From: Salipiger bermudensis HTCC2601
Lineage (GTDB): Bacteria; Pseudomonadota; Alphaproteobacteria; Rhodobacterales; Rhodobacteraceae
DNA: 39,955 bases
Assembly (NCBI RefSeq): GCF_000153725.1
Contig: NZ_DS022276.1
Span: 103,909-143,863, forward strand
Direction: 5' to 3'
Made by a program: the position numbers and the translations under genes. Positions within the stretch are counted from its first letter, which is position 1. Every line of letters starts with the position of its first letter. Shown one piece after another: positions 1 through 39,955 of this stretch. The notes under the pieces were generated by a model. It saw only the letters and a program-made list of their open reading frames with translations, had not been told where the DNA came from and did no database searches.

Positions 1-1234
1 GCGGGCGGGGAGACGGCCAGCCGCCGGTGGCCGGGGCGGAGAAGGCGGCGGGGGCGACGAGGAAGGCGCGCTCGGGGATGTGGCTGTCGGCGGGTAGCAG
101 GCGGCGGATGTTCTCGAGCCCGATGCGGGTGCCGATGCGGGTCACCAGATCGTCGAGCGCCGGGCCCTCGGGCGCCGCCCCGCGCGCCGCCACCGGCCCG
201 CCCAGCTGTTGCACCGGCAGATCCTCGACCACCACTGCCTCGAGCCGCAGCTGGTCGATGCCGAAGCCGGCCTCGGCGGCCTCCACGCCGCGGCGGAACA
301 GCGGCAGGATGCGGCCCGCCTCGCGCATCGGGCTCGCCAGCCGCAGCTCGACCCGGGCCGCGCCGCCATCGACCCGGCGCAGGCTCAGCTCGAGCACCCG
401 CGCGCCGGTCTCCTGCGCCAGAAGCCGGGCGCAGAGCCGCTCGAGCAGGCGCTCGGTGCCGGCCATCACGTCCTCGGTGAGGCCGATGGGCTCGGGCAGG
501 CTCAGGCGAATGCCGTAATGCGGCGGCTCGGCGGTGGGGGTGACCGGCTCGGGCATCGCGCCCAGCGCTTGGTCGAGCCGGGCCAGCAGGGCGGGCCCGA
601 AGCGCCGGGTCAGCGGCGGGCGCGGGCTGGCGGCGAGATCGCCGATCGTGCGCAGCCCGAGCCGCTGCAGCGCCGTCACCACCTCGGGCTCGAGCCGGAG
701 CGCCGCCACCGGCAGCGGTCCGAGCGCGGCCAGCGGATCGCCCGCCGGCGCCACCCCCTCGCCGAAGCGCGCCAGCGCCCAGGCGCCGCCGCGGCTGTCG
801 GCCAGCCCCAGCCGCAGCGCCAGCCCGGCGCGGGCGGCGCGGGCGCGCATGTCGGCCAGCATCATCGCCTCGCCACCATGCAGATGGGTGGCGCCGGTGA
901 CATCCAGCACCAGCCCGTCCGCGCCGTCGATCCCGACCCAGGGGCAGTAGCGCGTGGCCCAGCGCCGCAGCGCCGCGAGAAAGCGCCCGTCGTGCCCCGG
1001 TTCGGCCGGCGCAGTGAGCAGCGCCGGGCAGTAGATCCGCGCATCCGCCAGCGCCATGCCGCGATGCAGCCCCTCGGCCTCGGCCCGCGGGTTCAGGCAG
1101 AACAGCCGCTCGGCATTGGCCTGAGTCTGCACCAGCGCAAAGGGCGCCTCAACCGGACGCGCACGCAGAACCCGGTCGCTCGGCAACCGGGGAAACCACA
1201 TGGAGACGATGCGCCGTGTCTGTCCAAAGAACAT
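1..1234 (-). CDS. imuB: ImuB, Y-family polymerase-like mutasome protein (partial, 3' end outside window)
   Basis: The minus-strand frame stays open from an ATG at 1234 to the left edge, giving 411 codons. The protein begins MFFGQTRRIVSMWFPRL and continues with the ImuB-type block GIDGADGLVLDVTGATHLHGG, then little-finger-like sequence. In this family the first catalytic acidic motif of Y polymerases is lost, and WFPRL stands here where D-x-D-x-F would be. ImuB is therefore taken as a non-catalytic adaptor linking the DnaE2 polymerase to the beta clamp in damage-induced mutagenesis (family knowledge). The start lies inside imuA, overlapping it by 86 bases. A later ATG at 1201 (Met12) is possible. 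dnaE2 is not in the window and may lie beyond the left edge. Confidence 0.9.
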   Translation of the reverse strand, partial: MFFGQTRRIVSMWFPRLPSDRVLRARPVEAPFALVQTQANAERLFCLNPRAEAEGLHRGMALADARIYCPALLTAPAEPGHDGRFLAALRRWATRYCPWVGIDGADGLVLDVTGATHLHGGEAMMLADMRARAARAGLALRLGLADSRGGAWALARFGEGVAPAGDPLAALGPLPVAALRLEPEVVTALQRLGLRTIGDLAASPRPPLTRRFGPALLARLDQALGAMPEPVTPTAEPPHYGIRLSLPEPIGLTEDVMAGTERLLERLCARLLAQETGARVLELSLRRVDGGAARVELRLASPMREAGRILPLFRRGVEAAEAGFGIDQLRLEAVVVEDLPVQQLGGPVAARGAAPEGPALDDLVTRIGTRIGLENIRRLLPADSHIPERAFLVAPAAFSAPATGGWPSPRP

Positions 1235-1739
1235 CCCAGGCTCCCAGTGTTCCTGATTTGTTCTTTATAATTTCCCAACGCAGCGCTGTCGAGTCCGCCT
1301 CCTCTTCGGAGGCCAGCCGCGGGGCGGCGCGCCAGCGGGTCTCGGCGGCGTTGCTGCCCATGCCCTCGGGGATCAGGCAGAGCCCGGTGCTGCCGCCGCT
1401 TTTCGCGGCAAGCTGCAGGCGGCGGCCCTGGCGCAGGTCGAGCGGCTTGGTGATCTCGGTCACCACCAGCGGCACCGCGCCGTCGCGCAGCGCCTCCTCG
1501 GTGACCGCCAGCGCATCGGTGGGCGAGGGCGCCTCGGCGATCAGCAGCCGGGAGGGATCGAAGAACGGTGACAGGCCCTGCGGGGTCAGCATCTCCGCGC
1601 TCCAGCCCGGGCGCACCCAGAGCACCGGGCCCGCGCCCTGCGCCGCGAGGATCGCGGCGAAGCTGCTGGCGCCGGGGCCGCAGACCTCGTGGACGCGGGC
1701 GGGACGCAGGGGGAAGCTGTCGAACAGATTCGCGGGCAT
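1149..1739 (-). CDS. imuA: ImuA, RecA-like mutasome accessory protein
   Basis: This 196-residue protein begins MPANLFDSF and has the ImuA pattern: VHEVCGPGASSFAAILA near the N-terminus, VLWVRPGWSAEML, a PLVVTEITKPLDLRQGRRLQLAA segment, and a C-terminal RWEIIKNKSGTLGAWDVLW block. ImuA works with ImuB and DnaE2 in SOS mutagenesis (established for the family). The open frame extends upstream, but the alignable sequence begins at this methionine. No GTTC-N7-GTTC site was found between this gene and the divergent racemase-like gene; one lies inside the coding sequence at 1249-1263. Confidence 0.85.
   Translation of the reverse strand: MPANLFDSFPLRPARVHEVCGPGASSFAAILAAQGAGPVLWVRPGWSAEMLTPQGLSPFFDPSRLLIAEAPSPTDALAVTEEALRDGAVPLVVTEITKPLDLRQGRRLQLAAKSGGSTGLCLIPEGMGSNAAETRWRAAPRLASEEEADSTALRWEIIKNKSGTLGAWDVLWTDTAHRLHVVSPVAERPGSACASG
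1249..1263. promoter_or_regulatory. SOS box (LexA site), GTTC-N7-GTTC
   Basis: The plus strand reads GTTC CTGATTT GTTC, a perfect match to the direct-repeat LexA site of alphaproteobacteria. It lies within imuA codons and 15 bases upstream of the imuB start. It could drive imuB from inside imuA, or be a chance product of the conserved codons there. The match is seen; the function is inferred. Confidence 0.5.
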
Positions 1740-1917
1740 GGGGTCAGGATACAGGGTCGGGCCGGGGCGGGCCAAGATCCCTGCGCCGACAAAGCGTGGA
1801 AAGCGGGCAGATCCTGCGGACTGGCGCTGCCACGGGCCGCGTCGCGATTGACGCAAGCCGCGCGCGGTGCGCCACTGTCGCCATGATGATCATTTCCCTC
1901 TCCGTGGCAGGCCGCCG

Positions 1918-2661
1918 ATGAGCGCGCCGCTGCCCTACCGCCTTGGTCCGGCGCGTCCGGCGCTGGGGCTCGTGGTGCTGCAATCGGACGAGAGCGTCGA
2001 GGCCGACATGCGCCGCCTGATCCCGCAGCGCGGCAATCTGCTCGTCACCCGCGTGCCCTCGGGCGCCGAGGTCACCCCCGAGACGCTGGCCGAGATGGAG
2101 GGCCATCTGGGCCAGGCGGCGGCACTGTTCCCGCCCTGGGCGCGGTTCTCGGCGGTGGGCTATGCCTGCACCTCGGGCACGGCGCAGATCGGCGCGCCCC
2201 ACGTGGCGGCGCAGATCCGCGCGGCGGTGGAGGCGGATGTGGTGACCGAGCCGGTCTCGGCACTGATCGCCGCCTGCGCGGCGCTGGGGGTGCGCCGGCT
2301 GGGGCTGATCTCGCCCTACGTGGCCGAGGTCTCGGGGCGGCTGCGCGCGGTGCTGGCCGAGGCGCGGATCGAGACGCCGGTCTTTGCCAGTTTCGAGGTG
2401 CCGGAAGAGGCCCGGGTGGCGCGGATCGGGCCGCAGAGCCTGCGCGACGCCGCGATGCGGCTGGCCGGGGAGGCGCCGCTCGACGGGCTGTTCCTGTCCT
2501 GCACCAACCTGCGCACCCTGTCGGTGATTCCCGCGCTCGAGGCAGAGCTGGGACTGCCGGTGCTGTCGAGCAACCAGGTGCTGGCGTGGCACATGATGAG
2601 GCTGGCAGGGATCGCGGCGCCGAAGCGGGCGCCGGGGCGGCTTTTCATGCAGACGCGGTGA
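1918..2661 (+). CDS. Asp/Glu racemase-family protein (maleate isomerase / arylmalonate decarboxylase-like)
   Basis: The product has 247 residues. Two cysteine motifs characteristic of the superfamily are present: YACTSGT with Cys84 and LSCTNLRT with Cys195. These normally form the two-base catalytic pair of racemases and maleate cis-trans isomerases. LGLISPYVAEVSGRL and LPVLSSNQVLAWHM match the maleate isomerase/AMDase branch better than classical glutamate racemase. The chosen ATG follows a weak AGG; an upstream in-frame start at 1867 would add 17 atypical residues. The 3' end overlaps the convergent TrpD2-like gene by 17 bases. The substrate cannot be told from sequence. Confidence 0.8.
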   Translation: MSAPLPYRLGPARPALGLVVLQSDESVEADMRRLIPQRGNLLVTRVPSGAEVTPETLAEMEGHLGQAAALFPPWARFSAVGYACTSGTAQIGAPHVAAQIRAAVEADVVTEPVSALIAACAALGVRRLGLISPYVAEVSGRLRAVLAEARIETPVFASFEVPEEARVARIGPQSLRDAAMRLAGEAPLDGLFLSCTNLRTLSVIPALEAELGLPVLSSNQVLAWHMMRLAGIAAPKRAPGRLFMQTR

Positions 2662-3607
2662 CGGCGCGGCGCGCCTGCCAGAGCTGGCGGGCGCTCTCGA
2701 GGGGCGCATTCTGACCCAGCGTGTCGAGCGCCAGCGCGGCGGTGCCCAGCACCACGGCCTCGGCGAAGGGATCGTCGCGCTCACCCGCCCAAAGCGCGCC
2801 GAGCAGCGCCGGATCGCTCTCGCCATCATCAAGGCGACGGGTGGCCTCGGGCAGCAGGGCAGGAAAGCTTGTCTCCCACGCGGCGCCCTCGCGCAGGCCG
2901 AAGCCGGCGATCGCCTTGGCTGGGTGACGTTCGAACTCGCCGCCGCCGCCCTTGATCACGGTGAGCGCGTCGAGCCCGAGAATGGCGCCCGCATCGGCCT
3001 GCAGCAGGCGATAGGGCGGGTGGAACACGCCCTGCACAGAGACGCTGGCCCGCGCCGGGTTGAGCATCCGGCAGACGGTGTTCACGCAGGAGCGCAGGTG
3101 CAGCACGTCGCGCAATCTCAGCAGGCGGAAGAGCGCCGCAGAAAGATGCTCGAGCGGCAGGTAGGCGATGCCGTGTTGCTCCATGAGAGTGGAGGCCTCG
3201 GTGGGCCCCTCGGCCACCGGGATGCCGGCGGCGGCGAGCCCGTTGCGCACCGCCGCGTCGGCGCCGTTCCAGCCATGCATCAGCACCGGGTGCCCGGCAT
3301 CGGCCACCAGCCGCGCCGAGAGCAGGAACCACGGCAGGCCGCGGGTGCGGCCGGCGGCATAGGAAGGCCAGTCGAGCGCCGGGCGGGGCAGGGCCGGAAG
3401 GCTCTGCTGCGCCGCATGCGCGAAGCCCGCGATCTCGTCGGCGGTCTCGCCCTTCATCCGCATCAGCATCAGGAGCGCGCCGATGGCATGGGGATCGGCC
3501 TCGCCCGAGAGCATGAGCTGCATCGCATCGACCGCTTCCTCGCGGCTGAGCGAGCGCGACCGTCCGGGGCCGCGCCCCAGCGTGCGGACATGGGCGCCAA
3601 GCGTCAT
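2645..3607 (-). CDS. Glycosyltransferase-family protein, TrpD2/YbiB-like (anthranilate phosphoribosyltransferase fold)
   Basis: The protein has 320 residues. An N-terminal helical domain (about 1-75, SREEAVDAMQLMLSG...AIGALLMLMRMKGET) matches the NP-III/TrpD N-domain. The catalytic-like domain has HGWNGAD at 111, a NPAR motif near 183 and the glycine run KGGGGEFERH at 219. TrpD2 proteins keep the TrpD fold but lack anthranilate phosphoribosyltransferase activity, and E. coli YbiB binds nucleic acids. The ATG overlaps the nasA stop (ATGA), so the gene is translationally coupled as the last member of the nitrate assimilation operon. Its role there is unknown. Confidence 0.8.
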   Translation of the reverse strand: MTLGAHVRTLGRGPGRSRSLSREEAVDAMQLMLSGEADPHAIGALLMLMRMKGETADEIAGFAHAAQQSLPALPRPALDWPSYAAGRTRGLPWFLLSARLVADAGHPVLMHGWNGADAAVRNGLAAAGIPVAEGPTEASTLMEQHGIAYLPLEHLSAALFRLLRLRDVLHLRSCVNTVCRMLNPARASVSVQGVFHPPYRLLQADAGAILGLDALTVIKGGGGEFERHPAKAIAGFGLREGAAWETSFPALLPEATRRLDDGESDPALLGALWAGERDDPFAEAVVLGTAALALDTLGQNAPLESARQLWQARRAVTASA

Positions 3608-6234
3608 TCCGCGGCCACCTTCGCCTGTGCCGCGGCGAGGATCGAGGCCAGCTCGGGCCGGCAGGAACCGCAATTGGTTCCCGCCTCCAGCGCCGCGCCG
3701 ATCTGTTCGACGCTGAGCAGCCCTTGCGTCTCGATGGCGGCGACGATGGTGTTGAGCCCGACATTGAAGCACGAGCACACCAGCGGGCCGGGATCGGGGC
3801 GGTCGGCGGGCGGCTGGCCGGTAAGGGCGTCGGGGGCCTCGGTGCCGGGCAGGGTGGCGAGGAAGTCGCGCTTGAGCGCCACCGGTTCGGGGCCGGCGAA
3901 GAGCGCCGCGATCAGCCGGTCGCCGTCGTGGAAGGCGATGCGGGCAACGCCGCGCCGGGCGTCGATCACGGTCTGGCAGGGCGCGTCGGGCAGGCCGAAG
4001 AGCGCGCGCGCCTCGGCCTCCCAGTCCTCGGGCTGGGCTGCGGCGGCCAGCTCGGCGCGCCAGCCCGCACGGGTGCAGGCGCGGGCCCAGTAATCGGCGG
4101 TGGGGGTGATCTCGGTGGCGGACACGGCATAGCCGTACCATGCCGCGTCGAAGCGTGCCACCGCCGTGGTGCTGGCCTTGCTCTCGGGCTGGCCCGAGAC
4201 CGGGTCGGTGTTGGCGGCGACCAGCGCGTCGATCCGGGCCGAGGGCGCGGTTTCGCCGGTCCAGTGCATCGGCGCAAACACGTCGCCCGGCGCCACCGCA
4301 TCGGTGATCCGCGCCCGCAGGATCGCCTTGCCCTGCGGGTTCTCGAGCCGCACCAGATCGGCGGGCGCGATGCCGAGGCGGCGCGCATCCTCGGGGTGGA
4401 TCTCGAGGAAGGGCTCTGCGAGATGGGCGGCCAGCCGCGGTGAGCGGGCGGTGCGGGTCATGGTATGCCACTGGTCGCGGATGCGCCCGGTGTTGAGCCG
4501 GAAGGGAAACTCGGTGCAGGGCTCGGACGCCGGGGGGCGATAGCGGATCGGCAGCATCCGGGCCTTGCCGTCGGGGTGGTAGAAACGCCCGTCGGCGAAG
4601 AAGCGGCCGCCGTTGCGGGTGGCGCTGGCAGGCCAGCGGAAGGGCGCCATCGCCATGTATGCGCTGTCGCTGAGCTCGGCCTTGGCGGAGATGTCGAAAT
4701 CGCGCCCGAGCGTGCCGGCAAGCCCTGAAAGGGCTGCGTATTCGCGGAAGATCTCGGCCGGGCAGGCATAGTCGAACGCCTCGCGCCAGCCCATGCGGCG
4801 GCCGACCTCGGCGAGGATCTCCCAGTCGGGCCGCGCCACGCCGGGCGCCGGCAGCGCGGCGCGCTGGCGGCTGATGGTGCGGTCGGAGTTGGTGACCGTG
4901 CCCTCCTTCTCGGCCCAGGCCGAGGCGGGCAGCAGCACATGGGCCAGCCGGGCGGTGTCGGTGGCGGCGGTGATGTCCGAGACCACGACGAAATCGCAAT
5001 CGGCGATCGCCTTGGTGACCGCATCGGCATCGGGCATGGTGACGGCGGGGTTGGTGTGGATGATCCACAGCGCCTTGATGCGGCCGTCGCCGGCGGCGCG
5101 GAACAGGTCCACCGCCTTGAGCCCCGGCGCGTCGGCCATGCGCGGGCTGTCCCAGAATTCATGCACCGCGGCGCGGTGGTCGGCGTTCTCGATGTCGAGG
5201 TGACAGGCCAGCATGTTGGCCAGCCCACCGACCTCGCGCCCGCCCATGGCGTTGGGCTGGCCGGTGATCGAGAACGGCCCGCAGCCGGGGGTGCCGATGC
5301 GGCCCGTGGCGAGGTGGCAGTTGAGGATGGCGTTGACCTTGTCGCTGCCCGAGGTGGACTGGTTCACGCCCTGCGAATAGACGGTGACCACCTTTCCGGT
5401 GCCGATCCAGAGCTTGTAGAACGCCGCGAGTTGCGCCTCCGACAGCCCGGTGACGGTGTCGCGGTCGCTCGAGGCGGCGATCAGCGCCTCGTTGAAGCCC
5501 TGCACGGTGGCGAGGAATTCCTTGTCGAGCGCGCCGGCCTCGTGGATGGCGCAGAGCAGCCCGTTGAACAGCGCCGCATCGGTGCCGGCCTTGAGCGCGA
5601 GATGCATGTCGGCGCCATCGCAGGAGGCGGTGCGGCGCGGGTCGATGACCACGAGCTTGGTGCCGCGCGCCTTCCGCGCCGCGAGGATGCGCTGGTAGAG
5701 CACCGGGTGGCACCACGCGAGGTTCGAGCCCACCAGCACGATCAGGTCGGCCTCCTCAAGATCCTCGTAGGTCCCGGGCACGGTGTCGGTGCCGAAGGCG
5801 CGGCGGTGGCCGGCCACCGACGACGCCATGCAGAGCCGCGAGTTGGTGTCGATATTGGCGGCGCCGACATAGCCCTTCATCAGCTTGTTGGCGACGTAGT
5901 AATCCTCGGTCAGCAGTTGGCCGGAGACGTAGAAGCCCACGCTCTCCGGCCCGTGCTGCTCGATGGTCTCGCGAAAGCGCTGGGCGACGAGATCGAGCGC
6001 CTCGTCCCAGTTCGCCTCGCGGCCGTGCACGCGGGGAGAGAGCAGGCGCCCTTCCAGCCCCACGGTCTCGCCAAGGGCCGAGCCCTTGGAGCAGAGCTTT
6101 CCGAAATTCGCCGGGTGCTCCGGGTCGCCCCGTACCGTCAGCCCGCCCTGGCCGTCGGCCAGCAGGCGCACCCCGCATCCCACCCCGCAATAGGGGCAGG
6201 TCGAACAGATCTCGGAAACGCCCTGGTCTTTCAT
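3604..6234 (-). CDS. nasA: Assimilatory nitrate reductase catalytic subunit NasA
   Basis: The product is an 876-residue molybdopterin oxidoreductase reducing nitrate to nitrite in the cytoplasm. The N-terminal [4Fe-4S] motif uses Cys13, Cys16 and Cys20 (CPYCGVGC) plus a later Cys in KLCSKG. NSRLCMASS carries the probable Mo-ligand cysteine, and the C-terminal third has the molydopterin-dinucleotide-binding fold. The C-terminus adds a BFD-like [2Fe-2S] domain (CSCFNVG...CGSCRPEL), typical of assimilatory rather than periplasmic enzymes. There is no Tat signal. The ATG at 6234 overlaps the nirD stop by one base (TGATG); an in-frame GTG at 6237 is the alternative start. Confidence 0.95.
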   Translation of the reverse strand: MKDQGVSEICSTCPYCGVGCGVRLLADGQGGLTVRGDPEHPANFGKLCSKGSALGETVGLEGRLLSPRVHGREANWDEALDLVAQRFRETIEQHGPESVGFYVSGQLLTEDYYVANKLMKGYVGAANIDTNSRLCMASSVAGHRRAFGTDTVPGTYEDLEEADLIVLVGSNLAWCHPVLYQRILAARKARGTKLVVIDPRRTASCDGADMHLALKAGTDAALFNGLLCAIHEAGALDKEFLATVQGFNEALIAASSDRDTVTGLSEAQLAAFYKLWIGTGKVVTVYSQGVNQSTSGSDKVNAILNCHLATGRIGTPGCGPFSITGQPNAMGGREVGGLANMLACHLDIENADHRAAVHEFWDSPRMADAPGLKAVDLFRAAGDGRIKALWIIHTNPAVTMPDADAVTKAIADCDFVVVSDITAATDTARLAHVLLPASAWAEKEGTVTNSDRTISRQRAALPAPGVARPDWEILAEVGRRMGWREAFDYACPAEIFREYAALSGLAGTLGRDFDISAKAELSDSAYMAMAPFRWPASATRNGGRFFADGRFYHPDGKARMLPIRYRPPASEPCTEFPFRLNTGRIRDQWHTMTRTARSPRLAAHLAEPFLEIHPEDARRLGIAPADLVRLENPQGKAILRARITDAVAPGDVFAPMHWTGETAPSARIDALVAANTDPVSGQPESKASTTAVARFDAAWYGYAVSATEITPTADYWARACTRAGWRAELAAAAQPEDWEAEARALFGLPDAPCQTVIDARRGVARIAFHDGDRLIAALFAGPEPVALKRDFLATLPGTEAPDALTGQPPADRPDPGPLVCSCFNVGLNTIVAAIETQGLLSVEQIGAALEAGTNCGSCRPELASILAAAQAKVAAE

Positions 6235-6566
6235 CACGCCGCACTCCGCCGGGAGACCGCCGCGCCGTCGAGCAGGATGCGCCCGTCCTCGAGCCGTACC
6301 GGGTAGGTGTCGATGCGGCCCTCGTCGGCGCCCTGCGCCTCGCCGGTGTTGAGGTCGAACACCCAGTTGTGCAGCGGGCAGGTGACCTTCTGGCCGTGCA
6401 CGATGCCCTCCGAGAGCGGGCCCTGCTTGTGCGGGCAGGTGTTCGAGGCGGCAAACACCTCGGCGGTGTCGGTGCGGAAGATCGCCACGCAGCCGACCTC
6501 CGTCCTGACCAGCCGGGCGCCGCGCAGCGGCACGTCGTCGATATGTCCGATGTCGATCCAGCTCAT
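6234..6566 (-). CDS. nirD: Nitrite reductase small subunit NirD (Rieske-type)
   Basis: This 110-residue protein has a Rieske-like motif pair, CPHKQGPLSEG and CPLHNWVFDL, providing two Cys and two His positions for a [2Fe-2S] cluster. It starts MSWIDIGH, the usual NirD start, and the length is normal. NirD partners NirB in the NAD(P)H-dependent reduction of nitrite to ammonium. It lies between nirB (73-base gap holding a perfect hairpin) and nasA (one-base overlap). Confidence 0.93.
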   Translation of the reverse strand: MSWIDIGHIDDVPLRGARLVRTEVGCVAIFRTDTAEVFAASNTCPHKQGPLSEGIVHGQKVTCPLHNWVFDLNTGEAQGADEGRIDTYPVRLEDGRILLDGAAVSRRSAA

Positions 6567-6595
6567 TGGCCTGTCTCCGCTTGCGAGATGGGGGA

Positions 6596-6618
6596 GCCGC
6601 CCCGAAGGCCGGGGCGGC
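6596..6618 (-). other. Intercistronic hairpin between nirB and nirD
   Basis: A perfect 9-bp inverted repeat (GCCGCCCCG / CGGGGCGGC) has a 5-base loop. It is the main feature of the 73-base gap and has no T-tract. It may stabilise or process the operon mRNA (inference). Confidence 0.5.
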
Positions 6619-6639
6619 AATCTTGGCGAGGGGCGGCGC

Positions 6640-9071
6640 TCATTCCGCCGCCTTCAGGGTGAGGTCGGCAAGCGGCTGGAAGCGGCGCGCGGCCTCCGGC
6701 TCTGCCCGCTCCGCCCAGGGATCGGTCTGGTAGACGCTTTGCGAGACGTCGAAACGCTCGACCAGCGCCCGGCGCTCGGTCTCGTCGGAGAGCACCTCCT
6801 TGACCCAGTCGAGCCCGACCTTGGCGACCCACTTGTAGGGCCGGTCGAGATACTTGGCGTGCTCGCGGTAGAGCTGCACGAAGGCGGTGGTCCACTCGAT
6901 CGCCGCCTCTTCGGTGGGCACGTCGACGAGGCGTTCGGTCTCTTTCACGTCCATGCCGGCGGCACCGGCGACGCCGATCTGGTAGCCGCTGTCGACGCAG
7001 ATGATGCCGACATCCTTGCAGGTCGCTTCGGCGCAGTTGCGCGGGCAGCCCGAGACGCCGAGCTTGACCTTGTGCGGCGTCCACGACCCCCAGAGCTTCT
7101 TCTCGAGCTTGATGCCGAGCCCGGTGCTGTCCTGCGTGCCGAAGCGGCACCAGTCGGAGCCGACGCAGGTCTTCACCGTGCGCAGACCCTTGGTATAGGC
7201 GTGGCCCGAGACCATGCCGGCCTCGTTGAGATCGTGCCAGATCGCCGGCAGATCCTCTTTCTTGACGCCCAGAAGGTCGATGCGCTGGCCGCCGGTGACC
7301 TTGACGGTGGCGCCGTATTTCTCCGCCGCCTGCGCGATGGCGATCAGCTCCTGCGGGGTGGTCATGCCGCCCCACATGCGCGGCATCACGCTATAGGTGC
7401 CGTCCTTCTGGATGTTGGCGTGGTTGCGCTCGTTGACGAAGCGGCTTTGCGGATCGTCGGTATAGTCGAGCGGCCAGTCCGCCAGCAGGTAGAAGTTGAT
7501 CGCCGGGCGGCAGACATGGCAGCCATTGCGGGTCTTCCAGCCCAGCTCCTGCCAGACCGCCTCCTGCGATTTCAGCTCCTGCGCCTTGATCAGGCGGCGC
7601 ACGTCCTCATGGGTGAGGTCGGTGCAGCCGCAGACCGGCTGCGCCGTGGGCAGCACGAACTCGTCGCCCAGCGTGACCGAGAGCACCTGCTCGACGAGCC
7701 CGGTGCAGGTGCCGCACGACGCGCTGGCCTTGGTGGTGGCCTTGATCGCCCCGAGATCGGTGGCGCCGCCTTCGATGGCGGCCACGATATCGCCCTTGCA
7801 TACGCCGTTGCAGCCGCAGATCTCCGCCTCAGGCGGCAATGCTGCAACGGCTGACAGAGGGTCCGCGGATGCACCCCCCTGATAGGACGGCCCGAAGATC
7901 AGCGTCTCGCGCATCTCCGAGATGTCTGTGCCATCCTTGATCAGCCCGAAGAACCAGTTGCCGTCGGCGGTGTCGCCATACATCACCGCGCCGACCAGCT
8001 TGTCCTCCTCGATCACGAGGCGCTTGTAGATGCCTCGGGCGGGGTCACGATAGACGATGTCCTCGCGACCCGGGCCGTCGGCGAAATCGCCCGCCGAGAA
8101 CAGGTCGCAGCCGGTGACCTTGAGCTTGGTCGAGAGCTCGCGCATGGCGAAGGTCTCTTCTTCGCCGAGCAGCGTCTTGGCCAGAACCTTGGCCTGATCG
8201 TAGAGCGGTGCCACGAGGCCGAAGAGGTTGCCCTCATACTCGACGCATTCGCCCACGGCAAAGACATCCGGCGTCTCGGTGCGCATCTGCGCGTCGACCT
8301 TGATGGCGCGGCCGCAGGCGATGCCGCTGTCCTGCGCCAGCTTCACCGCCGGGCGGATGCCCACCGCCATGCAGACGATGTCGCAGGGCAGCTCGGTGCC
8401 GTCGGCGAGGTTGACCTGCTCGGCCTTGCCGTTGCCCACGATCTCCTTGGTCGAGGCTTCGAGCAGCACGGTGATGCCGCGGCGCTCGAGATCCTTCTTC
8501 AGCAGGTAGCCCGCCGCCGGATCGAGCTGGCGCTCCATCAGGTGCGAGGCGATGTGCAGCACCGTGACCTCCATGCCGCGCAGCCGCAGCGCCGCCGCCG
8601 CCTCGAGCCCGAGCAGGCCGCCACCGATGACCACGGCCTTGGAGCCGGGTTTGCCGGCGGCCTCGGTCATCGCGGTGGTGTCCTCGAGGTCGCGGAAGGC
8701 CACGACGCCGGGCAGGTCATGGCCGGGGCAGGGAATGATGAAGGCCGAGGACCCGGTGCCGAAGACCAGCTTGTCATAGGCCACTTCGCCCTTCTCGCCG
8801 ACCACGACCTTGCGCGCGGTATCGACGCTCAGGACCTTTTCGCCGAACCGGCAGGCGACCTTGTGGCGCCGTACCAGTCGTCATCATGGGTGACGATCTC
8901 GGCAAAGCTCTTTTCGCCCGAGAGCACTGGCGAGAGCATGATGCGGTTGTAGTTGCCGCGCGGTTCGGCGTTGAAGAGCGTGATCTCGAAGGCGCCGGGA
9001 TCGGCGTCGAGCAGGTGTTCGAGCAGTCGGCCAGAGGCCATGCCTGCTCCGATGACGACGAGTTTCTGCAT
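6640..9071 (-). pseudogene. nirB: Nitrite reductase [NAD(P)H] large subunit NirB, single-base frameshift as read
   Basis: Two abutting frames together encode NirB. The first runs from ATG 9071 (MQKLVVIGAGMASGRLLEHLL) and goes off frame after DDDWY. The second carries RHKVACRFGEKVLSVDT onward to the stop at 6640. Inserting one base near 8870 gives 810 residues, a normal NirB length. The second part has a GGGLLGLEA dinucleotide site (about residue 150), a BFD [2Fe-2S] motif (CGCNGVCKGD...CGTC, about 419-456), a second BFD-like repeat, and the siroheme/[4Fe-4S] motif CVGSDWC...GCPRNC (about 636-680). The enzyme reduces nitrite to ammonium. All other residues look intact, so a recent mutation or a base-calling error is equally possible. 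Confidence 0.85.
8866..8874 (-). other. Frameshift site in nirB (one base missing)
   Basis: On the coding strand, TGG TAC is followed by GGCGCCACAAG. One more C (TAC CGG CGC CAC AAG) would read WYRRHK and join the two nirB frames. As read, the frame ends at a TGA near 8829 after 17 out-of-frame codons. Confidence 0.8.
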
Positions 9072-9085
9072 CTCTGCGGCTCCTC

Positions 9086-10027
9086 TCAGACGTACCATGC
9101 GACGATGTGGGCGATCTCGCCCGCATCAAAGATCGGCAGGGCGACGAGGGTTTCGTAACCCTCGGTGAGGCCCGGCTTGCCGGTGACGATCAACGGCAGG
9201 CCGGTGGCGAGCACCTTGCCGATATTGCCCTGGTTGGCGTTGACCCGGCGCGGCGGCTCCTGCGTGTCGTCGGTCCAGAGCGGGCCCTCGCGCTCGCAGA
9301 TGCCGTCGGCGAGGATCGCGGCGATCTCGCGGCCGACCTTGACCGGGCGCGAGTCCCAGATCTCGAAACGGCGCGCGATCGGCGTGCCGCGGGCCGAGAG
9401 CAGGGTGAGCACGAAGCTCTTGTCCTGCGGCACCGGGATCGGCAGGCCGAGCCCGGTGGTCAGCCCCGCCTTGCCGGCGCTGTCGGCGCGGATGAAGCGG
9501 TAGCCGGAGCCGAGATCGCGGAACAGCATCGGCGTGCTGGCCGACCAGACGCCCCCCGGCAGGCCCTGGCCGCGCGGGAAATGCGTGTGCTGGGAGACCC
9601 ATTCGAAATGCTTGGCGGCGCCATAATAGCCATCATCCAGCATCAAGAGACCGTCTTCCTCGTGCCAGACCTCGATGGCGCCGGTGCGGTTTTCATCATC
9701 ACCGCAGAGCACCACGAGAACCGCCTTGAGCTGGGCGTCGTTGAACACCGGGATTGCCACTGCCGAGGTCAGCCCGGCTTCGGCGGCGGCCTCGATGCGC
9801 TTGAAATACGAGCCGTCGAAGCCCTTGAGCACCACCGGGCGCTCCTCGGCCCAGGCCTTGCCCGGCAGGCCTTCGCCCTTGGCGAAGCTGATCGCGCGGG
9901 TGGCCTCCTCGAAGGCCGAAAGCGCGCCGTAGTTGCCCGTGGCGAGGACCAGCCGGTCCCCCTCGGGCACCCAGATCTCGGTGACCTGGATGAAGGTCTT
10001 CACGGGTGCGTCAAGAACGGTGTCCAT
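9086..10027 (-). CDS. Tandem GAF-domain protein of the nitrate assimilation operon
   Basis: The product has 313 residues, no signal peptide and no output domain. It is built of internal repeats. FAKGEGLPGKAW, AGLTSAVAIPV and GAIEVW in the first half recur as FPRGQGLPGGVW, AGLTTGLGLPI and RRFEIW in the second. A shorter third copy ends the protein (GLPLIVTGKPGLTEGYETLVALPIF). This fits two GAF folds plus a partial third. GAF domains sense small ligands, nitrogen oxides or redox state. The position between nrtD and nirB suggests nitrate/nitrite sensing or a non-catalytic role, but no function can be read directly. The ATG at 10027 follows a strong AAGGGGG. Confidence 0.8.
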   Translation of the reverse strand: MDTVLDAPVKTFIQVTEIWVPEGDRLVLATGNYGALSAFEEATRAISFAKGEGLPGKAWAEERPVVLKGFDGSYFKRIEAAAEAGLTSAVAIPVFNDAQLKAVLVVLCGDDENRTGAIEVWHEEDGLLMLDDGYYGAAKHFEWVSQHTHFPRGQGLPGGVWSASTPMLFRDLGSGYRFIRADSAGKAGLTTGLGLPIPVPQDKSFVLTLLSARGTPIARRFEIWDSRPVKVGREIAAILADGICEREGPLWTDDTQEPPRRVNANQGNIGKVLATGLPLIVTGKPGLTEGYETLVALPIFDAGEIAHIVAWYV

Positions 10028-10095
10028 GATCGTGCCCCCTTGTCCTAGAGGTTTGCATCTGTCGCGCCCCGGCATCACGCGGGAGCGCCTGCCTT

Positions 10096-11793
10096 TCAGG
10101 CGGCTTTCTTCTTCTTCTCGGTCTTGGCCTCGGACTTGCCGTGTTTGCCGTGCTCGTACTCCTCGAGGAAGTTCAGCACCTGCTCGCGGTAGAGGTAGTA
10201 ATCCGGGTGCTCGAGCAGCGCCTTGCGGGTGCGGGGGCGGGGCAGGTCGACATCGACGATCTTGCCGATGGTGGCCTGCGGGCCGTTGGTCATCATCACC
10301 ACGCGGTCGGCCAGCAGGATCGCCTCGTCGACATCGTGGGTGACGCAGATCGCGGTCACCTTGGTGCGTGACCAGACCTCCATCAGCACCTCCTGCAACT
10401 CCCAGCGGGTGAGGCTGTCGAGCATCCCGAAGGGCTCGTCGAGCAGCAGCAGCTTGGGCGAGAGGGCAAAGGCGCGGGCGATGCCGACGCGCTGCTTCAT
10501 GCCGTTCGACATGTCGGCAGCACCCTTGTCCATCGCATCGGCGAGGCCGACGCGCTCGAGATAGTACTCGACCACCTCCTGGCGCTCGGCCTGGGAGGCC
10601 TTGGGATAGACCTTGTCGACCCCGATGGCGCAGTTCTCGCGGGCGGTGAGCCACGGGAACAGGTTGGGCGACTGGAACACCACCGCACGCTCGGGGTCGG
10701 CGCCCTCGACATGGCGGCCATCAAGACGGATGCCGCCCTTGGAGATGCTGTTGAGGCCGGCTGCCATGGTCAGCACGGTGGACTTGCCGCAGCCCGAATG
10801 GCCGATCAGCGAGATGAACTCGCCCTTGTTGACCTTGAGGTTGAAGTCCTCGACCACCGTGAGCGGGCCCTTGGGGGTGGGGTAGATCTTGTGCAGCTGC
10901 GAGAAGTCGAGGAAGCGCTCCTCGATCATGCCTTCCTGCGCCTTGGCGACCGCTGCCGGAACGTCTGCCGCGATGCCGTGGATCGGGGTCACGTCGGGCA
11001 GGTTGCGGCTGCCCTCGGTCTTGGCCTCGATGCCCACGTCCATCAGGTAGGTGGTGACCTCGGCGCGCAGGCGCTTGAAGGTCTCGTCATGGTTCATCTC
11101 GCCACGATCGCGCGGGCGCGGAATGCTCACCGGGAACTCGGTGCCGAGCGTGCCGTCGGGGTTCAGCGCGATGATGCGGTCGGCCAGCATGATCGCCTCG
11201 TCGACATCGTTGGTGATCAGCACGCAGGTCTTCTTGTCCTGCTCCCAGATCTGCTCGATCTCGTCGGCGAGATTGGCGCGGGTCAGCGCGTCGAGCGCCG
11301 AGAGCGGCTCGTCGAGCAGCAGCACTTCGGGGCTCATGGCCAGCGCGCGGGCGACGTTGACGCGCTGGCGCATGCCGCCCGAGAGCTCGGCCGGACGCCG
11401 CGTGGTGGCGTGGCTGAGCCCGACCATCTTGACGTACTTGGCGACGGTGGCCTCCTTCTCGGCCTTGGGCATCTTGGGGAAGACGCTGTCGAGCGCGAGC
11501 TGCACGTTGCCGTTCACCGTGAGCCACGGCATCAGCGAATAGTTCTGGAAGATCACGCCGCGCTCGGGGCCGGGGCCCTCGATCTCGGCGCCCTTGAAGG
11601 TGACGCGGCCCTTGGAGGGCTTTTCGAGCCCGGCCATCAGGTTGATCAGCGTGGTCTTGCCGCTGCCGGAGAAGCCCAGGAGCACGAGGAACTCGCCCTC
11701 CCGGACCTCGAGGTCGATGCCTTTCAGCACATCGGTCTTGTGGGTGCCTTCGCCGAAGCTTTTCGAGACGTTTTCGAACTTGAGAATGCTCAT
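10096..11793 (-). CDS. nrtD: Nitrate/nitrite ABC transporter ATPase, two fused nucleotide-binding domains
   Basis: The protein has 565 residues and carries two complete ABC ATPase domains. The first has Walker A GFSGSGKT (40-47), signature LSGGMRQRV and Walker B LLLDEP. The second has GHSGCGKS (about 335), signature MSNGMKQRV and LLLDEP. A linker of about 50 residues joins them, and a Lys-rich tail (EKKKKAA) ends the protein. In cyanobacteria, NrtC (ATPase plus NrtA-like domain) and NrtD (ATPase) supply the two domains; here a single polypeptide supplies both and no NrtC-type solute-binding domain is present. It energises NrtB. The start follows AAGGAC with normal spacing. Confidence 0.92.
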   Translation of the reverse strand: MSILKFENVSKSFGEGTHKTDVLKGIDLEVREGEFLVLLGFSGSGKTTLINLMAGLEKPSKGRVTFKGAEIEGPGPERGVIFQNYSLMPWLTVNGNVQLALDSVFPKMPKAEKEATVAKYVKMVGLSHATTRRPAELSGGMRQRVNVARALAMSPEVLLLDEPLSALDALTRANLADEIEQIWEQDKKTCVLITNDVDEAIMLADRIIALNPDGTLGTEFPVSIPRPRDRGEMNHDETFKRLRAEVTTYLMDVGIEAKTEGSRNLPDVTPIHGIAADVPAAVAKAQEGMIEERFLDFSQLHKIYPTPKGPLTVVEDFNLKVNKGEFISLIGHSGCGKSTVLTMAAGLNSISKGGIRLDGRHVEGADPERAVVFQSPNLFPWLTARENCAIGVDKVYPKASQAERQEVVEYYLERVGLADAMDKGAADMSNGMKQRVGIARAFALSPKLLLLDEPFGMLDSLTRWELQEVLMEVWSRTKVTAICVTHDVDEAILLADRVVMMTNGPQATIGKIVDVDLPRPRTRKALLEHPDYYLYREQVLNFLEEYEHGKHGKSEAKTEKKKKAA

Positions 11794-11808
11794 GGATTTG
11801 TCCTTTCG

Positions 11809-11916
11809 CGCGATCGCTTCGCGACTTGAGCGCTGGTTTGTTCGCGCTACCGCTTGGCTGCTTGAGCGCTGGCTTGCTTGCGCTATCGCTTCGCTACCTG
11901 AGCGCTGGTGGTCTCC
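11809..11916. repeat. Three tandem 36-bp imperfect repeats between nrtB and nrtD
   Basis: Three consecutive 36-base units (11809-11844, 11845-11880, 11881-11916) share the pattern CGCkAyCGCTTsGCkrCyTGAGCGCTGG followed by a more variable end. Each unit contains the palindrome AGCGCT. They fill almost the whole nrtB-nrtD gap. This looks like a minisatellite or a processed, structured mRNA spacer; its function is unknown. Confidence 0.75.
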
Positions 11917-11929
11917 TGACCGGCCCGGT

Positions 11930-13012
11930 TCAGCGGTTGTTCGAGAAGGTGAAGAGCGATTGCAGGGCGAACATCACGCGATCGAGCAGGAAGCCGATGA
12001 TGCCGATGGTGAACACCGCGACCATGATCTTGGCGAGCGACGAGGAGGAGCCGTTCTGGAACTCGTCCCAGACGAACTTTCCGAGGCCGGGGTTCTGGGC
12101 CAGCATCTCGGCGGCGATCAGCACCATCCAGCCAACCCCGAGCGACAGGCGCAGGCCGGTGAAGATCAGCGGCAGGGCCGAGGGCAGCACCAGCTTGGTG
12201 ATCTTGGTCCAGGTGTTCATCTTGAGCACCTTGGAGACGTTGACCAGATCCTTGTCGATCGAGGCCACGCCGAGCGCGGTGTTGATCAGGGTCGGCCACA
12301 GCGAGCACAGCGTCACGGTGATCGCCGAGATCAGGAAGGACTTGGAGAACAGCCCGTCATTGGTGGCCACCGCGGCGGAGATGATCATCGTCACGATGGG
12401 CAGCCAGGCCAGCGGCGAGACCGGCTTGAAGATCTGCACAAGCGGGTTGATGGCCGAGTTGGCGTAAGGAGAGAGGCCGGCGAGAATGCCCAGAGGGATC
12501 GCCACGCAGGAGCCGATCAGGAAGCCGAAGAACACCGTCTTGATCGAGGTCCAGATCTGCTCGTAATAGCTCGGCGCGCCGGTATAGGCGATGTCCTTGA
12601 CCTGGTCGGCCTTGCCCGCGGCGATGAGCTTCTCGTTGCGCGCCGCCACCATGGTCTCGAACTTGGCCTTCTTGGCGGCCTTGGCCTGCGCGTCCTCGTG
12701 CAGGAGCACCGCCTCGTGCCAGACCTGCGCCGGACCCGGGACCGCGCCGAGCGAGGTCTGCACCTTGGGCGCCAGCGTGCCCCAGAGCAGCAGGAAGCCC
12801 GCGATGGCCAGAAGCGGCACGCCCAGCAGCAGCCAGATGTCCTTCATCTGGGCCTTGGGGTTGTCGCCGGCGGCGGCTTTCAGGATCGGGGTGATCCATG
12901 CGAGGCCGAGGACGCGGAACCAGGCGTCGGCCTTGTTGATGCGGGTGAAGAGGCGCGCCCGGCGGGCTTCGCGCTCGGCCTCACGGGCGTAGTCTGGATC
13001 GACGGTTGTCAT
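11930..13012 (-). CDS. nrtB: Nitrate/nitrite ABC transporter permease NrtB
   Basis: This 360-residue inner-membrane permease belongs to the NrtB/SsuC/TauC family. The first membrane helix is at about 58-80 (IWLLLGVPLLAIAGFLLLW). It is followed by a charged helical stretch at 110-140 and then the transport core. The ATPase-contacting EAA-like loop is TKITKLVLPSALPLIFTGLR. The start MTTVDPDY is preceded by GAGGA. A longer in-frame upstream extension is proline- and arginine-rich and is rejected. The gene lies between nrtA and nrtD in the operon. Confidence 0.93.
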   Translation of the reverse strand: MTTVDPDYAREAEREARRARLFTRINKADAWFRVLGLAWITPILKAAAGDNPKAQMKDIWLLLGVPLLAIAGFLLLWGTLAPKVQTSLGAVPGPAQVWHEAVLLHEDAQAKAAKKAKFETMVAARNEKLIAAGKADQVKDIAYTGAPSYYEQIWTSIKTVFFGFLIGSCVAIPLGILAGLSPYANSAINPLVQIFKPVSPLAWLPIVTMIISAAVATNDGLFSKSFLISAITVTLCSLWPTLINTALGVASIDKDLVNVSKVLKMNTWTKITKLVLPSALPLIFTGLRLSLGVGWMVLIAAEMLAQNPGLGKFVWDEFQNGSSSSLAKIMVAVFTIGIIGFLLDRVMFALQSLFTFSNNR

Positions 13013-13127
13013 CTGAGGAGTCCTCGGCGGTTGGATGGATCGGTCCGGTGAGCGGCGCTCGCGCCGGGGGCGCATCGCCCCACCCACCGTCCCGCAGTCT
13101 GTCTCGGAAGCTGTCTCGGGAGGAGGT

Positions 13128-13156
13128 GGCGGAGGCACCCGGGAGGTGCGTCCGCC
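13128..13156 (-). other. Hairpin in the nrtA-nrtB gap
   Basis: GGCGGA-G-GCACC / GGTGC-G-TCCGCC forms 11 base pairs with one mismatch and a 5-base loop. There is no T-tract. Hairpins at this place after a binding-protein gene commonly protect its mRNA and raise its level over the permease (inference). Confidence 0.5.
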
Positions 13157-13210
13157 ATGCATTTGCCGTTTCCTCAGGGTGCGCCCGGAGGGCACATCCC
13201 CGAAGGGAAA

Positions 13211-14572
13211 TCAGCCCTGGATCTCGTTGCCCACGACCTTCTGCTCACCTTTCAGGCCGATCGGCAGGCTCTCGAGATAGCCGTTGGGGGTGCGGCCGTC
13301 ATAGGGGATGCCGTCGATGATGTCGGCAGCCGGGGTCGCGTCCTTGTAGCCGTCGCTGTCCCAGGGGAAATCAGCCTCGTTGGCGAGACCCTCGTCGACC
13401 AGCGCGCGAGCGGCCTCGAGGTAGATCTCGGGCTTGTAGACCGACTTGGCGACCTCGTCGTACCAGCTATCCGGCTTGGCCTCGGCGATCTGGCCCCAGC
13501 GGCGCATCTGGGTCAGGTACCAGACCGCGTCGGAGTAGAACGGGTAGGTGGCGTTGTAGCGGAAGAACACGTTGAAGTCGGGAACCTCGCGCTTGTCGCC
13601 CTTCTCGTATTCGAAGGTGCCGGTCATCGAGTTGGCGATCACCTCGGCATCGGCGCCCACGTATTCCGGCTGCGACAGCATCTCGACCGCTTCCATGCGG
13701 TTGGCGTTGTCGTTCTCGTCAAGCCACATGGCGGCGCGGATCAGCGCCTTGACCACGGCCTTGGTGGTGTTGGGGTTCTCTTCCGCGAAATCGGCGGTGA
13801 TGCCGAAGACCTTCTCGGGGTTGTTCTTCCAGAGCTCGTAATCGGTGATCACCGGCACGCCGATGCCCTTGAACACCGCCGCCTGGTTCCACGGCTCACC
13901 GACGCAGTAGCCGTAGATCGTGCCGGCCTCGAGGGTGGCGGGCATCTGCGGCGGCGGGGTGACCGAGAGCAGAACATCGGCGCCGATCTGGCCGGTGACG
14001 TTCTCGGGCGAGTAGTAGCCGGGCTCGAGACCACCGGCGGCGAGCCAGTAGCGCAGCTCGTAATTGTGGGTCGAGACCGGGAACACCATACCCATGTTGA
14101 AGGGCTTGCCCTCGGAGCGGTACTTCTCGACCACCGGCGCCAGCGCCTCGGCCGAGATCGGGTGCTGCGGAAGGCCGTCTTCGTTGGTCGGGATGTTGGG
14201 CTTCATCTCTTCCCAGACGGCATTGCTGACGGTGATGCCGTTGCCGTTCAGATCCATCGAGAAGGGCGTGATGATATGCGCCTCGGTGCCGTAGCCGATG
14301 GTGGCGGCGAGCGGCTGCCCGGCCAGCATGTGGGCGCCGTCGAGCTGGCCGCCGATCACGCCGTCGAGCAGAACCTTCCAGTTGGCCTGTGCCTCGAGCG
14401 TCACGAACAGTCCCTCGTCGAGGAAGTAGCCCTGCTCGTAGGCCACCGCGAGCGGCGCCATGTCGGTCAGCTTGATGAAGCCGAAGGTCAGTTCATCCTT
14501 TTCGAGATCCTGCGCGAGCAGGGGAGAGGAGAGCGCCGTGGTGGCGGTAAGTGCGAGGAGAAGGTTCTTCAT
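13211..14572 (-). CDS. nrtA: Nitrate/nitrite ABC transporter substrate-binding protein NrtA
   Basis: The 453-residue precursor has a signal peptide ([21 protein letters not shown], likely cut before Asp) and no lipobox cysteine, so it should be soluble and periplasmic. Family blocks are [40 protein letters not shown] and [13 protein letters not shown], which resemble the NrtA nitrate pocket and recur in NasS nearby. It is the first gene of the nrtABD-GAF-nirBD-nasA operon. Its 172-base leader carries the NasT-type RNA elements. Start: ATG after GGGACGG; an upstream in-frame extension is not signal-like. Confidence 0.94.
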
Positions 14573-14595
14573 TCGTCCGTTCCGTCCCTTGGAGA

Positions 14596-14617
14596 TGCCC
14601 GGTGAAACGCCCGGGCA
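14596..14617 (-). other. Leader hairpin close to the nrtA ribosome-binding region
   Basis: A perfect 7-bp stem (TGCCCGG / CCGGGCA) with an 8-base loop lies between the leader terminator and the nrtA start. It may protect the antiterminated mRNA (inference). Confidence 0.4.
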
Positions 14618-14624
14618 GAAAAAC

Positions 14625-14680
14625 AAAAAAAGCCGCCGACTGATCGCGACTCTGGAGGAGGTCGCGGCAGTCGAGCGGCT
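14625..14680 (-). terminator. Intrinsic terminator in the nrtA leader (attenuator)
   Basis: On the minus strand AGCCGC-tc-GACT-gc-CGCGAC pairs with GTCGCG-atc-AGTC-g-GCGGCT around a 10-base loop and is followed by seven Ts. It sits upstream of nrtA, so it should stop transcription unless prevented. Its 5' arm overlaps the P2 hairpin. Confidence 0.85.
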
Positions 14681-14739
14681 TTGCTCGGATATCCCAAACG
14701 CTGGGAGAATTTCGGGAGCGGCGCGCCATTGCGCTGCTC
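14672..14739 (-). promoter_or_regulatory. ANTAR-type dual-hairpin leader RNA (NasT target)
   Basis: P1 (14716-14739): GAGC-a-GCGC, loop AATGGC, GCGC-c-GCTC. P2 (14672-14687): CGAGC, loop AAAGCC, GCTCG. Both loops have six bases with A at position 1 and G at position 4, the hallmark of ANTAR-bound antitermination RNAs. The linker is 28 bases. P2 shares bases with the 5' arm of the following terminator, so the two are mutually exclusive. The adjacent gene nasT encodes the matching ANTAR protein. Confidence 0.85.
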
Positions 14740-14748
14740 GTGACCCTT

Positions 14749-14777
14749 CTATGACGGCAACTTCCGGATCCGATCAA
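14749..14777 (-). promoter_or_regulatory. Possible nrtA operon promoter
   Basis: TTGATC (14772-14777) and TCATAG (14749-14754) are spaced by 17 bases and would start transcription just upstream of hairpin P1. The -10 match is poor. The position fits, but the call is weak. Confidence 0.25.
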
Positions 14778-14823
14778 TTGAAAATGTCACCTTGGGGTCA
14801 TGTTTAACCGGGTGGTCAATTTT

Positions 14824-14838
14824 CAGATGCTGCATCTG
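14824..14838. promoter_or_regulatory. Perfect palindrome upstream of the nrtA promoter region
   Basis: CAGATGC-T-GCATCTG is a perfect 7-1-7 inverted repeat just downstream of the nasS stop. It lacks a T-tract on either side, so a protein operator is more likely than a terminator. No regulator is assigned. Confidence 0.3.
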
Positions 14839-14853
14839 CATAAAAAGGCGGCG

Positions 14854-16029
14854 TCAGTGCGCCGAGGGCTCGAAAATGCGGCCATCGAAGAACGAATCCG
14901 GCCCGAGGAAGAGCCGTCCCGATGTCGAGGCCACGGCGGTCTCCTCCGAGAGCGCGCCCTCCATCTTCGACGAAGCGCCGGGCAGCTCGGCCCGGGTCGG
15001 CGCCAGCGCCTCGCGGAAGAGGTCGCTGCGGAACACCGCGCGCGCGGCACGCGCCGCGGTGGGCCGGTCGAGCCCGGTGCGCGCGGCGAGCTGCAACCCG
15101 ATCCACTCCGCCTGGCTGCGCCACGGGAAGGTGGCGGCGCCGTGGTGGAACTCGACGAAGCCCGGCACGTGGCGCTCCTCGCCCTGGGCCGAGATCACCA
15201 GCCGGCCGTTCAGCGCCCGGTCGAGGATCTCGGCCGGCAGGTCGAGATATTCCTTGCGGCTGAGCAGCTCGGCAGCAAGCGTCGGCGATCCGGGCTCGGC
15301 CAGCCAGCGCCCGGCGCGCCAGACCGCGCGGATCAACCGGCCCAGCAGGTCAGGCTCGGCGCTCGCCCAGTCGCTGCGCACCGCCAGCACCTTCTCGGGG
15401 GCGAAGCGCCAGATCGCGCTGCCAGGCAGCAGCAGCGTGCCGACGCCGTTCTCCACCGCGATCGAGCCCCAGGGCTCGCCGACGCAGAAGGCGTCGATCT
15501 CGCCGGCCTGCATGGCATCGGCCATCAGCGAGGGCGGCACGGTGCGGATGTCGACGCTCTGCGGGGCCGGCAGCCCCAGCGCCGAGAGCCAGTAGTAGAG
15601 CAGCTCCGCATGCATCGAGAACGGGAAGGGCACGCCCAGGCGCAGCGGCTGGTCGGCTACGGCGATCAGCGCCTCGCCGGCGGTGCGGGCATCATTGAAG
15701 GCGAAGTCGTGGCCATGTTCGCGCAGCCGTGCGGCCAGCGCGTTGCTCACCCCGATGACATTGCCGTTCACGCCCAGCACCGAGACCGCCGAGAGCGCCG
15801 TGCCGGTTCCACCGAGCCCCAGCGCCGACGCCACAGGGACCGGCGAGAGCATGTGCGCCGCCTCGACCCGGCCGAAGCTCAGCATGTCGCGCACCGACGA
15901 CCACGATGGCGCCCGGCGCAGCTCGAGCGCGATGCTCTCCTCGGCGGCAAAGCCCATTTCATGCGCCACGATCAGCGGCGCGGCATCGATCAGGGGCAGG
16001 AAACCCACGGACAGGGTCGCAGCGATCAT
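14854..16029 (-). CDS. nasS: NasS, cytoplasmic nitrate/nitrite sensor
   Basis: This 391-residue protein is homologous to NrtA (LPLIDAAPLIVAHEMGF, VEAAHMLSPVPVA, DAFCVGEPWGSIA) but has no signal peptide, so it should stay in the cytoplasm. In the NasS/NasT system, NasS binds and holds NasT when nitrate is absent, and nitrate or nitrite releases it. The ATG overlaps the nasT stop (ATGA), so the two are coupled. The gene ends 281 bases upstream of nrtA. Confidence 0.92.
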   Translation of the reverse strand: MIAATLSVGFLPLIDAAPLIVAHEMGFAAEESIALELRRAPSWSSVRDMLSFGRVEAAHMLSPVPVASALGLGGTGTALSAVSVLGVNGNVIGVSNALAARLREHGHDFAFNDARTAGEALIAVADQPLRLGVPFPFSMHAELLYYWLSALGLPAPQSVDIRTVPPSLMADAMQAGEIDAFCVGEPWGSIAVENGVGTLLLPGSAIWRFAPEKVLAVRSDWASAEPDLLGRLIRAVWRAGRWLAEPGSPTLAAELLSRKEYLDLPAEILDRALNGRLVISAQGEERHVPGFVEFHHGAATFPWRSQAEWIGLQLAARTGLDRPTAARAARAVFRSDLFREALAPTRAELPGASSKMEGALSEETAVASTSGRLFLGPDSFFDGRIFEPSAH

Positions 16030-16610
16030 CCCAGAAGCCCCGCCGCCGTCACCAGCGCCGCGGCCACCTCGGCCACGCGCTTGCCCTGATCCATCGCGGT
16101 CTTGCGCAGCAGCGCATAGGCCTCGTCCTCATCGACCCCGCGCGCCTTCATCAGCATACCCTTGGCGCGGTCGATCATCTTGCGCTCTTCCAATGCGCGC
16201 TTGGTTTCGGCCAACTCGGTGCGCATCCGCTGGAACATGCGAAAGCGCGCGATGGCGGCGTCCATGATCGGCTTCACCCGCTGCGGTTTCATGCCATCGA
16301 CCACGTAGGCCGAAACGCCCGCCTCGATGGCGGTGTCGGTCAGTCCCTCGCCGTCGCGGTCGACGAACATCGCCACGGGCCGGTCGAGCGGCCCTGAGGC
16401 CAGCGCGAGCTCTTCGAGCGTGTCGCGCGACGGGCTTTCCACGTCGATCAGCACCACGTCCGGGCTCAGCGCCTGGATCTTGCGGGCGAGGCCAGTGGGC
16501 TCGGAGATGACGTGAATGTCGTAGCTGCCCGCATCCCGCAGGCTGTCCACGATGAGAATGGCGCGGTCGCGGTCAGGCTCGACCACGACGATGGAGAGGG
16601 AGGCACTCAT
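16026..16610 (-). CDS. nasT: NasT, ANTAR-domain antiterminator response regulator
   Basis: The product has 194 residues: a receiver-like domain (about 4-120; candidate aspartate Asp56 in VVLIDVESP) and a C-terminal ANTAR domain (about 130-190; LEERKMIDRAKGMLMKARG...EAYALLRKTAM). ANTAR domains bind paired hexaloop hairpins and prevent terminator formation, and such an RNA lies just upstream of nrtA. The start MSASLSIVVVEPD follows a purine-rich stretch. A longer open frame extends upstream but is not conserved-looking and covers the divergent gene. Confidence 0.94.
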   Translation of the reverse strand: MSASLSIVVVEPDRDRAILIVDSLRDAGSYDIHVISEPTGLARKIQALSPDVVLIDVESPSRDTLEELALASGPLDRPVAMFVDRDGEGLTDTAIEAGVSAYVVDGMKPQRVKPIMDAAIARFRMFQRMRTELAETKRALEERKMIDRAKGMLMKARGVDEDEAYALLRKTAMDQGKRVAEVAAALVTAAGLLG

Positions 16611-16710
16611 GGGCTCAGGAACAGCAGCGTTGTGGTGGGAAGTAAAGCTGGCCGATGGGGGTGGTGCCCTCGAAAAAGGCGCTTTGCCCGTTTTCTGGGC
16701 GGTGGTCCCT

Positions 16711-16727
16711 TGCACATGCCCTGTGCA
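16711..16727. promoter_or_regulatory. NtrC-type binding site between nasT and the divergent monooxygenase gene
   Basis: TGCAC-N7-GTGCA is a perfect match to the core NtrC palindrome. It lies 101 bases upstream of nasT and 64 bases upstream of the luciferase-like gene. No convincing sigma-54 -24/-12 pair was found beside it; in some Rhodobacteraceae NtrC works with the housekeeping sigma factor. Confidence 0.55.
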
Positions 16728-16790
16728 GGGCCGGGGCTTTCGGTGCAGGCCGCAGGACCTATGTTGCCGGACGACACAAGGGAGCACGCA

Positions 16791-17816
16791 ATGGAACTCG
16801 GACTCTACACTTTCGGCGATGTCGGCAAGAACCCGGTGACCGGTGAAACGGTCGACGCGCAGAAGCGGCTCAGGGAGCTGGTCGCGGAGATCCGTCTGGC
16901 CGACGAGGTCGGGCTCGACATCTTCGGACTGGGTGAGCACCACCGTCCGAACTACGCCATCTCTTCGCCCGCCACGGTGCTGGCCGCGGCCGCCTCGGTG
17001 ACCGAGAACATCCGCCTGAGCTCGGCCGTCTCGGTGCTGAGCTCGGACGATCCGATCCGCGTGTTCCAGCAGTTTGCCACGCTCGACAACCTCTCCGGCG
17101 GGCGCGCCGAGCTGATGGTGGGGCGGGGCAGCTTCATCGAGAGCTTCCCGCTCTTCGGCTATGATCTCGACGATTACGGCGATCTGTTCGAGGAAAAGCT
17201 CGCCATGTTGCTGGCGATCAACGAACGCGAAACGCTCAACTGGCCCGGCACGAAGCACACGCCCAAGGTCTCGGGGCTCGGGGTCTATCCGCGCCCGGTG
17301 AACGACCAGCTGCCGGTCTGGATCGCCGCAGGCGGCACGCCGCAAAGCATGGTGCGGGCGGGCGCGCTGGGCACGCCTTTGGCGCTGGCGATCATCGGCG
17401 GCGAGCCGCGCCGCTTTGCGCCGCTGGCCGATCTCTACCGCCGCGCCGCCGATCAGGCCGGCAATGCCGACAAGGCGCGGGTGTCGCTCAACGTGCACGG
17501 CTTCCTGGGTGAAGATGGCAAGGCGGCAGCCGACCTGTTCTACCCGGCGCAGAAGGCGGTGATGGACCAGCTTGGCCGCGAGCGTGGCTGGGGGCCGCAG
17601 AGCCGCGCGCAATACGATGCCTCCTGCGGTCCCGAAGGCGCGATGTTCGTCGGCTCGCCCAACCAGGTGGCCGACAAGATCCTCGGCCTGCGCGAAGACC
17701 TGGGCTTTGACCGGGTCACCATCCAGATGGGGATCGGGGTGATCGACCACGCCGACATGATGAAAGCGATCGAGGTGCTGGGCACCAAGGTCGCGCCGCT
17801 GCTGCGGCAGGGCTGA
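16791..17816 (+). CDS. LLM-class flavin-dependent oxidoreductase (luciferase-like monooxygenase)
   Basis: This 341-residue protein has the luciferase-family TIM-barrel signatures MELGLYTFGD, DIFGLGEHH, IRLSSAVSVLSSDDPIRVFQQFATLD and LMVGRGSF. Members use reduced flavin and oxygen; the substrate is unknown. The ATG at 16791 has a good AAGGGAG six bases upstream. The gene is divergent from nasT and shares the intergenic NtrC-type site, which hints at nitrogen-dependent expression (inference). It ends 50 bases before the convergent dipeptidase gene. Confidence 0.85.
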   Translation: MELGLYTFGDVGKNPVTGETVDAQKRLRELVAEIRLADEVGLDIFGLGEHHRPNYAISSPATVLAAAASVTENIRLSSAVSVLSSDDPIRVFQQFATLDNLSGGRAELMVGRGSFIESFPLFGYDLDDYGDLFEEKLAMLLAINERETLNWPGTKHTPKVSGLGVYPRPVNDQLPVWIAAGGTPQSMVRAGALGTPLALAIIGGEPRRFAPLADLYRRAADQAGNADKARVSLNVHGFLGEDGKAAADLFYPAQKAVMDQLGRERGWGPQSRAQYDASCGPEGAMFVGSPNQVADKILGLREDLGFDRVTIQMGIGVIDHADMMKAIEVLGTKVAPLLRQG

Positions 17817-17831
17817 GGCGCTTGGCGAGCT

Positions 17832-17868
17832 GAGCCCGGGCCTCCACCGCTCGAAGGTGGCCCGGCTC
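17832..17868. terminator. Bidirectional terminator-like hairpin
   Basis: GAGCC-c-GGG-cct-CCACC pairs with GGTGG-CCC-GGCTC around a 7-base loop between two convergent genes. There is no T-tract. The hairpin reaches the stop codon of the dipeptidase gene. Confidence 0.45.
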
Positions 17869-18928
17869 AGGCGCCCCAGGTCTTGCGCAGCACGCGCATC
17901 CAGTTGCGCCAGCAGAGCTTCTCCATCAGCGCCTCGTCCACGCCGTGCGCGCGCATCGCGGTCCGCAGGGCGGGCAGGCCGGCGCAGTCGGTGATCTCGT
18001 TGGGCACCAGCGCGCCGTCGAAATCCGAGCCGAAGCCCACGCGGTCCTCGCCGAGGATGCCGATCAGGTGGTCAAGATGGCGCATCATCTGCTCGAGCGG
18101 CACGTCGCCCTTCATCTGCCCGTCGCTGCGCAGGAAGGCAGAGGCGAAGTTGATCCCCACCATGCCGTCGCTCTCGGCGATCATCGCGAGCTGCCGGTCC
18201 GTGAGGTTGCGGCTGTGCGGCGTCACCGCCCATGCGTTGGAGTGCGTTGCGACCAGCGGTGCGTCGCTGATCGCCGCCACATCGTCGACGCCCTTCTCGT
18301 TGAGGTGGCTGAGATCGACCATGATCTTCAGCGCGTTGCACTCGCGGATCAGCCGCTTGCCATGATCGGTAAGGCCGGGCCCGGTGTCGGGGCCGGAGGG
18401 GAAGGCGAAGGGCACGCCGTGGCCGAAGATCGTCGGGCGCGACCACACCGGCCCCAGCGAGCGCAGCCCGCGCGCGTGCAGCGCGTGCAGTTGCTCGAGC
18501 CCGGGATCGATCCCTTCGGCGCCCTCGATATGCATGATCGCGGCCATGGTCGGGCCGAACAGCGCCTCTTCGAGCGCCTCCACCGTGCGACAGAGCGTGA
18601 CCGCGCCGGCGCGCTCCAGCGCCTCGAGCGCGGCGATGCCTTTGATCGTCACGTCGCGGCCTTCGGCCTCGGGCAGCATCAGCGGCAGCGGCAGGTCGTA
18701 TTGCGGCTGGTTCATGTCGTCGGGCGAGGTGCCGGGCACCGGCGGCGAGGGCACGAAGACCGCGAAGAACCCGCCGCCCAGCCCGCCGGCCTGCGCGCGC
18801 GGCAGGTCGATATGTCCGTCGGGCAGGCCCGCAGCCACACCCTCGGGGGTGACGTCGCCGCGCAGCAGGCGCAGCACGAGGTCGTTGTGTCCGTCGAAGA
18901 TCGGGGGCGTGATGGCGGCGTCGGTCAT
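17867..18928 (-). CDS. Dipeptidase, membrane dipeptidase (M19) family
   Basis: The product has 353 residues. Zinc-site motifs of the M19 renal-dipeptidase family are visible: FDGHNDL near the N-terminus, MHIEGAEGI, MVDLSHLNEKG, VATHSNA and VGFGSDFDG. No signal peptide is seen, so it is probably cytoplasmic like many bacterial members. The start MTDAAITPPIFDGH places the first motif at the usual distance; an upstream in-frame ATG would add 19 atypical residues. The upstream membrane protein gene reads the same way, 97 bases away. Confidence 0.9.
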   Translation of the reverse strand: MTDAAITPPIFDGHNDLVLRLLRGDVTPEGVAAGLPDGHIDLPRAQAGGLGGGFFAVFVPSPPVPGTSPDDMNQPQYDLPLPLMLPEAEGRDVTIKGIAALEALERAGAVTLCRTVEALEEALFGPTMAAIMHIEGAEGIDPGLEQLHALHARGLRSLGPVWSRPTIFGHGVPFAFPSGPDTGPGLTDHGKRLIRECNALKIMVDLSHLNEKGVDDVAAISDAPLVATHSNAWAVTPHSRNLTDRQLAMIAESDGMVGINFASAFLRSDGQMKGDVPLEQMMRHLDHLIGILGEDRVGFGSDFDGALVPNEITDCAGLPALRTAMRAHGVDEALMEKLCWRNWMRVLRKTWGA

Positions 18929-19025
18929 GCGGGGAGGGGCTCCGGTTTGGCGTGCGCCAGAGATGACACCGGATGCCGTTCGCATGCAAGCGGTGCACCG
19001 CCGTGCGACGGAGGCGCCCGGTGCG

Positions 19026-20447
19026 TCAGCCGATCAGATAGGCGTAGGCCAGCACCCAGAGCGGTAGCACAATAAGCGCGACGAGCATGTAGCCGCCATT
19101 CCAGCGCAGCCCGACGGTGCGCGCGCTGACATTGCCGAAGGAGCCCACCAGCAGTGTGGTGGCGGTGAAGGGTGAGCTGATGCCCCCCAGCGCCCAGCCC
19201 GCGGTGATCGCGGTGACCAGCGCCACCGGCGAGACCCCAAGCTGGTCCGGCGTCGGCAGCAGCGGCGCGATCAGGGTCACCGCCAGGATCGGGTTCATCG
19301 CGAACTGCCCGGCCAGCGGGATGATCCAGACCAGCCCCGCCAGCACCAGCCAGTGCGGCAGGTCTTCGGGGTGGAAGCCCGAGGCCTTGACGATGGGCGC
19401 CAGCAGCGGCGCGCCGACGGTGCCGATATAGCCCGCCATCATCAGCAGCAGCACCTCGCCGCGGTAGCCCGGCATGTCGTGGAAGGCGTAGGTTCTGAGC
19501 CGCGCGCCCAGCGGTGCGCCGCCGCCGCGCGCCTGCAGCGTGGTCCAGACCAGCGCCATCACCGGCACGATCAGCAGCACCAGTCCGATCACCCTGATGC
19601 CGGTGAGCGCGCCGAAGATCAGCACGCTGGTCACGAGGATCGCCAGCAGCCCCACGAGCGGCAGCATCAGCGCCCATGTGCCGTGGGGCTTGGCGCGCGG
19701 CCGTGGCGGGTGCGTGAGCTTGGGCTTGAAGATCGTGTCGAGCCCCCAGCCGATGCCGGTCATCAGCAGCGCCGTGCCGAGTGCGGGCAGCACCACGGTC
19801 TCCCAGCTGGTGCCGGGGATCAGCGCGGTCGAGATGGCGATGGCGAAGGACAGCGGCGACCACGGCAGCGAAGTGACGAAGCCGCGCTGGATCGCCAGCA
19901 GCATACGACGACGGCGGTGGTTGCGGATCTCCTCGTCGGGCTCTTCCTGTGCTGCGGCGGTGGCGAGGCTGCCGAGCAGCGCGATGGCCCCGTAATTCAG
20001 CAGCAGCGCGAAGGCGGTGCCACCGGTGGTGAGCGCAAGGTAGCGCCGCCCGGGCGGCTGCTCGGCGAGAAAGGTGCCGCTGGCGCGGATCGCCGCCGAC
20101 GGCTCGGCGGCGCTGCGCAGGGTGGCGAGCGCGGTGAAGAAGGCGGCGATGAACGAGGCTTGGTGAAAGGCCTTGGCCACGGTGCCCTGCCAGTCTCCGC
20201 CCTGCCAGATCAGCGCGCCGGTCAGCGCCAGCGCGACATAGACAAAGGCTTTGCGGTTGGCCCGCACCCGGAAGAACAGCACCGCGATCAGCGCCACCAT
20301 CAGCAGGTCCACCAGCGGCTCCTGCACCGTGGTGCCAAGCCATTCGCGGATGATCACCAGCCCGGTGACGAGGATCATGAGCAATCCGGCGAAGCGGTCG
20401 AGACGGTGGGCAGCAGGGGCGGCGCCCTGCTCCGGGGAATGTCGCAT
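19026..20447 (-). CDS. Polytopic membrane protein, possible ion/organic-anion transporter
   Basis: The protein has 473 residues and about eleven hydrophobic segments. There is a charged cytoplasmic loop near the middle (EEPDEEIRNHRRRR) and glycine-rich re-entrant-like stretches (WALGGISSPFTATTLLVGSFG near the C-terminus, PWSPLSFAIAISTALIPG near the centre). The pattern recalls the ion-transporter (IT/DASS) superfamily, but no substrate motif is recognised, so the function is left open. The start MRHSPEQG precedes the first helix at about 20-38. It may share a region with the divergent phnC promoter. Confidence 0.7.
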   Translation of the reverse strand: MRHSPEQGAAPAAHRLDRFAGLLMILVTGLVIIREWLGTTVQEPLVDLLMVALIAVLFFRVRANRKAFVYVALALTGALIWQGGDWQGTVAKAFHQASFIAAFFTALATLRSAAEPSAAIRASGTFLAEQPPGRRYLALTTGGTAFALLLNYGAIALLGSLATAAAQEEPDEEIRNHRRRRMLLAIQRGFVTSLPWSPLSFAIAISTALIPGTSWETVVLPALGTALLMTGIGWGLDTIFKPKLTHPPRPRAKPHGTWALMLPLVGLLAILVTSVLIFGALTGIRVIGLVLLIVPVMALVWTTLQARGGGAPLGARLRTYAFHDMPGYRGEVLLLMMAGYIGTVGAPLLAPIVKASGFHPEDLPHWLVLAGLVWIIPLAGQFAMNPILAVTLIAPLLPTPDQLGVSPVALVTAITAGWALGGISSPFTATTLLVGSFGNVSARTVGLRWNGGYMLVALIVLPLWVLAYAYLIG

Positions 20448-20603
20448 GAGGCGGTCCGGGGCCTTTTCCTTGCAGTCGCCGAACAACGAGCCGCGCCGCG
20501 CGAGGCGTCGGGATCGCCGGGTATTTCGGGATCTTTTACCCCGGACCCCGTTCAAACCGCAATCTTCGGGGCTATGCGATATGGGCGCTCCCGCCATGCC
20601 GGT

Positions 20604-20621
20604 ATGTCATGAAAGCTTCAT
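20604..20621 (+). promoter_or_regulatory. Pho-box-like site upstream of phnC
   Basis: ATGTCAT-GAAA-GCTTCAT resembles two CTGTCAT repeats at 11-base spacing (6/7 and 4/7 matches). It lies 91 bases before phnC. The sequence TGTCAT-N6-TTCAY recurs upstream of phnG. PhoB control is inferred. Confidence 0.45.
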
Positions 20622-20711
20622 CCCCGGTTGATCTTAGCGACATGGAAGCGTCACGAACCCGATACGCTCGCCGCCCTATACGGCACCCGGAACAGGACAA
20701 CCGGGGGACAC

Positions 20712-21530
20712 ATGCTCGTCGTAGACCAGCTGACCAAGCGCTTTGGCGCCAATACTGCCGTGGACAACGCGAGCTTCACCGTCGACCGACCGAAGATGAT
20801 CGGCATCATCGGACGGTCTGGCGCTGGCAAGTCGACCTTCCTGCGCATGATGAACCGTCTCACCGACGCGACCGAGGGCGAGATCCGCTTCGAGGGCCGC
20901 AACGTGCTCGCGCTGAAGGGCGCCGAGAAGCGCGCGTGGCAGTCGGACTGCGCGATGATCTTCCAGCAGTTCAACCTCGTGCCGCGCATGGACGTGGTCT
21001 CGAACGTGCTGCACGGCACGCTGGCGAAACGCCCGGCGCTGTCGACGGTGTTCAACCTCTACCCGCGCGAGGACATCCACCGCGCCATCGACATTCTCGA
21101 GCGTCTGGGCATCGCCGATCACGCCGCCAAGCGCGCCGAGGCGCTCTCGGGTGGTCAGCAACAACGCGTCGCCATCGCGCGGGCGCTGATGCAGGATCCC
21201 AAGGTGATCCTCGCCGACGAGCCCATCGCCTCGCTCGACCCGATGAACGCACAGATCGTCATGGAGGCGCTGCGCCGCATCCATGACGAGGATGGCCGCA
21301 TGGTCATCGCCAACCTGCACACGCTCGACACCGCGCGGCGCTATTGCGACCGGGTGATCGGGATGCGCGACGGGCGCATCGTCTTTGACGGCACGCCCGA
21401 GCAGCTCACCACCGGTGTCGCCCGCGACATCTATGGGGCGGGGGCAGACTTTTCCGAGGACGCCACCTCCACCGAAATCCGCGACCCTGTGGCCGAGACG
21501 GAGATCCGTCAGGCCGAGGTCGCAATCTAA
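20712..21530 (+). CDS. phnC: Phosphonate ABC transporter ATP-binding protein PhnC
   Basis: This 272-residue ABC ATPase has Walker [11 protein letters not shown]-loop [17 protein letters not shown], signature [15 protein letters not shown], Walker [12 protein letters not shown] and H-loop NLHTLDTA, all typical of PhnC. The acidic C-terminal extension of about 30 residues is variable in the family. The ATG at 20712 follows a GGGGG stretch; an upstream in-frame extension of 28 residues is unlike the family. It heads phnC-phnD-phnE1-phnE2-transferase. The energised substrate is phosphonate or phosphate ester. Confidence 0.95.
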
Positions 21531-21588
21531 GAGCTTCCAACGGGCCCACGGGACGGGCCTTTCAATCCGAAAAAGGGGAAGAACCATC

Positions 21589-22488
21589 ATGAAAAAGCTC
21601 ATCGCGGCCGCTCTGGCCACCACTGCGCTCTGCTCCGCTGCCTCGGCACAGGAGATCACCGAATTCCGTCTCGGCATCCTCGGCGGCGAGAACGCTCAGG
21701 ACCGTCTGGCCTCGAACCAGTGCTACGCCGAGAAGATCGCCAGCGCGCTCGGCGTCGAGGTGAAGATCTTCACCCCGGCGGACTACAACGGCGTGATGCA
21801 GGGCCTGCTCGGCGGCACCATCGACGCGGCCTGGATGGGCGCCTCTTCCTATGCCGGCACCTTCATTGCCGATCCCGAAGCGGTCGAGCCGGTGCTGGTC
21901 AAGCAGAACGAGGACGGCTCGATCGGCTACTACTCGATCGGTTTCGCCCGCGCCGACAGCGGCATCACCTCGCTCGAGGACCTGCAGGGCAAGGAGTTCG
22001 GCTTCGGTGATCCCAACTCGACCTCCGGCTACCTGATCCCGTCGATCGAGATCGCCGAGGCCGGCTACTCGATGCAGCCCGGCGACTACTTCTCCGACGT
22101 GGTGTTCACCGGCGGTCACGAGCAGACCATCGTCGCGGTCAACAACGGCGACGTCGATGCCGGCGTGACCTGGGCCGATGGCCAGGGCGCATGGGAAGAT
22201 GGCTACAACTCGGGCGCCCTGCGCCGCGCCACCGATGCCGGCCTCGTCGACATGAACGAGCTGGTGCAGATCTGGCAGTCGAAGATCATCCCCGAGGGTC
22301 CGTTCGTGCTGCGCAAGGCGCTGCCGCAGGACGTCAAGGACGCCGTCATCGAGCTGACCGCGAACCTCTGGGAAGAAGATCCCGACTGCGCCTACGGCGT
22401 GGCCGCCGGCGACGCCAAGGATTTCATCCCGGTGACGCATCAGGAATACGAGTCGATCGTCTCGGCCCGCCGTTCCAAGATCAACTGA
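21589..22488 (+). CDS. phnD: Phosphonate-binding periplasmic protein PhnD
   Basis: The 299-residue precursor has a signal peptide ending CSAASA before QEITEF. Family blocks are FRLGILGGENAQDRL, VEVKIFTPADYNGVMQGLLGG, IDAAWMGASSYA, FGFGDPNSTSGYLIPS and VNNGDVDAGVTWADG, which match the ligand pocket of PhnD proteins. It captures phosphonates for PhnC/PhnE. It starts 58 bases after phnC behind AAAAGGGGAAG. A perfect hairpin follows the gene. Confidence 0.95.
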   Translation: MKKLIAAALATTALCSAASAQEITEFRLGILGGENAQDRLASNQCYAEKIASALGVEVKIFTPADYNGVMQGLLGGTIDAAWMGASSYAGTFIADPEAVEPVLVKQNEDGSIGYYSIGFARADSGITSLEDLQGKEFGFGDPNSTSGYLIPSIEIAEAGYSMQPGDYFSDVVFTGGHEQTIVAVNNGDVDAGVTWADGQGAWEDGYNSGALRRATDAGLVDMNELVQIWQSKIIPEGPFVLRKALPQDVKDAVIELTANLWEEDPDCAYGVAAGDAKDFIPVTHQEYESIVSARRSKIN

Positions 22489-22503
22489 TCATCCGATCCC
22501 TCT

Positions 22504-22537
22504 CGGGCCCGCGTCTTCGCGGGCCCGTTTCCGTTTT
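22504..22537 (+). terminator. Strong hairpin with T-rich tail after phnD (partial terminator)
   Basis: CGGGCCCGCG / CGCGGGCCCG is a perfect 10-bp stem with a TCTT loop, followed by TTTCCGTTTT. Between the binding-protein gene and the permease genes it probably reduces read-through so that PhnD exceeds PhnE. Confidence 0.7.
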
Positions 22538-22619
22538 CCCGGACACGACCATGACACGCGATCCCGGCGCCCTTGCGGCGGCGCGGTGACGGCCATCCGT
22601 CAGGCAGGACACGACCCCC

Positions 22620-23480
22620 ATGATGCATTCCGACCCTCCCTTCGACACGCGCGCGCATTACATGGCGCTGATGGCGCGAAAGCGCCTCTATGGCGGCATC
22701 GTGCTGGCGATCTTCGTGGCGCTCATGGTGTCCGGCTTCATCCTGACCAATGACCGCAACGCCGGCGGCTTCTGGGACGGTCTGCCGCAGATCTTCGATT
22801 TCCCCGCCGCCGTTCTGGCCGACACGATCCCCAAGCTCGACCGGCTGCCGGGGCATTTCCTGCGCTACTTCCCCTCGCTGATGGAGACCGTCAACATCGC
22901 CGCCGTCTCGACCCTGATCGGGGCCGGCCTCGCGATGCTGCTGTCGCTGCTCTCGACCCGGGGGCTGGCGCGCTGGCCGCGGCTGATCCCGCTGTTCCGG
23001 CGCATCATGGACATCATGCGCGCGATCCCCGAGATCGTCGTGGCGCTGGTGCTGATCTTCGTGCTGGGCGGCGGCCCGGTGCCGGCGATGATCGCCATCG
23101 CCTTCCACACCGCCGGGGCGCTGGGCAAGCTGTTCTCGGAGGTCAACGAGAACGCCGATCTCAAGCCCGTCGAAGGGTTGCAATCGGTCGGTGGCACCTG
23201 GTTCCAGCGCATGTGGCTGGGCGTCGTGCCGCAGGTCTCGCCGAACTATTTCAGCTATGCGCTGCTGCGCTTCGAGATCAACATCCGCGCGTCCGCCATC
23301 CTCGGCTTCGTCGGCGCCGGCGGCATCGGCTACGACCTGCGCAACGCCATGGCCTGGGGGCAGGGGCGCTTTGACGAGGCCGCCGCGATCTTCATCCTGC
23401 TGTTCCTGACCATCGTGGTGTTCGACCAGCTCTCGAGCCATGTCCGCAACGCGATGATCGCGAAGAAAGGAGGCCACTGA
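22620..23480 (+). CDS. phnE: Phosphonate ABC transporter permease PhnE (first copy)
   Basis: This 286-residue permease has an N-terminal helix (LYGGIVLAIFVALMVSGFIL) and the BPD-transport core, including LMETVNIAAVSTLIGAGLAMLLSLLS, MDIMRAIPEIVVALVLIFVLG and GFVGAGGIGYDLRNAM. It starts at tandem ATG codons (22620/22623); the first is chosen. Its TGA overlaps the next gene's ATG, so two unequal PhnE proteins probably form a heterodimeric channel. Confidence 0.93.
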   Translation: MMHSDPPFDTRAHYMALMARKRLYGGIVLAIFVALMVSGFILTNDRNAGGFWDGLPQIFDFPAAVLADTIPKLDRLPGHFLRYFPSLMETVNIAAVSTLIGAGLAMLLSLLSTRGLARWPRLIPLFRRIMDIMRAIPEIVVALVLIFVLGGGPVPAMIAIAFHTAGALGKLFSEVNENADLKPVEGLQSVGGTWFQRMWLGVVPQVSPNYFSYALLRFEINIRASAILGFVGAGGIGYDLRNAMAWGQGRFDEAAAIFILLFLTIVVFDQLSSHVRNAMIAKKGGH

Positions 23481-24787
23481 TGGCCGACGCCGCCCTCTAC
23501 GCCTCTGCCGACCGCCTGTTCGCCCGCAAGAAGCTCTTCGCCTTCGGGCTGCCGGTGCTGGTGCTGGTCTACCTCGTCTACATCGTCTTCGCCTTCGACC
23601 TCCCCGGTCTTGCCGAGCGCGCCCGCATGGACAACGCCCGCACGCTGCTGTCGGACGTCTGGAGCTACAAGACCCATGTCACCCAGGACAACCGCTCCGG
23701 CGAGGTCGAGGTCGCCATCGAAGGCGAGCGCCGCGGCACCTATGCGCCCGGCACCGAGCCCGACTGGGTCTCGATCGACGCGGCCGGCACGGTGGTGGAT
23801 CTCGAGGACGGTCACGTGGTGCGGTTCCTGACCGGCGGCGGCTTCGCCTATGAGGTGCCCGATTTCGGCCTGATCGAGGCCCGCATGGACGGGCGCGCGG
23901 TGGTGTCGAACCTCGAGGAAGAGACGCTGCCCGAGTGGATCTCGGCCTCGCGCACCCGCTTTCAGGTCGAGACCTCGCACGGCCGGGTCTCGCTGACCCG
24001 CAACCGCACCGAACTGTTCCGCTACTTCCCTGGCTGGGAGCTGTTCTTCTTCACGCTCGACAGCCCGTATTACGGCCACGGCGTTTTCGAGATCGCCTTC
24101 GGGGACCGGATCGACCCCGAGCGCGCCAACATCGCCGGGGCGTGGCAGGATTTCTGGAACAACGCCATGTGGCGCCATGGCGATGTGGCATGGGCGCTGT
24201 TCGAGACCATCCTGATGGCCTTCCTCGGCACCTTCGGCGCGGCCATCGTGGCGCTGCCGCTGGCCTTCCTCTCGGCCAAGAACTTTGCGCCGCTTCTGGC
24301 GGTGCGCTTCGCCATGCGCCGGGTGTTCGACTTCCTGCGCGGTGTCGACGGGCTGATCTGGACCATCGTGCTCAGCCGCGCCTTCGGGCCGGGGCCGATG
24401 ACCGGGGCACTCGCGATCCTGCTCACCGACACCGGCAGCTTCGGCAAGCTGTTCTCGGAGGCGCTGGAAAACGTCGACGGCAAGCAGATCGAAGGCGTCG
24501 CCTCGACCGGGGCCGCGCCGGTGCTGCGCTACCGCTTCGGTGTGATCCCGCAGATCACGCCCGTCCTGATCTCGCAGGTGCTGTATTTCTTCGAGAGCAA
24601 CACCCGCTCGGCCACCATCATCGGCGCCATCACCGGTGGCGGCATCGGCCTTCTGCTGACGCAGGCGATGATCACCCAGAAGGACTGGGAAGAGGTGAGC
24701 TATTACATCGTGCTGATCGTGCTGATGGTGATGGCGATGGACAGCCTCTCGGGCTGGCTGCGCCGCAAGCTGATCCGGGGCGTCTGA
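23480..24787 (+). CDS. phnE: Phosphonate ABC transporter permease PhnE (second copy, long form)
   Basis: The product has 435 residues, well above the usual ~270. After the first helix (about 18-40) comes a hydrophilic, beta-rich insertion of about 190 residues ([18 protein letters not shown]..., [18 protein letters not shown]) predicted to be periplasmic. The normal permease core follows from about residue 235 ([58 protein letters not shown]). The ATG overlaps the preceding stop (TGATG), as does the next gene's start. The insertion may contact PhnD (inference). Confidence 0.92.
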
Positions 24788-25398
24788 TGCCGCGCCTCTC
24801 GGAAGAGCCGCTCATCCATCCCGATTGCGAAGTGACGGAGTGCCGGTTCGGGCGCTTCGTCGAGATCGGGCGCGGCGCGCGGCTGGGCCATGTGGAGATG
24901 GGCGATTACAGCTATTGCGACCGCTATGCCGACATCGCCAACGCGACCGTCGGCAAGTTCGCCAACATCGCGAGCTTCTCGCGCATCGGGCCGACCGATC
25001 ACCCGATGCAGCAGGCCTCACTGCACCATTTCCTCTACCGCTCCGACGATTACTGGGACGATGCCGGTCGCGATGCGGCGTTCTTCGCGCATCGCCTGTC
25101 GCGCCGGGCGCAGATCGGTCACGACACATGGATCGGCCACAACGCCGTGGTGCGCCCCGAGGTGACCATCGGGCATGGCGCCGTGGTGGCGGCGGGCGCG
25201 GTGGTGACGAAGGATGTCGCGCCCTACATGATCGTCGCGGGTGTTCCTGCGGTGCCGCTGCGCGAACGCTTCGCCGTGCCGGTGGCCGAACGGCTGATGG
25301 CGCTGGCGTGGTGGGACTGGGATCACGCAACGCTCCGAGACCGGCTCGAGGATTTCCGCAGCCTGCCGATCGAGGCGTTTCTGGAAAAATACGAGTGA
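24787..25398 (+). CDS. Phosphonate-cluster hexapeptide-repeat acetyltransferase family protein
   Basis: The product has 203 residues. Left-handed beta-helix repeats are visible ([74 protein letters not shown]), with the catalytic-type histidine stretch [12 protein letters not shown] of chloramphenicol/virginiamycin acetyltransferase relatives. This is the transferase family specific to phn loci; it may acetylate aminoalkylphosphonates in the manner of PhnO (inference). It is coupled to phnE2 by a TGATG overlap and ends that operon. Confidence 0.85.
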
Positions 25399-25546
25399 TC
25401 CCGGTTCGGCGACGGGATCGCCCGATATTTGCACCAGCCTCGCGTGCCTCGAGCGTAGGGCAGGATCGCGGCGTTATCGCCGGTGTTCGCAGGTTTGCCA
25501 TCGTGGTAAGCCCGAAGCGACACACCCAAAGGATCGGAGATCCGAG

Positions 25547-26425
25547 ATGACTGCGCTCACCGAAGACGGCAAGAAACTGGTCTCCGAGGCGGCGATCCGC
25601 CACGGCGTCTCGACCGAGACCGCCGAGGCCATGCTGATGGCGCTGGTCGCTGGCAACGGCACGCAGGCGCAGTTCAACATCGCCGAGCTCGGCGGCATGG
25701 GGCAATGGTCGCAGGGCGGCATGACCATGGTCGGCGACATGTTCAACAATGCGCTGAAGGCGCGGGTCGATGCGCTCTGCACCGATCTTGCGAACATCCT
25801 CATGGTCGGCAACCTGTTCCGTCCGGTCGAGATGCCGGCGCCGCAGCCGGGCACGCAGAGCCAGTCGCAATCGCAGGGCGGCGGCATGGGCACCAGCCTG
25901 TTCATCAAGGGCGGGCTCGTGGGGGCCTCCTGGCCCGCCGAGCTTGGCCAGCCATCCTCGACCGGCAGCCAGAACAACCTGCGCTACGCGGTGTTTCCGC
26001 AGACCCGGCGGCTGGCGATCGATTTCGGCGGCCGGATCGAGATCTATGACACCGGCGATCACCAGATCTCGGGCGTCTCGCAGCAGCAGAGCGGCGACCA
26101 ATCGCTGACCTTCACCAGCCAGCACGGGTTGGTTTCGCTGCGGGATCTGCCCCGGGTGGGGGAAGCGCAGCCGCAGGAGATGCCGGAGGACCCGGAAGCA
26201 TTTTCGGACGAACCGTCCGAGCCTCTGGCCGATCCCGCCATCGAGATGCCCTCTGCGCCGATCCCCGAAGCGGCTCCGGTTCCGGAAGCCGCCTCCGAGA
26301 CGGGCCCGTCCGGGGCCGACGACATCATCGCGCTGATCCGCAAGCTCGGCGAGCTGAAGGAAGCGGGCCTGCTGACCGAGGACGAGTTCGCGTCCAAGAA
26401 GCGCGAGCTTCTCGACCGGCTCTAG
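25547..26425 (+). CDS. SHOCT-domain protein of unknown function
   Basis: This 292-residue protein is soluble-looking and has no signal peptide. An N-terminal helical part (1-75) is followed by a Ser/Gln stretch (TQSQSQSQGGG), a beta-rich middle (about 110-200) and a Pro/Glu-rich linker. A C-terminal SHOCT domain (about 259-292) carries IRKLGELKEAGLLTEDEFASKKRELLDRL-like sequence. SHOCT is a short oligomerisation motif. The inverted repeat GGATC-GGA-GATCC ends three bases before the ATG. The gene lies inside the phosphonate locus, 16 bases from the convergent phnM, with no evident link to it. Confidence 0.75.
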   Translation: MTALTEDGKKLVSEAAIRHGVSTETAEAMLMALVAGNGTQAQFNIAELGGMGQWSQGGMTMVGDMFNNALKARVDALCTDLANILMVGNLFRPVEMPAPQPGTQSQSQSQGGGMGTSLFIKGGLVGASWPAELGQPSSTGSQNNLRYAVFPQTRRLAIDFGGRIEIYDTGDHQISGVSQQQSGDQSLTFTSQHGLVSLRDLPRVGEAQPQEMPEDPEAFSDEPSEPLADPAIEMPSAPIPEAAPVPEAASETGPSGADDIIALIRKLGELKEAGLLTEDEFASKKRELLDRL

Positions 26426-26441
26426 GGCCCGGGCGGCGCGG

Positions 26442-27623
26442 CTATTCCGCCGCCAGCCGCGCCCCGCGCATGGTGCCGATCAGCCGCGCCCCGGCCTCGC
26501 CGGAGAGGTAGGCCAGCCGCCCGCCGCTCACGGTGGCCTCGATCTCGCGCGTGGCCGCGTTGACCACCACGAAATCCGCCCGCTTGCCGCGATCCAGCGT
26601 GCCGCGATCGGCGAGGCCCATGATCTCGGCCGGCGCCTTGCTGATCATGTCCCAGGCGCCCGGCAGGTCGCGCACGCCGCGATCCAACAGCACCCAGGCC
26701 GCCTGCGCCAGGCACGGGTAGTGATAGTCCGAGACCAGCGCGTCGCAGAGCCCGCGCGCCACCAAGTGCAGCGCCGAGACATTGCCTGATTGCGAACCGC
26801 CGCGCACCACGTTGGGCGCGCCCATAAGCACCGGGTCGTTGCAGGCCCGCGCCAGCTTGGCGGCGGCAGCGGTGGTCGGGAACTCGGCGATGCGGGCGCC
26901 GATGATGCGGTAATATTCCCGCGTCTCGCCATCGGGGTCGTCATGGCTGCCATAGCGCATGTCGAGCGCATCGAAGGCCTCGGCCAGCGCGCAGAGATGG
27001 CGCGGCACGTCGCGGCCACGCTCCTTCGCCTCGTGCAGCGTCACGAGGAATTCTGCCAGCGTGCGCCCGCCGCGCTCGGCATATTGCGTCACCTTGTGCG
27101 GTGCGCTTTCGGCCAGCTCCAGCGTTTCGGGCAGGTGGTTGTTGAAGATCACGTAATCGATGCCGAAGCGCCGGATTGCCGCCAGCATCCGGTCACGGGT
27201 CTCGGGCATGTGGGTCTCGCAGCGCAGCTGCAGCCGCAGATCGGTGAGCGCGCGCGGACGGTAGGTCTCGAGCGCGGCCATCACGTCCTCGGCGAAATCG
27301 GGGCCGCGCATGCCGCCCTCCCAACTCCAGCACTGCGCCAGCCACGCGGTGGTGACGCCATGCGCCGCCGCCTCGCGGTCGGTCGAGCGCAGACCGGCCG
27401 CGATCGGGAAGGGCGCGGAGGGGCGCGGCGCAATGTGACGCTCGAAGGCGTCGCCATGCAGGTCAATGATGCCCGGCAGGATCAGGTAGCCCGACATGTC
27501 GACCTCGGGCAGCGGGCCCTTGGTGATCACGCCGTCCTCGATCACCAGCGACCGCTTCTGCAGTTCGCCACCGCGCAGGATGGTCGCGCCTACGAGGCGC
27601 AGGGGAGGAAGCAGTGCCGTCAT
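26442..27623 (-). CDS. phnM: PhnM-family alpha-D-ribose 1-methylphosphonate 5-triphosphate diphosphatase (first copy)
   Basis: This 393-residue amidohydrolase has ILPGIIDLHGDAFERHIAPRP near the N-terminus, IFNNHLPE, YGSHDDPDG, IAEFPTTAAAAK, GAPNVVRGGSQSGNVSA and DALVSDYHYP, matching PhnM metal and substrate motifs. In the C-P lyase pathway PhnM releases pyrophosphate from the ribose triphosphonate. It is 47 bases downstream of phnF in the same orientation, so repressor and enzyme form a small operon divergent from phnG-N. A second phnM lies at 34315-35490. Confidence 0.9.
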   Translation of the reverse strand: MTALLPPLRLVGATILRGGELQKRSLVIEDGVITKGPLPEVDMSGYLILPGIIDLHGDAFERHIAPRPSAPFPIAAGLRSTDREAAAHGVTTAWLAQCWSWEGGMRGPDFAEDVMAALETYRPRALTDLRLQLRCETHMPETRDRMLAAIRRFGIDYVIFNNHLPETLELAESAPHKVTQYAERGGRTLAEFLVTLHEAKERGRDVPRHLCALAEAFDALDMRYGSHDDPDGETREYYRIIGARIAEFPTTAAAAKLARACNDPVLMGAPNVVRGGSQSGNVSALHLVARGLCDALVSDYHYPCLAQAAWVLLDRGVRDLPGAWDMISKAPAEIMGLADRGTLDRGKRADFVVVNAATREIEATVSGGRLAYLSGEAGARLIGTMRGARLAAE

Positions 27624-27670
27624 GCGTGTGTCCGCTCGAGGTTTTCCACAGCTTCTAGCGCGCGAAAATG

Positions 27671-28426
27671 TCAGGGCGATGACGTTTGCGGCGCTGTGTC
27701 CTGCTGAGAGCCCATATCGTCTGAAGAAAACGTGAGCGCCACGCGGTCGCCGGCGAACCATGTCAGCCCGTACTCGACCGGCTGGCCGCCGGCATCAACG
27801 TTGACGCTCTCGGCGCGCAGGAGCGGCGCGCCCTCGCGCATGGTCAGGTGCAGCGCTTGCGTCGGCGTCGCGGCCTCGGCGGTCAGCCGGGTGCGGGCGC
27901 GGGTGTAGTCCTCGATCCCGTTCGCTTTCAAAGCCTTGGTGACCGAAGCGACCTCCTCGAGTGTGGAGGCGAGGCCCGGAAAGCGCGCTGCGGGGAAGCA
28001 GCTGATGAAATGCGCCACCGGCATCGCCTCGGCCAGAGACAGCCCCTCGTAGACGATCACCTCGGCCCCCTCGGCCAGTGCCAGCGCCTCGGCCTCGGCG
28101 CGGTCGGCGGGGCGGGTCTCGATCCGCAGGACGCGCTTTTCCGGCAGCCGCCCCGAGGCGCGCAGGTTCTGCGAAAAGCGCACCCGCTCGCCGATGGGAT
28201 AGTCGAGCGGCGTGGCCTTCACGAACACCCCCGCGCCGCGCCGGCTGTGCACCAGATCGCGCTCGGCGAGATCGGCCAGCGCCCGGCGCGCGGTGTGGCG
28301 GTTGACCCCGAAGCGCGAGGACAGCTCGGCCTCGGTCGGCAGCTTGTCCCCGGCGCGGTAGAGGCCGCGGGCGATCTCGCCCTCGAGCTCGGCGGCGATG
28401 GATTTCCAGATCGGGCTGCGGGCCAT
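27671..28426 (-). CDS. phnF: PhnF, GntR/HutC-family repressor of phosphonate genes
   Basis: The product has 251 residues. An N-terminal GntR winged helix (about 3-72: IAAELEGEIARGLYRAGDKLPTEAELSSRFGVNRHTARRAL) precedes a UTRA effector domain (about 90-240, ending in GLTWFAGDRVALTF). PhnF-type regulators control C-P lyase or phosphonate uptake genes in response to a ligand or phosphate state. It is divergent from phnG, and an inverted repeat fitting a HutC-family operator lies between them over the predicted phnG start point. Confidence 0.92.
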   Translation of the reverse strand: MARSPIWKSIAAELEGEIARGLYRAGDKLPTEAELSSRFGVNRHTARRALADLAERDLVHSRRGAGVFVKATPLDYPIGERVRFSQNLRASGRLPEKRVLRIETRPADRAEAEALALAEGAEVIVYEGLSLAEAMPVAHFISCFPAARFPGLASTLEEVASVTKALKANGIEDYTRARTRLTAEAATPTQALHLTMREGAPLLRAESVNVDAGGQPVEYGLTWFAGDRVALTFSSDDMGSQQDTAPQTSSP

Positions 28427-28435
28427 GCACGGCTC

Positions 28436-28453
28436 CTGTCATCGAAATTTCAC
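28436..28453 (+). promoter_or_regulatory. Pho-box-like site between phnF and phnG
   Basis: CTGTCAT-CGAA-ATTTCAC has a perfect first half site and a 4/7 second half. It shares TGTCAT-N6-TTCAY with the phnC site. It lies upstream of, not overlapping, the predicted -35 of phnG, which weakens the call. Confidence 0.4.
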
Positions 28454-28463
28454 GCAAGTCCGC

Positions 28464-28493
28464 TTGCGCATCGGGGCGACTCGGCTCTATGAT
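28464..28493 (+). promoter_or_regulatory. Predicted phnG promoter
   Basis: TTGCGC (28464-28469) and TATGAT (28488-28493) are spaced by 18 bases and predict a start near 28500. The -10 matches 5 of 6 consensus bases. The operator begins immediately after it. Confidence 0.5.
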
Positions 28494-28521
28494 TTGTCTA
28501 GTTGTATAGAAACCTAGACAA
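28494..28521. promoter_or_regulatory. PhnF operator candidate
   Basis: TTGTCTAG (28494-28501) and CTAGACAA (28514-28521) form a perfect 8-bp inverted repeat with a 12-base spacer that holds TTGTATAG. GTCTAG/GTATAG/CTAGAC fit HutC-subfamily half sites. Covering the predicted start point, it would block phnG transcription. Confidence 0.6.
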
Positions 28522-28539
28522 GTCGGCAAGGTTGTCCAG

Positions 28540-28995
28540 ATGAATGTGACGGAAGTCGGAACCGAGGCGCGACAGCGCTGGATGGGGCTGCTCGCCCGGG
28601 CGCCCGCGGCGCGCCTGGCAGAGCTGCTCGAGGTGGCGGGCGCGGCCCCGGTGCATGAGTGGCTGCGGATGCCGGAGACCGGTGGCGTGATGGTGCGGGG
28701 CCGCGCCGGCGGCACCGGCGCGCCCTTCAACATGGGCGAGATGACGGTCACGCGCTGCGCGCTGCGGCTCGAGACCGGCGAGGTCGGGCATGGCTACGTG
28801 CAGGGCCGCGACAAGGCTCACGCGGAGCGCGCGGCGCTGGTCGATGCGCTGATGCAGGGGCCCGGGGCCGAGGCGCTGCGCGCGGCGGTGATCGCCCCCC
28901 TGGCCGAGGCCGAGGCGGCCTCGCGCCGGGAGCGGGCGGCCAAGGCGGCGGCGACGAAGGTCGAGTTTTTCACGATGGTTCGGGGAGAGGACTGA
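28540..28995 (+). CDS. phnG: C-P lyase subunit PhnG
   Basis: This 151-residue protein is close to the usual length. RMPETGGVMVRGRAGGTGAPFNMGEMTVTRCAL and GYVQGRDKAHAERAALVDALMQ are typical of PhnG. It forms the PhnGHIJ core complex and helps PhnI transfer the phosphonate to the C1 of ATP ribose. It is the first gene of phnGHIJK-L-N. Its TGA overlaps the phnH ATG. Confidence 0.95.
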   Translation: MNVTEVGTEARQRWMGLLARAPAARLAELLEVAGAAPVHEWLRMPETGGVMVRGRAGGTGAPFNMGEMTVTRCALRLETGEVGHGYVQGRDKAHAERAALVDALMQGPGAEALRAAVIAPLAEAEAASRRERAAKAAATKVEFFTMVRGED

Positions 28996-29564
28996 TGCGA
29001 GACGACGCACTCAGCGGCGGGTTCACCGACGCGCCGGTCGAGGCCGCACGCGCCTTTCGCGCAGCGCTCGAGGCGATGGCCCGCCCGGGCAGCCTCCACG
29101 AGGTGGCGGGGGCCGAGGCGCCCGCGCCTCTGAGCACGGCGGCGGCGGTGCTGCTGCTGACGCTCTGCGACGGCGAGACGCCGCTGTACCTCGCGCCCGG
29201 GCACGACACGCAGCCGGTGCGCGACTGGATCGCCTTCCATGTCGGCGCGCCGCTGGTCGGGCCGGGTGAGGCGATGTTCGCGCTCGGGCAGTGGGACGCG
29301 CTGGCCCCGCACGACGCCTATGCCATCGGCACGGCGGAGTATCCCGACCGCTCGGTGACGCTGATCGTCGAGATGCCGGAGCTGCGCGCCGAGGGCGTGC
29401 GGCTCACCGGGCCGGGGATCGAGACCGAGGCCCATCTCGCGCTGCCCGAGACCGCGGCCTTCCAGCGCAATGCCGCGCGCTTCCCGCTGGGCTGGGATTG
29501 CTATTTCACCTGCGCAGACCGCCTCGCGGCGCTGCCGCGCACCACCAGAACGGAGGCGCTCTGA
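28995..29564 (+). CDS. phnH: C-P lyase subunit PhnH
   Basis: The 189-residue protein begins with the conserved GGFTDAPVEAARAFRAALEAMARPGS and carries LSTAAAVLLLTLCDGETPLYL and the C-terminal LPLGWDCYF-type segment (FPLGWDCYFTC). It is a PLP-transferase-fold subunit without PLP that binds PhnJ/PhnI in the core complex. It is coupled on both sides by TGATG overlaps. Confidence 0.95.
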   Translation: MRDDALSGGFTDAPVEAARAFRAALEAMARPGSLHEVAGAEAPAPLSTAAAVLLLTLCDGETPLYLAPGHDTQPVRDWIAFHVGAPLVGPGEAMFALGQWDALAPHDAYAIGTAEYPDRSVTLIVEMPELRAEGVRLTGPGIETEAHLALPETAAFQRNAARFPLGWDCYFTCADRLAALPRTTRTEAL

Positions 29565-30649
29565 TGTATGTGGCTGTAAAGGGCGGCGAGCGCGCCATCG
29601 ACGCCGCGCATGAGTGGCTCGCCGAGGAGCGCCGCGGAGACCCGCAGGTGCCCGAGCTGTCGCTGGCGCAGATCCGGGAGCAGATGAGCCTCGCGGTGAA
29701 TAGGGTGATGGCCGAGGGCTCGCTCTACGATCCCGAGCTGGCGGCGCTGGCGATCAAGCAGGCGCGCGGCGACCTGATCGAGGCGATCTTTTTGATCCGC
29801 GCCTATCGCACGACGCTGCCGCGCATCGGCCACTCGCGGCCCGTCGAGACCTCTGCCATGCGCTGCGACCGCCGCGTCAGCGCGACCTTCAAGGACGCGC
29901 CGGGAGGGCAGGTGCTTGGCCCGACCTTCGACTACACCCACCGGCTGCTCGATTTCAAACTCGCCGCCGAGGGTGAGGCGCCGGTGGCGCGTCAGGCAGA
30001 GCCGACCCTGGCGCCGACCCCGCGCATCACCGAGTTTCTCAATCGCGACGGGCTGATACAGGACGAAGCTCACAGCGACGAGACGCCGCCCGACATGACC
30101 CGGCAGCCGATGGAGTATCCCGCCGACCGGTCGACGCGTTTGCAGGCGCTGACCCGCGGCGACGAGGGCTTCGTGCTGGGCATGGCCTATTCCACCCAGC
30201 GCGGCTACGGCCGCAACCACCCCTTCGTGGGCGAGCTGCGCATCGGCGCGGTCGAGGTCGAGATGGAGATCCCCGAGCTTGGCTTCGACATCTGCATCGG
30301 CGAGGTCACCCTCACCGAATGCGAGACGGTGAACCAGTTCATGGGCTCCAAGACCGAGCCGGCGCAGTTCACCCGCGGCTACGGGCTGGTCTTCGGCCAG
30401 ACCGAGCGCAAGGCGATCTCGATGGCGCTGGTCGACCGGGCGCTGCGCTGGGAGGAGCTGGGCGAGGAGAATGTCGGCGCCCCGGCGCAGGACGAGGAAT
30501 TCGTCCTCGCCCATTCCGACAACATTCAGGCCACCGGCTTTCTCGAGCACATCAAGCTGCCACACTATGTCGACTTCCAGTCGGAGCTCGAGCTGGTGCG
30601 CAAGATGCGCCGGGAGGTCGAGGGCAGCATGAAGGAGGCGGCGGAATGA
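29564..30649 (+). CDS. phnI: C-P lyase subunit PhnI (nucleosidase)
   Basis: This 361-residue protein has the PhnI start MYVAVKGGERAIDAAHEWLA, plus GEGSLYD-like LMAEGSLYDPELAALAIKQA and a C-terminal TGFLEHIKLPHYVDFQSEL. PhnI displaces adenine from MgATP to attach the phosphonate to ribose-triphosphate. It matches the family over its whole length. It starts in the phnH stop and its own TGA overlaps the phnJ ATG (ATGA). Confidence 0.95.
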   Translation: MYVAVKGGERAIDAAHEWLAEERRGDPQVPELSLAQIREQMSLAVNRVMAEGSLYDPELAALAIKQARGDLIEAIFLIRAYRTTLPRIGHSRPVETSAMRCDRRVSATFKDAPGGQVLGPTFDYTHRLLDFKLAAEGEAPVARQAEPTLAPTPRITEFLNRDGLIQDEAHSDETPPDMTRQPMEYPADRSTRLQALTRGDEGFVLGMAYSTQRGYGRNHPFVGELRIGAVEVEMEIPELGFDICIGEVTLTECETVNQFMGSKTEPAQFTRGYGLVFGQTERKAISMALVDRALRWEELGEENVGAPAQDEEFVLAHSDNIQATGFLEHIKLPHYVDFQSELELVRKMRREVEGSMKEAAE

Positions 30650-31524
30650 CCGCGATGCAGCACGACCCGGCCTACAACTTCGCCTATCTCGACGAGCAGA
30701 CCAAGCGGATGATCCGCCGCGCGCTGCTGAAGGCGCTGGCGATCCCCGGCTATCAGGTGCCCTTCGCCTCGCGCGAAATGCCGATGCCCTATGGCTGGGG
30801 CACCGGCGGGGTGCAGGTGACCGCCGCCTGCCTGACGCCGGAGGACCGGCTCAAGGTCATCGACCAGGGCGCCGACGACACCACCAACGCGGTCTCGATC
30901 CGCAAGTTCTTCGAGCGCACGGCCGGCGTCGCGACCACCGAGCATACCAACGAGGCCAGCGTCATCCAGACCCGGCACCGCATCCCCGAGGCGCCGCTCG
31001 GCGCCGGCCAGATCCTCGTCTATCAGGTGCCGATCCCCGAGCCGCTGCGGTTTCTTGAGCCGCGCGAGACCGAGACCCGCAAGATGCACGCGCTCGAGGA
31101 ATACGGGCTGATGTATGTGAAGCTCTACGAGGACATCGCCCATAACGGCGCGATCTCGACCGCCTATGCCTACCCGGTCAAGGTCGAGGGGCGCTACGTG
31201 ATGGATCCCTCGCCGATCCCCAAATTCGACAACCCCAAGCTCGAAAGTGGCGCGATCCAGCTTTTCGGCGCCGGGCGCGAACAGCGGATCTACGCGATCC
31301 CGCCCTACACGCAGGTGGTGAGCCTCGATTTCGAGGACCATCCGTTCGAACCCAGCAAGGCGGATCACGATTGCGATCTCTGCGGTTGCGGTACGAGCTA
31401 CCTCGACGAGGTGATCACCGACGACGCGGGCGGGCGCATGTTCGTCTGCTCGGACACCGATTTCTGCGCCGCGCGACAGGCCGAGGGCCATCGCGGGCGC
31501 CTCTCAGGGGAGGACGCGGCATGA
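30646..31524 (+). CDS. phnJ: C-P lyase PhnJ (radical SAM carbon-phosphorus lyase)
   Basis: The protein has 292 residues. It carries the four cysteines of PhnJ, Cys243, Cys246, Cys268 and Cys274 (CDLC and CSDTDFC), with spacing identical to E. coli PhnJ, and a glycine-rich PYGWGTGGVQVTAA segment. It cleaves the C-P bond through a [4Fe-4S]/SAM radical, forming 5-phosphoribosyl 1,2-cyclic phosphate and a hydrocarbon. The ATGA overlaps with phnI and phnK show tight coupling. Confidence 0.97.
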   Translation: MTAMQHDPAYNFAYLDEQTKRMIRRALLKALAIPGYQVPFASREMPMPYGWGTGGVQVTAACLTPEDRLKVIDQGADDTTNAVSIRKFFERTAGVATTEHTNEASVIQTRHRIPEAPLGAGQILVYQVPIPEPLRFLEPRETETRKMHALEEYGLMYVKLYEDIAHNGAISTAYAYPVKVEGRYVMDPSPIPKFDNPKLESGAIQLFGAGREQRIYAIPPYTQVVSLDFEDHPFEPSKADHDCDLCGCGTSYLDEVITDDAGGRMFVCSDTDFCAARQAEGHRGRLSGEDAA

Positions 31525-32291
31525 CGCCCTTGTTGCAGGTCAGGGATCTGACCAAACGCTACGGCGCCCGGCTGGGCTGCGGCGATGTGAGCTTCGATCT
31601 CTACCCCGGCGAGGTCATGGGCATCGTCGGCGAGAGCGGCTCGGGCAAGTCGACGCTGCTGAACTGTCTTGCCGGGCATCAGCCCCCCGACGAGGGGCAG
31701 GTGATCTTTGACACCCGCGCCGAGGGGCCGGTCGACACGCTGACCATGTCGGAGCCGGAGCGGCGGATGCTGGGGCGCACCGACTGGGCCTTCGTGCACC
31801 AGAACGCCCGCGACGGGCTGCGCATGGGCGTCAGCGCCGGGGCCAATGTGGGCGAGCGGCTGATGGCTGTGGGTGCGCGGCATTACGGCGACATCCGCGA
31901 ACAGGCGGTGGACTGGCTGAGCCGGGTCGAGATCGCCGAGGACCGGGTCGACGACCGGCCGCGGGCGTTCTCGGGCGGGATGCAGCAGCGGCTGCAGATC
32001 GCGCGCAACCTCGTCACCGGGCCGCGGCTGGTGTTCATGGACGAGCCGACCGGCGGGCTTGACGTCAGCGTGCAGGCGCGGCTTCTGGACCTGCTGCGCG
32101 GACTGGTGCGCGAGATGGGCCTTTCGGCGATCATCGTGACCCACGATCTTGCCGTGGTGCGGCTGCTGGCCGACCGGCTGATGGTGATGAAGTCGGGCGC
32201 GGTGGTCGAGACCGGGCTGACCGATCAGGTGCTGGACGATCCGCAGCATGGCTACACCCAGCTTCTCGTCTCCAGCGTGCTGCAGGTTTGA
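31521..32291 (+). CDS. phnK: C-P lyase ABC-type ATPase PhnK
   Basis: This 256-residue ABC protein has Walker A GESGSGKST (38-46), signature FSGGMQQRLQIARNL, Walker B LVFMDEPTGGLDVS and H-loop VTHDLAVVR. PhnK docks on the PhnGHIJ core and is not a transport ATPase. It overlaps phnJ (ATGA) and is followed by a strong hairpin before phnL. Confidence 0.95.
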   Translation: MTPLLQVRDLTKRYGARLGCGDVSFDLYPGEVMGIVGESGSGKSTLLNCLAGHQPPDEGQVIFDTRAEGPVDTLTMSEPERRMLGRTDWAFVHQNARDGLRMGVSAGANVGERLMAVGARHYGDIREQAVDWLSRVEIAEDRVDDRPRAFSGGMQQRLQIARNLVTGPRLVFMDEPTGGLDVSVQARLLDLLRGLVREMGLSAIIVTHDLAVVRLLADRLMVMKSGAVVETGLTDQVLDDPQHGYTQLLVSSVLQV

Positions 32292-32300
32292 GACGCCGGA

Positions 32301-32321
32301 CCGGGGGCTGTCTGCCCCCGG
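32301..32321 (+). other. REP-like intergenic hairpin between phnK and phnL
   Basis: CCGGGGGC-TGTCT-GCCCCCGG is a perfect 8-bp stem, followed by ACCCCCGAAGGTATTTGGAA. This layout resembles short GC-hairpin repeats that recur between genes in Rhodobacteraceae genomes (recollection, not searched). It has no clean T-tract, so it is called a hairpin. Confidence 0.5.
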
Positions 32322-32361
32322 ACCCCCGAAGGTATTTGGAAACCAGAGAAGGACAGGGCGG

Positions 32362-33054
32362 ATGGAAGCGATGATCCGGGTCTCGGACGTGTCGAAGAGT
32401 TTCGTGCTGCACAACCAGGGCGGCGCGGTGATCCCGGTGATGGCGGGAGCAGCGCTTTCGGTGGAGCGCGGCGAGTGCGTGGCGCTGGTGGGCGATTCCG
32501 GCGCCGGCAAGTCGACGCTGATGCGGATGCTTTACGGCAACTACCTTGCCAATGGCGGGCGCATCGTGGTGGGCGATGTCGAGGTGAGCGGGGCGGAGCC
32601 ACGCGAGATCCTCGCGATGCGGCGCGAGGTGCTGGGCTATGTCAGCCAGTTCCTGCGCGTGGTGCCACGGGTGCCGACACTGGAGGTGGTGGCCGAGCCG
32701 GTCTGGGCGGCAGGCGGCAGCCGCGCCGAAGGCGAGGCGCGGGCGCGGGACCTGCTGGCGCGGCTCAACGTGCCGGAGCGGCTCTGGTCGCTGTCGCCGA
32801 CGACCTTCTCGGGTGGCGAGCAGCAGCGGGTGAACATCGCGCGCGGCTTTGCGCATGAGTTCCCCGCGATGCTGCTCGACGAGCCCACCGCCTCGCTTGA
32901 TGCCACCAATCGCGCGGTGGTGCTGGGGCTGATCGAGGAGGCCAAGGCGCGCGGCGCGGCGATCGTGGGGATCTTTCACGATGCCGAGGCCCGGGCGCAG
33001 GTCTGCGACCGCGAGATCGACGTCAGCGGCTTCACCCCGGAGCGCGCGGCGTGA
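32362..33054 (+). CDS. phnL: C-P lyase ABC-type ATPase PhnL
   Basis: The product has 230 residues: Walker A GDSGAGKST, signature FSGGEQQRVNIARGF, Walker B MLLDEPTASLDATN and H-loop IFHDAEARAQVCD. PhnL is the second ABC protein of the C-P lyase complex. Two methionines are close to the start; the first follows AGAAGGACAG. The 3' end overlaps the GTG start of phnN. Confidence 0.94.
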   Translation: MEAMIRVSDVSKSFVLHNQGGAVIPVMAGAALSVERGECVALVGDSGAGKSTLMRMLYGNYLANGGRIVVGDVEVSGAEPREILAMRREVLGYVSQFLRVVPRVPTLEVVAEPVWAAGGSRAEGEARARDLLARLNVPERLWSLSPTTFSGGEQQRVNIARGFAHEFPAMLLDEPTASLDATNRAVVLGLIEEAKARGAAIVGIFHDAEARAQVCDREIDVSGFTPERAA

Positions 33055-33593
33055 GCGGGCGCTTCTTCGCGGTCGTCGGCCCCTCGGGCGTGGGCAAGGA
33101 CACGCTGATGGAGGCGGCGGCTGCGCGTGTGCCGGGGCTGCACCTCGTGCGGCGGGTGATCACCCGACCCGCAAGCGCCGGTGGCGAGGATTTCGAGGGG
33201 GTGAGCGAGGCGGTGTTCGAGGCGCGCGTGGCCGAGGGCGCCTTTGCCCTGCACTGGCAGGCGCACGGGTTGCGCTATGGCGTGCCGGCGGGCGTTGATG
33301 CTGTGCTGGCGGAGGGCCGTCCGGTGCTCTGCAACCTGTCGCGGGCGGTGCTGCCCGAGGCGGCGGAGCACTTCGAGGGCATGCGGGTGCTGCATATCAC
33401 GGCGCGGCCCGAGGTGCTGGCCAAGCGGCTCGCAAACCGTGGGCGCGAGAGCGCGGCGGACATCGTCAGACGGCTCGAACGGGCAGGGTTCCCGCTGCCC
33501 GGCGGGCTGGATGTCTGCGAGATCGACAACTCGGGCGATCTCGACGCGGCGATGGCGCAGCTGCTTGCGGCGCTTCAGCCGGTGAGGGCGTAG
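33051..33593 (+). CDS. phnN: Ribose 1,5-bisphosphokinase PhnN
   Basis: This 180-residue guanylate-kinase-fold protein has a P-loop AVVGPSGVGKDTLM (about 7-20) and RRVITRPASAGGEDFEGVSEAVF, typical of PhnN. It makes PRPP from ribose 1,5-bisphosphate, the last step of the C-P lyase route. The start is GTG inside the phnL stop (GTGA). Its 3' end overlaps the convergent DUF1045 gene by 19 bases. Confidence 0.93.
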   Translation: MSGRFFAVVGPSGVGKDTLMEAAAARVPGLHLVRRVITRPASAGGEDFEGVSEAVFEARVAEGAFALHWQAHGLRYGVPAGVDAVLAEGRPVLCNLSRAVLPEAAEHFEGMRVLHITARPEVLAKRLANRGRESAADIVRRLERAGFPLPGGLDVCEIDNSGDLDAAMAQLLAALQPVRA

Positions 33594-34258
33594 CGATGCA
33601 GCAGGTGGAAGCGGCCCGCCTCGTCCTCGCCGAAGAGGCAGAGCGCATCCATGCGGAACGGGCGCGGGGCCAGCGGCTCCAGCACCGGGGCGAGGGCCGC
33701 CATGGTGGCTTCGGCCTGAGCGCGGGGCAGGCGGCCTGTGAGGGTGAGGTGGAAGCGGAAATCTTCCATCACGTAAGGATAGCCCCAGCGCAGCAGGTTC
33801 TCCTCCTGCGCGGGCGAGAGATTGGCCTTGCGGCGGCGGGCGAGCTCGTCTTCGCCGGGCGCGGCGCGGTGAGGGTCGAGCGCCCGCACGGTCTGGGCAG
33901 CGATGCGCGCAAGGCCGGTGGTGTCGCCCTCGGGCGTCAGCGCGAGGAAGCTGCCGAGGCGCGTGAGCGCAAGGCCGGGCATCTCGGCCGGGGCCAGCGT
34001 GGCGGCAAGGGCTGTGAGATCGGCCTCGAGCGCGGCGCGGCTGCCGGTGAGGCGGAAGGGCGGCTTGAGCGTGCCGTGGAAGCCGTATTTGCGCGGCGTG
34101 GCGGTGATCTCGGCCACCGGCAACGGCAGGCCCGGCACCTGCGGGTGATCAAGAACCGCGCCGGCGGTGGCATCCCAGCCCAGCCATTGGGCGGTGAACT
34201 CGGCAAACGGCCCCGGCTCCGGGGCGTAGTAGACGGCGTAACGGCTGTAATGTGTCAT
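33575..34258 (-). CDS. DUF1045 phosphonate-operon protein (2H phosphoesterase-like)
   Basis: This 227-residue protein has two H-x-T motifs, FHGTLKPPF near residue 60 and FHLTLTG near 170, the catalytic pair of the 2H phosphoesterase superfamily, which acts on cyclic phosphates. The family is known almost only from phn loci. No phnP is present in the window, so this protein could open 5-phosphoribosyl 1,2-cyclic phosphate (inference). The start MTHYSRYAVYYAPEPG is the family's usual N-terminus. It is divergent from the second phnM. Confidence 0.85.
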   Translation of the reverse strand: MTHYSRYAVYYAPEPGPFAEFTAQWLGWDATAGAVLDHPQVPGLPLPVAEITATPRKYGFHGTLKPPFRLTGSRAALEADLTALAATLAPAEMPGLALTRLGSFLALTPEGDTTGLARIAAQTVRALDPHRAAPGEDELARRRKANLSPAQEENLLRWGYPYVMEDFRFHLTLTGRLPRAQAEATMAALAPVLEPLAPRPFRMDALCLFGEDEAGRFHLLHRYALTG

Positions 34259-34275
34259 GGGCGCGGGCATAGATC

Positions 34276-34298
34276 CGTCATGTCACGGAATGATGACG
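34276..34298. promoter_or_regulatory. Inverted repeat between DUF1045 and the second phnM
   Basis: CGTCAT-N11-ATGACG is a perfect 6-bp inverted repeat in the 56-base divergent gap. It is a possible operator; no regulator is assigned. Confidence 0.3.
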
Positions 34299-34314
34299 AC
34301 AGAAAGGGCAGAGC

Positions 34315-35490
34315 ATGGGCGAGATGAGCCTGGGCCATATTCAGGCCAGCGACGAGATGGTGCTTGCGAACGCGCGGATCGTTCTCGAGCACGAGGTGGT
34401 GCAGGGCAGCGTGCTGGTACGCGACGGGCGCATCGCGGCGGTGGAGCAGGGCGCGGTGGCGCCGGCGGGGGCGATCGACTGCGGTGGCGATCTGGTGATC
34501 CCCGGGTTGATCGAGCTGCACACCGACAATCTCGAGCGCCACATCCAGCCGCGCCCCAAGGTGGACTGGCCGCACGCGGCGGCGATCCAGGCGCATGACG
34601 GCGAGCTGGCCTCGGTGGGCATCACCACAGTGTTCGACGCCATGCGCGTGGGCTCGGTGATCTCGGGCGGGCGCACGGATTACCGCAAGTACGCCCGGGC
34701 GCTGGCCAGCGAGCTGATGCAGGCGCGGTCCAAGGGCATGCTGCGGATCAGCCACTTCCTGCACCTGCGCGCCGAGGTCTGCTCGGAGACGTTGCTCGAT
34801 GAGCTCGAAGAGTTCGGCGAGGCCGACCGGGTGGGGATCTTGTCGATCATGGACCACACGCCCGGCCAGCGGCAGTTCCGCGACCTGTCGAAGCTGAAGG
34901 ATTACGTCTGCGGCAAGCATGGCATGTCGGAGGATCAGTTCACCGACCACGTGGCCGGTCTGCGCGAGATCCACGCCCGGCTGGGCGCGGCGCATGAGGC
35001 GGGCGCGGTGGCGGCGGCGCGGCGTCTGGGTGCGGTGCTGGCAAGTCACGATGACACCACCGCGGAGCATGTGGCGGTGAGCGCCGGACACGGTGCGCGG
35101 CTGGCAGAGTTCCCGACCACGGTCGAGGCGGCCGAGGCCTGCCACGCCCACGACATCGCGGTGATGATGGGAGCGCCGAACCTGATCCGGGGCGGCTCGC
35201 ATTCCGGCAACGTGGCGGCGGCGGAGCTGGCCGAGCGCGGGTTCCTCGACATCCTGTCCTCGGACTACGTGCCGTCGGCGCTGATGACCTCGGCCTTTCA
35301 ACTGGCGGAGATCTGGGACGACCTGCCACGCGCCATCGCCACTGTGACGGCGGCCCCGGCGCGGGCCACGGGGCTCGACGATCGCGGGGTGATCGCGGAA
35401 GGGCTATTCGCCGATCTGGTGCGGGTGGCGCATATCGAGGGCGTGCCGGTGATCCGCGGCGTCTGGAGCCACGGTCGCCAGGTGGGGTGA
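34315..35490 (+). CDS. phnM: PhnM, alpha-D-ribose 1-methylphosphonate 5-triphosphate diphosphatase (second copy)
   Basis: The protein has 391 residues. LVIPGLIELHTDNLERHIQPRP, SIMDHTPGQRQFRD, LASHDDTTAEHV, LAEFPTTVEAAEACH, MMGAPNLIRGGSHSGNVAAAEL and LSSDYVPSALM are the canonical PhnM motifs. The DHTPGQRQF segment is the orthodox form, so this copy is the better candidate for the C-P lyase step. A strong hairpin follows. The ATG at 34315 has AAAGGGCAG upstream; a second ATG at 34324 is possible. Confidence 0.95.
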   Translation: MGEMSLGHIQASDEMVLANARIVLEHEVVQGSVLVRDGRIAAVEQGAVAPAGAIDCGGDLVIPGLIELHTDNLERHIQPRPKVDWPHAAAIQAHDGELASVGITTVFDAMRVGSVISGGRTDYRKYARALASELMQARSKGMLRISHFLHLRAEVCSETLLDELEEFGEADRVGILSIMDHTPGQRQFRDLSKLKDYVCGKHGMSEDQFTDHVAGLREIHARLGAAHEAGAVAAARRLGAVLASHDDTTAEHVAVSAGHGARLAEFPTTVEAAEACHAHDIAVMMGAPNLIRGGSHSGNVAAAELAERGFLDILSSDYVPSALMTSAFQLAEIWDDLPRAIATVTAAPARATGLDDRGVIAEGLFADLVRVAHIEGVPVIRGVWSHGRQVG

Positions 35491-35494
35491 GCGG

Positions 35495-35525
35495 GCTCCC
35501 CGGAAACGCTCCGGGGGAGCGTTTC
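35495..35525 (+). terminator. Terminator-like hairpins after the second phnM
   Basis: GAAACGCTC-CGGGG-GAGCGTTTC is a perfect 9-bp stem. An overlapping alternative, GCTCCCCGGA / TCCGGGGGAGC, has one bulge. Only three Ts are present. Confidence 0.6.
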
Positions 35526-35843
35526 GCCGGCGAACGGGCGGCGCCCTGAAGCTCAAACGCGACACAAGGCAGAATAAAGCCGCGCCATTGCCTGCTCAAG
35601 CGCGGGGCCGGCGGCGGGGCTGCTTGCTCTGGATGCCATGAGCCTGCGTCGTCCATCCCGCACCCTAGGCTGAGGCGCGCGGGGCTGATCAGGATCGGCG
35701 ACTGGACGTCCCGTCGCCGACATGTCCGCCGCCTCACGATCACGTGAACATTTTTCCTGAAACTCCCCCGAAACAGCCTTCGTGGTTTTAGGCATACCCG
35801 CTCCGATCGGGGGTGGGAGGAGACCAACCAGGAGGAAACACCC
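35526..35843. other. Gene-free stretch upstream of the fasciclin gene
   Basis: No credible gene is seen in these 318 bases. The right end is less GC-rich (GAACATTTTTCCTGAAAC) and ends in a strong ribosome-binding site, AGGAGGAAAC, before the next ATG, so it probably holds that gene's promoter. No sigma-factor motif could be assigned with confidence. Confidence 0.5.
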
Positions 35844-36398
35844 ATGACCATGCTCAAGAGCACCATCGTCGCATCCGCCCTTGCCCTTGCTGCCGCTCCG
35901 GCGCTGGCGCAGGACAACCCGATGGTCGGCGGCGCGCCGATGTATGCCGACAAGAACATCGTCGAGAACGCCGTGAACTCGGCCGATCACGAGACCCTCG
36001 TGGCGGCGGTCAAGCAGGCCGACCTCGTCGACACGCTGATGGGCGCGGGTCCGTTCACCGTCTTCGCGCCGACCGACGCGGCCTTCGACAAGATCTCGGA
36101 CGAGAGCCTGTCGCAGCTGATGATGGACGAGCACAAGGGGCAGCTGGCGCAGATCCTGACCTGCCACGTGGTCGCGACCAACGCCATGTCCGATGCCATT
36201 GCCGGCATGATCGCCGATGACGGCGGCATGCACCCGGTGCCGACGGTCGGCGGCTGCACGCTTCAGGCCAAGATGGAGGGCGGCACGATCACCCTGACCG
36301 ACGAGCAGGGCCGCACCGCAAACGTGACCATCGCGGATGTGCGCCAGTCGAACGGCGTGATCCACGTCATCGACCGGGTTCTCCTGCCGGCGATGTAA
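35844..36398 (+). CDS. Exported fasciclin (FAS1) domain protein
   Basis: The 184-residue precursor has a signal peptide (cleavage near ALA before QDN at 22-23). One FAS1 domain follows: DHETLVAAVKQADLVDTLMGAGPFTVFAPTDAAFDKI and the C-terminal NGVIHVIDRVLLP. Such proteins are periplasmic or surface adhesion/stress proteins; in Rhodobacter relatives a fasciclin gene belongs to oxidative-stress regulons (recollection). The start follows AGGAGGAAACACCC. The neighbour msrB fits an envelope oxidative-stress role. Confidence 0.92.
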   Translation: MTMLKSTIVASALALAAAPALAQDNPMVGGAPMYADKNIVENAVNSADHETLVAAVKQADLVDTLMGAGPFTVFAPTDAAFDKISDESLSQLMMDEHKGQLAQILTCHVVATNAMSDAIAGMIADDGGMHPVPTVGGCTLQAKMEGGTITLTDEQGRTANVTIADVRQSNGVIHVIDRVLLPAM

Positions 36399-36408
36399 GA
36401 GCCCCCCC

Positions 36409-36442
36409 GCTGCCCGGCCCACTTCCCGTCTGGCCGGGCGGC
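36409..36442 (+). terminator. Hairpin after the fasciclin gene
   Basis: An 11-bp stem (GCTGCCCGGCC / GGCCGGGCGGC, one G-U pair) with a 12-base loop starts 11 bases after the stop. It is followed by a pyrimidine-rich TCCCTCTCC. Confidence 0.55.
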
Positions 36443-36445
36443 TCC

Positions 36446-36477
36446 CTCTCCGCGGTGTGAGCAGACACCGCGGAGAG
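36446..36477. terminator. Perfect 13-bp hairpin
   Basis: CTCTCCGCGGTGT-GAGCAG-ACACCGCGGAGAG is the longest perfect stem seen in the window. It follows the previous hairpin directly and lacks a T-tract. Confidence 0.55.
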
Positions 36478-36490
36478 GTGAGATCGCGAT

Positions 36491-36514
36491 CTGCCGGACC
36501 GCAGCGTCCGGCAG
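36491..36514. other. Perfect 9-bp hairpin upstream of msrB
   Basis: CTGCCGGAC-CGCAGC-GTCCGGCAG is the third inverted repeat in a row. The 12-base palindrome AGATCGCGATCT (36481-36492) lies just before it. Confidence 0.45.
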
Positions 36515-36667
36515 TGCCGTCCGGCTCGGATCGGGCAGGGCGGCCTCGCGCGAGAGCCGGCACGACCCCCAGATTGCCGGATCTCGCGCGAACTTGTTCC
36601 GATGTGGCTGGACCGGCCACCGTACGGACCGCATCCTTGACCCGTCATCATCGCAGGAGGACCCACC

Positions 36668-37126
36668 ATGACCCGCAGAGGATTTCTGGCGACCAGCGCA
36701 ACCATGCTCGGCCTCGGTGGCACAGCCGCCGCCGAGAGTTTCGAGATCAGCCGCAGCAAGGCCGAATGGCAGGCCATGCTGAGCGATCTGGAGTACAAGG
36801 TCATGCGCGAGGAGGCGACCGAGCGCGCCTATAGCTCTCCGCTCAATGACGAGAAGCGCGCCGGCACCTTCCTGTGCAAAGGCTGTGATCTGCCGCTCTA
36901 CGCCTCGGAGACCAAGTACGACAGCGGCACCGGCTGGCCGTCGTTCTACGAGGCGCTGCCGAACGCCATCGGCACCAAGGCCGACCGGTCGCTGTTCATG
37001 ACGCGCACCGAGTGCCACTGCCGCCGCTGCGGCTCGCATCTGGGGCATATCTTCGATGACGGTCCGCAGCCCACCGGCAAGCGGCATTGCATCAACGGCG
37101 TGTCGTTGAGCTTTCGCCCGGCATAA
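36668..37126 (+). CDS. msrB: Tat-exported methionine-R-sulfoxide reductase MsrB
   Basis: The 152-residue precursor has a twin-arginine signal (TRRGFLATS...) cut near AAA before ESF. The MsrB domain has zinc ligands Cys70/Cys73 and Cys118/Cys121, the GTGWPSFYEAL and LGHIFDDGP motifs, and the catalytic Cys141 in RHCINGVSLSF. It repairs methionine-R-sulfoxide in periplasmic proteins. The start follows AGGAGG. It may have its own promoter after the hairpin cluster, or be reached by read-through from the fasciclin gene. Confidence 0.94.
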   Translation: MTRRGFLATSATMLGLGGTAAAESFEISRSKAEWQAMLSDLEYKVMREEATERAYSSPLNDEKRAGTFLCKGCDLPLYASETKYDSGTGWPSFYEALPNAIGTKADRSLFMTRTECHCRRCGSHLGHIFDDGPQPTGKRHCINGVSLSFRPA

Positions 37127-37165
37127 GGGCGAGCAGTCATCTTAGGGGAGGCGGGGCCGGGTGTA

Positions 37166-37198
37166 GGCCTGCGCGCCCAGGGGAAAGACGCGCAGGCC
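37166..37198 (+). terminator. Terminator-like hairpin after msrB
   Basis: GGCCTGCGCG / CGCGCAGGCC is a perfect 10-bp stem with a 13-base loop, 40 bases after the msrB stop. There is no T-tract. Confidence 0.5.
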
Positions 37199-37398
37199 CG
37201 GCCGGTCCGTGAGTGCCCGGGTCAGGGAAACCCCGGGGACCTTCGACAGAAAATACCATCGACACATTTTTGCTAGCACAACTTTTAAGGGTGTGTCTAT
37301 CGAGTCTTTGTCGCGTGAGTCGAAGTTTTTCCGCCAGCGCCCATTCCTGCGCCGAGCGGCAGTCACGATGGGATATCAGGGGCTTCTGGTTGGCCGGG

Positions 37399-37423
37399 CG
37401 GGCGGCACGAAATCTGCCGCCCG
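37399..37423 (-). terminator. Terminator-like hairpin after the dnaJ-like gene
   Basis: CGGGCGGCA / TGCCGCCCG is a perfect 9-bp stem with a 7-base loop, 12 bases beyond the minus-strand stop. There is no T-tract. Confidence 0.5.
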
Positions 37424-37435
37424 AGGCCGATCCGT

Positions 37436-38065
37436 CTACTTGAAGTTGCGGCTGTCCTTGATCTGGTCCCAGGCCCAGACAACCTCCTGCAACTGCTCTT
37501 CCTGGCTGCGGTCGCCGCCGTTCATGTCCGGGTGCAGCACCTTGATCAGCTTCTTGTAGGCCTTGCGCACATCGGCCTTGGTCTCGGCGCGCTCGACCTC
37601 GAGGATCTCCAGCGCGCGCTTCTCGGTCGGGGGCAGGCGGCGCCCGCCGCCGGTCGCCGCGGCGCGGCCCGGGTTGCGCGTGGCGTTGTCGCCAAGCACC
37701 TGGTGCGGGTCCTCGATGCCGAGCCGCGCCCAGGCGCGGGCCTCGGGATCGCGGTAATCCTTGGTCTTGCGCTCCCACACCTTGTCGGAGCTCTGCTGGG
37801 CATTCATCTCGGCTTCGGTCTTGCCGTCGAAGAAGCTCCATTGCGAATTGTACTCGCGCACGTGGTCCTTGCAGAACCAGTAATACTCGTCGAGCACGTC
37901 CGGCGCCTTGGGGGCGCGGAACTTGCCCGGCTCCTGGCAGCCTTCGTGCTCGCACAGGCGCGTGGAGGTCTCTTGTTCGCCGGACATGCCGCGGCGTCCG
38001 CGCGGATTCTTCTTTTTCGAAGTCTTCACCGACATATCGAAACCGAAGGGGTCAGGTCTGCTCAT
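37436..38065 (-). CDS. J-domain (DnaJ-like) protein with N-terminal Cys/His cluster
   Basis: This 209-residue protein has a C-terminal J domain (about 148-205) with the HPD motif in KVLHPDMNGGD. The J domain is at the C-terminus, unlike DnaJ, and the Gly/Phe and zinc-finger regions of DnaJ are missing. The N-terminal half has CEHEGCQEPG and YYWFCKDHVREYN, a Cys4/His arrangement that may bind metal. It would stimulate an Hsp70 partner on a specific client. The start MSRPDPFGFD follows AAAGGTGAG. It is divergent from bolA. Confidence 0.88.
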   Translation of the reverse strand: MSRPDPFGFDMSVKTSKKKNPRGRRGMSGEQETSTRLCEHEGCQEPGKFRAPKAPDVLDEYYWFCKDHVREYNSQWSFFDGKTEAEMNAQQSSDKVWERKTKDYRDPEARAWARLGIEDPHQVLGDNATRNPGRAAATGGGRRLPPTEKRALEILEVERAETKADVRKAYKKLIKVLHPDMNGGDRSQEEQLQEVVWAWDQIKDSRNFK

Positions 38066-38139
38066 GGTCTCACCTTTTCGACTCGGACGAGGGAGTTTAG
38101 ACAATCCCTCACCAGTTTGAAGAGGGCAGGAGACGAAAT

Positions 38140-38397
38140 TTGTCACGGTCGGCGGAAATCGAAACACGGCTGCGCGAGGCGTTCACGCCCAGCGAGCTTG
38201 AAGTGCGCAACGACAGCGGTCGTCACGCGGGACATGCGGGCGACGACGGCAGCGGCGAGAGCCACTTCCACGTGCGCCTGCGTGCGCCGGAACTTGCCGG
38301 CAAGAGCCGGATCGCCCGGCACCGGGCGGTGCACGCGGCGCTCGGCGCCGAGCTCACGACGGCGATTCACGCGCTGTCGCTCGATCTCGACGCCTGA
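38140..38397 (+). CDS. bolA: BolA-family protein, TTG start
   Basis: The product has 85 residues. IETRLREAFTPSELEVRNDSGRHAGHAG, ESHFHVRL and IARHRAVHAALGAEL are the BolA class II-fold signatures, including the conserved histidines. BolA proteins partner monothiol glutaredoxins in Fe-S and iron control. The start is TTG at 38140, supported by AGGAG seven bases upstream and by the family N-terminus; no in-frame ATG or GTG is suitable. The 74-base divergent gap with the J-domain gene must contain both promoters. Confidence 0.88.
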   Translation: MSRSAEIETRLREAFTPSELEVRNDSGRHAGHAGDDGSGESHFHVRLRAPELAGKSRIARHRAVHAALGAELTTAIHALSLDLDA

Positions 38398-38406
38398 AGC
38401 CAGGCA

Positions 38407-38943
38407 CTAGTCGTGCCGCATCCGTGCGGCGCGCTCGCTGAGCAGGCTGCTCGGACTGTCGAGCGGCGCCTCGTCGTCTTCTTCGGCGAGGTCGTCGTCG
38501 GCGCGGGCGGCCTGTTTCGGTGTGTCCGTGTCATCTCCGCCGGTGCTGTCCGCAGGATCTTTGGCTGTTTCCGGCGTGGCGAGATCCGCCGCGGAGGCCA
38601 GCCGACGCCCTTCGAGATCGGCATCGTCATCGTCGGTCGCAGCTGCGGTCGCAGGCGCGATCACCGGGGTGGAGTCCGTCACCGGCTCGGGCGTTTCGAT
38701 GGTGGATACGCTGGCCGGACGGCGGAACACCAGCAGGTTGCGCCAGATGGTCTGGCTCGAGGTGAGGCCGCTGCGTTCTTCGCTGGGCAGAAGCTCGGCG
38801 CGCTGGAACTCCCAACCCTCCGCTGCCATCTCGTTCATCAGCCGTTCGATGGCGAGGGCAAAACGGTCTTCGGCCGCCTTCACGCCGCGCGCCTTCTCGC
38901 CCTTGGCGGGGGCGGGAACGACCTTGTATTGATACTGTGTCAT
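38407..38943 (-). CDS. DUF4177 domain protein
   Basis: This 178-residue protein has an N-terminal DUF4177 domain (about 1-75: QYQYKVVPAPAKGEKARGVK, LMNEMAAEGWEFQRAELLPSEERSG, NLLVFRR) and a long acidic, low-complexity tail (ATDDDDADLEG..., DDLAEEDDEAPLD). It has no signal or membrane segment. Function is unknown. It ends ten bases from the convergent bolA stop. Confidence 0.82.
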   Translation of the reverse strand: MTQYQYKVVPAPAKGEKARGVKAAEDRFALAIERLMNEMAAEGWEFQRAELLPSEERSGLTSSQTIWRNLLVFRRPASVSTIETPEPVTDSTPVIAPATAAATDDDDADLEGRRLASAADLATPETAKDPADSTGGDDTDTPKQAARADDDLAEEDDEAPLDSPSSLLSERAARMRHD

Positions 38944-39011
38944 GAAAAGCCTGTGATTTTGCGTCGCGCCATCCTATCAACGCGCGCCGCCAGCGTCACC
39001 CGGAACGAAAT

Positions 39012-39041
39012 AGCCGGGAGGCCCTTGCGGAGCTCCCGGCT
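39012..39041. terminator. Terminator-like hairpin with no gene reading into it
   Basis: AGCCGGGAG / CTCCCGGCT is a perfect 9-bp stem with a 12-base loop. The minus-strand tail is ATTTCGTT and the plus-strand tail GACTTTGG. No annotated gene ends here on either strand. Confidence 0.4.
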
Positions 39042-39176
39042 GACTTTGGATAAAATCTTCGTAGCAGCTATGGCTGGTAAAATCGTAAAGTAACCACTCC
39101 CGATCTGTCCTGACAGTGGCGCCGAGCGTCTCACGGACCCGGTACTGAGTTAACTAACAGACCCCGATAAGTTTCC

Positions 39177-39194
39177 AAAATATTTGCATATTTT
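39177..39194. other. AT-rich inverted repeat
   Basis: AAAATAT-TTGC-ATATTTT is a perfect 7-bp inverted repeat in an AT-rich island within GC-rich DNA. It could be a protein-binding or promoter element. Confidence 0.3.
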
Positions 39195-39327
39195 CGCCAT
39201 TATTTGCGGCCGATCCGGGCGGTGCGAGAGCTTTGTTTCGCACGCGTACATAGTGCCGGATGTGCTGCACGGAAATTGATCAAGGCCGCCATCTGGGCGG
39301 TCCGGGGGGCGAATCTTCCGTATGTGA

Positions 39328-39357
39328 AAGGGGGCGAGCCTCGCGGCCCGCCCCCTT
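39328..39357 (-). terminator. Terminator of the amt operon
   Basis: AAGGGGGCG / CGCCCCCTT is a perfect 9-bp stem with a 12-base loop, 27 bases beyond the stop of the small membrane protein. On the minus strand the stem runs into CCCCCTTTCACAT. Confidence 0.6.
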
Positions 39358-39383
39358 CCGGCTTTCACAGACTATAAGGGACG

Positions 39384-39548
39384 TCAGTGATTGTTGTAGG
39401 CGTGCTTCTCGTGCACCGCGGCGATGATGATCGTGCCTGCGGTGATCGCGACCGCGAGCAGCAGGAACAGCATCATGACGGCGGGTTTGTCGGCAAAGGT
39501 GAAGTACGCTTCCGCGCCTTCCCAGCTTTCGATCGGAGAGGTGTTCAT
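39384..39548 (-). CDS. 54-residue single-span membrane protein downstream of amt
   Basis: The ATG at 39548 opens a 54-residue frame beginning MNTSPIESWEGAEAYFTFADK. One hydrophobic helix follows (PAVMMLFLLLAVAITAGTIIIAAV), then a His-rich end, HEKHAYNNH. AAAGGA lies nine bases upstream of the start, and the amt stop is only 15 bases away, so it should be co-transcribed with amt. The topology is probably N-out or N-in with a single span. No family is recognised; a small accessory subunit of Amt is one possibility (inference). Confidence 0.75.
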   Translation of the reverse strand: MNTSPIESWEGAEAYFTFADKPAVMMLFLLLAVAITAGTIIIAAVHEKHAYNNH

Positions 39549-39563
39549 CGTGAGAGTCCTTTC

Positions 39564-39955
39564 TTACTCGGCCGGAGTGCCGGCGGCTGCAGGAGTTGCA
39601 ACGTTGACCGGGCCCGGGGTGTAGTTTTCCGGGTAGGCCGAGACCGGCACCTTGACGATGTCGAGGCCCTTTTCCTGGATGTGATCCGGCACGCGCAGCA
39701 GGCCGAAGACCTTGAGGATGTAGGACACCACGTAGCCCGGCACGAAGCCGAGAACGGCCATGGTCACGGCGCCGACGATCTGGCCCCAGAGCGAGACCGG
39801 CGGCATGCCGTCGACGTTCGGGTAGCCGGCGGCGAAGATACCGCAGGAGACCACGCCGATCAGGCCGCCGATGCCGTGCACCGGGAACGCGCCGACGGCG
39901 TCGTCGATGCCCATCTTCTCGAGCTGGACCGCCACCATCGGAACCACGAAGCCGC
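39564..39955 (-). CDS. amt: Ammonium transporter Amt (partial, 5' part outside window)
   Basis: The frame is open from the right edge to TAA at 39564-39566, giving the last 130 residues. The pore-histidine helix region reads GIDDAVGAFPVHGIGGLIGVVSCG. It is followed by a final helix, VTMAVLGFVPGYVVSYILKVFGLLRV, and a short cytoplasmic tail ending TPAAAGTPAE. Amt channels ammonium across the inner membrane and is usually controlled by GlnK. glnK may lie just outside the window. Confidence 0.9.
   Translation of the reverse strand, partial: GFVVPMVAVQLEKMGIDDAVGAFPVHGIGGLIGVVSCGIFAAGYPNVDGMPPVSLWGQIVGAVTMAVLGFVPGYVVSYILKVFGLLRVPDHIQEKGLDIVKVPVSAYPENYTPGPVNVATPAAAGTPAE

Follow-up and report, generated by a model that had tools for sequence, protein, structure and literature searches.

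In P. denitrificans, the ANTAR protein NasT is described as binding the leader of nasA and as being released by nitrate (PMC3795266). A three-base change in the leader hairpin HI causes a severe drop in reporter activity, the replacement of HI on the chromosome abolishes growth on nitrate, and a mutation of the second hairpin, HII, is reported to matter little under nitrate (PMC5424462). NasT is classed with the two-hairpin systems in PMC7496416. In the eutP target of E. faecalis, the loops begin at A29 and A53, a distance of 24 nt, and the linkers of the eut targets measure 5-12 nt; cutting the linker to 3 nt or stretching it to 14 nt drastically lowers induction by EutV, and 20 added nucleotides abolish antitermination in vitro (PMC3369931, PMC8934654). 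From the EutV structure, it is argued that a dimer grips a single hexaloop at any moment and has to pass from the first to the other across a narrowly limited span (PMC8934654). A survey of actinobacterial ANTAR targets gives linkers of 2-25 nt (PMC8164766).

Here, we describe a leader of this kind on the minus strand of a 39,955-nt stretch of the Salipiger bermudensis HTCC2601 genome (the window, that is, the whole stretch of DNA that was analysed), lying between nasS and nrtA. We propose, with a probability of roughly 0.7, that it is a NasS-NasT nitrate attenuator with three hairpins in series, for which a relay mode of action is suggested, and that a further copy before cobA answers to the same signal.

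All the genes of the window considered below are encoded on the minus strand. Directly upstream of the leader, nasT (16026..16622, with a first in-frame ATG at about 16610 and an uncertain exact start) codes for a receiver-like domain followed by a C-terminal ANTAR domain (PF03861, E 6.5e-21), and its product aligns with those of seven alphaproteobacterial relatives at 47-65% identity. The start of nasS (14854..16029), which encodes a nitrate/nitrite-sensor-like protein of the NMT1_2 type (PF13379, E 9.8e-63), overlaps the end of nasT, and the adjacency of the two genes expected of a NasS-NasT attenuator, which a preliminary description drawn from the letters alone had already reported, is thus confirmed. 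The first gene behind the switch is nrtA (13211..14572; PF13379, E 8.8e-95), whose orthologues stand behind the same leader; its ATG occupies 14572-14570, with the ribosome-binding AAGGGACGG just upstream. There follow genes for an nrtB-like permease (11930..13012; TIGR01183, E 1.2e-45, under the cut-off of that model), an nrtC/D-like double ATP-binding protein (10096..11793; TIGR01184, 595.5 bits), a GAF-domain protein (9086..10090; PF13185, E 1.5e-12; start uncertain, the listed frame being 9086-10654), NirB (6640..8805; TIGR02374, 803.4 bits, in an open frame that is without the first ~93 profile positions), NirD (6234..6620; TIGR02378, 99.2 bits) and the catalytic subunit of an assimilatory nitrate reductase of the nasA/nasC type (3604..6237; PF00384, PF01568, PF04879 and PF04324; E 1.1e-126 with the NasC model, under its cut-off). 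With nrtA, nrtB, nrtD, nirB, nirD and the nitrate reductase gene downstream, the position of the switch fits nitrate/nitrite assimilation.

Read in the direction of transcription, the leader begins with the hairpin P1 (14739-14716; GAGC-A-GCGC[AATGGC]GCGC-C-GCTC), which has a single A.C mismatch in its stem and the loop AATGGC at 14730-14725. Next comes a middle hairpin, Pm (14706-14692; TCCC[AGCGTTT]GGGA), recognised from the minimum-free-energy (MFE) fold of the nascent RNA and from its conservation in relatives; in the window its loop has seven nucleotides, the first being A and the fourth G (A1/G4), or five if an A-U pair closes it. The hairpin P2 (14687-14672; CGAGC[AAAGCC]GCTCG, with the loop at 14682-14677) runs into an intrinsic terminator (14682-14625) composed of a hairpin at about 14682-14629 and a run of seven U at 14631-14625, and the terminator hairpin absorbs the loop and 3' arm of P2. 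The preliminary description had identified P1 and P2, with their six-base A1/G4 loops AATGGC and AAAGCC, as well as the seven-T terminator that shares bases with P2, and both readings hold on the minus strand; the paired A1/G4 hexaloops of an ANTAR target are thereby present. Its notion of dual hairpins joined by a 28-base linker has to be revised, since that linker contains Pm. Taken as a linker, the 28 nt that separate P1 from the 5-bp stem of P2 exceed the spans known from both the eut targets and the actinobacterial survey, and short linkers are recovered, stepwise, solely if Pm is counted as a hairpin, with 9 nt between P1 and Pm and 4 nt between Pm and P2.

Two other elements flank this core. 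A further hairpin, TGCCCGGGCGTTTCACCGGGCA (14596-14617, minus strand), lies between the terminator and the ribosome-binding site, and analogous hairpins with other stem letters were seen by eye in leaders of the same genus. On the upstream side, a possible and weak promoter, TTGATC-18-CATAGA (14777-14772 and 14753-14748, minus strand), was picked by eye from partly conserved blocks; a consensus promoter scan listed nothing at the leader, this pair included. A transcript from it might start at about the foot of P1.

By itself, RNA cut off after P2 adopts the P1, Pm and P2 hairpins (MFE, -27.0 kcal/mol). When the U-run is included, the terminator fold (-54.2 kcal/mol) beats the enforced three-hairpin fold (-43.9 kcal/mol), which is the behaviour expected of an attenuator with termination as its default; the last hairpin and the intrinsic terminator are mutually exclusive, sharing bases in alternative folds. 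The fold of the leader is more stable than those of its shuffles (z -3.95, with none of 200 as good). In one MFE fold, the linker segment CUCCC pairs with the ribosome-binding site. A simple terminator scan did not list the leader terminator, presumably owing to its interrupted stem, and no Rfam family was matched at gathering score anywhere in the window. On scanning both strands of the window, we found the leader to be the sole site combining a terminator-overlapped A1/G4 hexaloop hairpin with an upstream A1/G4 hexaloop, and the same P1, P2 and terminator arrangement arose at two sites in 40 simulated order-1 Markov windows.

Of 61 genomes, 29 have an nrtA orthologue, a count that takes in the genome of the window, and 25 of the 29 leaders entered an alignment (L026, L028, L029 and L030 were omitted). 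Across 19 leaders, the P1 stem has changes on both sides at 8 of its 9 pairs, with A1 and G4 of the P1 loop retained, P2 is nearly invariant with its inner three pairs constant, and no pair of the Pm stem changes on both sides; the covariation score of the three helices taken jointly is 0.403 vs 0.153 in shuffles, of which 0 of 500 scored as high. The loss of the A1/G4 loops from orthologous leaders had been named at the outset as the observation that would speak against such a switch; the loops are conserved. A covariance model of P1 and P2 with an unpaired linker, R1, matched 65 sites in 60 of the 196 genomes of the order. At 59 of these sites nrtA lies downstream, and at 58 nasS or nasT also lies upstream; three sites lie before cobA, and another three before a cysG-like gene with the NAD_binding_7 domain (two called by Pfam, the third, L106, by sequence similarity). 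The P2 loop and arm pair with the stretch leading into a T-run at 60 of the 65 sites (at least 7 pairs, G-U allowed; 44 by strict Watson-Crick pairs), compared with a mean of 5.8 and a maximum of 12 after shuffling of the downstream letters.

In the window's genome, R1 finds one further site (E 6.8e-10; the next match has E 0.65). It is the leader of cobA, a gene identified by TIGR01469 (244.5 bits) and TP_methylase, with no nasTS beside it. The placement of the switch at nrtA in the preliminary description thus stands for the nrtA leader but is too narrow for the genome as a whole. Within the genus, the switch directly precedes cobA in 9 of 20 genomes; of the other R1 matches, L331 is ambiguous, L332 falls within a cobA-like gene and three are weak (E 0.02-0.04). 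The middle hairpin of the cobA leaders has the form TCCCG[AANGNC]CGGGA, a strict hexaloop, in 7 of the 9, with variation confined to loop positions 3 and 5, and is not a strict hexaloop in L328 and L330. Siroheme, on which NirB depends as a cofactor, derives from the precursor that CobA makes. From the shared leader, we infer that cobA may be under NasT control, by the same signal as the nrt-nir-nas operon.

These distributions bear on two readings that dispense with NasT. A strong terminator between nasS and nrtA might simply close off nasTS, and the hairpins beside it might be accidental; given its overlap with an A1/G4 hairpin at 60 of the 65 sites, the covariation of P1, the copy that precedes cobA in the absence of nasTS and the rarity of the arrangement by chance, we regard this as very improbable. 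Another reader is also conceivable, as the genome holds one ANTAR gene besides nasT, an AmiR-like gene with an AmiR_N domain. It lies about 2.8 Mb off, beside genes for an apparent AmiC-like binding protein and ABC permeases (neighbours read by eye), and the leader stands beside nasS or nasT at 58 of the 65 sites, such that the chance of its product reading the leader in place of NasT appears minimal. The conserved leaders, the neighbourhood and the alternative folds instead lend support, at the level of sequence, to the preliminary proposal of an attenuator of the NasT type whose hairpins compete with a terminator before the nrt-nir-nas operon.

The case for Pm rests on comparisons of the linker. 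R1 aligned the leaders of 91 of 95 sources (L028, L029, L180 and L181 gave no match). A hairpin lies in the linker at 84 of the 91 sites, and at 59 its loop starts with A or G and carries G as the fourth base (a purine/G4 loop; 40 with seven, 14 with six and 5 with eight bases), which leaves 32 sites that lack such a loop, 7 of them without any middle hairpin; all these counts lean towards Pm, for 19 of the 91 aligned rows built R1, whose linker columns hold the seed consensus. On the same alignment and with the same lean, one site per genus gives the middle hairpin in 42 of 44 (300 linker shuffles: mean 13.3, maximum 23) and the purine/G4 loop in 28 of 44 (mean 1.07, maximum 5).

Since R1 carries the consensus letters of the linker, leaders chosen independently of it were tested too. 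Among the 196 genomes of the order, 103 are nasS-positive, of which 57 also have an R1 match somewhere; from the 46 without a match, together with G214, whose match lies elsewhere in the genome, 40 of the 47 regions downstream of nasS were analysed. In these 40 leaders, A1/G4 hexaloops occur 2.05 times per leader, whereas the remaining 15 letter pairs average 0.167 (the highest being GG at 0.50; antisense A1/G4, 0.42), and no comparable peak is seen for A1/G4 loops with 5, 7 or 8 bases. At least three A1/G4 hexaloops are found in 14 of the 40 (300 shuffles: mean 0.01, maximum 1), and consecutive A1/G4 loops are spaced by 20-30 nt or by at least 46 nt, with none at 31-45 nt. A second independent set was anchored on the NrtA protein and comprised 80 named leaders, retained from 588 matches. 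In it, A1/G4 hexaloops number 1.86 vs 0.17 per leader, and seven-base A1/G4 loops 0.44 vs 0.15. Automatic recognition of both P1 and P2 succeeded in 48 of these 80 leaders, the other 32 being set aside with P2 (19) or P1 (13) unrecognised; Pm is present in 44 of the 48, with a purine/G4 loop in 31 of the 48 and none in 17. Three strict A1/G4 hexaloops stand in series in 10 of the 40 nasS-downstream leaders and in 8 of the 80 NrtA-anchored ones (100 shuffles: means of 0 and 0.01; antisense strand: 0 and 0); one genome is probably in both sets (L280 and L215).

Examples of the strict triple arrangement come from Meridianimarinicoccus roseus (L241), Cognatishimia maritima (L282) and Rhodobacter maris (L296), and the loops of Rhodobacter sp. 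CZR27 (L182) read AACGGC, AAGGAC and, on a stem of 3 bp, AATGAC. Among the distinct strict middle hairpins, 16 in all, several pair types occur at stem pairs 2-5; pairs 1-4 were demanded by the search, so that the outer pairs alone are a free test, and pairs 5-7 are formed in 13, 9 and 6 of the 16 vs shuffled means of 8.4, 6.7 and 5.8, only slightly more. Across the leaders, the median loop-to-loop distances are 48 nt from P1 to P2 (range 38-55), 28 nt from P1 to Pm and 20 nt from Pm to P2. Chance hairpins were considered and are ruled out by the A1/G4 enrichment, the triple-hexaloop counts relative to shuffles and the simulated windows. As far as letters and predicted folds can tell, a third conserved ANTAR-like hairpin is thereby shown to lie between P1 and P2, making three in series rather than two; its loop has 7 nt in the window and is a strict hexaloop in the cobA copy and in some relatives.

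What this hairpin does is a separate matter. Pm could be a passive spacer in an otherwise ordinary dual-hairpin NasT attenuator, folding away 15 nt and bringing P1 and P2 close. Such a role would account for a long linker that works, and it is in keeping with the window's Pm, which has no true hexaloop, with the absence of covariation in its stem in 19 leaders and with the third of sites that have no purine/G4 middle loop. A spacer predicts loop letters that are free to vary, yet the purine and G4 are kept in 28 of the 44 genus representatives (shuffles about 1), strict A1/G4 hexaloops recur at Pm in several lineages with different stems, and 7 of 9 cobA leaders vary in loop positions 3 and 5 alone. 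We therefore regard the passive role as somewhat unlikely, and favour an active part for Pm in a three-hairpin target.

Further afield, R1 run across the class matched 5 of 385 genomes, of which two belong to the window's family, and it did not pick up the leaders of P. denitrificans or P. marcusii. Outside the family, loci were chosen by their NasT protein (38 of 289 genomes), and the 38 loci were scanned for hexaloop clusters: a sense-strand cluster with a nearby T-run is present at 17, and an antisense cluster at 2 (L161 and L162, which resemble real leaders on the other strand). Three-member clusters occur at L163, L168 and L170; that of L154 was discounted, no matching terminator being seen by eye. 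At L157, L159 and L171, the P1-P2 gap measures 46-49 nt and contains no clear middle hairpin. In plasmid records of S. meliloti (L183) and Phyllobacterium (L184), the stretch examined held no A1/G4 hairpin of at least 4 pairs.

Several other families have only a close pair of loops, 18-24 nt apart (L143, L146, L151, L152, L153, L164 and L175), and this raises the further prospect that Pm and P2, with loops about 20 nt apart, are the working EutV-like pair and that P1 is auxiliary or redundant. The strong covariation of P1 goes against this, as does the HI change of P. denitrificans, which, if HI is matched to P1 by approximate position, severely lowers expression with the rest intact (PMC5424462). 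The matching draws on L180, an unannotated record from another P. denitrificans strain, where the first and last loops lie 155 and 107 nt before the presumed nasA ATG, 48 nt apart; the HI and HII loops of the published leader lie at 137 and 91 nt, 46 nt apart. By approximate position, HI probably corresponds to P1, and HII to the hairpin that comes last in L180. If HI is P1, the hairpins downstream of it are insufficient in P. denitrificans, and we consider an autonomous Pm-P2 pair quite unlikely. Between its first and last hairpins, L180 has a short one, CGC[AATGAT]GCG, which is not named in the published description as far as covered here; its last loop is GACGAT, with G at position 1, and the leader has no T-run of at least 5. 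The small effect of the HII mutation would fit a role of HII in the attenuating structure and gives a relay no help.

In the three-hairpin attenuator that we favour, the nascent RNA would by default fold into P1, Pm and P2 successively; as the polymerase advances, the loop and 3' arm of P2 would be drawn into the strong terminator, and transcription would stop before nrtA. On the arrival of nitrate or nitrite, NasS would free NasT, whose ANTAR domain would grip the A1/G4 hairpins and keep P2 from the terminator, such that the nrt-nir-nas operon would be transcribed. For this leader, the release of NasT by nitrate, its binding to RNA and antitermination are taken from other systems and would apply by analogy; the nrtA leader is very probably an on/off transcription attenuator worked by nitrate-released NasT. 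Pm, roughly midway, might be a stepping stone, with NasT moving from P1 to Pm and then to P2 as they emerge successively from the polymerase. The steps of about 28 and 20 nt are near the 24 nt of EutV and the 48 nt from P1 to P2 would be too far, and hence a middle site would give NasT two steps. This putative relay is weakened by the window's Pm loop, which is not the hexaloop that ANTAR domains prefer, and by the roughly one-third of sites without a purine and G4 in the middle loop. The second copy of the switch would place cobA, and with it precorrin-2 and siroheme, the NirB cofactor, under the same signal.

More broadly, and tentatively, we suggest that ANTAR antitermination could operate over a chain of hairpins at a distance fatal to a two-hairpin target, and that the same switch could coordinate siroheme synthesis (via cobA or, in other genera, cysG-like genes) with nitrite reductase; we hold this combined claim a little less likely to be right than wrong. 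If it holds, a roughly evenly spaced natural target with three hairpins would offer a direct test of the moving model of EutV, searches framed on two hairpins and a short linker could overlook or misinterpret leaders of this type, and the inferred NasT regulon would extend to siroheme cofactor genes.

In comparison with the known systems, the closest is the P. denitrificans nasA leader, which likewise has nasT-nasS upstream and carries the hairpins HI and HII; NasT binds that leader, and nitrate releases it (PMC3795266, PMC5424462). Unlike the present leader, it is described with two hairpins, and the regulated gene is nasA, not nrtA. The EutV target of Enterococcus faecalis shares the A1/G4 hexaloop hairpins, the last of them lying in the terminator, but has two hairpins at 24 nt, whereas the outer loops of the nrtA leader lie 48 nt from each other and enclose a third hairpin. 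The nasF leader of Klebsiella, read by NasR, is a further case of nitrate-controlled ANTAR attenuation of assimilation genes through a P1P2 target, but with a one-component sensor and two hairpins (PMC7496416). In Pseudomonas, the nirBD leader (NalA) parallels what is proposed for our locus in the NasT antitermination of a nitrite reductase operon (PMC12830290), and in P. aeruginosa cobA lies inside that operon, by the title of a 2012 paper cited there, rather than behind a separate copy of the switch. NasT of Bradyrhizobium diazoefficiens resembles the NasT proposed here in having several leader targets in one genome, with nosR shown and hairpins predicted at coxS, nirA, narK and bjgb (PMC6759348); the main text of that paper, as far as covered, does not name cobA, cysG or siroheme save in a reference title. 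In the parts of the main texts on ANTAR and NasT leaders that we covered, neither a three-hairpin ANTAR leader nor a separate cobA attenuator appears, although either may be in print elsewhere. Set against these systems, a NasS/NasT-controlled attenuator is itself of a known kind, and the three-hairpin layout and the separate cobA copy are apparently new.

This switch also occurs outside the nitrate operon: a second NasT-type copy (locus L034; G000:C6:2346154-2346219, minus strand) lies in this genome 5′ of cobA and recurs at that position in nine of 20 genomes of the genus. In other genera of the same family, matches to R1, our covariance model of hairpins P1 and P2 joined by an unpaired linker, have a cysG-like gene downstream at three loci (L094, L095 and L106), with an NAD_binding_7 domain in the gene at L094 and L095. 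These genes are again those of siroheme synthesis, as with cobA.

On the minus strand of the window, a GC-rich hairpin (14596-14617) separates the terminator from the nrtA ribosome-binding site, and by eye its stem letters change in concert across same-genus leaders. It may act as a putative 5′ end protection or as a second pause. Within the nitrate operon itself, the nrtD-nirB interval is occupied by the gene for a GAF-domain protein (9086-10090, minus strand), which had no NCBIfam match at an E-value of 0.001. The nirB open frame (6640-8805, minus strand) begins at about position 94 of the NirB model profile, and its N-terminal part could be encoded in a different frame or have been misread.

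Outside the family, eight NasT-type leaders (L151, L152, L153, L157, L163, L167, L168 and L175) display, by eye, the sequence TGGCAC...TTGC or TGC shortly 5′ of the first hairpin, which we take to be a sigma-54-like motif; none was seen by eye in the window. The L193 leader possibly holds four successive hairpins 5′ of its terminator, each with A or G at loop position 1 and G at position 4. At L161 and L162, a close hexaloop pair with a T-run lies on the strand opposite nasT, and these pairs are possibly leaders of oppositely placed genes.

The genome also encodes a second ANTAR protein (L002; G000:C6:2876504-2876659, plus strand), which carries an AmiR_N domain and whose gene lies beside what we read as genes for ABC permeases and a binding protein resembling AmiC.
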